DNA of 64,000 nucleotides, from contig NZ_CAJGZH010000003.1 in NCBI RefSeq assembly GCF_904846075.1, positions 1 through 64,000 of the forward strand. Direction: 5' to 3'. The position numbers were made by a program, and so were the translations under genes. This DNA comes from Psychrobacter glacincola (lineage in GTDB: Bacteria; Pseudomonadota; Gammaproteobacteria; Pseudomonadales; Moraxellaceae). This document shows positions 1-64,000 of the stretch, piece after piece (position 1 is the first letter of the stretch; every line of letters starts with the position of its first letter). The notes beneath the pieces are model-generated. The model saw nothing but the letters and a program-made list of their open reading frames with translations, was not told where the DNA came from and did not search any database.

Positions 1-310
1 TCTTAAGTGGTAGATATTAGAGTATAGATATAGTGTTATAAACTGCTTATTTTTGAACAAAAGACACAGACAGAATTATCAAGTGACATATAAAACCATG
101 CCTGTGTCGTTATGTGTCGATTTATTGTGCTAATCGTAATTGTTAAACAATTTAACCAGCCTGCATCTGTTAACCCTGAGCAAACATGTTAATATAATGG
201 CACATTTTAACCACTTCTAAACGCTTCTTTGGTCACTCATCATTCTATTATGCAACAAATATATTGGTTGATGAATGGCGATAGAAATAATAAAACAAGA
301 GAGATAAATT
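1..310. other. intergenic region upstream of trxA
   Basis: AT-rich DNA with no convincing coding sequence. Apart from the trxA promoter at 170-198 and a purine-rich ribosome binding site just before 311, I see nothing in it. Confidence 0.6.
170..198 (+). promoter_or_regulatory. candidate sigma-70 promoter of trxA
   Basis: TTAACC (170-175) and a perfect TATAAT (193-198) are separated by 17 bases, about 110 bases upstream of the trxA start. This is a pattern match only; no transcript data support it. Confidence 0.5.
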
Positions 311-637
311 ATGTCAGACCTTATTTTACATACTACCGATGCCGACTTTGACAAAGACGTATTGCAATCAGATGTGCCAGTATTGGTAGACTTTTGGGCA
401 GCATGGTGTGGTCCTTGTAAAGCAATCGCCCCTATTTTAGAAGATCTAGCCACTGAGTACCAAGGCAAAGTTAAAATCGTCAAAGTTGATGTGGATAGCA
501 ACCCACAAGCGGCCAGCCGTTTTGGTATCCGTAATATCCCAACACTATTTGTCTTTAAAGATGGCGAAAAAGTTGACTCAGTGATGGGTCTACAGCCAAA
601 AGCTGAATTGGCAAAAGTGTTAGACAAGCATCTCTAA
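311..637 (+). CDS. trxA: thioredoxin 1
   Basis: Cytoplasmic dithiol-disulfide oxidoreductase that reduces ribonucleotide reductase, methionine sulfoxide reductase and other targets, and is itself recycled by thioredoxin reductase. The 108-aa length is normal. The active-site motif WCGPC lies around residues 32-36, followed by the conserved cis-proline segment ([13 protein letters not shown]). ATG start preceded by a GAGA-type ribosome binding site. It is followed by its own terminator (691-726) and then rho, the same trxA-rho order as in E. coli and many gammaproteobacteria. Nothing unusual. Confidence 0.98.
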
Positions 638-690
638 GTCGAGAATTGCTCGTTTTGCATAAGCATTCTAAAGAGACAGCAACACCGTCG

Positions 691-726
691 AAAAAGTCAT
701 TATCTAACTTAGATAGTGGCTTTTTT
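691..726 (+). terminator. rho-independent terminator of trxA
   Basis: Long stem (AGTCATTATCTAA pairing with TTAGATAGTGGCT, with G-T pairs), followed by a run of six T. It lies 54 bases after the trxA stop and separates trxA from the rho leader. Confidence 0.8.
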
Positions 727-778
727 GCTTGTTTTTTATGCAAAAAACTCAATTAGACGACTTTTTTGGCAAAATTTA

Positions 779-808
779 TTGACAATGCTATTGTGAAGAC
801 CGTATAGT
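779..808 (+). promoter_or_regulatory. candidate rho promoter
   Basis: Perfect -35 TTGACA (779-784) and TATAGT (803-808) with an 18-base spacer. A transcript from here would carry a leader of about 350 bases before the rho start at 1164. Long leaders are known for rho genes, where Rho terminates its own transcription early. No leader peptide was recognised in 815-1163, which is otherwise featureless. Confidence 0.6.
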
Positions 809-1163
809 CTGCTGACAACAGAAAACTAACGGTTTTCCTAACTGTCTTATCGCTATTCTCCTCGTGTTTATCAACAAAAACACAATCGTCGTTATAAACA
901 CCATTGCTGAACGAAATGACTAAACACAATTACTGATATTGAGTTTTTGACGCAGACTCTTATGTAGACTTCTTTATCCTTATTTCTTATTACCTTGCAT
1001 AAACGATTGCAATTCGTATATAAGCTGACACGTAATATCCAAACTACATAAATCCAGCTCTGTGCACGCACCCTCTATCACTATACTATCGTTGTTTTAA
1101 TCACTGTCGTGACTTGTGCTGCTAATGGCATCTCTCATCTGATCAATTGCTAATGACCTATCT

Positions 1164-2432
1164 ATGAATCTTACTGAATTAAAGAAAAAATCAATCGCTG
1201 AGCTATTGGCTATCGCCAAAGAAATGGGTCTTGATAATATGGCGCGTAGCCGTAAGCAAGACATTATCTTTGCTATCCTAAAAACCCATGCGCGGAACGG
1301 TGAAGCCATTTATGGTGACGGCGTACTTGAGGTTCTTCCGGATGGTTTTGGCTTTTTGCGCTCATCAGAAGGCTCATACTTAGCCGGTCCTGATGACATT
1401 TACGTCAGCCCTAGCCAAATTCGCCGCTTTAGTCTGAAGACGGGTGATAGTATCGCTGGCACGATTCGTCCACCAAAAGATTCTGAACGTTATTTTGCGT
1501 TATTGAAAGTTGGCGAAATCAACTTTGATACCCCAGATCGCTCACGTCATAAGCTTATCTTTGAAAACCTGACACCCCTATTCCCAACTGAGCATTTAAA
1601 ACTCGAGCTTGGTAACGGCACCACTGAGGATCTGACGGGTCGTATCATCGACCTAATCGCGCCGATTGGTAAAGGTCAACGCTCTATCATCGTCGCACCG
1701 CCAAAAGCGGGTAAAACGATGCTGCTACAGACCATTGCGCAGTCGATCACTCGTAACAATCCTGAATGCTACTTAATTGTCCTATTGATTGATGAGCGTC
1801 CAGAAGAAGTCACCGAAATGGTACGTACGGTACGCGGTGAAGTGGTTGCCTCTACCTTTGATGAGCCGCCACAGCGTCATGTACAAGTCGCTGAAATGGT
1901 TATCGAAAAAGCCAAACGTTTGGTCGAGCACAAACAAGACGTGGTTATTTTACTGGATTCAATTACTCGTTTGGCGCGTGCTTATAACACGGTTATTCCG
2001 TCGTCAGGTAAAGTGTTAACCGGTGGTCTAGACGCCAATGCGTTAGAGCGCCCAAAACGCTTTTTCGGTGCTGCGCGTAATGTCGAAGAAGGTGGTAGTT
2101 TGACCATTATTGCCAGTGCCCTTATTGATACTGGTAGTAAGATGGACAGCGTTATCTTTGAAGAATTCAAAGGTACAGGTAACCAAGAGATTACGCTTGA
2201 GCGCGATCTGGCTGAAAAACGTGTCTTCCCTGCGATTAATATCAAAAAATCTGGTACACGCCGTGAAGAGCGTCTGCTTGATGAAGATAAACTGCGCAAA
2301 GTTTGGATATTGCGTAAGCTATTACAGCCGATGGATGGCGTACAAGCCACTGAGTTCTTACTGGACCGCTTAAAAGAAGCGAAAACCAATGATGAATTCT
2401 TTGAGCAGATGAAACGTAAATCACAGAACTAA
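1164..2432 (+). CDS. rho: transcription termination factor Rho
   Basis: Hexameric RNA-dependent ATPase/helicase that releases transcripts at rut sites. The 422-aa length matches E. coli Rho (419). The N-terminal Rho_N helical region ([20 protein letters not shown]) is followed by the cold-shock-like RNA-binding domain ([15 protein letters not shown]) and the ATPase core. The core has Walker A ([12 protein letters not shown]), the Walker B region ([16 protein letters not shown]) and the Q/R-loop region ([18 protein letters not shown]). It starts at an ATG after a long, probably autoregulatory leader and ends just before a strong terminator at 2484-2510. Full length and intact. Confidence 0.98.
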
Positions 2433-2483
2433 TGATAGATCCGTGCTGCTTTGCCAGACTCAATAGATAAGTAACTTAAGTAG

Positions 2484-2510
2484 AAAAGACCGCACTCGTG
2501 CGGTCTTTTT
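2484..2510 (+). terminator. terminator of rho
   Basis: Perfect stem AAAGACCGCAC / GTGCGGTCTTT with a two-base loop and a T-rich tail, 50 bases after the rho stop. Confidence 0.92.
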
Positions 2511-3013
2511 GTTTTTGTATTCATTTTTTATATATTCAGGCATGTCCTGAATTTAAGAACGACAATGAAAATGAGAGCAGACCTTAATACCTCACTATTA
2601 AACGCCAAAAGTACTATTTTTAAAAACAGTTAGCTTACTATCAATATAAATACAATAACCCTAAGCAAAACCCCTACCAACGATACAGTGGAGAAACATC
2701 CTTTACAGGCTATTTGCAAAGCTTAGCGCTTTTACTACGCCTAGAAATTATTATATGGGTTAGTATAGGAGCCAGTATAGATATACTCTGCTATCACGTG
2801 TTGATAGCAGTATAATTTTCGAGATATTTAACATCCTTGATGTAATCCTTACTAATGCAGACCTTTGTATGTCTTGCGGTAGCACAATAGATTATTCTAA
2901 GATACTTGCCCAAATATTTTAATACAGCTTACTATCTGTATTAAAATCAGTGGTAATAAAAATATCGTATTTTGATTTTGATAAACTAACTTGATAACCT
3001 AACAGGTGATACT
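2511..3013. other. intergenic region rho - lipoprotein
   Basis: About 500 bases of AT-rich sequence. Only a 22-codon reading frame without a ribosome binding site was noticed (about 2563-2631), which I do not call. The 3' part presumably carries the promoter for the lipoprotein gene at 3014. No RNA gene or repeat recognised. Confidence 0.5.
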
Positions 3014-3253
3014 ATGAAATTTGCTAAAACTATCGCAATGACTGCTCTTACTAGCTCTGCCCTTATCATGGGTGGCTGTGCAACTAATGGATACAATAGT
3101 GGCTTGAGCAATACCGCTAAAGGTGCTGCTGCCGGCGCTGCTGCTGGTGCACTTATTAGAAGCGGCGGCGATAGCAAAGACATCGCTCGTGGCGCACTTG
3201 GTGGTGCTGCAGTAGGCGGTGCTGGTGCTTACATTCTTAACAACAGCAGATAA
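3014..3253 (+). CDS. small glycine-zipper lipoprotein
   Basis: 79 aa. The N-terminal lipoprotein signal has a lipobox ending MGGC (Cys around residue 22), so the mature protein should be lipid-anchored after Lgt/LspA processing. The mature part contains alternating small residues (KGAAAGAAAGALI and GALGGAAVGGAGAY), typical of glycine-zipper outer-membrane-associated proteins such as the OsmB/YMGG families. The AGGTG-type ribosome binding site fits this ATG. Monocistronic, with a terminator at 3352-3385. The exact role is unknown; envelope stress or membrane association is only inferred from the family type. Confidence 0.8.
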   Translation: MKFAKTIAMTALTSSALIMGGCATNGYNSGLSNTAKGAAAGAAAGALIRSGGDSKDIARGALGGAAVGGAGAYILNNSR

Positions 3254-3351
3254 TCACTAAATGATTATTTGGTGCTATCAAGACCGTTTTTAAGCATTTC
3301 AACTGTGTGTATTTTAAATCTATTGAATATGTCTAAAACGCTCTAAAATAC

Positions 3352-3385
3352 AAAAAGCCTGCAATCGATATTGCAGGCTTTTTTA
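3352..3385 (+). terminator. terminator after glycine-zipper lipoprotein
   Basis: Stem AAAAAGCCTGCAAT / ATTGCAGGCTTTTT with a short loop and a T-rich tail. The A-rich left arm makes it usable on the minus strand too, for the region shared with the convergent metallopeptidase gene. Confidence 0.9.
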
Positions 3386-3437
3386 TTTCTAACTCATGAG
3401 TTGAAAGTAAATCCGCTTATCATGATATCCAGTACAC

Positions 3438-4328
3438 TTATAGCGCGCCGCTAAACGTATCACAAGACTGCACGTTGCCACTTTCCAAACCACGAGTGAA
3501 CCACTGAACACGCTGCTGACTGGTGCCATGAGTGAAATTATCAGGTACGACTGCTCCACCGCTAGCACGCGCTAAACGATCATCACCAATTTGACCAGCG
3601 GCATTGATGGCCTCATCGATATCACCTGCCTCCAAAAACTGTACACGCTCTTGGTTGCGTTGTGCCCAAACCCCAGCAAAACAATCAGCTTGCAGTTCTT
3701 GTAGTACTGATAGCTTATTGGCTTGTGCACGAGTGACTTGACGGCTGGCTTCATTAACTTGCTGGCTGATGCCTAACAAAGTCTGTACGTGGTGTCCAAC
3801 TTCATGCGCAATAACATAAGCTTGTGCAAAATCACCCGCTTTCCCTTGATTATCTTGGTCGCCAGAGCCTTGCTTATCACCCGTGATACCGAGATTTTGG
3901 CGCATTTCTACAAAGAAAGATTTGTCTAGATAGACAGTCTGATCGCCTGGGCAATAAAACGGGCCCGTCGCGGAGCTAGCACTGCCGCAGGCTGAGCTAA
4001 CTTGACCATTGAAGAGAATCAATGATGGCTCCTGATAGGTGCTGCCTGCTTCTTTGAATATCTGATGCCAAACTTCTTCAGTATCAGCCAATACTACTTT
4101 GACAAACTGCGTATCTCGATCGTTACTTGTCGCAGGTTCGGTAGAGGCACTGCTATTGCCACCGCCTGCGACTACTTGACCCGTCTGTAAAGCGGTCATT
4201 GGATTTACCCCAAATACCAGCCATAAAATGCCAGCAATAATAATACCACCGATACCACCGCCTATCATTTTGCCACCACCACTGCTGGTGCGCACATTGG
4301 AACTGCCGCGTCTACCTTGCCATTTCAT
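3438..4328 (-). CDS. neutral zinc metallopeptidase, YpfJ family
   Basis: 296 aa from the ATG at 4328, which has AGGA nine bases upstream; an in-frame TTG at 4343 lacks one. A short basic N-terminus with Gly/Arg-rich residues is followed by one membrane helix (IIIAGILWLVFG), so the catalytic domain is probably exported and membrane-tethered. The zinc signature HEVGHH is near residue 175, with the supporting region LQELQADCFAGVWAQ downstream supplying the expected third ligand. This matches the putative neutral zinc metallopeptidase family (YpfJ/KPN_02809), whose substrates are not known. It is convergent with the lipoprotein gene and stands alone. Confidence 0.9.
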   Translation of the reverse strand: MKWQGRRGSSNVRTSSGGGKMIGGGIGGIIIAGILWLVFGVNPMTALQTGQVVAGGGNSSASTEPATSNDRDTQFVKVVLADTEEVWHQIFKEAGSTYQEPSLILFNGQVSSACGSASSATGPFYCPGDQTVYLDKSFFVEMRQNLGITGDKQGSGDQDNQGKAGDFAQAYVIAHEVGHHVQTLLGISQQVNEASRQVTRAQANKLSVLQELQADCFAGVWAQRNQERVQFLEAGDIDEAINAAGQIGDDRLARASGGAVVPDNFTHGTSQQRVQWFTRGLESGNVQSCDTFSGAL

Positions 4329-4846
4329 TGTTTCATTCCTCAAATATACGATATATATTGCTACTCGTATTGATGATTTTTTATATAGGGTAATTTTGAC
4401 TCAATTCTTTATTTTTTGATCAAATCCGATTTCTGATACGTAAGTAGTGACAAAGTATTTTTGATAAACGCTACTTTACTAGGCTCTTGATATTGCACTA
4501 ATCAAGACATGTAATGACTATTAAACCCCTAATAGATACAATAGATGCTTAAAAAGCATAGTAGAAATCAAGACATCGAAAAAGTCATCAAAATAGGTTG
4601 ATGTCATTGATTATACGTCTATTAATTTGGCTCGTTGTATTAAAAATTATAACGAATAAGTGATGTAAAACACTATTTACAATTTTATTGTTACTTAATT
4701 GTACAGCCTATTTCTATTTATATAGAAATCCTATAGAATGCGTGAAAGCTGAGTAGCTGTAACTAAGACTAGTTGAATTCTGAGAAATCTCAGCTTTCAA
4801 CCTTTTTTGCTGCTACTGATCATTTCATTTTCCCGGAGAAAACCTT
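4329..4846. other. divergent intergenic region
   Basis: About 520 bases of AT-rich DNA between the metallopeptidase gene (minus) and the acidic lipoprotein gene (plus). It should hold promoters for both. I saw a weak inverted repeat near 4570-4610 (TCATCAA / TTGATG) but no gene or clear operator. Confidence 0.5.
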
Positions 4847-5203
4847 ATGAACTTAAAATTACTTGCTCTAGCTGGTATCATGACTGCAACTATGGGCCTT
4901 ACTGCCTGTGACAGCAACAAAGAAAACGCTGCTGAAGATTTATCTGACGCACAAGAAGAAGTGCAAGATGCATCAGAAGAGCTAAACGAAGCTGCTGCTG
5001 AAGGCGAAGTAACTGCTGATGCTGACGCTGCTGTTGCTGAAGCTGAAGCTGACATCGCTGATGCTCAAGTTGCTACTGCTACTGACGAAATCGATGCTGA
5101 AGTACCTGTAGACGGTACTACTACTAGCGTTGACGTAGCTAGCGAAACTCCAGCTGTAGACGCAGCTGACGAAGTTGTAGTTATTGAAGAACCAGCTCAG
5201 TAA
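4847..5203 (+). CDS. acidic alanine-rich lipoprotein, unknown function
   Basis: 118 aa. A lipoprotein signal peptide ends in the lipobox LTAC (Cys 21). The mature part is low-complexity and acidic, dominated by Ala, Asp, Glu and Val, with helical heptad-like stretches (DLSDAQEEVQDASEELNEAAAE) that could form a coiled coil, and a Pro/Thr-containing tail. Codon choice is strongly biased to GCT/GAA/GAC/GTA, as in highly expressed genes. A good ribosome binding site (CCGGAGAA) precedes the ATG. A strong terminator follows, so it is a single-gene transcript. I do not recognise a family. Confidence 0.8.
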   Translation: MNLKLLALAGIMTATMGLTACDSNKENAAEDLSDAQEEVQDASEELNEAAAEGEVTADADAAVAEAEADIADAQVATATDEIDAEVPVDGTTTSVDVASETPAVDAADEVVVIEEPAQ

Positions 5204-5235
5204 TTTTATCGTTTATATGATAGAAATACTGTAGT

Positions 5236-5267
5236 AAAAAAAAAGAGAGCCTAAGCTCTCTTTTTTT
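5236..5267 (+). terminator. terminator of acidic lipoprotein gene
   Basis: Stem AAAAAAAGAGAGC / GCTCTCTTTTTTT with a CTAA loop. The symmetry (A-tract before, T-tract after) lets it work in both directions. Confidence 0.92.
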
Positions 5268-5438
5268 GTGCGTGTCATTTACCATCGTTCATGGTTATTC
5301 ATAGCTAAACATGATATTTAATGTCTCTGATCAAATGTAGATCAACCATCTCACATTAATAATAAAGCGCAACTTTAACAACCATCATGAAGTCATGATA
5401 TATTTATCTGTTCAGTTTTATGCGATTGACAGTTACTG

Positions 5439-5738
5439 CTACTCGTCAAATAGGCGCTCATCAACTTGTTGACGGAATTTTTGCCCTGTTTTGAAAGTCA
5501 CCACACGGCGTGCTGATACGGCGACTGGCTCCCCTGTCTTAGGGTTGCGACCTGGACGGCTATTTTTATCTTTAAGCTCGAAGTTGCCAAAGCCTGAAAG
5601 CTTGACCTCTTTGCCATCAATTAAACTCTCTGACAATTCATCAAAGAAATTCTCTACCAAACAGCGGCCTTCTTGGCGTGTTAGGTCAAGATGACTCATC
5701 AAATGCTCAATCATGTCAGATTTGGTTAAGGTGCTCAC
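5439..5738 (-). CDS. ihfA: integration host factor subunit alpha
   Basis: 99 aa, the usual length. DNA-bending HU/IHF family protein that pairs with IhfB and acts in nucleoid structure, sigma-54 promoters and recombination. N-terminal helices ([17 protein letters not shown]) are followed by the beta-arm segment with the intercalating proline ([19 protein letters not shown]). It lies 246 bases downstream of pheT in the same direction, the same pheST-ihfA arrangement as in E. coli, so part of its expression may come from pheST read-through. Confidence 0.96.
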
Positions 5739-5932
5739 AGTACGACTCCTATGCTATGTCGTGATGTCGAATATCATGGTTTAGCGGTATGAGGGTTAAT
5801 GCTAGCTATTATAAAGGTTTTCTAACCTCTTTTTAACAAAGACTGCTTTAAAATCCTTTATTAATAACCACTTAACTATTTTTATGAAAAAAATTTTATA
5901 AAATCATAATTCTTATAAATAGCAATGCCCTA

Positions 5933-5955
5933 TAGCCTCTTTAAGAGTGAGGCTA
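5933..5955 (-). terminator. weak hairpin downstream of pheT
   Basis: Inverted repeat TAGCCTC / GAGGCTA, 30 bases after the pheT stop, with a nine-base loop and no proper T-run on the minus strand. It may be an attenuating or processing hairpin between pheT and ihfA rather than a full terminator. Confidence 0.35.
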
Positions 5956-5984
5956 CAGAGCATGTCTATGATAAGAGTTATATG

Positions 5985-8397
5985 TTAGCTGTCACGCAAC
6001 TTTGCAGCATGTTGCTCAGTTAGTGCTTGTACCACTTTGTCAGTCGCGGTTTTGATGGCGTCATCAGATAGCGTTTGTGCATTGTCTTGCCATATTAGCG
6101 CAAAAGCTAATGAGCGCTGACCAGCTGGCACTTTGTCGCCTTGATACACATCAAACAGCCACAGATCAGCCAATAGCTCACCAGCTACGGCGCGTATCGT
6201 CGACTCTAATGTCTGTAAGCTGATATCACTGTCTACTAAAATGGCAATATCACGGCGTACTTGTGGAAATTTGCTTGGGGTGGTAATGGTATGCTGCTCA
6301 CGGGCAAGGGTCAGTAATGGCGCAAGTGATAATTGAGCAACCCACGTAGCTGGCAAATCTAACTGCTTAGCCGTGTTAGGATGCAATTGACCCAACCAAC
6401 CGACATATTCATCATCAATATAGAGCTTGGCACTTTGACCTGGATGCAAGAAAGCAAGCTCACTGCGCTCATAGCGAATACGGGCGCTATCCATTTGTGC
6501 AGGTAATAACTGCTCAATATCATGCTTAAGATCATAAAAGTCTAACGCACGGTTTTGATACGCTTGCTCGTCCCAGACATCGCCAACTGCTACTAACGCA
6601 ATACTTGGTGTCTGCACCAACTCACTAATACTTTGACCAACAAAGCTAAGCCCTGTTTCAAAGAAACGAACGCGTGGCTGCTGACGATTGAGATTGTACT
6701 GCACGCAAGGCAATAAGCTAGATAGTAAGGTACGGCGCATCACGGCTAAGTCACTAGAGATAGGATTGGCCAGTGCCAACACTTCTCCTAGGGCTTTATC
6801 ATCGAGCAATGCTTCTATTTTGGCATCGCTAAAGCTAAAGCTGATCGCTTCCATATAGCCATTATCGACCAATGCCAGCTTCATCTCATGGGTTAAATCT
6901 GCGGTATCGTCATAATCCATGCTCACTTGCAAATGCGGCAACACGCTTGGAATATTGTCATAACCATAGATACGCGCAATTTCTTCAATGAGGTCTTCTT
7001 TAATACTCATGTCAAAGCGATACGATGGCGGCGTGCAAATCAGGCTATTGGCTTGCTGCGCTACCTCAAAGCCCAATTGGGTTAAGATACGAACCATGAC
7101 TGCTGGCTCAATCTCAATACCGATGACATCACGAACTTTAGCAATTGGTAAAGTAATCGGTGCGCGAGCTGGTAAATGCTCACTGCTTTCTGCTTTTACT
7201 ATTTGTCCGGCTTGCCCACCAGTAACGCTACTAATCAAATCAACAGCGCGTGCCAATGCTAGCTCTGGTAACTCAAAGTCTACCCCACGCTCAAAGCGTT
7301 GTGAGGCATCAGTATGCAGACCAAAACGGCGTGCACGTGCAGCAATAGCAAGCTGGTTAAAGAAAGCACTTTCTAAGACGATATTGGTGGTGCTATCAGT
7401 AACGCTACTGCGTTGACCGCCCATGATACCCGCGAGCGCAAGTGCGCCTTTATCATCAGCAGACTAATTCATCACCCGTTAGAGTAATGGTTTGCTCATT
7501 CAACAAAGTGATCGTTTCTTCAGGCTGTGCCAAACGCACCACGATATCGCCCTCGATAGTATCGGCATCAAAAGCATGTAGCGGCTGACCCAATTCCATC
7601 AATACATAGTTGGTCACATCAACCAAAAAGTTGTGCGAGCGTAGTCCTGACTGAACCAGCGCATCTTGCATCCACTTTGGGGTGTCGATGCTACGATCAA
7701 TATTGCTGATTGATTGTAGTAAATAGCGCGGGCACGCTTCAATTGCACTGACCGTTACCGCTGGCGTAGCAGTATCAGCACCGTTATCAGTAACTACCAC
7801 ATTGGTAGGAATCTCAGGCAGCTGCATTGGCAAATCATTAATAACTGATATTTCGCGTGCAATACCGCGTACGCTAAAGCAATCACCGCGATTTGGCGTG
7901 ATAGAGATGTCTAAGATTTGATTGTCTAAACCTAAATACTCACGGATATCCATGCCAATCGGTGCGTCTGCTGGCAATTCAAGCAGACCATCGATGCTAT
8001 CGGTTAAATCAATTTCAGAGGCACCGCAAAGCATACCGTTAGAGTCGACACCACGTAGGTTGCCATTTTTAATTTTAAAGCCTTCTGCGTCGTTAGATGG
8101 TAAAACGGCACCAACGGTAGCAACAGGTGCTTTCATACCAACGGTGACATTGGGTGCGCCGCAAACGATTTGTAATGACTCAGCTGCACCAATATTTACC
8201 TGTGTGACGCGCAGTTTATCGGCATCTGGATGTTGCTCAACACTGATGACTTCACCGACGACCACACCACTGAAGGCACGGGCAACCGCATAGCGATCAT
8301 CAATCTCAAGTCCTGCCATCGTGAGTTGTTCGGCCAATTGCTCACTAGTATTGTTGGGGTTTACCCATTGACGTAGCCACTGTTCGCTAATTTTCAT
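5985..8397 (-). pseudogene. pheT: phenylalanyl-tRNA synthetase beta subunit, frameshifted
   Basis: Beta chain of the (alpha-beta)2 enzyme that charges tRNA-Phe, including the editing domain. The sequence is in two frames: 313 aa from the ATG at 8397 to a stop at 7456-7458, and 479 aa continuing in another frame from about 7455 down to 5985. The N-terminal part holds the tRNA-binding/OB domain (GVVVGEVISVEQHPDADKL) and the start of B3/B4; the second part holds B5, the catalytic-like core and the ferredoxin-fold anticodon-binding domain at the C-terminus. The break falls in the conserved LVIADDKGALA-type segment: GTC TGC TGA reads as stop, while dropping one base or restoring two gives V-(x)-A-D-D-K. 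With two bases restored the protein is 804 aa, close to E. coli (795). PheT is essential, so a sequencing or assembly error is the most likely cause; see findings. Confidence 0.88.
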
Positions 8398-8468
8398 AAA
8401 TATCTCAGATCAGAATTTTATAATAAAGGTTTTGGAGTAAAGGTAGAGGTATTATTAAATAATAAAAT

Positions 8469-9656
<1,188 letters not shown>

Positions 9657-9746
9657 TTAGACAATAATAAAAGCTATCTCAACAAAGCATATTTAGCGTT
9701 GGTGCTAAAACAAGGCTGTGACATGAAGTATTAAGATAATGTGATA

Positions 9747-9780
9747 TAAAAAAAGCCACCGACCAGCGGTAGCTTTTATT
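9747..9780 (-). terminator. terminator/attenuator between rplT and pheS
   Basis: On the minus strand: AAAAGCTACCG / CGGTGGCTTTTTTT hairpin with a T-run, 97 bases after the rplT stop and about 220 bases before pheS. I looked for a Phe-rich leader peptide like E. coli pheM between rplT and this hairpin and found none. Confidence 0.8.
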
Positions 9781-9876
9781 AATATCATACTATTAATCAA
9801 TATTATCCCTGTCCATATAGATAACTACTTGTAAATTCTGACTAAACAAGCAGCAACCCTAAAGGAAGGTTAATAT

Positions 9877-10233
9877 TTATGCTAATGCCGCTTTTGCTTT
9901 TTCAACCAACGCTGTGAAAGTCGCTGCATCATGCATAGCGATGTCAGCAAGTACGCGACGATCGACAGTGATGTTAGCCAATTTCATGCCATTGATAAAG
10001 CGGCTGTAGCTTAAGCCGTTTAAGCGTGCACCAGCATTGATACGTGCAATCCAAAGACGACGGAAGGTACGTTTTTTGTTGCGACGGTCACGATAAGCAT
10101 ATTGACCAGCTTTGGTCACTGCTTGTACCGCTACGCGGTAAACACGTGAACGGGCACCGTAGTAGCCTTTTGCGCGTTTTAGGATTTTTTTGTGACGACG
10201 ATTCGCCTGTACACCACGTTTTACACGGGCCAT
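9877..10233 (-). CDS. rplT: 50S ribosomal protein L20
   Basis: 118 aa, standard length. Assembly protein of the large subunit, binding 23S rRNA with its basic N-terminal extension ([20 protein letters not shown]), and in E. coli also a translational repressor of the rpmI-rplT mRNA. It follows rpmI by about 150 bases. The N-terminal and core signature ([36 protein letters not shown]) is fully conserved. Confidence 0.98.
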
Positions 10234-10383
10234 AAATTACTCCAAGATTTCTTTAATCATTATTAAACGAATCACGATGTCATCGAATAGTAGACATCGC
10301 TATCAGATTGCAAAGTCAGATATTTTTAATCCAGTCGCCATAAATTAAACAGCGCTTAATTAAAGCTAAATGACGATAGCCTA

Positions 10384-10581
10384 CTAGATGTATGGGCACA
10401 TGCGACGAACTGCTGCTTCGTCAGACTTGTCCACCATCTTTAGACCGCGCAACTGGCGAATACGCTTAGCTGATTTCTTGGTCAAGATATGGCTTTTGTT
10501 TGCTTGCTTACGCTTGAAGCCGTTCGCTGTTTTTTTGAAGCGTTTAGCTGCACCGCTTCTGGTTTTCATCTTAACTTTCAT
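10384..10581 (-). CDS. rpmI: 50S ribosomal protein L35
   Basis: 65 aa, standard length and the typical basic sequence ([37 protein letters not shown]). It leads the rpmI-rplT pair. In many gammaproteobacteria infC lies directly upstream; here the 600 bases upstream hold no infC, only the promoter region and a MITE-like element. ATG start with an AGAGG ribosome binding site. Confidence 0.97.
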
Positions 10582-11179
10582 GATGATTTGCCTCTTTGTC
10601 TTTGATAGAACCTGGTCGTCAAATAGTTAATAACGAATAGTGGCTGTAAAAACACCCACTAAACCTCTATTTGCCTCGAGGTGGGAGGCGGTATTTTAGC
10701 AGATAATGCACTGTTTTGCCAAGGAAACTTTTACGCCTCGCCTAGGGCGTGTCCTCAATCTGAACGAAAGCAAATAAATGGACTGAAAACGGTTAGATTT
10801 TGCCAAGCTAAGTCAAATAGCTGATTCATATCTCGATATTATTTGCGCTATTTTCCTTGTTTGACGGCAATTTATCTCATTCTTATCATCATTTTTAAAA
10901 TGAGGACACGCCCTAGTAGGCATGACAGTGGATAATGGGTATGAGCCCATTTATAAAGATTTTAGTCAAAACACTCATAAAACTGCGGATTTACCGCCAA
11001 ATAGATTGAATGTCAGCTTAAGCTGTGCTTAAGTAGAGACTGAACCTTAGTATAAGCTGAGCGTTAATAATACAAAGTTATTTATCACACTTATCGAGCG
11101 CCTATCGTACGATGATGACGCTACCAACCTACACCATGATTAGCAGCACTCATAGCCTGCAATCAATCTAGGAGATAAC
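10582..11179. other. intergenic region with MITE-like element
   Basis: About 600 bases between the divergent rpmI and thioesterase genes. It contains the inverted-repeat element at 10742-10916. The rest is AT-rich and should carry promoters for both flanking genes. No coding sequence seen. Confidence 0.6.
10742..10916. mobile_element. MITE-like element with 16-bp terminal inverted repeats
   Basis: Perfect 16-bp terminal inverted repeats, CTAGGGCGTGTCCTCA at 10742-10757 and its reverse complement at 10901-10916, enclose about 143 bases of non-coding AT-rich DNA. The core between flanking TA dinucleotides is 169 bp, which fits a non-autonomous element that inserts at TA, as IS5/IS427-, IS630- and Tc1-type transposases do. 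The parent family cannot be fixed from this copy. It sits between divergent genes, away from coding sequence. Confidence 0.7.
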
Positions 11180-11623
11180 GTGTCAAAACAAGAATTAGAC
11201 TTTGATAACGACATATTTGTCTTTGAAACAGTGATGCGTGTGCGTCATATTGAGCTTGATATGGCTCAGTACCTGACGCTCGAATCATTGACGGCATTGC
11301 TATGTGAGGCGCGGCAGAGATTTTTTTACTCTAAAGGTATTAAAGAGATCGATGCAGATTATCACGGTTTAATTATCGATGAGTTACAGCTAAGTATTGT
11401 CAGTCGCATACGGGCGCGTGAAGAGCTATTATTTGAAGTAGGCGTTGAGCCGTTATACGATAAGGGTGGCACTATAGTGATAAAAATTACCCGTATGCAT
11501 ACTGGAGAAACAGTAGCCAAGGCACGGCAGCATTTTGTCAATTATGACTTTCGCCTCAATAAATCGATTGCGCTTGATAAAATTATGAAAGAAGCGCTGT
11601 ACCCACATCTCTACAGGATTTGA
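11180..11623 (+). CDS. hotdog-fold acyl-CoA thioesterase-like protein
   Basis: 147 aa, starting at a GTG (11180) with a clear AGGAG ribosome binding site. The sequence resembles 4HBT-type hotdog thioesterases: an N-terminal beta strand (FVFETVMRVRHIELDMAQYL), the central helix region (LTALLCEARQRFFYSKG) and later strands with the expected pattern (TIVIKITRMHTGETVAKARQHFVNYDF). The substrate cannot be told from sequence. It stands alone between the MITE-like element and a degenerate copy of one of its ends at 11627-11641, upstream of hisIE. Confidence 0.7.
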   Translation: MSKQELDFDNDIFVFETVMRVRHIELDMAQYLTLESLTALLCEARQRFFYSKGIKEIDADYHGLIIDELQLSIVSRIRAREELLFEVGVEPLYDKGGTIVIKITRMHTGETVAKARQHFVNYDFRLNKSIALDKIMKEALYPHLYRI

Positions 11624-11626
11624 TAT

Positions 11627-11641
11627 TGAGGACATGCTCTA
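11627..11641. repeat. degenerate copy of the MITE-like element end
   Basis: TGAGGACATGCTCTA matches the right terminal repeat of the element at 10901-10915 (TGAGGACACGCCCTA) at 13 of 15 positions and in the same orientation. It starts just after the thioesterase stop codon. It may be a remnant end; the match is short. Confidence 0.4.
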
Positions 11642-11736
11642 ATGCTAACCGCTTTTTTATTCAGACCATAAATAGAATCCGTTACGATTCACTTATTCCC
11701 CTTTGATTTCTATATAAACAAGAAGACAGATATATT

Positions 11737-12591
11737 ATGACTTTACCTGCTTGGCTGGCTGCCATAAAATTTAATGATGATGGTTTGATTCCTGCAATTG
11801 CTCAAGATCATAAGTCTGGGCGTATTTTGATGATGGCTTGGATGAATGCCGAAGCACTACAGTTAACTGCGCAAACGCAGACAGCGGTTTATTTTTCGCG
11901 CTCACGTGCCAAATTGTGGCATAAGGGCGAGTCATCGGGTCATACTCAGACCGTACATGACATTCGCTTGGACTGTGATGCAGACGTGATTGTACTTAGT
12001 GTCACTCAGGCTGGCGGTATCGCTTGCCATACTGGTCGCGAATCTTGCTTCTATCAGCGTTTAGATTTGTCCGGCCAAACGCCTGAATGGCAAACCGTCG
12101 ATAAGGTATTAAAAGACCCTGCTGATATTTATCATTCAAGCGATACAGCAAAAGCCATTCCTGAAACTAAAGAGACGCAGGCTCACGATGTAATCCCTTC
12201 AGATGCCAAGCACAGTCACCATAACAACGACACTACCAATCGCTCTATTTTGCAGCAGCTTGACGGTGTATTGGCAGAGCGTAAACAAGCAGATGCTGAT
12301 AGCTCGTACGTGGCAAGCTTATACGCAAAGGGTTTAAATAAAATTCTAGAGAAAGTTGGCGAAGAAAGTACTGAAAGTATCATTGCCGCCAAAGATTTTG
12401 CCAATTGCGACGAAAATAGCAATAAAGCGCAATATGATGACGCTCGTCACGAGCTCATCTATGAGGTGGCCGATGTCTGGTTTCATACCTTGGTTGGACT
12501 GGCGTGGTTCGATATTGAGTCAGATGCGGTATTAAACGAGCTAGGTCGTCGATTTGGTCTATCAGGTATCGATGAAAAGGCGGCGCGATAG
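11737..12591 (+). CDS. hisIE: HisI-HisE bifunctional phosphoribosyl-AMP cyclohydrolase/phosphoribosyl-ATP pyrophosphatase
   Basis: 284 aa, catalysing steps 2 and 3 of histidine biosynthesis. The HisI domain (about residues 10-115) has the metal-binding cluster ([13 protein letters not shown]) and a downstream Cys/His region ([13 protein letters not shown]). A low-complexity hydrophilic linker (about 125-165, with His/Asp/Thr-rich sequence) leads to the HisE domain (about 166-284; [38 protein letters not shown]). The linker is longer than in the E. coli enzyme (203 aa total). Other his genes are not in the window; tatABC follows after 188 bases. Confidence 0.94.
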
Positions 12592-12779
12592 TTTCTATAA
12601 GCTTGGCCATTGCCCTGTTTGATTATTGTTGATTTCACCTTTTTGTCACAAGTGCAGGTTATAATATAGCTCTGTTTTACTTCGCATTGTATGTCGAGGC
12701 TGTTTATTGAATATAACGATATTCGATACACCCAAAGTAGGCATACAAAGACTGAAAACCAAGACACAAGGATACCTTT

Positions 12780-13025
12780 ATGGGTAGTTTTTCTATTACG
12801 CATTGGCTGATTTTATTGGTGGTAGTGGTGGTCGTATTTGGCACCTCAAAGCTTAGAAATGCTGGCAAAGATTTGGGCGGCGCAGTCAAAGGCTTCAAAG
12901 AAGCGGTCAAAGATGAAAATACTGAGCATGCTAAAAAGCATGTGGTGCTCGATCATGATGGCAATGCACACACTGAAGAGCGCCCAACAACAACAACCAA
13001 GGTTGATGACACGCATAATGTATAG
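12780..13025 (+). CDS. tatA: Sec-independent protein translocase subunit TatA
   Basis: 81 aa. Forms the size-variable pore of the twin-arginine translocation system in the inner membrane. One N-terminal membrane helix ([16 protein letters not shown]) is followed by the hinge and amphipathic helix ([20 protein letters not shown]), then a charged, His/Thr-containing tail. AAGGA lies eight bases upstream of the ATG. First gene of tatABC, with a 41-base gap to tatB. Confidence 0.96.
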
Positions 13026-13066
13026 CCTCTAGACAGTGACCTTTTAGACAGTGACATCGGAACATT

Positions 13067-13762
13067 ATGTTTGATATCGGCTTTTCTGAACTACTCCTCT
13101 TTGGTGTTATCGCCCTAATCGTCTTGGGCCCAGAAAAACTGCCACAGGCAGCGCGTACCGCTGGGCAGTGGTATGCCAAAATTCGCCGTACGGTATCCAC
13201 CCTGCAATCTGAAATCGAAGCTGAGCTTGATTTGGCAGAGACCCGCCAGCTTATGCAAAAAGAGCTGGCCAAAATTCGCCAGACTGAAGCAGATATGAGG
13301 CGTGAGATGGCGGAGATGCGCGGCAGTATGCAAGAGTTTGAATCCTCGCAAAACCAGCATTTAAAAGCATCGCGTGATCCAGGCGATGACAATACGCCTA
13401 GACAAAGTAGTCAAGCCAGTAGTGAGAATGATGATAATCGACCAGTGCAGCCAAAAGCGTTTGACTACGCCTATGACAGTAATAGACAGGCTGAGAAACC
13501 AGAAAGCTCTGAGCAGTCATCGGCACAAGGCGATAATGATAGTCTAAAAACTGACTGTAGTGATAACGCCAATCCAGTGCCTCAAACCATCACAACTAGA
13601 CCGTGGGAAAATATGTGGTTTCGTCTTGGAGCTTATGATAAAGCGCGTCGTTTGCCGCAACCGCCCTACTTACCAAATTATAAAGCCGATATCTTACTAA
13701 ACAGCCATATAGACAGTCCTTTACCTAAACAGGCTTCTGTTCATGAGCAGGAGAGTCATTAG
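13067..13762 (+). CDS. tatB: Sec-independent protein translocase subunit TatB
   Basis: 231 aa. TatB joins TatC in the receptor complex for twin-arginine signal peptides. N-terminal helix (FSELLLFGVIALIVLGPEKLP) with the TatB-typical Glu at residue 8 and the GPEKLP hinge, a long amphipathic/coiled region (LDLAETRQLMQKELAKIRQTE), then a hydrophilic, low-complexity Ser/Gln/Asp-rich tail from about residue 90. The stop codon overlaps the tatC start by one base (TAGTG), so tatC is translationally coupled. Confidence 0.95.
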   Translation: MFDIGFSELLLFGVIALIVLGPEKLPQAARTAGQWYAKIRRTVSTLQSEIEAELDLAETRQLMQKELAKIRQTEADMRREMAEMRGSMQEFESSQNQHLKASRDPGDDNTPRQSSQASSENDDNRPVQPKAFDYAYDSNRQAEKPESSEQSSAQGDNDSLKTDCSDNANPVPQTITTRPWENMWFRLGAYDKARRLPQPPYLPNYKADILLNSHIDSPLPKQASVHEQESH

Positions 13763-14646
13763 TGGGCTTATTTAAACGTAAAAAAAGCCGTCAAGAAAAA
13801 GTCGCGGATTCAGATATCGAGACCTCAACAGCTACCATTGATGGTAATGTCGACAGCAATACTGAGGACTCTGGCGATATCCTAAGCTCACTTGGCGATA
13901 TGCCGATTACCGAGCATTTGATTGAACTGCGTCATCATTTGATTAAGATATGTGTTGCCGTACTGGTCATATTCTTGGCCTTGGTCGGATTTTCACGCGA
14001 GCTCTATGATTTTTTGTCCAACCCATTGGTTGCCCAGTTGCCTGCCAACTCAACGATGATCGCGACGGATATCACCTCTAACTTTATGGCACCGATACGC
14101 CTGACTGTTTTTGTCGCTGCATTCTTTGCAATGCCCTACATTTTGTATCAAATCTGGTCGTTTGTCGCACCCGGTTTATATAAAAAAGAGAAAAAAATCG
14201 CTATTCCCGTTTTAATGTCCTCTATATTTTTATTTTATGCGGGTGTGGCTTTCTCTTATTTTATTGTCCTCAAAGGCGTTCTCAAATTCTTTATTATGTT
14301 CGCGCCGCAGAACGTCTTGCCGATGACCGACATCGACAGTTATTTAAGTTTTGCACTCAAACTCTTTATGGTCTTTGGTTTAACCTTTGAGATTCCAGTC
14401 GTCACCTTGCTATTGATATTGACTGGTGTCGTCTCCATTCAGAGCCTAGAAGATAAACGCCGTTATATTATTGTCGGCTGTTTCGCCGTTGCTGCGGTCG
14501 TGACACCGCCTGATGGGGTGTCGATGTTGATGCTCGCCATTCCGATGTGGTTGTTGTTTGAGCTAGGATTATTTTTAGCGAAAATTTTAATTAAAGAAGA
14601 GCACAGTCCTGCTTTAGCAAGCGATATAGGGTTAAATAAAGAATAA
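13762..14646 (+). CDS. tatC: Sec-independent protein translocase subunit TatC
   Basis: 294 aa, GTG start overlapping the tatB stop. Polytopic inner-membrane protein that recognises the RR signal. A hydrophilic N-terminal extension of about 45 residues precedes the conserved MPITEHLIELRHHLIK motif. Six membrane segments follow, with the conserved loop SFVAPGLYKKEKK and the late motif AVAAVVTPPDGVSMLMLAIP. The extension and C-terminal tail make it longer than E. coli TatC (258). Last gene of the operon, followed by tandem hairpins and a terminator. Confidence 0.96.
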   Translation: MGLFKRKKSRQEKVADSDIETSTATIDGNVDSNTEDSGDILSSLGDMPITEHLIELRHHLIKICVAVLVIFLALVGFSRELYDFLSNPLVAQLPANSTMIATDITSNFMAPIRLTVFVAAFFAMPYILYQIWSFVAPGLYKKEKKIAIPVLMSSIFLFYAGVAFSYFIVLKGVLKFFIMFAPQNVLPMTDIDSYLSFALKLFMVFGLTFEIPVVTLLLILTGVVSIQSLEDKRRYIIVGCFAVAAVVTPPDGVSMLMLAIPMWLLFELGLFLAKILIKEEHSPALASDIGLNKE

Positions 14647-14750
14647 CATCACTTATCAGATACTTATTTCAAAAACAGCCAACGCGCTAATCTGTTACTA
14701 TAACCTGCTGATTTCCACCTTTATTTTCTATGAGTTTTTGTATTATTGTT

Positions 14751-14783
14751 ATGTGCGCTTGCAAGCATTTTGCAAGCGCACAT
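14751..14783 (+). other. perfect long hairpin after tatC
   Basis: ATGTGCGCTTGCAA and TTGCAAGCGCACAT flank a short loop, a perfect 14-bp stem. No T-run follows directly; the true terminator is the next hairpin at 14792-14819. It may protect the tatABC mRNA 3' end or strengthen termination. Confidence 0.6.
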
Positions 14784-14791
14784 GATGAGTC

Positions 14792-14819
14792 AGCCATTGT
14801 CTATGCAGTGGCTTTTTTT
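14792..14819 (+). terminator. terminator of tatABC
   Basis: AGCCATTG / CAGTGGCT stem with one T-G pair and a TCTATG loop, followed by seven T. It lies nine bases after the long hairpin at 14751-14783. Confidence 0.85.
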
Positions 14820-14864
14820 ACCCCCGTCATTTTTGATCCGTTTTACTCTTTTAGGTAATTTTTT

Positions 14865-16364
14865 ATGTCCGCATCTATGCCAGCTTATATGAGCGATCCC
14901 ACTGATGAGCAGCTGAGCGCGCTCAACATGGCGATGGATCACAAGTCATTTAAAGTAGTGGCTTATGCGGGTGCTGGTAAAACGACGACCTTAAAACTGA
15001 TTGGTGAGCGTTTGCGTGGACGCGGCTTATATTTAGCCTTTAACAAAACCATTGCTAATGATGCACGCTCAAAGTTTCCAGCACATGTGGAATGTCGCAC
15101 TTTTCACTCACTTGCTTATCGGCATGTCGCCCGTGATATCACTGCTAAGCTGTCGTTGCCGCGTTTTTCACCCAAACGTCTGGGTGATGATTTGGGTTTG
15201 CAGCCCGTCCAAGTACGTCGGCAAATGGATGGTATAAACAAATATATTACCCTTACGCCAGCCCGACTGTCGCGATTCGTCAGTGATGCCGTCAGCAATT
15301 TTTGTAGTACGCATGCCAGTTATCCTGCACCCAGACATATATTGTTTCCCAACTGGCTCGATGATTCTGACGCAGAGCAGTTGCGTGAGATGCTCTATCC
15401 AGCCGTCGAGCAGCGTTGGCTACAGTCGATTGATGCGCGCCATCCTGCTGGCATCGGACATGATATTTATCTTAAATTGTGGGCATTATCGAATCCAAGC
15501 ATTCCAGCAGATTTTATTTTGTTTGATGAAGCGCAAGATGCCGATCCCTTGATGATGGGAATTTTGACCCAGCAGCCACGGCAAGTGATTTATGTGGGTG
15601 ACGCTCATCAGCAGATTTATGAATGGCGCGGCGCAGTCAATGCGATGAAAAAACTACCCTTACCACAAACATTATTGACCCAGTCGTTTCGTTTTGGCGA
15701 ACCGATTGCTGAGATTGCCAATACTTTGCTCAAAGCATTGCAAGAAGACGTCCCGTTAAAAGGCAATCCGAATAAACAATCTTCTACTGATAAGGGTATG
15801 GCACATAGTAAAAAAGATGCCATTCTTTGCCGCACCAATGCTGCTGCTATGTCGCAATTGCTAACAGGCTTAAAACTCGGTCACCGCGTAGCGTTGCAAG
15901 CAGATACCGATCGTATGCTTAAATTCTGTCAGGCAGCCGAAAATTTAAAGAATGGTAAATCGGCATATGGCGTGCCTGAACTGGCATATTTTTATAATTG
16001 GGGTGACGTCCAAGAATATTCTGAAACCAATGAAGGCAGTGATCTAAAAACACTGGTGAAACTCGTCGATGATCATGGCACCAATGTCCTGAGCCAAGCG
16101 GTCAATAGTCTCACCAGTATCGAAAATGCTGACTATGTTATCTCCACCGCCCATAAGGCGAAAGGGCTCGAATGGGGAAAGGTACAGTTGGACGATGACT
16201 TTTATTATGATGTGACGACCAATGCAGTCAAGATAAGCCCTGAAGAGTTGCGTTTGCTCTACGTCGCTTGCACACGTGCCCAGAGCAACTTGGACATCCA
16301 TAATATTAAAGACTTGATATCAGGTTTGCAGACAGGCAAAAAAGTGATTTTTGGTAATACTTAA
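14865..16364 (+). CDS. compact UvrD/Rep-type superfamily 1 DNA helicase
   Basis: 499 aa. Motif I AYAGAGKTTTL (Lys 39), motif Ia region (GLYLAFNKTIANDA), motif II FDEAQD (residues 220-225), motif III VGDAHQQIYEWRGA (244-257), motif IV-like LTQSFRF (271-277), motif V TAHKAKGLEW (about 425-434) and motif VI LLYVACTRAQ (about 460-470). All catalytic motifs are intact, so it should be an active ATP-dependent 3'-5' translocase. It is much shorter than UvrD (about 720 aa), with little room for the 2B domain, and its layout recalls FBH1-like and phage-type helicases. Single gene with its own promoter region; role in repair is inferred. Confidence 0.85.
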   Translation: MSASMPAYMSDPTDEQLSALNMAMDHKSFKVVAYAGAGKTTTLKLIGERLRGRGLYLAFNKTIANDARSKFPAHVECRTFHSLAYRHVARDITAKLSLPRFSPKRLGDDLGLQPVQVRRQMDGINKYITLTPARLSRFVSDAVSNFCSTHASYPAPRHILFPNWLDDSDAEQLREMLYPAVEQRWLQSIDARHPAGIGHDIYLKLWALSNPSIPADFILFDEAQDADPLMMGILTQQPRQVIYVGDAHQQIYEWRGAVNAMKKLPLPQTLLTQSFRFGEPIAEIANTLLKALQEDVPLKGNPNKQSSTDKGMAHSKKDAILCRTNAAAMSQLLTGLKLGHRVALQADTDRMLKFCQAAENLKNGKSAYGVPELAYFYNWGDVQEYSETNEGSDLKTLVKLVDDHGTNVLSQAVNSLTSIENADYVISTAHKAKGLEWGKVQLDDDFYYDVTTNAVKISPEELRLLYVACTRAQSNLDIHNIKDLISGLQTGKKVIFGNT

Positions 16365-16468
16365 TTTTTCTCAGTTAGTCACTCTCTGTATTTGCCACTC
16401 TAAACCTCTAGCATACCTGTCTCTATGGCAATCCTTTAATAGCACCCTTTTAGCAGTGAACAACAAGC

Positions 16469-17494
16469 ATGAATACTAATCAGCAACTTCAAATACGTCA
16501 AAATACCATCCGTCAGTTATTCGCCAATCCCGTCCGCCTGCTCGCTCCAATGGAAGGCTTGACCGATCCATTAATGCGGCAAATCCTCACGCAAATTGCA
16601 TCGGACTTGGGTCGCCCTTATGATTGGTCGGTTAGCGAATTTATCCGTGTGACTCAGCACGTATTGCCAGCGCATGTATTTTATAAATACGTCCCAGAAT
16701 TGCGTCATGATGCTAAAACTGCCTCTGGCACGCCTATTCATGTCCAGTTGCTTGGTAGTGAAGCGCAATTAATGGCAGAAAATGCTGCCTATGCTGCCGA
16801 TCTTGGTGCGCCGGCGATTGATATCAACTTTGGTTGCCCTGCCAAGACGGTCAATAGCCACCGTGGTGGTTCCGTATTGTTGGATGAACCCGAAACCATG
16901 TATCAGATTATCAGCGCGGTGCGGCAAGCGGTTCCCGTTCATATTCCAGTATCAGCCAAAATTCGTTTAGGTTACACCGATACCAGCCGCATGGATGATA
17001 TTAAAGTTGCGATTAGCGACAGTGGTACTGATTGGCTGACCATTCATGCACGAACCAAAACCCAAGGCTATAAGCCACCAGCCTATTGGGACAAAATCCA
17101 GAGCTTTAACACGCTAGATATTCCAGTCATTGCCAACGGTGAAATATGGAATACAGAGCACGCGCAAAACTGTATGACTCAAGCTGGTACAGAGCATTTG
17201 ATGTTGGGTCGCGGCGCGGTTACCCGTCCAGATTTGGTTGCTCGCGTGGATTGCGGCTCAGATGATGCCATGCTAAGTGCGGCAACGTTGTCGTGGGAAG
17301 CAATGGTCACCCATCAGATAAGATTTTTGGAAGGTCGGGCTAAAACTGAAGTTATCTTGGTTGGTCGTTACAAGCAGTGGTTAGCAATGCTCATCAAAGG
17401 CTATAGCGAAGCAAAAGTTTTATGGGACAGTATTAAAAGAGAAAAAAATAAAGCAGCTATCATTAGTGCACTGCAAGCCAGTGTGCGCCAATAA
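16469..17494 (+). CDS. dusC: tRNA-dihydrouridine(16) synthase
   Basis: 341 aa, flavin-dependent enzyme reducing uridine in tRNA D-loops. The start of the TIM barrel (RLLAPMEGLTDPLMRQIL) reads as the DusC subfamily. The catalytic loop FGCPAKTVN carries the conserved Cys 123. Later segments with FMN/phosphate contacts (VSAKIRLGY, LTIHARTK, VIANGEI, LMLGRGAVTRPDL) are all present. About 20 extra N-terminal residues compared with E. coli DusC. Convergent with the MAPEG gene, with a 42-base gap. Confidence 0.9.
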   Translation: MNTNQQLQIRQNTIRQLFANPVRLLAPMEGLTDPLMRQILTQIASDLGRPYDWSVSEFIRVTQHVLPAHVFYKYVPELRHDAKTASGTPIHVQLLGSEAQLMAENAAYAADLGAPAIDINFGCPAKTVNSHRGGSVLLDEPETMYQIISAVRQAVPVHIPVSAKIRLGYTDTSRMDDIKVAISDSGTDWLTIHARTKTQGYKPPAYWDKIQSFNTLDIPVIANGEIWNTEHAQNCMTQAGTEHLMLGRGAVTRPDLVARVDCGSDDAMLSAATLSWEAMVTHQIRFLEGRAKTEVILVGRYKQWLAMLIKGYSEAKVLWDSIKREKNKAAIISALQASVRQ

Positions 17495-17536
17495 TAGCTG
17501 CTTTTATCTTAAAGCCAATCTGTCTAACGAATAAGA

Positions 17537-17962
17537 TTAAACACTCACTCTAATCGCTAAATAGAATAGCATCAAACAACAGGCAATCGATAACACCCAA
17601 AGTATGGAGCGAAACGTCGCCAAATTAGTAATATAAGCCACGCAAAAACCGATACGAATCAGCACGTACAACCAAGCCAGTATATTGATAATCGATTGTG
17701 GTACAAAGAACAGCATCGCCGTCAGTACTGCTGCCAAAAATATTGGCAACGTCTCATAGCTGTTTTGCTGGGCAGCGTTAGCACGTGCAGCCGCGCCCGT
17801 CGTACCTTGTAAAAAATCACGTGGATGGGCATTGTCAGCCAAATTAAAGCCGCCAATAGCTTTCGCTGTCAATGCCATGGCAAGCGGTAGTAAACTTGCT
17901 ACGACCATCGCCCAAATGGCGGACGCTGCGGTATCAGAGACTAATTCCAGAAGTGCATTCAT
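17537..17962 (-). CDS. MAPEG family inner-membrane protein
   Basis: 141 aa with about four membrane segments, including AIWAMVVASLLPLAMALTAK, LPIFLAAVLTAMLFFVP, IINILAWLYVLIRIGFCVAY and FRSILWVLSIACCLMLFYLA. The segment around residues 57-72 (GAAARANAAQQNSYET) matches the conserved Arg/Asn/Glu region of MAPEG (glutathione/eicosanoid) proteins. Bacterial members are mostly uncharacterised. It lies 14 bases downstream of the OsmC-like gene on the same strand, so the two likely share a transcript, which fits a thiol/peroxide context. Confidence 0.8.
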   Translation of the reverse strand: MNALLELVSDTAASAIWAMVVASLLPLAMALTAKAIGGFNLADNAHPRDFLQGTTGAAARANAAQQNSYETLPIFLAAVLTAMLFFVPQSIINILAWLYVLIRIGFCVAYITNLATFRSILWVLSIACCLMLFYLAIRVSV

Positions 17963-17976
17963 TAGTATACTTGCCC

Positions 17977-18390
17977 CTACCCTGCAATCACTTCGAAATC
18001 ATGGGTGACGTTCACCCCACCTTGTACCAACATTCTACTGGCCGAGCAGTATTTTTCTGCGGACAGTTTTATGGCCTTCTCTACTTGGCTTTCTTTGACA
18101 TCTTGACCTGTCACTACAAAATGCATGTGAATGTCAGTATAGACAGCTGGTACAGTTTCAGCACGCTGAGCAGTCAGCTCACAACGTACGTCTGTCACCT
18201 CTTGGCGCGATTTTTGTAAAATTGCTACCACATCATAGCTAGCACACCCACCAAGCCCCAATAGAATCAGCTCCATCGGACTTGCGCCTTTTTCTTTATC
18301 GGCATCGATCTGTACATTATGCCCTGATGGTGACACGCCCATAAATGCTTTTTTTTCTTGCCACGTTACACTTGCTTTTGACTCTGACAT
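17977..18390 (-). CDS. OsmC/Ohr family protein
   Basis: 137 aa. OsmC-like fold of small thiol-dependent peroxidases, with the two conserved cysteines in expected places: the first in GLGGCASYDVVAIL (around residue 53) and the second in AEKYCSASRML (around residue 116). Overall resembles the YhfA subgroup rather than Ohr. ATG with AGGAATAGG upstream. First gene of a probable two-gene unit with the MAPEG gene. Substrate not determined. Confidence 0.85.
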   Translation of the reverse strand: MSESKASVTWQEKKAFMGVSPSGHNVQIDADKEKGASPMELILLGLGGCASYDVVAILQKSRQEVTDVRCELTAQRAETVPAVYTDIHMHFVVTGQDVKESQVEKAIKLSAEKYCSASRMLVQGGVNVTHDFEVIAG

Positions 18391-18909
18391 TTTACCTATT
18401 CCTTATTTTAATTAGCTCGTTGCCCGATTTTTATTTTCTGGCCATATGTTTTACTTGGCTAGTGTAGCATAAGCCAATGGCACATTTTATCGAGCCATTG
18501 TCATCCAAAATTATTATCATTATGAATAGCTCACCTATTTGTCTTTTGCTGCCTTATTTTTAATTAAACCTTTTTACTAAAATTTTCTTAGCAGTGAATT
18601 AACATTCATATAGCGCCTACTGTTTATTATTCAAACCTATCCTCTTATAGTTCGAACCTATCTTTGTAGTAAGATTCCCCAAAAAACATTACAAAAGTTT
18701 AATTATAACTGGTTGATTTTAAACAGTTAAGCTCGTGAAACATTTTATAGCAAAATACTGTTACACATTTTGCTTGTTTCTTGGTTTAATAACGGTAATG
18801 AATCTTATTTTGACCTAATCTCGACAACCATCACCTTATAATAATTATGATTGCTGTCACGGTTCTAGCTCAAAATAAGCTATTTTAAATAAATTAAAAA
18901 GGTTTAATC
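18391..18909. other. divergent intergenic region OsmC - rppH
   Basis: About 520 bases, very AT-rich. It holds the promoters for the OsmC-like gene and for rppH. Two imperfect copies of TTCAAACCTATCC / TTCGAACCTATCT lie near 18632-18665; significance unknown. No coding sequence or RNA gene recognised. Confidence 0.5.
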
Positions 18910-19431
18910 ATGATAGATGCAGACGGCTTTCGCGCCAATGTCGGCATCATCTTGGCAAATACACAAGGGCAGGTTCTGTGGGCAAAACGTATTGGTCACA
19001 ACGCTTGGCAGTTCCCACAAGGCGGTATCGACCGTGGGGAGACGCCGATGGATGCGATGTATCGCGAGCTCTGGGAAGAGGTCGGCCTGCATCCGCGTCA
19101 TGTAGACTTATTGGCAGTGACGCAAGATTGGTTGCGCTATCGTCTGCCAAAACGCTATGTGCGGCATGGACAGCACCCTTTATGTATTGGGCAAAAACAG
19201 AAATGGTTTTTGCTACGCTTAGATGAGACGAACACTCAACATATCCGCTTTGATGAGGGCAAACCAGAATTTGATCATTGGCAATGGGTCAGTTACTGGT
19301 ATCCACTTGGACAAGTGATTCACTTTAAACGCGGGGTATACCGCCGCGCTTTGCAAGAGCTAGTGCCTGAGCTACCTCTAAGGCAAGAGCTGATTATTCC
19401 TGAACAAGACAATCACTTGTTGATAGGATGA
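18910..19431 (+). CDS. rppH: RNA pyrophosphohydrolase
   Basis: 173 aa, Nudix hydrolase that removes pyrophosphate from 5' ends of mRNA and opens them to RNase E decay. The Nudix box is complete ([20 protein letters not shown], then VGL), preceded by the RppH-typical GHNAWQFPQ. The segment [12 protein letters not shown] and the C-terminal substrate-recognition region [16 protein letters not shown] also match E. coli RppH. ATG with AAAGG upstream. Followed by a long bidirectional terminator. Confidence 0.96.
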
Positions 19432-19460
19432 ACTGACATTTTGATTAAAAGTAACACGTA

Positions 19461-19499
19461 ATAGAAGAGCCTGTATCCTTTAGATGCAGGCTCTTCTAT
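19461..19499. terminator. bidirectional terminator between rppH and alcohol dehydrogenase
   Basis: ATAGAAGAGCCTGTATC pairs with GATGCAGGCTCTTCTAT around a short loop, one of the longest stems in the window. It lies between convergent genes. Its stem resembles that of the folA/uvrC terminator at 26276-26320. Confidence 0.85.
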
Positions 19500-19527
19500 T
19501 ATATAGCGATTATATCTTGCGGAATAA

Positions 19528-20622
19528 TTATGGCTTGATAGCAATTTTTAGTACGCCGTCACGCTGATGCATGAACAAGTCATAGGCCTCTACAATATCA
19601 TCCAAGGCATAGGTATGCGTCACCATCTCTGATAAATCTACTCGACCCGACTCGATGACATTCATCAATCGGCGCATACGCTCTTTACCTCCTGGGCAGA
19701 GAGCCGTTCTTATCGTATGATCGCCAAGACCAGAGGCGAAATGAGCCATTGGAATGACTAAATCTTCAGAATACACACCCAAACTTGAGAGTGTACCGCC
19801 TGGTTTTAATATTTTGAGACATTGCTCAAACGTAGACTGTAAACCTAACCCCTCGATACTGCTATCCACCCCGCGACCACCAGTGATTTTCATGATCTCA
19901 TCAACCACGTCAATTTCTGTGAAGTTTAGAGTAATATCTGCTCCCAGTTTCTTTGCCATGGCCAAACGGTCATTATTGCCATCGACAGCGATAATCAGTG
20001 ACGCGCCTTTAATCCTTGCCCCAGCAGTCGCGCATAAACCGATAGGGCCTTGTGCAAATATAGCAACCACATCACCAATCTGAATATTGGCGTTTTCTGC
20101 GCCTTTGAAGCCTGTCGACATAATGTCAGGGCACATCAGCACTTGCTCATCCGTCAGTCCATCTGGCACTGGACATAGATTGGCCTGCGCATCTGGCACT
20201 AGCACATACTCTGCTTGCGTACCGTCAATGTGATTACCAAAACGCCAGCCGCCTGTGGCTTTATAACCGTGACAAGAACATCTACCATCTGCATCAAGAT
20301 AGCCACCGTCTTGTGAAGGGAAACCATCTTGACTGGCATAGGAGGTAAACGTTGGGCAAATGGCGCCAGCAACGACTCGCTGCCCTTCTTCATAGCCCAT
20401 GACTGCGCTACCAAGCTTTTCAATGATACCTACTGGCTCGTGACCAATGGTTAAGCCTTTTGCAACGGCATACTCACCTTTAAAGATATGGATATCAGTA
20501 CCACAAATGGTCGTGGTGGTAATTTTTATCAAGGCATCATTAGGGCCGACATCAGGGATTTTTTTATCTACAATTTCGATTTTACCTGGTTCAATAAATA
20601 TCAGTGACTTCATCATGCTCAT
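19528..20622 (-). CDS. zinc-dependent NAD(P) alcohol dehydrogenase
   Basis: 364 aa, medium-chain dehydrogenase family. N-terminal GroES-like domain with catalytic zinc ligands Cys 40 (TICGTDIHIFKGE) and His 61-Glu 62 (GHEPVG). A lobe with a long insert holding Cys residues (GRCSCHGYK) stands where the structural zinc is expected. The Rossmann fold contains a GPIGLCATAGARIKGA nucleotide loop. The sequence resembles bacterial secondary alcohol dehydrogenases (Clostridium/Thermoanaerobacter type). The start at 20622 has AGGAGTGTG seven bases upstream. Substrate and cofactor preference not determined. Monocistronic. Confidence 0.88.
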   Translation of the reverse strand: MSMMKSLIFIEPGKIEIVDKKIPDVGPNDALIKITTTTICGTDIHIFKGEYAVAKGLTIGHEPVGIIEKLGSAVMGYEEGQRVVAGAICPTFTSYASQDGFPSQDGGYLDADGRCSCHGYKATGGWRFGNHIDGTQAEYVLVPDAQANLCPVPDGLTDEQVLMCPDIMSTGFKGAENANIQIGDVVAIFAQGPIGLCATAGARIKGASLIIAVDGNNDRLAMAKKLGADITLNFTEIDVVDEIMKITGGRGVDSSIEGLGLQSTFEQCLKILKPGGTLSSLGVYSEDLVIPMAHFASGLGDHTIRTALCPGGKERMRRLMNVIESGRVDLSEMVTHTYALDDIVEAYDLFMHQRDGVLKIAIKP

Positions 20623-20825
20623 TTCACACTCCTTGTTTTATAATCATTTACTCAGCTGGTATGAACTTTAGTGACATCTATATTTATCTTACGCCATATA
20701 AATAGTAATTTAAAGTGAAATCCATTCTTTAATAAAGGGATTGGTGATTTTCTCTTGTTCGATATTAAAACTGTAGTATCAAACTTCTCATGAAAATTGT
20801 ACGTGAGCCTTATTAAGAGTAGATA

Positions 20826-20857
20826 AAAAAGCTAATAGATTAAAAAGCTAATAGATG
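20826..20857. repeat. tandem 16-bp duplication
   Basis: Two adjacent copies of AAAAAGCTAATAGATT/G, followed by a weaker third (AAAAGCCTATAGG). It lies just after the 3' end of the NRDE gene. Probably a local slippage duplication. Confidence 0.7.
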
Positions 20858-20870
20858 AAAAGCCTATAGG

Positions 20871-21767
20871 CTACTTATGACTATCATGCCGACATTCTTT
20901 ATAATTATCATACTGACACTCTCGGCTTACTAATCTAGCAATCTCATCCACTGCTGAATCTGCCAACTGAGAATGACATTTCAGGGTTAAAATGCTTTGG
21001 GTACGTGTCGCATAAGTGGGCAAATTATTTTGCGTATGATTAAAAGCGACAGGCTCTATATAAATAGAAGACAGAATCTGCTCAATCTCGACAGCCACTC
21101 CAGTCTCTGGCAGCTTATCCACTGGGGCTTGCGTATTATCAGACAATACCGCAAAGGCAGCTTCTTGCCAGTACTCAGGTTCGCTATTCTGAGCGATTAG
21201 TGGCAATACTTCTTGCCGCAGCCTACCTCGCAGCTTTTCAGTTTTAAACCAGCTGTCCTCAGGCTGACCATTGGAGATGACATGCAGTCCTGCATATAGT
21301 GGCATAGGAGCATGACCACGATTATTGACAATAACGGCTTGTGTCATATCACCAATAATGAGATTGAACCCAGCATAGTTTTGCAAACTAATCTGCCGTG
21401 CAAACTCCATCGGGCTTATATCACTGGTTAAGAAATCCGTGACTAGCGCCCCGCGTGAGCACTCATCAGAGCTTGCCTGCACGCCATCGCGAAAATTCAA
21501 TACCGCAGCCCAACGTCCGTTTTGCTGATAATACTCTTTAGGCGCTTGATAACTGTATTGATGACTACCTTGATGATTGGCTTGGTGGGGCTGTTGATGA
21601 ATACCTAACCAAGTACCGCCACTTTGTACATCGCGTCCTGCAAAAACAGGCTTATCTTCCCATTGATGTAGCGGCTCTGTCGGACGCTGCAAAAACTCAT
21701 CGCGATTGGACAATAACACCAAAGGCAGCTCATCAAACAGTTGCCAAGCGATGGCGACAATACACAT
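20871..21767 (-). CDS. NRDE/TANGO2 family protein
   Basis: 298 aa. Begins MCIVAIAW with the family's Cys 2 and the SNRDEF motif (residues 20-25), then GRDVQSGGTWLG and later regions (LNFRDG, ARGALVTDFL, NLIIGD) typical of NRDE (DUF833/TANGO2) proteins, recently linked to haem or lipid handling. A Gln/His-rich stretch of about 27 residues (57-83) sits where most members have a short loop. A good AGGAG precedes the ATG. Single gene; function unproven. Confidence 0.82.
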   Translation of the reverse strand: MCIVAIAWQLFDELPLVLLSNRDEFLQRPTEPLHQWEDKPVFAGRDVQSGGTWLGIHQQPHQANHQGSHQYSYQAPKEYYQQNGRWAAVLNFRDGVQASSDECSRGALVTDFLTSDISPMEFARQISLQNYAGFNLIIGDMTQAVIVNNRGHAPMPLYAGLHVISNGQPEDSWFKTEKLRGRLRQEVLPLIAQNSEPEYWQEAAFAVLSDNTQAPVDKLPETGVAVEIEQILSSIYIEPVAFNHTQNNLPTYATRTQSILTLKCHSQLADSAVDEIARLVSRECQYDNYKECRHDSHK

Positions 21768-21844
21768 AAGACTCCTAATTTTACTAAAAATATGCTTAAC
21801 AAACAGCCAAGCTTGATTTCGGTTTAACTTAGTTCACTGACAGA

Positions 21845-23476
21845 TTAGTTTAATGATAAGTTTTTGCTAGCAGGATAACTAATCTGAGAGGTCGACTGTA
21901 TGACTTTTGATTGTTTACTTGGTAAATCGAACTCCCACGCAACCATGCCTTTATTGTCATTCCAGTCACGCTCAGTCACTGGCGGTGTATGAGTGACGGT
22001 TACTTTAAGACTATCATCGCGGCTAATCGGCTCACTGCCTAATACTTGTAAATGCATAGGTCGGTTGTGCTGATTGGTAAATTGATACGCTTGTGTTTTA
22101 GTCAAGGTTTGCGTGCGATTGAAAGCGCCTTTATCACCCTGCTTATCTTCATCAGCTATCTGCTTTACGATAGTATTAGGGTCCATACCAAAACCGATAC
22201 CTTGCTCTTTGAGCGCTTGATAATTATAGCGCGCCTGCCCGACATAATTATCATCACGGTATAGCTGTAGCGAACCATCTACCCAAGCTGGTGTCAAGAA
22301 CGGTGCGGATGCATACCAATAGCCAGCTGCCTCCACACTCGGCGTACTACGAATCCATAGCTTGCTACTGCCCGACTGCTCATCAATGACTGTCCGTACG
22401 CGCCTGCCATCGCTTGGAATACTAATACGCTGTGGCAAGCGATATTCGGTAATGCCGTTTTTATTCTGACTGCTAACGGTAAAGCTTGGCAGCGGCGCCA
22501 TGTTAGGTGTCGAGGCACCGTCATAGCTGTCTCTTGCAGATACCACAACAGGCATGTTTTCCGCCATAGGTGGTACAGATATAGTCCGATTTTCTCTATC
22601 TTCTTCATATAAAGAAAAACGCTCTACACGAGGTAATTGGCTGGTGGTGGTTTGATTGGGATTGACAGAGCTTAGCATCAAAGGGACATTGAGCCAGTTT
22701 TCTCCTGTCTGCTGGGCAATAACCGCAGAGGCAATGATATTTAATTGCTTGGTTTCAGTATTCAGCCTTGCTTGATACGTTGGCTCCCAACCCGCGCCGC
22801 GTACTTGATAGTGCAGTTTCACACTGCTTGGTACTCGACTGGCAGTACGTACACTCACTTGAGTCACACTATTTTGAGTGGAAGTCGCGCTGCCTGCCAT
22901 TAGTTGGTTGAGCGCATCTTGTGCACGGGCTTGGCGCTGCTGAATTTCTAGTATACGTTTATTGATACTGACCGCTTGTGTTTCCAGATCGCGCGCATTA
23001 TTGGCAAGCGTGCCATCTGTACTGATTTGCGTGACCTTGGTTAAATTCTGCAAGTAAGCTTTAGCTAAGCGTGCCGCTTCTAACTCAGCATTGATAACTG
23101 CCAAATTATCTTGCTGTGTCTGCACTCTCGCCTCACCTTGATACTGACACTGCGCTGCTTGCTCATCGCTTAAAGTCTCGATACTGACTTCACCAATATT
23201 GATGCCATTTGCTGCTTGTACGCTCACACTGTCTTTATCGATATAAGGGGACAAACAAGAAAAAACCAGTGTCTGCTCACCGCTACCATTGATTGGTAAC
23301 GCACGAGTCACGCTCGCTAAGCCCTGATAAATGGTCACTTGCTCAATACTACTATTCGCTGCCTGAGCAGGAGTCAAAGCTAAAGCCGCTAAGCTAAATA
23401 AACCCAGTGGCGTCAACTGTTTTTTACAAGGTAAAAACTTAGGTAGTATTGCTACTTTTGATAACTTAGCTTGCAT
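21845..23476 (-). CDS. exported DUF4139 domain protein
   Basis: 543 aa from the ATG at 23476 (AAGGA six bases upstream; the ATG two codons earlier is too close to that site). An N-terminal signal peptide (LTPLGLFSLAALALTPAQA, cleavage before AN) sends it to the periplasm. An N-terminal domain (VTIYQGLASVTRAL, like DUF4140) leads to a coiled coil (about 115-200) and then a C-terminal DUF4139 region with beta-rich repeats (SVKLHYQVRGAGWEPTYQARL, LKVTVTHTPPVTERDWNDNKG). Mucoidy-inhibitor-like proteins share this layout. Function unknown. Single gene. Confidence 0.82.
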   Translation of the reverse strand: MQAKLSKVAILPKFLPCKKQLTPLGLFSLAALALTPAQAANSSIEQVTIYQGLASVTRALPINGSGEQTLVFSCLSPYIDKDSVSVQAANGINIGEVSIETLSDEQAAQCQYQGEARVQTQQDNLAVINAELEAARLAKAYLQNLTKVTQISTDGTLANNARDLETQAVSINKRILEIQQRQARAQDALNQLMAGSATSTQNSVTQVSVRTASRVPSSVKLHYQVRGAGWEPTYQARLNTETKQLNIIASAVIAQQTGENWLNVPLMLSSVNPNQTTTSQLPRVERFSLYEEDRENRTISVPPMAENMPVVVSARDSYDGASTPNMAPLPSFTVSSQNKNGITEYRLPQRISIPSDGRRVRTVIDEQSGSSKLWIRSTPSVEAAGYWYASAPFLTPAWVDGSLQLYRDDNYVGQARYNYQALKEQGIGFGMDPNTIVKQIADEDKQGDKGAFNRTQTLTKTQAYQFTNQHNRPMHLQVLGSEPISRDDSLKVTVTHTPPVTERDWNDNKGMVAWEFDLPSKQSKVIQSTSQISYPASKNLSLN

Positions 23477-23753
23477 AATCATTCCTTAAAAATACGGTTA
23501 ATCCATTAATACGGTGCATTAGCGCAAGCGCGCAGTATCTAACGCTTCATTAAATATAATGAGGCAATATTTATGATGGCATTTATTTTCAGCAGCTTTT
23601 TTATATCTTAGCGGTTTTCTGGCTTTCTTTCTAGATGTTACCCGTAGCAGATAAGTTGTTACCATGAGATGAGCCTCACCGTAATTTGGTATGCCTCACT
23701 GGCTATTTTTGCTATTATGAGCAGCATTCTATTACCAAATTTATGATGCCCTT

Positions 23754-24638
23754 ATGATGATACATCCTCAGTACGATCCTGTAGCGCTGTCTTTGGGTCC
23801 AGTAGAAGTGCACTGGTATGGCCTAATGTATTTGTTGGCATTTGCCGCCGCCTTTGGTCTGGCTTGGTATCGCAGCACCAAACGTGACAATTGGAACACT
23901 GACATGGTGTCCGACTTGGTATTTTTTGGCGCACTTGGCGTCATTTTGGGCGGTCGTGTCGGCTATGTATTGTTTTATCAATTCGGTGAATTTTTACAAA
24001 ACCCCGCTTACCTTTTCAAAGTCTGGGAAGGCGGTATGTCTTTCCATGGCGGCATGATTGGTGTCTTACTGGGCATGTTATATTTTGCCCGTAAGTATAA
24101 AAAGACCCCGTTTCAGGTGCTGGACTTTATCGTTCCTTGTGTGCCAACGGGCTTATTATTTGGTCGTATTGGCAATTACATCAATGGCGAGCTATGGGGC
24201 CGCGTCTCTAACGGTGGCTACAACTGGCTTACCTACTTCCCGCAAGCGGCGGCTACTGATATGCAGCAATTGCAAACCAACCCTGAGCTGCAAGAGTTGA
24301 TGCTTGAAGTAAATGGGCAGTATTTGCTACCTCGTCACCCATCACAGCTGTATGAGGCACTTGCCGAAGGGTTGTTATTATTCCTATTCCTATGGTGGTA
24401 TTCATCAAAACCACGCCCACGTATGGCAGCATCGGCAGTATTTTTATTGGGCTATGGCATCAGCCGCTTCATCATTGAGTTTTTCCGCCAACCAGATGCT
24501 GACCAAGGATTTGTATTACTAGGTTGGATGACCAAAGGGCAGATACTCAGCGCTCCCATGATTATTATTGGTTTCATCATGCTGGTATACGCTTACAAAC
24601 GCGGTATCTATGACTGGGGTAAGCAGTCGGCTTATTAA
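23754..24638 (+). CDS. lgt: phosphatidylglycerol-prolipoprotein diacylglyceryl transferase
   Basis: 294 aa, inner-membrane enzyme that attaches diacylglycerol to the lipobox Cys of prolipoproteins. Polytopic (about seven helices), with the catalytic/substrate motifs MSFHGGMIGVLLG and the Lgt signature FGRIGNYINGELWGR, and later HPSQLYEALAEG. Two adjacent ATGs begin the gene; I use the first. Followed by thyA (74-base gap) and folA, a conserved lgt-thyA-folA arrangement. It is required by the two lipoproteins seen earlier in this window. Confidence 0.96.
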   Translation: MMIHPQYDPVALSLGPVEVHWYGLMYLLAFAAAFGLAWYRSTKRDNWNTDMVSDLVFFGALGVILGGRVGYVLFYQFGEFLQNPAYLFKVWEGGMSFHGGMIGVLLGMLYFARKYKKTPFQVLDFIVPCVPTGLLFGRIGNYINGELWGRVSNGGYNWLTYFPQAAATDMQQLQTNPELQELMLEVNGQYLLPRHPSQLYEALAEGLLLFLFLWWYSSKPRPRMAASAVFLLGYGISRFIIEFFRQPDADQGFVLLGWMTKGQILSAPMIIIGFIMLVYAYKRGIYDWGKQSAY

Positions 24639-24712
24639 GCACTAATTCACATCAAGTAGCCTGTTAAAAAACAATACAACTATGCGTTTTAATAGCGTAG
24701 AAGAGCAATTTT

Positions 24713-25603
24713 ATGACCATGAGCAACTCCACTACTAGTAACAACAAACAGCGTAAAAATGAGCAAGCCTATCTAGATTTGCTGCATCTTGTCCTCACTG
24801 AAGGCACTGAAAAAGGCGATCGTACTGGCACTGGTACGCTCAGCCACTTTGGTGCGCAGCTACGTTTTAATTTAGCTGATGGTTTCCCCTTATTAACCAC
24901 CAAAAAAGTCCACTTTAAATCTATCGTCTATGAGCTATTTTGGTTTTTAAGTGGTAGTACGCATGTTGATTATCTACAAGCCAATGGCGTACGCATTTGG
25001 AATGAGTGGTCAACGGCTGAACAGACAGCGCGCTTTAACCGCCCTGCTGGTGATTTAGGCCCTGTCTATGGTCATCAGTGGCGCAATTATGGCGCAAGCC
25101 AGCGTGAAAATGGGAGCTACAATAACGATGGTGTTGATCAAATCACCCAAGTCATTGAGCAAATAAAAACCAATCCCAATTCAAGACGTTTGATTGTGTC
25201 TGGTTGGAATCCCAGTGAAGCAGATCAAGTTGCGCTGCCGCCTTGTCATACGCTATTTCAGTTCTTTGTGTCGGATAATAAACTGTCATGCCAGCTCTAT
25301 CAGCGTTCAGCAGATTTATTTTTAGGTGTGCCATTCAATATTGCCAGTTATGCCTTGCTGACCCATATGGTCGCGCAAGTATGCGGATTAGAAGTGGGCG
25401 AATTTATCTGGACGGGTGGCGATTGCCATATTTATCAAAACCACCGCGAGCAAGTTGAGCTGCAACTGACGCGTGAGCTTTATAAGCTACCAACGCTGAC
25501 GCTTAATCCTGATGTGAAAGATATCTTTGCTTTCAAATACGAAGACATTAGCGTTGATGGTTACGAGTCGCATCCTGCGATTAGGGCAAAGGTTGCAGTC
25601 TAG
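24713..25603 (+). CDS. thyA: thymidylate synthase
   Basis: 296 aa. Converts dUMP and methylene-THF into dTMP and DHF. Catalytic Cys 178 in [10 protein letters not shown], with the arginine motif [12 protein letters not shown] and the dUMP-binding region [21 protein letters not shown]. Longer than E. coli ThyA (264) by a hydrophilic N-terminus of about 15 residues and a short insertion (about residues 129-142). Overlaps functionally with folA just downstream, which recycles the DHF it makes. Confidence 0.97.
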
Positions 25604-25679
25604 CCTTTATCTGATTGAAAGTTTTAGATAAATGCAGCAAATGCAAGTAGCATGTTAAAGACAATAAAAAGGATACATT

Positions 25680-26252
25680 ATGAGTTATGCCCACACCGAA
25701 GTTGCCCAAATCGCAGCTATCAGTAGCAACCGCTGTATCGGCAAAGATAATGAGCTGCCGTGGCATATCTCAGCAGATTTGCAGCATTTTAAAAGCATGA
25801 CGACCAAACAAAATGATGGTGCGATTCAAGGTATCGTCATTATGGGTCGTAAGACGTTTGAATCAATGGGCAGCAAGCCTTTACCAAAACGCGTGAGCTT
25901 CATCATCAGCACCCAGCTAGATTATGCCGAACAAAAAGGTTTGGTCGGCAAAAGCAATGCTTATGTGGTGCATAATTTAGATGATGCATTAACGCAAGCA
26001 GCAAGTCTGGCACATGGTGCGCATCTTGATACGATTTGGGTGATTGGCGGCGAGCGCGTGTTTAGCGATGCGTTGATGTATACCGATCGCATTGAGCTGA
26101 CCCACGTCGATACTGAGATTACGGATGGCGATGCCTTTTATCCTGAATTGCCAAATGAGTTCGAAGTGGCAGAAGAATCTGAGAAAATGCACGATGAAAA
26201 AAGTGACTTAGACTTTAAATTTGTGACTTATAGAAGAAAAAGCGCTGAATAG
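25680..26252 (+). CDS. folA: dihydrofolate reductase
   Basis: 190 aa. Reduces dihydrofolate with NADPH and is the trimethoprim target. Active-site segment SSNRCIGKDNELPWHISADL, NADPH-binding GIVIMGRKTFESMG and the later GG motif (TIWVIGGERVFSDAL). It is about 30 residues longer than E. coli DHFR, the extra length lying in loops and the charged C-terminus. Follows thyA by 76 bases, with an AAAAGG ribosome binding site, and is closed by a strong terminator. Confidence 0.95.
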   Translation: MSYAHTEVAQIAAISSNRCIGKDNELPWHISADLQHFKSMTTKQNDGAIQGIVIMGRKTFESMGSKPLPKRVSFIISTQLDYAEQKGLVGKSNAYVVHNLDDALTQAASLAHGAHLDTIWVIGGERVFSDALMYTDRIELTHVDTEITDGDAFYPELPNEFEVAEESEKMHDEKSDLDFKFVTYRRKSAE

Positions 26253-26275
26253 TAGTAAATTTTCAAACAAAATAT

Positions 26276-26320
26276 AAGAAGAGGCTGTCCTAGATAATTC
26301 TAAGACAGCCTCTTCTTTAT
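26276..26320. terminator. bidirectional terminator between folA and uvrC
   Basis: AAGAAGAGGCTGTC and GACAGCCTCTTCTT form a perfect 14-bp stem, with further partial pairing inside the loop and a T-rich tail on the plus strand. It serves the convergent folA and uvrC. Confidence 0.92.
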
Positions 26321-26368
26321 TTTCAAACTTTATTATCAGAAACCTACATTTGGCGAACATTGCCTAAA

Positions 26369-28213
26369 TTATTCATGCAGCACTTTATAAACCGTTTTCG
26401 CGAGTATTGGACCAATACCTTGCACGCCTGCCAATTCTTGCTGCGATGCACCGAGCAATTGTTGCAATCCGCCAAAATGATTGAGCAAATCACGACGGCG
26501 CTTTTCACCCAGCCCCGGAATCACCTCTAATACTGACGATGAACGGCGCTTATCGCGCTTCTTACGGTGCGCCGTAATCGCAAAGCGATGTGCCTCATCG
26601 CGAATATGCATCAGTAAATGCAGCGCCTTGCTATCCATGGGCAAATCAAGCGGCTCATGATCGATAAAATGCAGCACCTCAAGCCCAGCCTTACGTCCTT
26701 CACCTTTTGCCACGCTAATCAGCAAAGTATCACCAAGAATACCTAACTCGGTCAGCACTTCTTTAGCGATGCCAAGCTGCCCTTTACCACCATCAATCAG
26801 CAACAAATCAGGCAATGGCTGCTTCTTATAACGCCGTGTCAGCACTTGTTTCATTGCGGCATAATCATCACCACCGACAATGTCATGAATCGCATATTGG
26901 CGATAATCACGGCGACGCGAGCCACCTTGGTCAAAGACTACGCAGCTACCAATGGTCGCCTCGCCCATCGTATGGGAGATATCAAAACACTCTATGCGAT
27001 CAATGGTTCGATCAGTGACGTCCGCTAAGACATCTTTTAGCGCCCCGAAGCGCGCATTCAGCTCTAAATAATCACCAAGTTTGGTTTTTAGCGCGTTATT
27101 GGTATTGAGTTTGGCTAAATCTAACCATTCGGCACGGTGCTCACGGACACTGGTTTTGATCACGACTTTACTACCAAAATGGCTCGCTAGCGCTTCACTG
27201 ACCGCCACCTGATCCGGTAACTCATGACTCAGCATTATTTCGGGTGGCAAGTCATCCGTTACCTGAAAATAAAATGAGGTAATAAATGCTGATAAATTAT
27301 CAGCAAGAGACTCGCTACTATCAACGTCAGGGAAGTAATTCTTACCGCCCAACACACGACCGCCACGTACGGTCAAGACGTTGATACAAGTCATGCCTGC
27401 TTGACTGGCAATAGCAATCACATCCGCCTCGCCTTGCACAGTATAAACAGCTTGCTTAGCTTGTACTTCACGCAGCATAGACAGCTGATCGCGATAAAAC
27501 ACTGCCTTTTCAAAATCTAATTCTTCAGCAGAAGCTTCCATTCTTTCAATCAAAGCGCTATGAATATCGCTAGAGTCGCCTTTTAGGAAACGAATGGTAT
27601 TATTGACGTCTTCTGCATATTCTTCGGCCGATACCAAGCCCACACAGGGCGCACGGCAACGCTTAATCTGATACTCAAGACAAGGACGCTTACGTTGCTT
27701 AAAAAAGGTATTGGTACATTGGCGCATTTGAAACATTTTCTGCATCAGCACCAGTGTCTCTTTGGCGGCATGAGCAGAGGGGAAAGGACCGAAAAAGCGC
27801 CCTTTCTGGTGATTGCCTTTACCACGCCCATACGCCAGACGCGGATAAGGTTTATCTGCTGAGATAAACACATAGAGGTAAGATTTATCATCACGCAACA
27901 GCACATTATAAGGTGGACGATATTCTTTAATCAAGTTTTGCTCGAGCAATAACGCTTCGGTCTCACTACGGGTAATAATGGTTTCAATATTATGTATCCG
28001 TGCCACTAGCGCCCGTGTTTTTGGATGGTCAATGGTTTTAGCAAAGTAGCTATTCACACGACTCTTGAGTGATTTAGCTTTGCCAACATATAAGATATCA
28101 CCGTTTTTTCCCAGCATCTTATACACGCCTGGCAAATTTGGTAGGCGCTGGATTAAATGCTTAAGACGGGCTTTCTTGTCATCGACAGGACTCGATTCTG
28201 AGACATTGACCAT
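26369..28213 (-). CDS. uvrC: excinuclease ABC subunit C
   Basis: 614 aa, nuclease of nucleotide excision repair that makes both incisions with UvrB. N-terminal GIY-YIG domain ([22 protein letters not shown]), then a Cys-rich region ([21 protein letters not shown]), the UVR motif (about 205-240, [18 protein letters not shown]) that contacts UvrB, the RNase H-like endonuclease ([31 protein letters not shown]) and C-terminal helix-hairpin-helix repeats ([32 protein letters not shown]). Complete and of normal length. Single gene. Confidence 0.97.
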
Positions 28214-28305
28214 AGAATTTTTTGCTCTTAAAAGTCTTGTAATACTGCTAGTTATGGGGCGGGAGTCATTGTTTTACAAGCCAATTATTATCATAGCATC
28301 ACCCA

Positions 28306-28335
28306 TAAAAAAGCCAGCACCGAGGCTGACTTTTT
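28306..28335 (-). terminator. terminator of the DUF3360-type gene
   Basis: Stem AAAAAGTCAGC / GCTGGCTTTTTT (minus strand reading, one T-G pair) followed by T-rich sequence, about 20 bases after the stop of the gene at 28355-29881 and before uvrC. Confidence 0.8.
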
Positions 28336-28354
28336 ATAGGTAAGCAAGATGCCA

Positions 28355-29881
28355 TTAATGGCGGAAGTTAGCCATCAATGCCGGAATACCCGGTAGCATA
28401 CCGACAATAGCCATCACACCTGTCAATACCACAAACATAATACCCGGTATGATCCAGCGGCTCATTTTAGTTAAATTAGCACTGCGTTCTTTCGAGCCAA
28501 TCAAGCCTAAGTTATCAAGCAACAACGTGAGTGACCAACCAAAGGCAGGATTTACAAGCGCTGAAGCAAACACCACAATCGCAGCAGACTGAGTGGTTTT
28601 ACCTTCACGAGTCATTTCCATACCAGCTTCAAGCAGTGGAATAAACACACCAACGATTAAGGCCACACACATCACTGGCTGCCAAATAGCCAAATCCATT
28701 GGATAGCCCCAAACCCCTGCGATAATACAAAACAATGCCGTCAATAAGGCACCAGCAGGAATCGGACGTTTGGCAATCGCTGCTGGGACAATATACGTGC
28801 CCCACGATGAAGCAAAGTTAGCACCGCCCAATACAGAGCCGACGACCTGACGAAACGAAGCGCTGGTCATTGTGTCATCGATATCCATGAGTACCTTTTC
28901 AGTACGTTTAGGATAGCTGATTTTTTGAAAGACCTGATGGCCTAAAAAATCTGGTGACCACATCGCAACCGCCAAAATAGCAAACGGCAGTACGACAATG
29001 AAGCTTTCAACCGTAGGTAATCCTAACATCCAACCCGTGTTTTCTCCCCACCAATACATTGGATTCATATTTGGTAAGCCTGGTGCAGTTTTGAACTCAA
29101 ATGGTGCACCCAATGCAAATGCAAGTCCGCCACCTAAGACACAGCTTAGCGGAACCGCAAGCCAGCGTTTTTGCCAATGCTCAAGTAATGCATATAACAG
29201 GATAGTAGCCAAAATAATAAAAAAGGCAATATGCGACATGCCAATACCTTCTGCCCAAGCGAAGAGGTTTTTGACCTGTGAGGTGGTACCGATAAACCCT
29301 AAGTAAATCAAGAGACCACCGCACACGCCTTTACTGGTCAAGTTTGCCAGCAGACTGCCCCCTTTACTGATTGCCAATAGCAAGCCGAAGGCACCGATGA
29401 GCAGACCAAATGCCATCGGGTGACCACCAGCGGCTACCACAATAGGAATAAGCGGAATAAGGGGGCCGTGAGTACCTGCAAGGTTGGCTGTCGGGAGTAG
29501 AAACCCTGAAAATAAGATGATAAAGAATGAAACGATTAATAGCTCATAACGAACGTTTTCTAAAACAAACGCATCGCCCAAACCAAGTGGACCTGCAAAT
29601 GTTGCAGCAATCGCACCCACCATAACCACTTTACCAATCGTTGCCGCCATTGCAGGAATAGTATCTTCATACTCAAAGCGATAATCACGAAACGGCAAAT
29701 TGGGACGCCAACGTTTTGGCTGCATGATTTGTAATTCATGATTTAGATAAGCGTCACGACTGTCAAAGCTTGCGCTTGGTTTGTGTAAATCAAGGTAGCT
29801 ACCTGATGGCTCGCTGTCGTAATTAGATGGATTTGATGACTGCTGATTAGACCCTGAAGAAGGGATCTGAGTGTTACTCAT
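28355..29881 (-). CDS. polytopic membrane protein, DUF3360 type
   Basis: 508 aa from the ATG at 29881 (AAGGAAATGTG upstream; a GTG one codon earlier is less likely). A hydrophilic N-terminus of about 75 residues (with LQIMQPKRWRPNLPFRDYRF) precedes 11-13 hydrophobic segments, with the charged loop GHQVFQKISYPKRTEKVLMD and the motif GTHGPLIPLIPIVVAAGGHP. The sequence fits the DUF3360 family of putative transporters in marine gammaproteobacteria. The fold may be related to the SLC26/xanthine-uracil group, which is inference. Substrate unknown. Single gene with its own terminator. Confidence 0.75.
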   Translation of the reverse strand: MSNTQIPSSGSNQQSSNPSNYDSEPSGSYLDLHKPSASFDSRDAYLNHELQIMQPKRWRPNLPFRDYRFEYEDTIPAMAATIGKVVMVGAIAATFAGPLGLGDAFVLENVRYELLIVSFFIILFSGFLLPTANLAGTHGPLIPLIPIVVAAGGHPMAFGLLIGAFGLLLAISKGGSLLANLTSKGVCGGLLIYLGFIGTTSQVKNLFAWAEGIGMSHIAFFIILATILLYALLEHWQKRWLAVPLSCVLGGGLAFALGAPFEFKTAPGLPNMNPMYWWGENTGWMLGLPTVESFIVVLPFAILAVAMWSPDFLGHQVFQKISYPKRTEKVLMDIDDTMTSASFRQVVGSVLGGANFASSWGTYIVPAAIAKRPIPAGALLTALFCIIAGVWGYPMDLAIWQPVMCVALIVGVFIPLLEAGMEMTREGKTTQSAAIVVFASALVNPAFGWSLTLLLDNLGLIGSKERSANLTKMSRWIIPGIMFVVLTGVMAIVGMLPGIPALMANFRH

Positions 29882-30395
29882 CACATTTCCTTATGTCGAC
29901 TGAGGCTTTATTTAACTGATAATTTAATAGTGAAATTTAATGTGACTAAAGCGTCCATTAAAAATTGCAAGCCATTGTATGACATAAGAACTCGAAATGC
30001 GAACTTAGAACCACTCAAAAAGTCCATACACTATTACAATATATAAATTAAAGTTTCCACTTAATACAAAATTGAACTTAATAGAAAACCATGAGGAAAA
30101 AACACACTTAATATAGGCTTTAAATTAGAATAAACGACCTTTTTCTTAATAATTATCTGTATCTAGATATTTGTTATCACATAACTAAATATTAAGATAG
30201 CTATAATAAATAGTTTATTATAACTTTTAAGTAACTATAGAAAATCCATGTCAGTTACGCTTTAAGCCTAGCGGTTTTGATATTTTTTACTTATGATAAA
30301 TGCCCTTTCGTGACTGCTCTTTGATAGAAGTACACTAAAAAATTTGATTCAAACGGTATCACTAAAAAATATAAAAGAAGCAATAGGACGAATTT
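29882..30395. other. divergent intergenic region
   Basis: About 510 very AT-rich bases between the DUF3360-type gene and the DUF4442-type gene. Promoters for both must lie here. No coding sequence, RNA gene or clear operator recognised. Confidence 0.5.
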
Positions 30396-30953
30396 ATGAG
30401 TTTGCTACCTACCAATTTTGAGACGCTAAAACGCAGAGCCAAACAAAGTATCATGCCGTTATTGACACCCCACCTACTGAAGCTGCGTATCAACACTTAT
30501 GCACCATACGTAGGCGCTGGTATCAGAATCGATCACCTCAATCTCGATCAAGGTTTGTGTGTGATAAGTATGGGGCTGAATACGCTGAACAAAAACATCG
30601 TGGGCACTCAGTTTGGCGGTAGCCTGTATTCGATGGTGGACCCATTCTATATGATAATGCTGATGCACCAACTGGGCAGCAGTTACGTGGTCTGGGACAA
30701 AAGCTCACATATTGAGTTTATTGCCCCTGGTAATAGCAAAGTCACTGCGCGCCTAAAAATTCCTAGCAATGAAATCACCACGATTCAGGAATTAGCAAAA
30801 GACGGCGAGCCAGTATTTCGGGAATACCAAGCAGATATCGTCGATGATCAACAAAAAATTATCGCTACCGTCACTAAGACGCTCTATATACGCTTGCGTA
30901 AGTACAGCAAATCTAAAGACCAAAATAGCCGTATCGAAAATATCGATGGTTAG
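30396..30953 (+). CDS. DUF4442 hotdog-fold protein
   Basis: 185 aa. A basic helical N-terminus (about 1-30) precedes a hotdog-type domain: INTYAPYVGAGIRIDHLNLD, the segment NKNIVGTQFGGSLYSMVDPF corresponding to the central helix of thioesterase-like folds, and later strands (SSHIEFIAPGNSKVTARLKI). This matches DUF4442, a family of thioesterase-like proteins of unknown substrate. AATAGGACG precedes the ATG. Single gene, convergent with rplS across a shared terminator. Confidence 0.78.
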   Translation: MSLLPTNFETLKRRAKQSIMPLLTPHLLKLRINTYAPYVGAGIRIDHLNLDQGLCVISMGLNTLNKNIVGTQFGGSLYSMVDPFYMIMLMHQLGSSYVVWDKSSHIEFIAPGNSKVTARLKIPSNEITTIQELAKDGEPVFREYQADIVDDQQKIIATVTKTLYIRLRKYSKSKDQNSRIENIDG

Positions 30954-31040
30954 AACTTTCAAGGCAATTTTTAAAACGTTTCTCTAGATTTGTGATTTAA
31001 AGCATATTAATTAAAGCGCATTAATTAAAACAACAGAAAC

Positions 31041-31079
31041 AAAAACCCCAATCTGGCATACGCACAGATTGGGGTTTTG
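31041..31079. terminator. bidirectional terminator between DUF4442 gene and rplS
   Basis: AAAAACCCCAATCTG / CAGATTGGGGTTTT stem with a short loop, T-rich after it on the plus strand and A-rich before it, so it can end both the DUF4442 transcript and the ribosomal operon on the minus strand. Confidence 0.92.
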
Positions 31080-31228
31080 TCTTTTTTGGTACTACCCGCT
31101 TATTTATATGATAAACCTATGAATAAGGGCTTGTATCTGGCTTTTCGCTATTGCCGAATCGCATAATAGACGGTTCAGCAATAAAGCGATATTAAGCACA
31201 ATGCTTAAAAGCAGATACTGGATATAAT

Positions 31229-31621
31229 CTAAGCGTTAGCTTTTGGCTTAACAGCTTTAGGTGCACGCGGAGCAAGCTTCTCGCGGATACGTGCTGATTT
31301 ACCAGAGCGCTCACGTAAGTAGTATAGTTTCGCACGGCGAACAGCGCCACGGCGTTTCACTTCGATGCTATCGATAATTGGTGAATGCAATTGGAATGCA
31401 CGCTCAACGCCAACACCGCTTGAGATTTTACGTACGGTAAACGCTGAGTTTAAACCGCGGTTACGTTTAGCAATTACAACGCCTTCAAAAGCCTGTAAAC
31501 GCTCACGCTCACCTTCACGTACTTTTACTTGAACCACAACGGTATCGCCGGGTGCAAAGCTTGGGCGCTCAATCAATTGAGCATTTTCGATGACCTGAAC
31601 CAATGGATGCTTGTTGCTCAT
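31229..31621 (-). CDS. rplS: 50S ribosomal protein L19
   Basis: 130 aa. Sits at the 30S-50S interface. Typical L19 core ([80 protein letters not shown]) with a Lys/Ala-rich C-terminal tail somewhat longer than in E. coli. Last gene of rpsP-rimM-trmD-rplS; GAGGAGAT ribosome binding site. Confidence 0.98.
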
Positions 31622-31803
31622 GAGAGTTATCTCCTCACATTAGATAATAGAGGCTTGACGCATATCACCTGTTTGTAATAATGGATCGTATCTTTTTAAT
31701 GAGACACAACGTAAGTGGGTTATGACAAACGGCCATTATGCTATGACTCGTTTTGTTGTTGCTCAAAATTCTGTTGCTCAACTGTTTATCTTTTTAGCCG
31801 CTA

Positions 31804-32574
31804 TCAACGCTGTTTTTTATCTGCTTTCGCCAATGCTTTTAGCCACTTTGCTTGCTCTACCGTTGGCGTAAACGCTTGCCATAAGTCTGGACGACGCGCT
31901 TGCGTACGTTCGACTTGCTGACTAAAGCGCCACTTCGCGATATTGGCATGGTGACCTGAAAGTAACACTTCAGGCACTGCCATACCCGCAAACTCATGCG
32001 GCTTAGTATAATGTGGACAATCAAGCAAGCCATCGACGAACGAGTCTTGCTCAGCTGACTTATCATCACCCATAATATCAGGCAGACGACGTATCACACT
32101 ATCCATTAGCACCATTGCTGGTAGCTCACCACCAGTAAGTACGTAATCACCAAGCGATATTTCCATGTCGACATATTGCGACAGTAGGCGCTCATCAATG
32201 CCTTCGTAACGACCACATAATATAATCATGCCGTCATACTCAGTCATATCGACCACACTACTCTCACTCAGCGTCTGTCCTTGTGGCGACATATAAATCA
32301 CCGGACAGTGCGCTTTGTCGACACGGCAGCCGTGTTGAATCGCTCGTAGGCGCGCATCCTCAATCGCTTGGGATAATGGCTCAGCCATCATCACCATGCC
32401 AGGACCGCCACCATACGGACGTTCATCAATACGGCGATAATTATCACTGGTAAAATCACGCGGATTAATGCATTCAATCGTCACTTGTTTCTGAGTGACT
32501 GCTCGACCCGTGATTCCAAACTCACGAATCGTGGCAAACATCTCAGGGAAAATACTAATAACGGCAAAATACAT
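31804..32574 (-). CDS. trmD: tRNA (guanine-37-N1)-methyltransferase
   Basis: 256 aa. SAM-dependent methylation of G37, which prevents frameshifting. Knotted SPOUT fold: the N-terminal [36 protein letters not shown], then the knot with [11 protein letters not shown] and [19 protein letters not shown], and the tRNA-binding C-terminal helices ([11 protein letters not shown]). Third gene of the rpsP-rimM-trmD-rplS operon, in the conserved order. Confidence 0.98.
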
Positions 32575-32661
32575 TAGGTATCTACTTGCGCAGTGGCTAA
32601 TATTGGCTAAATAAATCGGTGTTATTACTGATAAAGCTTAACCGCAAAGTTAAAACTATTA

Positions 32662-33195
32662 TCAATAATCACTCGGCCATGCCACCAGCACTGTTTTTTC
32701 AGTCAGACTGACCTGTACTACAGTTTGCTTGTGCCATGGAATCAGGCGCTCATCGGCATCTAAGCTGTCTGAGTTTGCCGCAACCCGCATAATAGCGTGA
32801 GCGCCAGTCTCAAACATCTCAGTAATGTCGCCTAGATACTCATCCTGCTCATTTACAACGCGCAGGCTGACCAAGTCCGACCAGTAATATTCATCTTCAG
32901 CGGGTTCTGGCAAGATGTCTTGCTCGACCCAAAGAGTTACCCCGTTCATAGTCTCAGCAACATTGCGATCAGGAATCTGCTCAAACTGAGCTACAATTCC
33001 TGTGCCTTGCTCACGCCAAGCCTTAACGGTTAAAGGTTTCATGCCAGTAGCGGTTTTCATCCACCAAGGTTTAATGTCAAATATCGCCGTACGATCATCT
33101 GTCTCACTAAATACCCAAAGCCAACCTTTGATGCCATAAGGCTTTTTGAGCTGACCAATTTTCATAAGGGCACTAGCGTTTGGAGCAGAAGACAT
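32662..33195 (-). CDS. rimM: ribosome maturation factor RimM
   Basis: 177 aa. Binds S19 and assists 16S rRNA processing and 30S assembly. N-terminal RimM barrel (MKIGQLKKPYGIKGWLWVFS) and C-terminal PRC barrel (EYYWSDLVSLRVVNEQDEYLG; RLIPWHKQTVVQVSLTEKTV). I use the ATG at 33195. An in-frame GTG at 33222 and a later ATG at 33165 are alternatives; none has a strong ribosome binding site. Between rpsP and trmD in the usual order. Confidence 0.93.
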   Translation of the reverse strand: MSSAPNASALMKIGQLKKPYGIKGWLWVFSETDDRTAIFDIKPWWMKTATGMKPLTVKAWREQGTGIVAQFEQIPDRNVAETMNGVTLWVEQDILPEPAEDEYYWSDLVSLRVVNEQDEYLGDITEMFETGAHAIMRVAANSDSLDADERLIPWHKQTVVQVSLTEKTVLVAWPSDY

Positions 33196-33380
33196 AACGG
33201 CTAACCTAACAATGATGAACACAGCGAAGATAAATAAAAAGCAATTAAAAACGATAAACGCAGTTAAAAGCGATAAACAATTAATGGCGTACCTAGTTAG
33301 ACCAGTTACGCTATGTTTTTTACTAAAGTCTATCGAGACTGCTTATAGACGAGCTATCAGCGTCTCAGTGACCACAAAAC

Positions 33381-33650
33381 TTAAGCAGTTGCTTCAGTTT
33401 GCGCGACAGACTTATTGAAAGCTTTTGCTAATGAAGCAACGCGATCTGAAGGTTGTGCACCTTTTGCGATCCACGCATTGTACGCTTCCATATTTAGGCG
33501 TACTGCTTCTTCAGACTCTTTAGCGAGTGGGTTAAAAAAGCCGATGTTTTCAATGTAGCGACCGTCACGCGCGCGGCGTTGATCAGCAACAACTACTTGA
33601 TAAAATGGGCGTTTCTTGGCACCGCCCCGTGCTAAACGAATAACAACCAT
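33381..33650 (-). CDS. rpsP: 30S ribosomal protein S16
   Basis: 89 aa, standard. Begins [20 protein letters not shown], followed by the conserved [13 protein letters not shown] and an acidic/helical C-terminus. First gene of the rpsP-rimM-trmD-rplS operon. The promoter should lie in 33660-33750, where the sequence is AT-rich. Confidence 0.98.
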
Positions 33651-34128
33651 GTGAATTCTCTCTTTCGCAGGTATACCAAAAAGGGCATAATTATATCACA
33701 GTCTTGTTTTATTGAAAACATAAACTGCGCTTATTTAATTATTTATTAACAATAGCTTAAATGCCCATCGATGTAAAATACAATTGATCATAACCACTGA
33801 TTTTTAACTGAAGATACTACCTCTACATCATGTCCAAGTGGCTCGTTGCTGTATTATTCGGTGCTATATTACTCAGTACTATATTAGTGCAAATTTGAGT
33901 ATTCAATTGTTGCCTACTGTTTTAAAGCCAGTCGTGTCATTCATTGATTATGCTACTCTATGACATAGTCAGCGAGTGAATGATGCTATCGCCTACCGAA
34001 TTGCTCAATTTCTCAAGAATCGCAACCATTATGCTACTCATAAGTATGACACGTTGTTTTTGAACGACATAAAAAGCACCATTTTTACACTAAACTCAAT
34101 AAAGCATCTTTTAATATGTTGGATCCAT
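33651..34128. other. intergenic region between rpsP and the EnvZ-like gene
   Basis: About 480 bases with promoters for the divergent rpsP operon and kinase gene. An in-frame GTG at 33976 would add 51 residues to the kinase, but that peptide is not like the family N-terminus, so I treat 33976-34128 as leader. Confidence 0.5.
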
Positions 34129-35607
34129 ATGACCACACCAAAATCGCAACCACGTCGCAAAGGGCGGTTTACGCGCTCTTACTCCAACACTTGGCTGACA
34201 ACCTTAATGGTCTCTTTCATTGTTCTGATCAGTGTCAGCTTGTCGATTCTGTTTTTTTGGCGCAGTCTATATTTACCCGAGCTTAAAAACCATGCGCGTT
34301 ACTTGACGAGCGAGCTGCAGTTGATGAATAGTGTCAACAAAGACTGGAAAAATCGTCCTGAAGTACGCCAATGGATTTATCAACACTCGCATGTCGTGGT
34401 AGTGAATAACCCTAATGATTTTCCAGCAGTGTCTGATAAGGCCTTTGTCGGCGTCTTTACTGATGTCTTACAACGCGAAATAGGTGCGCAATTGGGTCGA
34501 CCTGTCGAGGTTTATTTTAAATTCAAACCGACACCGCAGCTTTGGGTGCAAGACAGCCGTGATGACAGCTTTTGGATTCGTGAACCCGTGGTTTATTACT
34601 CGCAATATAGTCCAGCACTGTTGGTGCTGTTTCTTATTGGATTACCTATTTTATCGCTGCTGACCATTATTCTACTGGCGCGGCAATTAAATCGTCCGCT
34701 ACGATATTTACAGCGTGCTGCGACCAACTATATTCGCCTCGGTCATGCCACTACGTTGCCAACACAAAAAGGGCCTACGGAGATACGTCAGGTCAACATG
34801 GCATTCAATCGTCTATTCACGACGTTAAGTCAAGCACAAAAAGAGCGTACAATTATGCTTGCTGGTATCTCGCATGATCTGCGAACGCCCTTAACTCGTA
34901 TGCGTTTGACTGCTGAGATGCTACCTGATGACTTTTTTCGAGAGGGATTAATTTATGATATTGAAGACATGGATGCCATTTTAGAGCAGTTTATCTCATT
35001 TATGAAAGATGGCTCCGATGAGCCAGTCAGCCTAACCAATTTGGATACCATCTTTAATGAGATCATGGTGCAATTTGCACCAATGGAGTTCATCTATCAA
35101 TCAGAGTGTCACAAAGTGGTTCCTGTGCGCCCCATGTCTATCAAACGCCTTGTGATCAATCTGGTCAATAATGCCAAGCGTTATGGCAAACCGCCCATTT
35201 ACCTGTCAGCGACTGTTGTGCCAACTTTTATAGAAACCATTGAAGAGGAAGATAGCGATGTCGTCAGTGAAAATGTCGTCAATAGAGAGGCGCAAGAACA
35301 ATTGCTGATATGTGTGCGTGACTGTGGTGATGGCGTTGCAGAAGATCAGTTAGAACGTATTATGCAGCCTTTTGAACGCGGAGAGACAGCACGTACCACA
35401 CAAGGCAGTGGTTTAGGTCTAGCGATTGTCGATCGTATTGCCAGATTGCATCATGGGACGGTAGAAGCCATTAATCATCCCGACGGAGGTTTACAAGTGT
35501 GTGTGCGTATTCCTCTGCTTTCCAAGGTTGCTGGAGATACAACCATGGCAAACGATACAGAAAAAATGCCTGTCTTTAATGACAAGACTTGGAACAAAGA
35601 AGACTGA
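34129..35607 (+). CDS. EnvZ-like osmosensor histidine kinase
   Basis: 492 aa from the ATG at 34129 (MTTPKSQPRR). A basic cytoplasmic N-terminus leads to a first membrane helix (about 24-44), a periplasmic domain (about 45-160), a second helix (about 163-183), HAMP (NRPLRYLQRAATNYIRLG), the dimerisation/phosphoacceptor helix with His 249 in LAGISHDLRTPLTRMRL, and the ATPase domain (VINLVNNAKRYG, CVRDCGDGVAE, GSGLGLAIVDRIARLHHG). The H-box is the EnvZ type. An acidic insert (EEEDSDVVSENVVN) interrupts the ATPase domain. No ompR-like gene lies beside it: the only regulator nearby is bfmR, oriented with its own kinase. Confidence 0.88.
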   Translation: MTTPKSQPRRKGRFTRSYSNTWLTTLMVSFIVLISVSLSILFFWRSLYLPELKNHARYLTSELQLMNSVNKDWKNRPEVRQWIYQHSHVVVVNNPNDFPAVSDKAFVGVFTDVLQREIGAQLGRPVEVYFKFKPTPQLWVQDSRDDSFWIREPVVYYSQYSPALLVLFLIGLPILSLLTIILLARQLNRPLRYLQRAATNYIRLGHATTLPTQKGPTEIRQVNMAFNRLFTTLSQAQKERTIMLAGISHDLRTPLTRMRLTAEMLPDDFFREGLIYDIEDMDAILEQFISFMKDGSDEPVSLTNLDTIFNEIMVQFAPMEFIYQSECHKVVPVRPMSIKRLVINLVNNAKRYGKPPIYLSATVVPTFIETIEEEDSDVVSENVVNREAQEQLLICVRDCGDGVAEDQLERIMQPFERGETARTTQGSGLGLAIVDRIARLHHGTVEAINHPDGGLQVCVRIPLLSKVAGDTTMANDTEKMPVFNDKTWNKED

Positions 35608-35689
35608 TAGCCGCTGAACTGTTCATCACTAAAGCTAATAGATGCTCAAAACGATTCGCTGCGACTATTTAGTTGTATAGGTATAGCAT

Positions 35690-35869
35690 CTAGTCTTTGT
35701 TTCCAATGATAGGTGGAATATATTTGGCGCTATTCGTAAACGCTAATGGCTGAGTAATATTTTCTTGCGCTGCTGTTAACGTTTGCGTCGTCGATGGCTG
35801 CTGCAAGAATAAATAGTAGCCCAACGTTATTGCATTTAGTACCACCAAACCACCAAATAAATATGGCAT
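35690..35869 (-). CDS. 59-aa single-pass membrane protein, uncharacterised
   Basis: A short reading frame with an excellent GGAGGGCAAAGG ribosome binding site directly before its ATG at 35869. N-terminal hydrophobic helix (YLFGGLVVLNAITLGYYLFL, residues 3-22), then a short polar tail of about 37 residues ending NKD. It lies 203 bases downstream of bfmS on the same strand and convergent with the EnvZ-like gene, so it may share the bfmS transcript. No family recognised; the N-terminus resembles anchors of small SPOR-like or accessory membrane proteins, which is only an impression. Confidence 0.65.
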   Translation of the reverse strand: MPYLFGGLVVLNAITLGYYLFLQQPSTTQTLTAAQENITQPLAFTNSAKYIPPIIGNKD

Positions 35870-36071
35870 CCTTTGCCCTCCTCTGATTTAAAGCTATATT
35901 CAAACCGCTAATAATAAAAATTAACCGACAATTCTACCTAAGGTGTGTATTCATTCTAAACATGAAATTGAGAACACTGCTTAGAAATTGAGCAAGTTTA
36001 TTTGTCACACACTGCTTAATTGATGCTGCTATTTTTATACTAAAAAATAACGAAAATCCTGTGCAGTGGCA

Positions 36072-37760
36072 TTATTTATCTTCAAAACCACGCTCGCTTT
36101 TTTCTTGCGTCAGTTCATCAGCAGCCAAAATTTGTGTCAGTGGTTTGATAGGCCACGTCATGACAAATCGTGCACCGCCAAGCTCTCGGCTCTCATCGAC
36201 TTTCATACTACCATTAAACCAAAAGGCAATGCGCGATACGATAGACAAGCCTAAGCCATAGCCGCCTGAGGCGCGTGTGCGACTGTCATCTAAACGTGAA
36301 AATGGAATAAAGACCTTTTCGCGATCTGCTTCTGGAATACCATGACCATCATCCTCAACACTAACAAAAGCATTGCCCTTTCTGACGCCAGCACTAATGA
36401 TAATCGTGGTTTCTGCATAACGTAAGGCATTGCCCGCAAGATTTTGAATCACACGGTGTAAATAACGCCTATCTGCGACAGCGGTTACTTTAGCATTCGG
36501 TAGCTTGGTTACTATTTTGATAGGCTTACCCAAGGCATTGGTTTCACGCTCAATCTGCTCCAATAACTCTCTAAGATTGACTGGTTCTAAATCCAGCTTT
36601 GGTGAGCCTTCTTCGAGCTTAGCATAAGTCAAAATCTCATCAATCAAGCCATTAAGCGCTTCGATATCTTCATCAATAAAATCACGCTGCATAAAACGTG
36701 AGTCTTCATCATCCGTATCAGCCAACATATCAACGGCAAAACGAATACGAGCCACCGGTGTACGCAGCTCATGTGATACCGCTCGCGTTAATTCTCGCTG
36801 CGACTCAATAAGGCGCTTGATATGCGAGGTCATGGCATTAAAAGTCGCGGCTAAACGGGCAATTTCATCCTGCCCAATTACTTGAACTTGACTTTCAAGA
36901 TTACCTTTACTCACCTCATTGACGCCAACCTGAATCAACTGCAATTTACGCTCAAGTGGAAAAATCAACGCATACACGCCTAAGCTGATCAAAAACATGC
37001 TGATAAGAATCATACTAATAATCAGATTAAGTGGGAACCAATTGAATAATGGCACCGGACCAATCAATATCGCCATGTCATTGATTTCAGAAGGCACCAC
37101 TACTCTAATAGCCGAATTACTTTTACTGCTATTGGTATCTTGTAAGGAAATAACCACTTCATCTCGGCGTAATCGTGCAAGCTGATCGGTATCCAAATCC
37201 AGTGTATTGACGGCTTTAAACTCTAAAGGAAAGGAAAACTTTTTTTCCAGTTCAGCCAAACGGGCACGCTTGTCAGATAACGTCACATAGTAAGACAAAT
37301 CATCCAATAAAAACACAGCGATTGCCCGTACTTGCTGCTCAGTCACTTGCGATATTCTGGCGGTCAAAACACTTTGATTGTCTGGTAGACGATAATACAC
37401 ATCGGCATAGACAGGTTGCTCGGTATAACGAACGACCGTATTGCCATTTTCAAAACGCCGCAGTTCACTGGCATTAAAGTCCACTTCATCAATAGGCAAA
37501 ACTTTGAATTCTGAGCCAAATAAACTACTGGCATCAGACAACCAATATTCACGCTGCTCTTCACTTTCCTGATGAGCAATACCTTCACTCACCAGATGAA
37601 AAGCCCCTGTTGCCATGTTTTCACGGTAGGATTGGACGCGCTCTTTGTTGATGGTATCCATCAACAGTTGAGCAAACAATGCCACACACAAACAGACTAT
37701 GAGTAGCCCAGCATAAATACGAACAAAGATACTGTGTTTTAAAGAATAGACTAATGACAT
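36072..37760 (-). CDS. bfmS: BfmS-like sensor histidine kinase
   Basis: 562 aa from the ATG at 37760; an in-frame TTG at 37775 is an alternative. First membrane helix (about 15-32), a large periplasmic sensor region (about 35-240), second helix (LIISMILISMFLISLGVYALI), HAMP, phosphoacceptor His about 330 in AVSHELRTPVARIRFAVDML, and HATPase (VIQNLAGNALRYAE, SVEDDGHGIPEAD, GGYGLGLSIVSRIA). Partner of BfmR just upstream; in Acinetobacter the pair controls envelope, biofilm and stress traits. A terminator sits between the two genes, so bfmS expression relies on read-through or its own promoter. Confidence 0.9.
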   Translation of the reverse strand: MSLVYSLKHSIFVRIYAGLLIVCLCVALFAQLLMDTINKERVQSYRENMATGAFHLVSEGIAHQESEEQREYWLSDASSLFGSEFKVLPIDEVDFNASELRRFENGNTVVRYTEQPVYADVYYRLPDNQSVLTARISQVTEQQVRAIAVFLLDDLSYYVTLSDKRARLAELEKKFSFPLEFKAVNTLDLDTDQLARLRRDEVVISLQDTNSSKSNSAIRVVVPSEINDMAILIGPVPLFNWFPLNLIISMILISMFLISLGVYALIFPLERKLQLIQVGVNEVSKGNLESQVQVIGQDEIARLAATFNAMTSHIKRLIESQRELTRAVSHELRTPVARIRFAVDMLADTDDEDSRFMQRDFIDEDIEALNGLIDEILTYAKLEEGSPKLDLEPVNLRELLEQIERETNALGKPIKIVTKLPNAKVTAVADRRYLHRVIQNLAGNALRYAETTIIISAGVRKGNAFVSVEDDGHGIPEADREKVFIPFSRLDDSRTRASGGYGLGLSIVSRIAFWFNGSMKVDESRELGGARFVMTWPIKPLTQILAADELTQEKSERGFEDK

Positions 37761-37997
37761 ACGTGCCGTAACCAACTTAATGAATAAAAACTGCCGACAT
37801 CATTCAGCAAACAAGCGCTGCGTGATAAATGATATCTAACACTGTTGAATAAAAAACCATTCTGGCTGCTGTATTTTAATTTATAACTGAGCATCACCTA
37901 AAATCCATTTGCCTCATGTATATTTAGGCAGCACCCACAATAATTGCTTAATTAAACCACATAACGCTGTATTTAAGTTTAAAAATTAAAATTTAGC

Positions 37998-38030
37998 CAC
38001 AAAAAAACCAGCCTAGTTGCTGGTTTCTTT
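37998..38030 (-). terminator. terminator between bfmR and bfmS
   Basis: On the minus strand AAACCAGC / GCTGGTTT hairpin followed by a run of seven T, 45 bases after the bfmR stop. The remaining 238 bases to bfmS (37761-37997) are AT-rich and non-coding; they could carry a separate bfmS promoter. Confidence 0.85.
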
Positions 38031-38074
38031 AGTCACGCTAATGAGCAATAAGCCGTTGCCGGAGCAAAATTGAC

Positions 38075-38791
38075 TTAGTTGCCTTCTTTAACGAACAAAT
38101 ACCCTTTACTACGAACGGTTTTGATACGTTTTGGATTTTCTGGATCATCACCGATTTTTGGACGAATGCGTGAGATACGAACGTCAATTGAGCGATCTTG
38201 ACCGTCATATTCAATACCACGTAGACGCTCAAAGATATCTTCACGCGAAAGAATTCGACCCGCATTAGAAGCAAGCAACCATAATAAGTCATATTCAGCA
38301 CTGGTGAAATCAACCAACTCATCACCTAAATTCACTGAACGACCGCCATTGTCAATGACCAGTTCACCAAATTCTAGGCGCTGTGGTACATCTTCTGATG
38401 GGGCATTTTCTGAGCGACGTAATAACGCACGAATACGTGCTAACAAGACACGTGGCTGAGCAGGTTTAGCGACATAATCATCCGCACCCATCTCAAGACC
38501 CAGTACCTGATCCATATCTTCAGTACGCGCAGTCAGCATCAAAATAGGATTCTGATAATGCGGGCGTACTTCACGACATACCGTCAGTCCATCGCTACCA
38601 GGAAGCATGACATCAAGTACGACCAAATCTGGTTGTTCACTGACGATGCGACGAATAGCACGATTACCATCGGTTTCGATAGCGACTTCTAAACCATTTT
38701 TGACCAAGTAATCTTGAGTCAACATGGCCAGACGCTCATCATCCTCAACAATCAAAATTCGGGGGGTGTTGTCTTCTTCATTCGTTGTCAT
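38075..38791 (-). CDS. bfmR: BfmR-like response regulator
   Basis: 238 aa OmpR/PhoB-type regulator. Receiver domain with acidic pair Asp 17-Asp 18, phosphoacceptor Asp 60 (LVVLDVMLPG), Thr 87 and Lys 109 (DDYVAKP). Winged-helix DNA-binding domain (FTSAEYDLLWLLASNAGRIL, RSIDVRISRIRPKIGDDPEN, IKTVRSKGYLFVKE). The sequence follows Acinetobacter BfmR almost throughout, more closely than RstA of E. coli. ATG with a GAGGATAT ribosome binding site. Pairs with bfmS downstream. Confidence 0.93.
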   Translation of the reverse strand: MTTNEEDNTPRILIVEDDERLAMLTQDYLVKNGLEVAIETDGNRAIRRIVSEQPDLVVLDVMLPGSDGLTVCREVRPHYQNPILMLTARTEDMDQVLGLEMGADDYVAKPAQPRVLLARIRALLRRSENAPSEDVPQRLEFGELVIDNGGRSVNLGDELVDFTSAEYDLLWLLASNAGRILSREDIFERLRGIEYDGQDRSIDVRISRIRPKIGDDPENPKRIKTVRSKGYLFVKEGN

Positions 38792-39432
38792 TGTTATATC
38801 CTCTAATACATCTCATTTAAAAGCAGTAAAAGTAAGAGCGGTAAAATTAATAGCACCATTAAGTGGCACAATTGATGTTGGTATAGCTGTTACAAACTTG
38901 GTAGCACAGTATACTATTAAACATACAGCTTCCTATACTATAGCTTATAGTCGTTAACAAAACCTATAAACTACACCCATTAAAACTTTAGTTTACGTCC
39001 AAAAATTATGAGCTTTATACAAATAATAGCAAGTGAAATGTTTTTTTACGACCCTTTCCTCACCTGAATTTCTATAAGTAGCCAATCTTAATGTAGCGCA
39101 CAGCGATAGAATACTTGATTGATACCGATACTTGTATTCCTGTTACGTCTAATATAGCGACATATCACCTTTGCTGCCAGTGACTTTTTCATCTACTATT
39201 CCCATACTGCCTATTATTATTCGATACATAGTTCATGTATGCATAGTTAGTTAACACTCATATTTAAAAAACTGGCTGTCGAGATCGAAATTGCATCATA
39301 AATCGTGTATTTATCCTCGATCAACAAGCATAGAATATTAAATAATAAACATAAAAAAACAGCCCATGATGGACTGTTTTTTTATATCTGTGGTAAGAGT
39401 CAAAAGGAAACTCTAAAATTTTCCACAAAAAA
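38792..39432. other. intergenic region bfmR - atpC
   Basis: About 640 AT-rich bases. Near bfmR it holds the bfmR promoter region, with an imperfect direct repeat (AGCAGTAAAAGTAAGAGCGGTAAAATT at 38821-38847 region in two GTAAAA units) that could be an operator. At 39353-39383 it holds the atp operon terminator. No coding sequence recognised. Confidence 0.5.
39353..39383 (-). terminator. terminator of the ATP synthase operon
   Basis: AAAAAAACAG...CTGTTTTTTT hairpin (loop arms CCAT/ATGG), 50 bases downstream of the atpC stop, T-run on the minus strand. Confidence 0.88.
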
Positions 39433-39849
39433 TTAAGCGCGGTTTTTGTACTTACGGATAGTCTGTAGCTGTGCGACAGACTCTGCTAATGATGCTAAAG
39501 CTGCATTAGTTTGTACAGTATCCGATTGATTAACCAGCATTTGCTCAGCCTTTTTACGTGCTTCGACAATTTTGCTTTCATCAAGGTTATGTGCACGCAT
39601 CGCTGTATCAGCCAATACGGTAACCATCTTCGGCTGTACTTCTAAAACACCGCCTGATACATAAATCACTTCTTCTTCACCGTTTGGTGTTTGCACTCGC
39701 ATCGCACCCGGTTTTAACAAAGTAATAAGCGGTGTGTGACCTGGCAATACACCAATCTCGCCTTCGGTACCAGTAGCTATTAACATGCTAATTTCGCCTG
39801 AATACAACTCTTCACGAGCACTTACGACGCGACATTGTAACGTTGCCAT
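39433..39849 (-). CDS. atpC: F1Fo ATP synthase subunit epsilon
   Basis: 138 aa from the ATG at 39849, which has AAGGAG seven bases upstream; an upstream in-frame start would add eleven unlikely residues. N-terminal beta sandwich (LQCRVVSAREELYSGEISML, GEIGVLPGHTPLITLLKPG) and a C-terminal helical hairpin that can inhibit ATP hydrolysis. Last gene of atpIBEFHAGDC. Confidence 0.97.
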   Translation of the reverse strand: MATLQCRVVSAREELYSGEISMLIATGTEGEIGVLPGHTPLITLLKPGAMRVQTPNGEEEVIYVSGGVLEVQPKMVTVLADTAMRAHNLDESKIVEARKKAEQMLVNQSDTVQTNAALASLAESVAQLQTIRKYKNRA

Positions 39850-39953
39850 ACTTAACTCCTTACGATCAAAACACAATCAAAACTGCGAGGCGTTACTAAC
39901 TGGCAAATAGACTTCTTATGGTCTATCTGCCCTTTAGCAAATGCTAACACAAC

Positions 39954-42319
<2,366 letters not shown>

Positions 42320-42532
42320 AATGATTCCAATATAAGAGGGTTAAAAAGCATTGGCGCATGCGACAATTATTTAGTATATAACATCGATCTAACAAATTAA
42401 TGTTATATATTTTGTGCATGACGCGATCTAATACCGTCAATGGTTAGAACAGTGGCGCTACTGTCTTAATAAAAAAATACAAGACAATGCGCCACTTTAT
42501 CAGCCATAACCAATTCGGCTTAACCCGTTAAA

Positions 42533-44077
42533 TTAATAACTGTGATTTTGTTTAAAGGTCTCTAAAGATGACTTCAAACGACCTGCGATATCATCATTAT
42601 AATTCGCAGTATCATCAATCTCACGCATCAATTCACTTTGCTCATCATGCATATAGCGTAAGTAAGCTTCTTCAAAAGAACCGATTTTTTCGACAGGAAC
42701 GTCCGCTAAAAAGCCTTCATTCGATGCATAGATAACTGCAGCTTGCTCAGAGATTGACATTGGCTGATACTGCTTCTGCTTCATCAATTCAGTCACACGC
42801 TCACCATGATCAAGCTGTTCGCGAGTCGCGTCATCAAGATCTGATGCAAACTGAGCAAAGGCAGCCAATTCACGATACTGAGCTAGTGCAGTACGGATAC
42901 CACCAGATAGCTTCTTGATGATCTTAGTCTGAGCTGCCCCGCCCACACGAGATACCGAGATACCAGCGTTAACTGCTGGACGGATACCTGAGTTGAATAG
43001 GCTTGATTCTAAGAAAATCTGACCATCGGTGATTGAAATCACGTTAGTCGGTACGAATGCAGATACGTCACCAGCTTGGGTTTCAATAATTGGCAGTGCG
43101 GTTAAAGAACCGGTTTTACCAACTACTTCACCATTAGTGAACTTTTCTACGTAAGCCGCGTTTACGCGTGATGCACGCTCAAGTAAACGTGAATGTAAAT
43201 AGAATACATCACCAGGATACGCTTCACGACCTGGCGGACGACGTAGCAATAGTGAAATTTGACGATAAGCAACGGCTTGTTTTGATAAGTCATCAAATAC
43301 AATCAGTGCATCTTCACCGCGGTCACGGAAGTATTCGCCCATCGTACAACCTGAATACGGTGCGATATACTGTAGTGCTGCTGGTTCTGACGCTGAAGCG
43401 ACGACGACAGTCGTATATTCAAGGGCACCAGTTTGCTCAAGCTTGCGTACGACGTTTGCAATGGTAGAACGTTTCTGACCGATTGCGACGTATACACACT
43501 TGATACCAGATGATTTCTGCGCGATGATCGCATCGATAGCCATCGCGGTTTTACCCGTCTGACGGTCACCAATGATAAGCTCACGCTGACCACGACCAAT
43601 TGGAATCATAGTATCAACGGCTTTGTAACCCGTCATTACTGGTTGATCTACTGACTGACGATCAATAACGCCTGGGGCGATTTTTTCGACTTTGTCAGTC
43701 ATTTTGGCATCGATAGGACCTTTGCCATCAATAGGATTTCCCAAGGCGTCAACAACACGACCTAGCAGCTCAGGACCTACTGGTACTTCAAGAATACGAC
43801 CAGTACAATAGGCTTTTTGACCTTCTTGCAGCTTTAGGTAATCACCAAGTACTACCGCGCCGACAGAATCACGCTCTAAGTTAAGCGCCATTCCATAGAT
43901 TTCGCCTTCAAACTCAATCATTTCGCCGTACATGGCATCTTCAAGACCATGAATCTGCACGATACCGTCAGATACTTTGACAATCGTGCCTTCATTCTTT
44001 GCAGTTGCACCCGCATCAAGGTCTTGAATACGCTGCTTAATCAGGTTACTGATTTCCGCTGGATTCAATTGTTGCAT
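42533..44077 (-). CDS. atpA: F1Fo ATP synthase subunit alpha
   Basis: 514 aa. Nucleotide-binding, non-catalytic partner of beta. P-loop [16 protein letters not shown], conserved [40 protein letters not shown] and the signature region [21 protein letters not shown]-terminus [20 protein letters not shown] binds delta. Normal length (E. coli 513). Confidence 0.99.
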
Positions 44078-44170
44078 TGCCTTGTTTCCTTTAATTTATG
44101 ATAACCCGCCCACTGACTTAAATGCTCTTACTTTCACGCAAATCATAGATGACTGCGCTGGTAAATGGCA

Positions 44171-44794
44171 TTAGGCCGTTAGCTGTGTTTTTAACTGTTG
44201 TAACTTGCCGCGCATCGAATCATCAATGATTTTGTCACCGACTTTGATGGTAGCGCCTGCCAATAGACTTGGATCGACCGACTCATGAATCACCACACTA
44301 GCATTTAACGATGCAGCAAGGCGCGTTTGAAGCATTTCACGCTGAGCCTCAGTCAATGGATAGGCAGAGGTCACGTAAGCATCAAGCTGCTTTAAGCTTA
44401 TTGCCTTGTGGCGGCGATAATGCTCATAAACTTCAGGAAGCAGCGCCAGACGCTCTTGCTGCGCCAACTGCTTAATAAAATTATTGAGCGCTGGTGACAC
44501 TTTAGGATAGCTAATACTATTACCATAACGAGAGCCTTTGCTCTCGCCTAGTAGCTGTTTAAAAGCAGAGTCGCTATCACCAGCCACTTGTGAGTCATAA
44601 AGATCAACCAAAGCAGCTGACTTATGCTCAGCCGTAACGGCTGGATTTTCTAGCCATGTACGGAACGCTTTGTCATTGACAATTGCACTGGCGACAAACA
44701 AGAAATTTTCCCACTCGTTTACAGCCCCGTTTTCGTTGGCATAGTCAAACGCGGCTTTAGCGTAGGGTCGTGCTAAGGTTGATAAGTCAGCCAT
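44171..44794 (-). CDS. atpH: F1Fo ATP synthase subunit delta
   Basis: 207 aa, about 30 longer than E. coli AtpH (177). Stator subunit joining the b dimer to F1. N-terminal helical domain ([19 protein letters not shown]) and C-terminal domain ([26 protein letters not shown]) are typical. The extra residues lie at about 70-98 ([20 protein letters not shown]...), between the last N-domain helices, and look like a surface loop. Between atpF and atpA. Confidence 0.95.
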
Positions 44795-44807
44795 TATATC
44801 CTCACAG

Positions 44808-45278
44808 TTACAGCTTTGCCGCCAGTTGGTCTAACATACTGGCATGTTTTTGCACATCGACTTTGTCTTGCAAAATCTTTTCTGCACCAAGTACAGCCAG
44901 TTCAGCAACTTGGGCACGTAATGATTCACGCGCTTGATTGATTTCTTGGTCGATAGACGCTTGCGCTTGTTGGCGAATGCGCTCGCCTTCCACTTGGGCC
45001 TGCATTTTTGCATCTTCGACAAGCTGGTTGGCACTCTTGTTCGCTTGCTCGATTAAAGCAGCAGCTTTGGTCTTTGCAAGATCAAGCTCCTGCTGGACGT
45101 CTTGCTCAGCGGTCGCCAGATCTGCTTTTGCTTTTTCTGCGGCATTCAGGCCTTCAGCAATTTTACGCTGACGCTCATTGATGGCACCAATAAGTGGTGG
45201 CCACACGAATTTCATGCAGAACATCACAAAGATTGCAAAAGCAATGGCTTGACCGATGAGGGTAGAATTGATATTCAC
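44808..45278 (-). CDS. atpF: F1Fo ATP synthase subunit b
   Basis: 156 aa, same as E. coli. N-terminal membrane helix ([20 protein letters not shown]) followed by a long charged helix ([20 protein letters not shown] onward) that dimerises as the peripheral stalk. It ends 13 bases before the atpH start. Confidence 0.98.
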
Positions 45279-45395
45279 GTGATCACCTCTTTGTTAATGA
45301 AAAATCAGTTTCATTGATCATATTTGATAGCCAAACTTTGGCTATGGTTAACATACAAACTTTGACTACCAAACATTTACAACTGAGCTTTCTGA

Positions 45396-45662
<267 letters not shown>

Positions 45663-45677
45663 CTATTGAATGTCTAA

Positions 45678-47231
<1,554 letters not shown>

Positions 47232-47630
47232 CTAGCGTATATGCCACAACATCCAACTGTGACTAATTTGCATTACCATAAAACCGATAAACAGCGCAGG
47301 CGCAGATAGGGGTTGTACGGTAATAAAAATTAGTGCGAAACCAAACACAGTCAATAGCCATTTGGCCATTTGACCTCGATATAGCTGGCTAACAATATGT
47401 TGGCGCGCGCGATATCCAGTGTACCAAAAGATAAAAAAAGCAAATACAGCTTGGGTAGCAAAGCTGAGTAGCGCACCAATAGCGGCGCTTTTTGCAACAG
47501 TAAGCTCACTATGTAGCCAACTGGTATCTAAAGCCCAAGCAATAATAATAAGGATAAATAGTATCCAAGCTTGGCGTTTGATATAGATGCCAATTTTATC
47601 TTTTTGTGTGCGTTTGGCAGGCTTGGTCAT
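47232..47630 (-). CDS. atpI: ATP synthase subunit I
   Basis: 132 aa. Small polytopic membrane protein that helps assemble the c-ring in some bacteria. After a basic N-terminus (TKPAKRTQKDKIGIYIKRQA) come about four hydrophobic helices (WILFILIIIAWALD, AAIGALLSFATQAVFAFFIFW, WLLTVFGFALIFITV, LFIGFMVMQISHSWML). Sequence similarity in this family is low; the call rests on length, membrane pattern and position upstream of atpB on the same strand. Confidence 0.8.
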   Translation of the reverse strand: MTKPAKRTQKDKIGIYIKRQAWILFILIIIAWALDTSWLHSELTVAKSAAIGALLSFATQAVFAFFIFWYTGYRARQHIVSQLYRGQMAKWLLTVFGFALIFITVQPLSAPALFIGFMVMQISHSWMLWHIR

Positions 47631-47921
47631 CGGTAATGCAATCCTATAGCCTTACAGCATTGGGATAAGGTGGCAATATAACATCGTCGCGACACTTTTA
47701 TCCGTGAACGGCTCACTCTACAGGTGTTACCTTTTAACCAAAATAAAACGCCACTTATTATAAGGGGCATACCACCGTTAAGCAAGAAAAATATACCTTT
47801 TATCAGTGTCCTAGCTGAATCACTCATAGACATCATAGTTACTGACCAATGGATAACACCCAAAATATGACTACATAATGGCTGCTAAAGCGTTGCAAGC
47901 CACTATGGTTAATCAGTTATC

Positions 47922-48812
47922 CTACGATATACATTGATAGATTTGCTGTGCCATCGTCTGCCAACCACTCACAAAGTCTTTACTATTGCTCATATCTTCA
48001 GGTTGCACAGTGGTTTTTACAGGCTGTAACTTAGCGAGTAAACCTTTGGCTGGTTGACTTGGGCTAACCAGACACATTTGCTTGGCTGGACGCTTCTCAT
48101 TTAGCCAGCGTATTTGGCTTGCTCGTGGTGCCAAATGGTGGTCAGTGCTTAAACTGCCAACAAGCTTTAGGTTTGTGCTGGATTCGATGTATTGATAAGC
48201 ATCATGATAGGCCCAATAAGGCTGGGTTTGCTGCTTGCCTTTAGCTTGTTTTACGAAAGATGCCACTCCCCTATCCATTCGCTGAGCAAATTTTTGTGCA
48301 TTGGCGTGATAAAGTGCTTTATATTGCGGATTGGCATGGCTATGAATCACGGCAAGGGCACGAGTCATGGCTTTGGCATTTTCAGGATCTAACCATATAT
48401 GTGGATCCAAGGTGCCAGCAATAGGCTTGCCTTGGACGTCACGTAGCGGATGACGATTAAAGGCATCAAATTCAAATAAGGCAATCGCATTGGGTGCGGT
48501 ATTAAGGCTTGCCGCCAAGTTATTTTCTAAGGGCTCACCAAACCACACGACAAATTTACTGTCCTGAATGGCTTTAATATCGCCTGGGCTGATACTGCCA
48601 TGATGACCTACCTCCCCTGCCTGCAATAACTGCTTGGCGGGCGGTGAACCTTCAGTCACTGCTTGACTCAATAAAAACAATGGATAATTACTCACGCTGA
48701 CTGTTGCCGCTTGTGCACTCACAGTAAAGACGCCTGATGCAACTATGCCCGTAATGAACCATCGCTGTAGTATAATGGTTGAGCTTAAAAAATATTTGAG
48801 AACTGAGTTCAT
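47922..48812 (-). CDS. znuA: zinc ABC transporter substrate-binding protein
   Basis: 296 aa from the ATG at 48812 (MNSVLKYFLS); an upstream in-frame start would give an unusual N-terminus. Signal peptide ending VSAQA. Cluster A-1 metal-binding fold: His in EVGHHGSISPGDI, DPHIWLDPENAKAM, AYHDAYQYIE, and later STDHHLAPRASQIRW. The His-rich loop found in E. coli ZnuA is short here. It lies on the minus strand, divergent from zur-znuC-znuB with a Zur box between, so the four genes form one zinc regulon. Confidence 0.92.
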   Translation of the reverse strand: MNSVLKYFLSSTIILQRWFITGIVASGVFTVSAQAATVSVSNYPLFLLSQAVTEGSPPAKQLLQAGEVGHHGSISPGDIKAIQDSKFVVWFGEPLENNLAASLNTAPNAIALFEFDAFNRHPLRDVQGKPIAGTLDPHIWLDPENAKAMTRALAVIHSHANPQYKALYHANAQKFAQRMDRGVASFVKQAKGKQQTQPYWAYHDAYQYIESSTNLKLVGSLSTDHHLAPRASQIRWLNEKRPAKQMCLVSPSQPAKGLLAKLQPVKTTVQPEDMSNSKDFVSGWQTMAQQIYQCIS

Positions 48813-48941
48813 AATAGATTCTTTAATGTATGAAAGATAAAATATAAGTGGAAACATTTAGACGTTATCGCCGTTGTATCTGAGTGATCATTAAGGTATC
48901 AATAAATAAGCCAAGATCACTTATCTGCTCTTATTTTTAGT

Positions 48942-48958
48942 ATGTTATACTATAACAT
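48942..48958. promoter_or_regulatory. Zur operator
   Basis: ATGTTATA-C-TATAACAT, a perfect 8+1+8 palindrome in the divergent znuA/zur region, 50 bases upstream of the zur start. It matches the core of the gammaproteobacterial Zur box (TGTTATANTATAACA). Zinc-loaded Zur should repress both directions from here. Confidence 0.88.
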
Positions 48959-49008
48959 TATAAATTACTATAATAACAGTGCCATTTTATTTCGTAGGAG
49001 CTTGCACC

Positions 49009-49602
49009 ATGTCCACCAGTTTATCAGTCTGCGAACATTTACATGATGTGCAGGACTTTACACCGCATGACGTGATCGAGCGCCTAATGGCAGCAAAAGA
49101 ACAATGTCGCCTGAACGGTGCACGCTTTACCCCATTGCGCCAGCAAATATATCAATTGGTATTGGCAGCCAATAAGCCTATCGGTGCATATGATTTGATC
49201 ACGCAATTGCAGCAAATGCGCTTATCAGAGCCTAATAACAATGATGACAGCAGCGAAGCGTTTAACTCGCAACAGCACCCAATGAAAGCGGCATCTAAAG
49301 AAATTAGCTCTAAAAAACAAGCGCCAAAAAATGTCGCGCCACCCACTGTTTATCGTAGTCTTGAGTTTTTATTGAGTGAAGGCTTGATACATCAATTGAC
49401 CTCTATCAATGCTTATGTGCCCTGCTGTCACCCACGCGCCCAGCATACCGCAGCATTTTTAATCTGTGGTCAATGTCAGCGTGTACAAGAATGTAGCAGT
49501 GTGCCCGTACAGGAAATGATGAGTTTTGCTGAGCAAGACGTTGGCTTTATCGTGGAACGCAGTGTGATTGAGCTGAGTGGTCGTTGCCAAGCGTGCCAGT
49601 AA
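49009..49602 (+). CDS. zur: zinc uptake regulator Zur
   Basis: 197 aa from the ATG at 49009 (AGGAG upstream). Fur-family winged helix: LNGARFTPLRQQIYQLVLAANKPIGAYDLI, then PTVYRSLEFLLSEGLIHQL, and a metal-binding C-terminal domain with structural Cys pairs (FLICGQCQRV, GRCQACQ) plus CCHPRAQH. Residues 72-110, between the second and third DNA-binding helices, are a polar low-complexity insertion (Asn, Asp, Ser, Lys) that most Zur proteins lack. First gene of zur-znuC-znuB. Confidence 0.93.
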   Translation: MSTSLSVCEHLHDVQDFTPHDVIERLMAAKEQCRLNGARFTPLRQQIYQLVLAANKPIGAYDLITQLQQMRLSEPNNNDDSSEAFNSQQHPMKAASKEISSKKQAPKNVAPPTVYRSLEFLLSEGLIHQLTSINAYVPCCHPRAQHTAAFLICGQCQRVQECSSVPVQEMMSFAEQDVGFIVERSVIELSGRCQACQ

Positions 49603-49682
49603 CACACCCTAACCACTGAAGCCTAAGTCATTGTCCTCCGTTTTTTATTTGTATTACTCATTCACTTATTGGTTGCCATACT

Positions 49683-50480
49683 ATGAGCCTGTCTACCTCA
49701 CCGTCTAATCAACCGAACTTTTCCACTGTTGATGGTAATACCATTAACACTGCGAGTAAACTGCTGAGCCTAAGCGATGTCAGCTACGACATTGGGCATC
49801 AACGCTTACTCTCACATATTGATATTGACATTGCGGTTAATGAAACAGTCAGTCTTATTGGACCCAATGGCGCTGGTAAGTCAACGTTGGTTAAACTTAT
49901 TTTGGGATTGATTGAGCCAACCAAAGGGCATATTAACTCTCATCAAAAGTTACAGCTTGGCTATGTGCCGCAGCGCTTTGCTGTACCGCCGATATTGCCA
50001 TTACGAGTCTGCGATTTATTCGCACAAGCGGATAAAAGGCGCTTAACGTCTGAGCAGCGTCAATTTATTTTTGATAACTTGTCATTGACGCACTTACTAT
50101 CGCGACAAATGCTGCACCTGTCGGGTGGTGAGACACAAAGGGTCTTGCTCGCGCGAGCACTGTTAGACAAACCCAACTTATTGATTTTAGATGAGCCGAT
50201 GCAAGGACTGGACCCTGATACTGAGGTTTGGCTCTATCAGTTTATTGATGAGCTGCCGGAGTTTTTGCGTTGTGCCATGCTGGTGGTATCGCATGATCTG
50301 CATTGGGTCATGAAAGGCAGTCGACGCGTGATTTGTCTTAATAAGCATATTTGCTGTGAGGGACAACCAAGCGAGCTTGCCATTAGTAGTGAATTTCAAA
50401 AACTATTTGGGCATCATTATGAGCAGCCTTATGTACATCAACCGCATGCCTGTGAGCATCACGCCCCAAGCGAACTATAA
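49683..50480 (+). CDS. znuC: zinc ABC transporter ATP-binding protein
   Basis: 265 aa. Walker A GPNGAGKST, signature LSGGETQRVLLARALL, Walker B LLILDEPMQGLD, H-loop VVSHDLHWVM. An extra N-terminal polar segment of about 25 residues and a His-rich C-terminus (HHYEQPYVHQPHACEHH) flank the domain; the latter may bind zinc. 80 bases downstream of zur. Confidence 0.96.
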   Translation: MSLSTSPSNQPNFSTVDGNTINTASKLLSLSDVSYDIGHQRLLSHIDIDIAVNETVSLIGPNGAGKSTLVKLILGLIEPTKGHINSHQKLQLGYVPQRFAVPPILPLRVCDLFAQADKRRLTSEQRQFIFDNLSLTHLLSRQMLHLSGGETQRVLLARALLDKPNLLILDEPMQGLDPDTEVWLYQFIDELPEFLRCAMLVVSHDLHWVMKGSRRVICLNKHICCEGQPSELAISSEFQKLFGHHYEQPYVHQPHACEHHAPSEL

Positions 50481-50586
50481 TCATTAAGGCGCGTTGAACA
50501 TTCACAAATATAAAATATATTGAAGCTTGATACATCAAACACATATCGAGCGTTGAGCTTTATAAAAACTTTTACGGATATTTATT

Positions 50587-51405
50587 ATGACTGCTTGGTT
50601 AGCCATCATTGCCCCCGCTTGGATCGCTGGCAGTATTTTAGCGCTACTATCAGCGCCTTTAGGTTGCTTAGTCTTGTGGCGACGTATGGCCTTTTTTGCT
50701 GATGCTTTAGCACATGGTACCTTGCTTGGCGTGGCTTTAGCAGTATGGTGGCAATTACCTATGGGTATTGGCATTGCCTTGGTCAGCGTCATGGTGGTGC
50801 TAGGGCTGGTATTAATCGATGATGAGCGCCTGCCTGTCGATGCGGTTTTGGCGGTCGTGGCGGTGTCATTGTTATGCTTAGGCTTATTGGCTTTGACCCA
50901 GTTGACTGACCAACAAGCAAACGTACTGGGGTTTTTGTTTGGTAATTTGCTAGAGCTTGATTGGGAAGACTTGCCCTTACTTGCCGGTAGCGTGCTGGTA
51001 GGGCTCGGTCTACTCATGTATATATGGCCTGCACAAATTAAGCTTGCCACTCATGAAGCATTGGCGCGTATTCAAGGTGTTAATCCGACACGCCAGCGGC
51101 TGTTCTTTATGGGCGTATTGGCGGGATTTTGTGCGATTGCCCTGCAAGCGGTTGGTAGTTTACTAATCAGCGGTCTATTGGTATTACCAGCATTAACGGC
51201 ACGTTTGTGGTCATCATCGCCAAAACAAATGGTCGTTATATCGCTACTGATCGCACAGCTTGGCGTGACACTAGGCGTTTGGGGAAGCATCTGGCTAGAT
51301 ATTCAGACAGGACTTGCTATCGTATTAATATTAGCCATTTTATTTTTTATCGCGCTGATTTTCTCAAAGCTCAGCATTGCAAAAATTTGGTCAGCGCGCC
51401 GCTAG
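50587..51405 (+). CDS. znuB: zinc ABC transporter permease
   Basis: 272 aa, ABC-3 type inner-membrane permease with about eight hydrophobic segments. Typical motifs: LGCLVLWRRMAFFADALAHG, HEALARIQGVNP and the late conserved GSLLISGLLVLPALTARLWS. 106 bases after znuC; last gene of the zinc operon. No clear terminator seen in 51406-51656. Confidence 0.95.
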   Translation: MTAWLAIIAPAWIAGSILALLSAPLGCLVLWRRMAFFADALAHGTLLGVALAVWWQLPMGIGIALVSVMVVLGLVLIDDERLPVDAVLAVVAVSLLCLGLLALTQLTDQQANVLGFLFGNLLELDWEDLPLLAGSVLVGLGLLMYIWPAQIKLATHEALARIQGVNPTRQRLFFMGVLAGFCAIALQAVGSLLISGLLVLPALTARLWSSSPKQMVVISLLIAQLGVTLGVWGSIWLDIQTGLAIVLILAILFFIALIFSKLSIAKIWSARR

Positions 51406-51656
51406 ACACATTATGGTTCACATAAAGTCGCTGGTTTTTTTATCCTCTTATCCAACTTTATTTCATCAATATGATAGAGCTTTCATTTACTTTATGTTAT
51501 AAACTTGCCCTAATACCATCGACATACTAGCGGCGTCAAGCCAAAAAACATATTGGTCAGACCAAAATTTATTAGTCTACTCGATGCAGGACATCTATTT
51601 ATCTATCATTCGTTTTAACAGCATCACTTATTTCGATTCGATGAGGGACTGACCTA

Positions 51657-52502
51657 ATGCTAAGCTATCCTGTTAATAACATTAGCACACCAGATGAACA
51701 GGTAAACATACTACAAATCACAGATTTGCATTTATCCACGCCTGTTTCTTCTAGTGTTGATGGCGATACTAATAATAGCGAAGCCTCTGTCTGTCAGCAG
51801 TGCTTTGAAACAGTACTACAGCAAGCATTGAGTAGCGACATTCGCTGCGATTTGATTATCGTGACTGGCGACTTAGTCAATGAAGTGAAACCCGCTATTT
51901 ACGATCATATTTTTGAGGTATTGCAAGCGACCCATATTCCTTTTGCTTGTATTGCGGGCAATCATGATGTGACGGATGAGATAGGCAGTGACTTACCATT
52001 CTTTGAGCGCGAACTGATTGCTCAACCTGCCGACCCGCGCTTGCTAAGCCGGCATGTCATTGAGACTGATCGTTGGCAGCTGTTGTTATTAGACTCATCC
52101 ATCACGGGCAAAGTCGCGGGCGAGATAACGCCTACCGATATTGACTGGTTATGCGAGAGACTCGATGCTTGTGATAAGCCTGCGCTGATTGCTCTACATC
52201 ACCATGTCATTCCCGTAGACTCTGACTGGATTGACACGCATATGGCAGAGAATAGTGAGGCCTTTTGGCAGCATCTGTTAGGATTTGACCATCTCAAGGT
52301 CATTATCAGTGGTCACACGCACCAAGAGCAGGTCCGCCATCGTCAAGGAGTCACGGTCTATAGTACGCCATCTACTTGCTACCAGTTCAAGCCTTATGAG
52401 AATGATTTTTCCTATGATAAAAGCGTCGCGCCCGGTTACCGTTGGTTGCAATTAGCCAACAATGGAAAGGTTGCAAGCTGGGTAGAAAGACTGGATACTT
52501 GA
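51657..52502 (+). CDS. cpdA: 3',5'-cyclic-AMP phosphodiesterase-like metallophosphoesterase
   Basis: 281 aa. Calcineurin-type metal-binding motifs in order: QITDLHL, VTGDLVNE, IAGNHDVTD, LHHHVIPVDS, ISGHTHQEQV, all intact. Length and layout fit CpdA/Icc, which lowers cAMP in E. coli; related family members act on other substrates, so the substrate is inferred. Single gene; the downstream 490 bases hold no other gene. Confidence 0.82.
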   Translation: MLSYPVNNISTPDEQVNILQITDLHLSTPVSSSVDGDTNNSEASVCQQCFETVLQQALSSDIRCDLIIVTGDLVNEVKPAIYDHIFEVLQATHIPFACIAGNHDVTDEIGSDLPFFERELIAQPADPRLLSRHVIETDRWQLLLLDSSITGKVAGEITPTDIDWLCERLDACDKPALIALHHHVIPVDSDWIDTHMAENSEAFWQHLLGFDHLKVIISGHTHQEQVRHRQGVTVYSTPSTCYQFKPYENDFSYDKSVAPGYRWLQLANNGKVASWVERLDT

Positions 52503-52995
52503 CGCCCAGATTTATTGGCGCCCATACTGATGTGAGCCTTTATATTTCAAGCTATTGACTGATATTTCTGAGTTCAGAATACAATGACTGGCATGGTAAA
52601 AGCGACATGATGATGAAAAATGACTTCATTATTGTCAGAAACAATGATACAACGTATAAAACGAAATGAGGACTGCCTAGTATCTGGTATTAGGTAGAAT
52701 TATAATAGCTAGGATGGCTAAATCGATCACAGCTAAGTCTTCACAGTCAGTGATTTGTCGCATTATTAAGACAACGCTATTTAAATAAAAATATGCATAA
52801 CCATATACCTGACCATTGATAGATTGCTTTGAGCATATCAAGATAACTGTACTATTAGATCCGCTGTGTTACTTGTGTTACCAAGTGGTAAAACGTTTTA
52901 TAAAGGGACAAATTATAGCGTTTATGACATTGATAGCGTCTTGTCTTTTGATACGTCGTTTTATTGAATTAATTTGAAAAAAGTAGGATACCCAT
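52503..52995. other. intergenic region upstream of dksA
   Basis: About 490 AT-rich bases. It contains a palindrome TTACCA-AG-TGGTAA at 52878-52891, about 105 bases before dksA, a possible operator. Also a weak resemblance to the MITE end near 52668 (TGAGGAC..GCCTAGTA). No coding sequence seen. Confidence 0.5.
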
Positions 52996-53433
52996 ATGAG
53001 CACCCTGACCACGAATCCAAGTGAAGCTAAGTTTACTCCTTATGTGCCTGCCAAAGACGAAGAGTACATGTCTGATGCGCAGTTAGAGCACTTTAAGGCT
53101 ATATTATTGGATTGGAAGAGCCAACTGATTGGCGAAGCGGATCGCACCAAGACTTATATCCAAGACGAGTCCAGTGCTATGCCAGATATCAATGATCGTG
53201 CCACCCAAGAAGAAGAGTTTGCCCTCGCATTGCGTACGCGTGACCGTGAACGTAAGCTCATTCGCAAAATTGATAAATCTATGTCAGAAATTGAAAATGA
53301 TGATTATGGTTTTTGTGAAACTTGTGGCGTAGAGATTGGTCTGCGTCGTCTCGAAGCGCGCCCAACGGCTACCCAGTGTATCGATTGTAAGACCCTGTCT
53401 GAGATTAAAGAACGCCAAAATCAAGGCGCTTAA
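52996..53433 (+). CDS. dksA: RNA polymerase-binding transcription factor DksA
   Basis: 145 aa. Works with ppGpp through the RNA polymerase secondary channel. Coiled coil with the acidic tip residues (AMPDINDRATQEEEFALALR), then the zinc finger CETC...CIDC with GVEIGLRRLEARPTATQ between. ATG with AGGA upstream. Followed by a hairpin and gluQ; dksA-gluQ is a conserved pair in gammaproteobacteria. Confidence 0.98.
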   Translation: MSTLTTNPSEAKFTPYVPAKDEEYMSDAQLEHFKAILLDWKSQLIGEADRTKTYIQDESSAMPDINDRATQEEEFALALRTRDRERKLIRKIDKSMSEIENDDYGFCETCGVEIGLRRLEARPTATQCIDCKTLSEIKERQNQGA

Positions 53434-53471
53434 ACGAATTACGATTCATCTCAATAGTAGAATGTAAGCAT

Positions 53472-53498
53472 AAGCGACCATAACATGGTCGCTTATTG
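53472..53498 (+). terminator. hairpin/terminator after dksA
   Basis: AAGCGACCAT-AAC-ATGGTCGCTT, a perfect 10-bp stem, 38 bases after the dksA stop. The T-tail is poor (ATTGCGTTTT), so termination may be partial and gluQ may be read through. Confidence 0.6.
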
Positions 53499-53680
53499 CG
53501 TTTTAGCTGGTTGGTTTTTAGTCAATGGATCATGGCTGATACAGAGCTTTAAGCTTGCTTATATTGATTTGCTAACAAAACAGACTCATTTCACAAATAT
53601 CTTTTTACGGATATATTTATTATTCTATCTTCTACCTTTTTTACCGATAATTTCCTACTTTGAAAACTAACCTTATTCCT

Positions 53681-54622
53681 ATGCCCACTCCAATCATACC
53701 AGTACAGCCGATTGGTCGTTTTGCTCCCTCACCGACTGGTGAACTGCATCTTGGCTCATTGACGACTGCGCTTGCCAGCTTTTGCCATATAAAATCCATT
53801 GGTGGTAAATGGCTACTGCGTATTGAAGACACTGATACCGAACGCTGTGATCAGCAATTTACTGAGCAAATCTTGATTGATTTGGAAGCGCTTGGATTGT
53901 ACTGGGACGGTGATATCATTTATCAATCTGAGCGTATTGATATTTATAATGATTATCTACACTCAGCCCTGCATCCGCTCACTTATGGTTGTCAGTGCTC
54001 GCGTAAAGACTTGGAGCAATACTGGGCGCAAGAAGAGCTGAGCCCATCTTATGATGCTAACCCATTGCAACCAAATAGGAAGCGCTATCCACGCTGCTGC
54101 GTCAGCGCTGACCTTGATAGAGAGCAACATAAGCTACGCATACAGCTACCGAATTATAAGATTGGTTTTAACGACGGTATTCAAGGATTGCAGTGGGATA
54201 ATCCTCAGCAGACATTGGGTGATATGGTGGTACGTCGCCAAGATGGTATGATCAATTATATTTTGGCTGCCAGCCTTGATGATGGACTGCAACAAGTGAC
54301 ACATATTATGCGCGGTCTAGATATCCTACCCATGACGACAGCGCAAATCAGCATCATGGATGCCGCACGCTTACCTGCCATCGATCACTGGTATCACTTG
54401 CCACTGATATGTCATGCTGATGGACAAAAACTCTCCAAGCAAAACCTAGCACAACCCATTGATACACGAGATCCAAGTAAACTCATCGCCGATGCTTTAC
54501 AACTATTACAGCAACCAGCCGTCGATAGAGACACACCTACTCGTATGTTAAAGCAAGCCATTGCTCAATGGAACAGTACGCCGCTACAAGGCAAACAACA
54601 GTTAAATATGCCCAATGGATAA
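53681..54622 (+). CDS. gluQ: glutamyl-Q tRNA(Asp) synthetase
   Basis: 313 aa from the ATG at 53681; a TTG seven codons earlier is the alternative. Transfers glutamate to queuosine at position 34 of tRNA-Asp. Class I motifs: [15 protein letters not shown] (HIGH-like) and GQKLSKQN (KMSK-like). Possible zinc ligands in [13 protein letters not shown] and PRCC. It lacks the anticodon-binding domain of GltX, which fixes it as GluQ-RS. Downstream of dksA. Confidence 0.93.
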
Positions 54623-54634
54623 AAGCCAGCTAGC

Positions 54635-54661
54635 AAAAAGCGCCACTATTTAGCGACGCTT
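54635..54661. terminator. terminator between gluQ and ftsW
   Basis: AGCGCCACTA / TAGCGACGCT stem with G-T pairs, an A-run on the left (T-run for ftsW on the minus strand) and TTCTTT on the right. It lies between the convergent gluQ and ftsW. Confidence 0.65.
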
Positions 54662-54714
54662 CTTTGGATAATGCCAGTCATGATGCATCGAGCCTATCAC
54701 TAATGCTCAACCTA

Positions 54715-55911
54715 TCAATAATAACGGCATTGGCTTTTTTCGATTTCAGGGCTTTCTTTATAAATTTTTAGCAATAACGCAACCATCACCAAACTAATCA
54801 ACATCGAAGAGCCGCCATAACTGAAGAATGGCATGGTCAATCCTTTGGTTGGAATCGCCCCCATATTCATCGCCGCATTGATAATTGTCTGCGCTATGAA
54901 CACCACGCCGATACCAAAGGCGGTATAACTCATACGCATCTGCCGACGTTTGAGCGCGTTATAACTGATACGCATCGCGCTACCGATAATCAGCGCTTCG
55001 AGCACCAATACCATGGTAACCCCAACAAAGCCTAACTCTTCCCCTGTAATGGCTAATAGAAAATCAGTATGTGCCTCAGGCAAATGCGACAGTTTTTGTA
55101 CGCTCTCACCATAACCAACGCCTGTAAATTGTCCACGGCCAAAGGCAATCAAACTACGTGCCAGCTGATAATCCGTGTCTTGCACATCATCAAACGGATC
55201 CATAAATGACATCACACGTACCAATCGGTACTGCGCTGTCGTCACCATCAATACCGCACCACCGATGGCAGCCGCGCCCAGTGCTAAAAAGTGCTTGTAA
55301 GGCGCACCAGCGATATAAAAAATCGCAAAGATAGTACCTAAAATAACGACAAAAGAACCAAAATCTGGCTGTGACAATAGCAGCATGGTGATGAGTGCCA
55401 CCACCAACATAATCCGCAAAAAACCGTCTAAGCCGTTACGAACTTCAAAAGAGCGACGCACCACAAAATCAGAGACAAAGACAATCATCACTAACTTGGC
55501 CAACTCTGCCACCTGAAAATTAAATACCCCTAGGTTCAGCCAACGCTTGGAGCCGTTAATAGGCGTACTAAAGAGGGTTGCCACTAGCAGCATGCCAGTG
55601 ATACCCAATAGGATAAATTGGGTTTCAGTCTTATATAATGTTCGCAGAGACACGCTGTAATAAGAAACTGTAGCGACTGTCAAACCGATCATCATATACA
55701 GCAGCTGGTTTTTGAAAAAGTGCAGCTCTGTCATGCCGCGACTGAGCGCAAAAGGAATAGAAGCGGAAGCCACCATCAATAAACTGAGCACCAACATACA
55801 GCCAACACTCGATAGGAGAATGGCGCGTGCTGACGGCATAGAAAGAATACCATCTGAGCCAGATACTTGCTTCGATTGGGACGAGGAACGAAAAAGAGAA
55901 GAGAGCGCCAT
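54715..55911 (-). CDS. ftsW: lipid II polymerase/divisome protein FtsW
   Basis: 398 aa from the ATG at 55911; an in-frame GTG at 55962 is an alternative, and neither has a clear ribosome binding site. SEDS-family glycosyltransferase that polymerises septal peptidoglycan with FtsI. About ten membrane helices, with NGSKRWLNLGVFNFQVAELAK, PDFGSFVV, GYGESVQKLSHLPEAHTDF and LPFFSYGGSS-like MPFFSYGGSSML. Downstream of murD on the same strand, but murG, murC, mraY and ftsQAZ are not in the window. Confidence 0.94.
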   Translation of the reverse strand: MALSSLFRSSSQSKQVSGSDGILSMPSARAILLSSVGCMLVLSLLMVASASIPFALSRGMTELHFFKNQLLYMMIGLTVATVSYYSVSLRTLYKTETQFILLGITGMLLVATLFSTPINGSKRWLNLGVFNFQVAELAKLVMIVFVSDFVVRRSFEVRNGLDGFLRIMLVVALITMLLLSQPDFGSFVVILGTIFAIFYIAGAPYKHFLALGAAAIGGAVLMVTTAQYRLVRVMSFMDPFDDVQDTDYQLARSLIAFGRGQFTGVGYGESVQKLSHLPEAHTDFLLAITGEELGFVGVTMVLVLEALIIGSAMRISYNALKRRQMRMSYTAFGIGVVFIAQTIINAAMNMGAIPTKGLTMPFFSYGGSSMLISLVMVALLLKIYKESPEIEKSQCRYY

Positions 55912-56228
55912 AATTTTATATACACTAACGAACGAAAAAACACGGCGTCTATTAAACGCCACCGTTTAAAAAATAGAAAATAGACAGTACCAGACAGATT
56001 ACTAAGCAAATAAGCTGACCATTCATGTTGCTGGCTGGCTATGATTGACAGTAGCAGCAATCTATAAGCAAAACAATCATTTATACAGAAAATGCGCGCA
56101 CATCGTAAAAGTCAATTCAGGGCAATCCTATTGCATTGCCCTTATTCTTTATTAAATACATGAGCTCTTTATTAAATGCTGATATTCGCTAAGCACTTAT
56201 CATGCAAATGCTTAAATCATCAAACCTT

Positions 56229-57665
56229 TTAATCGGCAGTCATCATATCTGACGACTCAGTTGCTAATTGACCAACCAACTGACTGAAATGCTCACCGCG
56301 AGCTGCGTAGCCACTATATTGATCAAAGCTGGCACAAGCAGGTGACAATAGCACCGCTTGCACTTGCGATAGGCTGCTTGTCGTGACTTGTTGAATGGTT
56401 GTAAAGGCATTTTCTAAAGTTTGGCATTGATGTAACGCCACATCGGCGCTTATCTTAGCTGCTCGCAGATGCTGTTCGATCAGCGGCGCATCTTCACCAA
56501 TGAATAGTACTTGGCTAACATACTGATTGATAAACGGCGTCAATTCACCAAACTGTTGAGCCTTACCTTGTCCACCCAAAATCAATAGTAGCTTGCCATC
56601 TTTTGGCGCATAGACTGCGCCCAGCCCTTCGATAGCTGCCATCGTTGAGCCGATATTGGTGCCTTTTGAATCATTGAAATAATCAATGTCTGCAGCATTT
56701 GCCACATACTGGCAACGATGCTCAAGTCCAGTAAACTGCTGTAAGGTATTCAACATACTGCCCAATGGCAAACCAGCAAGTTCGCCTAATGCCAAGGCTG
56801 CCTGTGCATTGAGCAGATTATGACGACCTTTAATCAACAGTTTATCTGCCGACAGTAGTTTTTCTGTACCGTGGGCAAGATAAATCTGGCCTTCAGGAGT
56901 AGTAATAAGACCATATTGACCTTTATCAGGAGCATGTATACCGGTACTCACTCTTGGCAAATTATCAGCCACTAGCGGACGCGTCAAGGCGTCTTCGCGA
57001 TTGATAACCACGGACTTAGCACCCTGAAAGATACGATGCTTGGCTTGATGGTAGCCCAGCATATCGCCGTGGCGATCTAAATGGTCAGGCGACATATTCA
57101 GAACTGTTGCCACTTGCGCGCCCAAATTGGTCACTGTTTCTAACTGAAAGCTCGACAGCTCAAGTACCGCCAGTTCCATATCAGGATTATCAAGCAAGGT
57201 CAGCGCTGGCACGCCAATATTACCGCCGACACCGACATTGACACCAGCATCCGCGGCCATTTGCCCGACCAAGGTGGTCACGGTGCTCTTAGCATTAGAG
57301 CCAGTAATCGCCACTATCGGTACGGTACAAGCCTCACAAAATAGCTGAATGTCACTAACCACGGGAATATTCGCTTGGCGGGCAGCGGCGACAGCTTCGG
57401 TAGCAAGTGAGATACCGGGACTTATAATAATACGTGTCGCTTGCTGCAAGAGCTCTGCGTCAATCTCACCAAATTGGCGAATACTAATCTCAGCGGGCAA
57501 TTGATTTGCTAAGCTAGGTGTCACCTGAGCATCAGTAACAGCAACCTGATAGCCTTGATTGGCCAAATAGCGCGCAACTGATAATCCAGATTGTCCCAAA
57601 CCGACCACGACTTGTAGACCACTGCCTTTGTGAAGTAAGGCATCTGTTGCAGGGTTGGTGGTCAT
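56229..57665 (-). CDS. murD: UDP-N-acetylmuramoyl-L-alanine--D-glutamate ligase
   Basis: 478 aa. Adds D-Glu to UDP-MurNAc-Ala. N-terminal nucleotide-binding domain (VVGLGQSGLSVARYLANQGY), ATP P-loop GSNAKSTVTTLVG (Ala in place of the more common Gly in GSNGKST), and later NMSPDHLDRHGDM and DYFNDSKGTNIGSTMAA. Slightly longer than E. coli (438). 317 bases upstream of ftsW on the same strand. Confidence 0.97.
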   Translation of the reverse strand: MTTNPATDALLHKGSGLQVVVGLGQSGLSVARYLANQGYQVAVTDAQVTPSLANQLPAEISIRQFGEIDAELLQQATRIIISPGISLATEAVAAARQANIPVVSDIQLFCEACTVPIVAITGSNAKSTVTTLVGQMAADAGVNVGVGGNIGVPALTLLDNPDMELAVLELSSFQLETVTNLGAQVATVLNMSPDHLDRHGDMLGYHQAKHRIFQGAKSVVINREDALTRPLVADNLPRVSTGIHAPDKGQYGLITTPEGQIYLAHGTEKLLSADKLLIKGRHNLLNAQAALALGELAGLPLGSMLNTLQQFTGLEHRCQYVANAADIDYFNDSKGTNIGSTMAAIEGLGAVYAPKDGKLLLILGGQGKAQQFGELTPFINQYVSQVLFIGEDAPLIEQHLRAAKISADVALHQCQTLENAFTTIQQVTTSSLSQVQAVLLSPACASFDQYSGYAARGEHFSQLVGQLATESSDMMTAD

Positions 57666-58327
57666 ATTTATTCCTTCTGTTGGACGAGCAAAATGGCATC
57701 AAACAAAACTAGTATATAAAGAAGCAAAATGATGCCATCAAGATGAGACGCATCATAACGGTATCGTTCAGATTTCGGTACTGGTTTTTTATGACGATGT
57801 GCTATTATGCGCCTGTTTTTATATTAAGTGGCTAATGCTATAATAGTTGCCTTAATCTGTAAGTGACTGGGTATTTACCCAAGCATTTTAGTTTAGCATG
57901 TTGTCACAGTTAGCACGCTATTGTCACTTCTGTTTGGCAAAGTTACTACTATAGACTGGTCATGTCGAGCGGCTATTTTTATTTGATAGATTATTTATTA
58001 CCCTCTACCGCAGCATATCATTGCTGACGCTATTCGTTATTGTAGGTGCTCTTATAAATGCCCTGCTTTAAGCACCTTATTTTAACTATTTTTTTAGGTA
58101 GTCTCACTGAATTTATCATCGTATCAATTATTGGTGAGCGTATTAGCGATACCAGTAAGTAAATCAATAGACCTACTTATTAGTGACCTTTAATAATTCA
58201 ATACCGCAATATGACACAGCACATGTTGCCGTAAAAGAAAGATGAATAGCTACTTTTATAGCGATGCGATCATTTTATGAATGAGTAATGATTACTTTTT
58301 TTGCCTCTAACCCTATGCAGTTTACTT
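57666..58327. other. intergenic region with candidate small transcript
   Basis: About 660 bases between divergent murD and the SulP gene. The plus strand has an extended -10 promoter pattern (TGC-TATAAT, 57836-57844) and a hairpin with U-rich tail at 58044-58090. These could bound a small RNA or be the start of the SulP leader. No coding sequence seen. Confidence 0.5.
57851..58090 (+). ncRNA. candidate small RNA or leader transcript
   Basis: Promoter-like TGCTATAAT (57836-57844) followed by about 200 bases without a reading frame and a hairpin AGGTGCT-N20-AGCACCT (58044-58077) ahead of a T-rich stretch (TATTTTAACTATTTTTTTA). Pattern evidence only; the weak -35 and long loop make it uncertain. 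Confidence 0.25.
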
Positions 58328-59827
58328 ATGACATCTTTTATTGATAACTTACGTGACGAGTGGTTTTCCAATGTTCGCGGCGACGTTTTGTCCGGTTTGG
58401 TCGTTGCCCTAGCGCTGATTCCTGAAGCCATTGCCTTTTCTATTATCGCAGGTGTTGATCCAAAAGTCGGCTTGTATGCCTCATTTTGTATCGCGGTCGT
58501 GATCAGTTTCGTCGGTGGTCGTCCAGGCATGATTTCGGCAGCAACTGGGGCGATGGCACTGGTGATGGTTGACTTAGTCGCCGAGCATGGTTTGCAGTAT
58601 TTGCTAGCTGCCACCTTATTGTGCGGTGGGATTCAGATTGTAATGGGTATTCTAAAGCTCGGTAATTTGATGCGCTTTGTGTCGCGTTCGGTAGTCATTG
58701 GCTTCGTCAATGCGCTCGCGATATTGATCTTTGCTGCCCAGCTGCCTGAGCTTAACCCAATGACTGAGCGCGTTGGCATGACGGTTTATATCATGACAGC
58801 GGCGGGTTTAGCGATTATCTACTTGTTTCCGCTGATTCCTAAAATCGGTCGCGTGATTCCGTCACCGCTGATCTGTATCGTTGGTTTGACTGCTGTCGCG
58901 ATGTACATGAATCTCGATATTCGTAATGTCGGCAGTATGGGCGATTTGCCTGATTCATTACCAATGTTCTTATTACCTGACATTCCCTTGAACCTAAATA
59001 CTTTACTGATCATCGCGCCTTACTCTATCGCACTTGCCATCGTTGGTTTATTAGAATCGATGATGACAGCGACTATCGTCGATGATTTGACAGATACGCC
59101 AAGCGATAAAAACCGCGAGTGTCGCGGTCAAGGGATTGCCAACGTCGTATCAGGTTTCTTCGGTGGCATGGCAGGCTGTGCCATGATTGGTCAATCTATG
59201 ATCAACGTCAAATCTGGCGGACGTACGCGTCTGTCTACTTTGATGGCAGGTATCGTACTGCTCATTATGGTAGTGTTTTTAAGTGAATGGGTCAGTCAAA
59301 TTCCCATGGCGGCACTGGTCGCTGTGATGATTATGGTCTCCATTGGTACTTTTAACTGGCAGTCTATTCGCGAATTTAAAACGCATCCGATGTCATTTAA
59401 TATTGTCATGCTAGCGACTGTTTTGACCACAGTATTTACGCACAACCTAGCTTATGGTGTGGGCGTGGGCGTGCTGCTATCGGCGCTGGCGTTTGCCAAT
59501 AAAATTGGTCAATTCTTAACGGTATTTAGTGAGTATGATGAGAGTACTAATACCCGTTATTATTATGTGCAAGGACAAGTATTTTTTGCTTCTACGACCC
59601 AGTTCTTAAACAGCTTCGATACCAAAGAAGCTTTGGACAGTATTCAAATTGATGTCAGCCAAGCGCATTTTTGGGATGTCAGTGCCGTAGACACCTTGGA
59701 CAAATTGGTCATGCGCTTGCAACGTGAGGGCATTGATGTCAAAGTGGTGGGACTCAATAATGCGAGCCGAACACTGATTGATCGCTTCTCTATCCACGAT
59801 CGCCGAGATATTGGCTTATTGGATTAA
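58328..59827 (+). CDS. SulP family anion transporter
   Basis: 499 aa from the ATG at 58328 (a TTG nine codons upstream is possible). SLC26/SulP fold: an N-terminal amphipathic part ([20 protein letters not shown]), about 12-14 hydrophobic segments with [27 protein letters not shown] and [24 protein letters not shown], and a C-terminal STAS domain (about 410-499, [20 protein letters not shown]). Bacterial members carry sulfate, bicarbonate or dicarboxylates; the substrate here is not determined. A tandem Usp gene follows after a terminator. Confidence 0.9.
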
Positions 59828-59891
59828 ACAAAGCCACGTCTATTTATTGAGTTAATATTGATTAACTGCTCATAAATAGACAGTTGAATAA

Positions 59892-59963
59892 ACAGCTGCA
59901 TTGGTACAAAGGGTTGGGCATAAGCATTATCGCCCCATCCTTGAGCCAAGCAGCTGTCTTTTT
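59892..59963 (+). terminator. nested hairpin terminator of the SulP gene
   Basis: Outer pair ACAGCTGC / GCAGCTGT (59892-59899, 59950-59957) encloses an inner GGTTGGGC / GCCCCATCC pair and is followed by CTTTTTATT. Just before it lies another inverted repeat, GTCTATTTAT / ATAAATAGAC (about 59839-59880). Confidence 0.7.
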
Positions 59964-60001
59964 ATTCTGTCTTTTTAATATTGGAATAATGTGGTGGTCT
60001 T

Positions 60002-60856
60002 ATGAGTAACTTGAAACCAGATAGTGTGATTGCCTGCTTGGACTGCCCAGACCACGTGCAAGCAGTGTTAGAAGCCAGCATGTGGGCCGCGACTCGTCTA
60101 CAAGCACCTGTTGGACTGTTGCACTCAGTACCGAGCTTACAACAAAAAGCGGCTGTGAATTATTCAGGCTGTCTAAATATCGATGATGAAAACATGCTGC
60201 TTGAGCAATTCACCACCAAGGAGCACTTGAGTAATTGTGAGCTAAAAGCCCAAGGCAAGCTTTTGCTTCATCAAGCCACCACCTATTGCGAACAGCAGCG
60301 ACAAAAACTAAAAACCTATACCCTGCATCGCCATGAACACCTCAATGAAAGTATCGATTACGTCGATGACAAAGCACAATTGATTGTTATAGGTCACAAT
60401 GTCACCTGCAAATCGACATTGAGCCAGTTAATTAGAGTCAGCCACTGCCCCATTTTGGTGACTCATGCACCATTTTTGCCCCCTACAACCGCGTTATTTG
60501 CTTTTGACAACAGTCCAACATCTCATAAATTGCTCAATTGGCTCTGCAAAACCTCACTGGTGCGCGCATTAACCGTTCATATCGTGATGGTCGGTAAAGA
60601 AAACTCTGAAAATTGCGATGCGCTACGTGAAGCTTATGCGCGGCTCAAACAAGCAGGCATCAAGTCTAAAAAAGCCTTGCTGGACTGCCGCGATGTCACT
60701 TCGGCTTTGAATTATTATCAAAATGAAAATAATATCGGTATGCTGATGACCGGTGCTTTTGGCCAATCTCGTCTGCGCGAACTTCTAAAAGGTAGCGACA
60801 CAAAAAAGCTGCTCGGCAGCACCAAAACCCCCTACCTACTCTTCCCAAAGGTATAG
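60002..60856 (+). CDS. tandem universal stress protein
   Basis: 284 aa with two Usp-like halves. First half, about 8-155, with VIACLDCPDHVQAVLEASMW and the ATP-loop-like region VIGHNVTCKSTLSQLIRVSHCPILVTHA. Second half, about 158-284, starts ALFAFDNSPTSHKLLNWLCK and ends GAFGQSRLRELLKGSDTKKLLGSTKTPYLL. Resembles E. coli UspE in layout. Directly follows the SulP gene after a terminator; such pairing suggests, but does not prove, linked stress/anion functions. Confidence 0.85.
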   Translation: MSNLKPDSVIACLDCPDHVQAVLEASMWAATRLQAPVGLLHSVPSLQQKAAVNYSGCLNIDDENMLLEQFTTKEHLSNCELKAQGKLLLHQATTYCEQQRQKLKTYTLHRHEHLNESIDYVDDKAQLIVIGHNVTCKSTLSQLIRVSHCPILVTHAPFLPPTTALFAFDNSPTSHKLLNWLCKTSLVRALTVHIVMVGKENSENCDALREAYARLKQAGIKSKKALLDCRDVTSALNYYQNENNIGMLMTGAFGQSRLRELLKGSDTKKLLGSTKTPYLLFPKV

Positions 60857-61650
<794 letters not shown>

Positions 61651-61725
61651 CGCTCAAGGCCATATAGACACAGATTTATAGATCATACCGATAGCTGTAT
61701 TGCATCAATTCAAGGGGGAATTAAC

Positions 61726-62988
61726 ATGCAAAATCAAATCTTCGAGCTCCAGTACGCACTTGATACATTTTACTTTTTAATGTGCGGGGCGCTCGTCATG
61801 TGGATGGCAGCAGGCTTCACCATGTTAGAAGCTGGACTCGTCCGCTCAAAAAACACCGTTGAGATTTTAACCAAAAATATCGCACTTTTTGCCACAGCTT
61901 GTACCATGTACATGATATGCGGCTATGCCATTATGTATGGTGGCAATCTATTCTTGAGCGGTATCGCGGGTAATGAAACGCTGGTAGCAGATGCTCTAGC
62001 AGCCTCCGCTGAAAACGGCTTTGACGGTGATTCTGTTTACTCCGCTGCGTCTGATTTTTTCTTCCAAGTGGTATTTGTTGCAACCTGTATGTCAATCGTT
62101 TCAGGAGCGGTGGCTGAGCGCATGAAGCTGTGGTCGTTCTTATTATTTGCTGTGGTGATGACTGGTGTCATTTATCCATTAGAGGGTAGCTGGACGTGGG
62201 GTGGCAATGATGTATTTGGGATGTTCAATTTAGGCGACATGGGTTTTTCTGATTTTGCAGGTTCTGGTATCGTCCATATGGCGGGTGCTGCGGCTGCATT
62301 AGCAGGGGTATTATTATTAGGTGCACGTAAAGGCAAGTACGGCCCTAATGGTGAAATACGCGCTATTCCAGGGGCTAACTTACCACTGGCAGCGCTTGGA
62401 ACACTTATTCTCTGGATGGGTTGGTTCGGTTTCAATGGCGGCTCGGTGCTAAAACTGGGTGATATTGCCAGTGCTAACTCGGTTGCCATGGTGTTTTTGA
62501 ACACCAATGCAGCAGCGGCAGGCGGTGCAATTGGTGCTTTAATAATAGCACGCATCATCTTTGGCAAAGCTGACTTAACCATGCTCTTAAATGGTGCACT
62601 CGCAGGATTAGTCGCTATCACAGCAGAACCCTCAACCCCATCTGCATTACAAGCAACACTGTTTGGTTTGATCGCTGGCGTTATCGTTGTGCTATCTATC
62701 TTAGCATTGGATAAAATAAAAATAGATGATCCAGTGGGTGCTATCTCAGTTCATGGTGTAGTCGGTCTGTTCGGTCTACTTATCGTACCAATTACCAATC
62801 CAGCAGCATCGTTCGTAGGTCAGATTGCTGGTGCAGCCACTATCTTTACTTGGGTATTCATCGCCAGCTTAATCACTTGGGCGGTTATCAAATTAGTGAT
62901 TGGTCTGCGTATCTCTGAAGAAGATGAGTATGAAGGTGCGGATATAGCAGAGTGCGGTATGGAAGCATATCCAGAATTTGTGAGATAA
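61726..62988 (+). CDS. amtB: ammonium transporter AmtB
   Basis: 420 aa. Eleven-helix trimeric NH3/NH4+ channel. N-terminus is outside; motifs include AGFTMLEAGLVRSKN, FAGSGIVHMAGAAAALAG and SVHGVVGLFG, the last two carrying the twin pore histidines. AAGGGGGAA is a strong ribosome binding site. Follows glnK by 75 bases; strong terminator after it. Confidence 0.97.
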   Translation: MQNQIFELQYALDTFYFLMCGALVMWMAAGFTMLEAGLVRSKNTVEILTKNIALFATACTMYMICGYAIMYGGNLFLSGIAGNETLVADALAASAENGFDGDSVYSAASDFFFQVVFVATCMSIVSGAVAERMKLWSFLLFAVVMTGVIYPLEGSWTWGGNDVFGMFNLGDMGFSDFAGSGIVHMAGAAAALAGVLLLGARKGKYGPNGEIRAIPGANLPLAALGTLILWMGWFGFNGGSVLKLGDIASANSVAMVFLNTNAAAAGGAIGALIIARIIFGKADLTMLLNGALAGLVAITAEPSTPSALQATLFGLIAGVIVVLSILALDKIKIDDPVGAISVHGVVGLFGLLIVPITNPAASFVGQIAGAATIFTWVFIASLITWAVIKLVIGLRISEEDEYEGADIAECGMEAYPEFVR

Positions 62989-63019
62989 ACTCTTAAACCA
63001 ATATTAAAATATATGTAAT

Positions 63020-63057
63020 AAAAATCCCGCAATACTAAAAGGTATTGCGGGATTTTT
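63020..63057. terminator. bidirectional terminator between amtB and DUF2147 gene
   Basis: AAAAATCCCGCAATAC / GTATTGCGGGATTTTT perfect 16-bp stem with a six-base loop, T-rich at the plus-strand end. Confidence 0.95.
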
Positions 63058-63099
63058 ATTTATCAAAATTAGGTCTAATACTAAAAATAAGCTATCGGT

Positions 63100-63483
63100 T
63101 TATTTCTTTTTCCACGTTTGACTGCGTGAGAATGGACCGATATAACCTTTTAGATTTAAGGTGTTGCCACTCAAGTTTGCGGTCATACGATAGTCTTTGC
63201 CCTTTTCAGGATCAGTGATCGTACCGCCACTATATTTGCCACCACCATCAGACTTTAAGCCTTTAATAATGGTCGTACCAACGTGCTTTTTGCCTTTGGC
63301 TGAGTTAGTAGCGATAAGCGTACCTGTTAGTACACCGTTTGACTCAGTAATCTTTACGGTACCTTTTGGCTTACCCTCATCAAATGTCTGCCACGTGGTA
63401 TTGGCCAAAGGATCAGCGGCGAATGCCATGCTTGCTAAACTGATACCTGCAACAGCTAGAGTGGTTTTGGTAAATAATTTCAT
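63100..63483 (-). CDS. exported DUF2147 protein
   Basis: 127 aa from the ATG at 63483 (AAGGGAA nine bases upstream). Signal peptide ending SMAFA before ADPLANTTWQTF. The mature domain starts with a TW(x)TFDEGKPKGTVKI strand and ends with LKGYIGPFSRSQTWKK, typical of DUF2147 small beta-barrel periplasmic proteins of unknown role. Convergent with amtB. Single gene. Confidence 0.88.
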   Translation of the reverse strand: MKLFTKTTLAVAGISLASMAFAADPLANTTWQTFDEGKPKGTVKITESNGVLTGTLIATNSAKGKKHVGTTIIKGLKSDGGGKYSGGTITDPEKGKDYRMTANLSGNTLNLKGYIGPFSRSQTWKKK

Positions 63484-63738
63484 AGACTGATTCCCTTCAT
63501 ACAATGATTACTCGAAACGTTATGTTTCTGATCTCCTAGGCTTATCCTTCGCTAAAATCCCTATTAACAGCTATGCGACTTTCTACTCTTTGGAAGTGAT
63601 TAGCGCATCTAAAAACTGCTCATCAAAATTTTATACGACATAAGCGATGTCTTGACTCATTATAAGCAATTTTAAGCTTTTGCCTAGTAATTTTTTTATA
63701 GTTTATTATTTCTATAAAAATTGAACTATATCAAATAG

Positions 63739-64000
63739 TTATAAAAAAGGATTGTCGATATTTTTATCCAACCGGTCATCTTTTTCTTTTGACTTATGCT
63801 GACTATTATTGTAAATAGCATCATTTTCAAACGCCTGAAGAATCTTGCTTGTTAGTTCATGTAACTGTTGTGCTTGCTCATATCCAGTAGCATCAAGAGT
63901 CAAATCAATATCGCCATATATAATAATTTTATCTGTTTGGTTTTCGATGATAAGCTCACCAATTTGCATGCTTTGGTGGTCATTGGCAAATGGATCAATC
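63739..64000 (-). CDS. partial hypothetical protein running off the window edge
   Basis: The reading frame is open from 64000 down to a stop at 63739-63741 and has no upstream stop in the window, so the gene most likely starts outside. An internal Met at 63969 (MQIGELIIENQTDKIIIYGD) could be mistaken for the start. The visible end is a beta-rich segment followed by a helix (EQAQQLHELTSKILQAF) and a charged tail ending DNPFL. No family recognised. Confidence 0.6.
   Translation of the reverse strand, partial: IDPFANDHQSMQIGELIIENQTDKIIIYGDIDLTLDATGYEQAQQLHELTSKILQAFENDAIYNNSQHKSKEKDDRLDKNIDNPFL

Follow-up and report, generated by a model that had tools for sequence, protein, structure and literature searches.

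A conserved 59-residue membrane protein between bfmS and envZ in Psychrobacter and its likely descent from a SPOR-protein anchor

In the 64,000-nucleotide stretch of Psychrobacter glacincola DNA analyzed here (the window), a short reading frame, orf59, lies between two sensor kinase genes and raises the question of whether it is a gene, whether its product serves either kinase, and where it came from. A sequence-only reading had proposed a 59-aa membrane protein at this place, without naming a strand. The frame is present on the minus strand, together with the ribosome binding site, membrane helix, and stop codon of that proposal (GGAGG, residues 2–21, and TAG; Table 1). Its product, translated from the minus strand, is MPYLFGGLVVLNAITLGYYLFLQQPSTTQTLTAAQENITQPLAFTNSAKYIPPIIGNKD (59 aa).

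Table 1. Positions of orf59, its signals, and its neighbors in the window.
Feature	Position	Strand	Basis or detail
envZ-like sensor kinase gene, convergent neighbor	33976..35607	+	EnvZ best match, below cut-off
Terminator-like hairpin and T-run past the orf59 stop, within the 3′ end of envZ	35569..35586	-	consensus match
orf59, 59-aa small membrane protein	35690..35869	-	ATG 35869, TAG 35690-35692
orf59 codons 41-59, C-terminal tail with conserved N...PPxIGxK motif	35693..35749	-	median omega 0.122
orf59 codons 2-21, predicted transmembrane helix	35807..35866	-	AlphaFold2, conservation
Shine-Dalgarno GGAGG of orf59	35877..35881	-	7 nt 5′ of ATG
bfmS-like (RstB-like) sensor kinase gene, upstream neighbor	36072..37775	-	NCBIfam best match RstB, below cut-off
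bfmR-like (RstA/OmpR-family) response regulator gene	38075..38791	-	family matches

AlphaFold2, run on orf59 aligned with 21 homologues (22 sequences in all), predicts the helix with pLDDT 84 and 91 per 10-residue block, followed by a second, weak helix at residues 27–39 and a loose, low-confidence tail; the model has a mean pLDDT of 70.4 and a pTM of 0.32. Of the 19-residue segments sampled on the Kyte-Doolittle scale, the most hydrophobic begins at residue 3 and averages 1.58. Two blocks are conserved, the helix (M1, F5, L8, N12, and the near-invariant G17 and Y18) and the C-terminal N...PPxIGxK motif. A promoter scan of the region found three candidates against 2.0 expected, and a search of the window's genome returned one match, with no second, full-length copy elsewhere.

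A family-level search for orf59 matched 53 of 149 genomes, and a six-frame search of whole genomes with an orf59-family profile matched 140 of 348. Matches were found in 95 of the 105 genomes of Psychrobacter, the window's genus (g1), 93 of them free of an internal stop in the profile search (TAA in G066, TGA in G320), and in 15 genomes of two further genera, six of g7 and nine of g10, the latter including a Moraxella. The loci behind 50 of the 53 family matches were examined, 48 in these three genera and two in g11. The frame is intact at 56–60 codons in 47 of the 48, and that of P. pacificensis (L016) stops at codon 36; one has a GTG start codon and the other 47 have ATG. By eye, most same-genus homologues have an AGGAG-like site ahead of the start, and such sites are weaker in g7 and g10.

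Selection was assessed on 59 named Psychrobacter loci, which yielded 56 distinct DNA sequences, 55 of them intact. Across these 55 the pooled pN/pS is 0.206 and the median pairwise omega (dN/dS) is 0.088, from 1166 usable pairs that are not independent. Codons 1–22 are the most constrained (median omega 0.041, versus 0.123 for codons 23–59), and variability is highest at third codon positions (0.36 versus 0.12 and 0.06). Stop codons interrupt the +1 and +2 frames of all 55 sequences (pN/pS 1.3 and 2.7), and the three antisense frames give pN/pS values of 1.2, 2.6, and 0.32, the last value probably reflecting codon positions that mirror those of orf59. The frame conservation and synonymous bias on which the sequence-only reading had staked its case are therefore both present: orf59 is a real protein-coding gene under purifying selection, and a chance open reading frame is rejected by the low omega and the closed alternative frames.

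In the usual order, bfmR-bfmS-orf59 stands tail-to-tail with envZ; envZ is convergent to orf59 in all 48 loci of g1, g7, and g10, bfmS lies upstream in 46, and both neighbors are in place in 59 of 59 named Psychrobacter loci. This synteny, with the omega values, bears out the earlier proposal of a small, conserved membrane protein encoded after bfmS wherever Psychrobacter carries the gene. The name bfmS is that reading's label, and the true start of the gene probably lies inside the TTG-started frame. Across the named loci the bfmS-orf59 spacer has a median of 178 nt (range 29–774) and the gap between orf59 and envZ a median of 63 nt (range −4 to 361). The terminator scan of the window found a single candidate, after orf59, which is the chance frequency (shuffles, mean 0.7), and none in the bfmS spacer; L077 has a terminator-like match similar to the window's. 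Of the 59 loci, 13 have a terminator-like hairpin in the 150 nt that follow orf59 (4 in single-base shuffles).

Outside g1, g7, and g10, the orf59 profile gave 30 weaker matches (E-values 4.5e-7 to 0.008), confined to the first 38 residues except for one false match (L239, g15). The profile search is blind to position, and inspection of all 30 places put 25 directly upstream of mlaF: 11 of 12 in g15 (presumably Acinetobacter), 4 of 4 in each of g9, g11, and g5, and the only match in each of g14 and g12. Among these 25, 19 are peptides of 22–75 aa that precede mlaF, while five (four in g5, one in g12) form the N-terminal part of SPOR-type proteins about 220 aa long, encoded in the order birA-coaX-SPOR-mlaFED. 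The g14 genome (G014, locus L140) reads bfmR-bfmS-50-aa peptide-mlaF-mlaE-mlaD, with 13 nt between the peptide and mlaF, and so bridges the bfmRS and mla contexts through the peptide. An order-wide search matched 7 of 145 genomes, two of them of the same genus; the five new, weak matches are N-termini of frames of 234–261 aa. Judged by eye, we take the 3-kb loci of L072 and L073 to hold both birA- and coaX-like frames, L075 a coaX-like frame, L074 a birA-like frame, and L076 to be a cytochrome-c-maturation-like locus, its match probably due to chance.

The long proteins are recognizable as SPOR proteins. All five aligned SPOR-type proteins (a set that includes L072, L073, and L074 and excludes L075) match the Pfam SPOR domain at a threshold of E 1 (best 1.7e-9), and matches over the cut-off were obtained for the g12, g3, and g6 proteins and one g5 protein; at E 1, no Pfam SPOR match was found for orf59 or any of 30 homologues. 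In hhalign comparisons, the orf59 family aligns with the mla-linked peptides at 97.6% probability and with the SPOR proteins at 95.2% (E 2.6e-8, residues 1–31). The similarity spans only the 24–31 N-terminal residues of the hydrophobic helix, the tails do not align, and codons 1–22 of orf59 correspond to the part in common with the SPOR-protein anchors. Like orf59, the coaX-linked SPOR proteins (PF05036) begin with a single helix of the pattern M-x-x-L/V-F-x-x-L-V-x-x-N, and their locus is bridged to that of orf59 via g14 and mlaF; unlike them (about 220–240 aa), orf59 has 59 residues, no SPOR domain, and a tail that cannot be aligned with theirs. The mlaF-upstream peptides of g9, g11, g14, and g15 have the same anchor and a similar size, but they precede mlaF, whereas orf59 lies between bfmS and envZ, and the PPxIGxK motif is not common to both.

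The long and short forms have complementary distributions. Among 20 genomes checked for adjacency of SPOR and coaX, the two genes are neighbors in G004, G012, and G032, and in G018 the long protein lies on another contig than coaX. The 16 others, from genera without the long protein, have no SPOR gene next to coaX (nearest 12 kb, in G011), with G007 not open to judgment as its coaX sits at a contig end; 14 of these 16 carry the small peptide, and G008 and G105 have also lost orf59. In longer stretches surrounding coaX, the g5 SPOR protein found no match in G000, G016, G014, G033, G011, G044, G095, or G075. The gene after coaX in G000 lies on the opposite strand, and the two SPOR matches of this genome are both away from coaX. 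Of 22 genomes searched for MlaE, 10 had a match over the cut-off, comprising all ten from nine other genera and none of five from g1 (G000, G023, G008, G105, and G043), three from g7, three from g10, and one from g8; a single broken scrap below the cut-off was seen in g10. At E 1e-40, an MlaF query gave matches in 3 of 12 genomes, all outside g1, g7, g8, and g10. The Mla lipid transporter thus seems to have been lost in the g1/g7/g8/g10 lineage. Unlike an Mla accessory subunit that occurs only together with MlaFEDB, orf59 is carried by eight genomes without MlaE over the cut-off (G000, G023, G050, G033, G006, G075, G010, and G089).

On comparative sequence evidence, orf59 is most likely the surviving anchor of a coaX-linked SPOR-domain protein of Pseudomonadales whose peptidoglycan-binding SPOR domain was lost. 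The starting point would be the arrangement seen in some Moraxellaceae genera (g5 and g12), where the SPOR gene heads the mla operon; loss of the SPOR domain would have left a short peptide before mlaF, bfmRS would then have come to lie upstream of this peptide, as in g14, and mla would finally have been lost in the Psychrobacter/Moraxella lineage, where envZ is now convergent to orf59. This order of gene moves leans on one bridging genome (G014) and on genomes that are partly drafts, and the distant homology on a short hydrophobic stretch, with position carrying most of the weight. Four matches count against an anchor origin in that they do not directly precede mlaF: the g8 peptide follows rhlE in a genome where no mla was found, the g16 peptide lies between rhlE and queG on a contig that also holds coaX, about 4 kb upstream, the g6 protein stands in the order birA-coaX-SPOR with mlaF on another contig, and the g3 SPOR protein is on another contig than coaX. 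Taken whole, an anchor microprotein without SPOR domain, kept after the loss of Mla and working with an envelope partner, is the account we hold to be somewhat likelier true than false.

The sequence-only reading had instead looked to the adjacent kinase, on the grounds that small membrane proteins beside two-component systems often modulate it. MgrB is a small bitopic modulator that acts on the sensor kinase PhoQ, and orf59 is like modulators of this type in its size, its single helix, and its place next to kinase genes, with sensor kinases on both sides and the near-constant synteny described above. An MgrB-like regulator of BfmS (or EnvZ), acting by helix-helix or periplasmic contact, is nonetheless very unlikely, and was rejected as the first-choice reading, on distribution: unlike a modulator gene that co-occurs with its kinase, orf59 is tied to neither. 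In two g7 genomes (G050 and G056) it lies beside envZ while bfmS is elsewhere, followed by other genes. Ten of the 105 same-genus genomes lack orf59, and nine of these keep bfmS, eight with envZ convergent to it; in G301, also without orf59, no bfmS match was found at E 1e-60. In a tree of 89 bfmS sequences, eight of the nine fall in one clade (support 0.996) and G043 stands apart, so orf59 was lost at least twice with bfmS kept; P. pacificensis adds one more nonsense change with bfmS kept. Likely homologues in nine other genera adjoin neither kinase (tblastn with both), the mlaF context prevailing there, and the 12 g15 loci yielded no bfmS match. In 21 of the 59 named loci a terminator-like hairpin lies in the spacer between bfmS and orf59; single-base shuffling, a weak control, gave none in 59. 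The link between orf59 and BfmS is weak, and the proposed modulation of the kinase finds no support here.

The anchor origin must also be weighed against convergence, in which orf59 would be unrelated, its helix merely resembling a SPOR anchor, and the mlaF-upstream matches would form a separate family. The confinement of the match to 24–31 hydrophobic residues fits such an account, as does L076, whose unrelated locus indicates that chance can produce matches between such helices; but 25 of 30 genome-wide matches at one place, directly before mlaF, and the genome that joins bfmRS and mla through the peptide make convergence unlikely. That orf59 is a decaying remnant without function is extremely improbable. 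Of 105 same-genus genomes, 12 have lost the gene or carry a broken copy, the copy with an in-frame TGA in G320 belongs to a genome whose bfmS is sister to the orf59-less clade (support 0.995), and the mlaF-linked peptide is down to 22 aa in some g15 genomes. Purifying selection, which extends to the tail, rejects a pure remnant for the genus as a whole, although decay may describe single lineages. As to the broken and missing copies themselves, in G320 the interrupted frame (L168:3204-3500) is followed by what looks by eye like an endonuclease/exonuclease/phosphatase frame in place of envZ, and in G306 (L163) a transposase-like frame, also by eye, follows bfmS where relatives have orf59 and envZ.

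Under the anchor origin, orf59 would be a single-span inner-membrane microprotein with an N-terminal helix and a tail of about 37 residues. Charge does not settle its topology, as at most one charged residue precedes the helix and the net tail charge ranges from −3 to +1 among the 22 aligned sequences. The SPOR domain of proteins of the coaX-linked type lies in the periplasm, from which we infer an N-in, C-out orientation; by this analogy, the tail of orf59 is probably periplasmic. The likeliest mode of action would be docking of helix and tail onto an envelope protein, and in Psychrobacter this partner would not be MlaFEDB, nor would BfmS or EnvZ be obligatory. A bolder version, which we consider distinctly unlikely, has a septal SPOR protein reduced to an anchor microprotein that docks its old partner (divisome or envelope machinery) through the helix and the new PPxIGxK tail, having begun within the mla operon, outlived the loss of the entire Mla system, and taken on a role in envelope sensing or balancing next to BfmRS and EnvZ.

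No convincing Pfam or NCBIfam match was found for the orf59 family; the best scores (NCBIfam mycoplas_twoTM, E 0.011, in 3 of 30 members; Pfam, E 0.19) were taken as chance. The literature, as far as the sources were available to us, yielded no paper joining a SPOR domain with coaX and birA, none joining a SPOR domain, mlaF, and Acinetobacter, and none on Psychrobacter with the Mla system and Moraxella or on Psychrobacter small proteins with ribosome profiling; the phrase "downstream of bfmS" did not occur, and among the matches listed no title concerned the orf59 locus. The gene points to a small-protein family, with no convincing match in Pfam or NCBIfam, that selection has maintained in several genera. 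It suggests a traceable route to a small membrane protein, through domain loss from a larger envelope protein and then operon loss, and it steers functional work away from the obvious neighboring kinase.

The mlaF-upstream peptides deserve attention in their own right. Those of g9 (L142, L143, L155, and L233) and g11 (L049, L050, L139, and L153) have pN/pS values of 0–0.31 over 12 pairs, and with this constraint they are probably genuine proteins, as yet unnamed, encoded at the mla locus; NCBIfam gave no family name for ten aligned peptides of this kind. In three g15 loci (L154, L236, and L237, each at 4001-4069), the peptide upstream of mlaF, a possible leader for the mla operon, is only 22 residues long and is preceded by a ribosome-site-like sequence.
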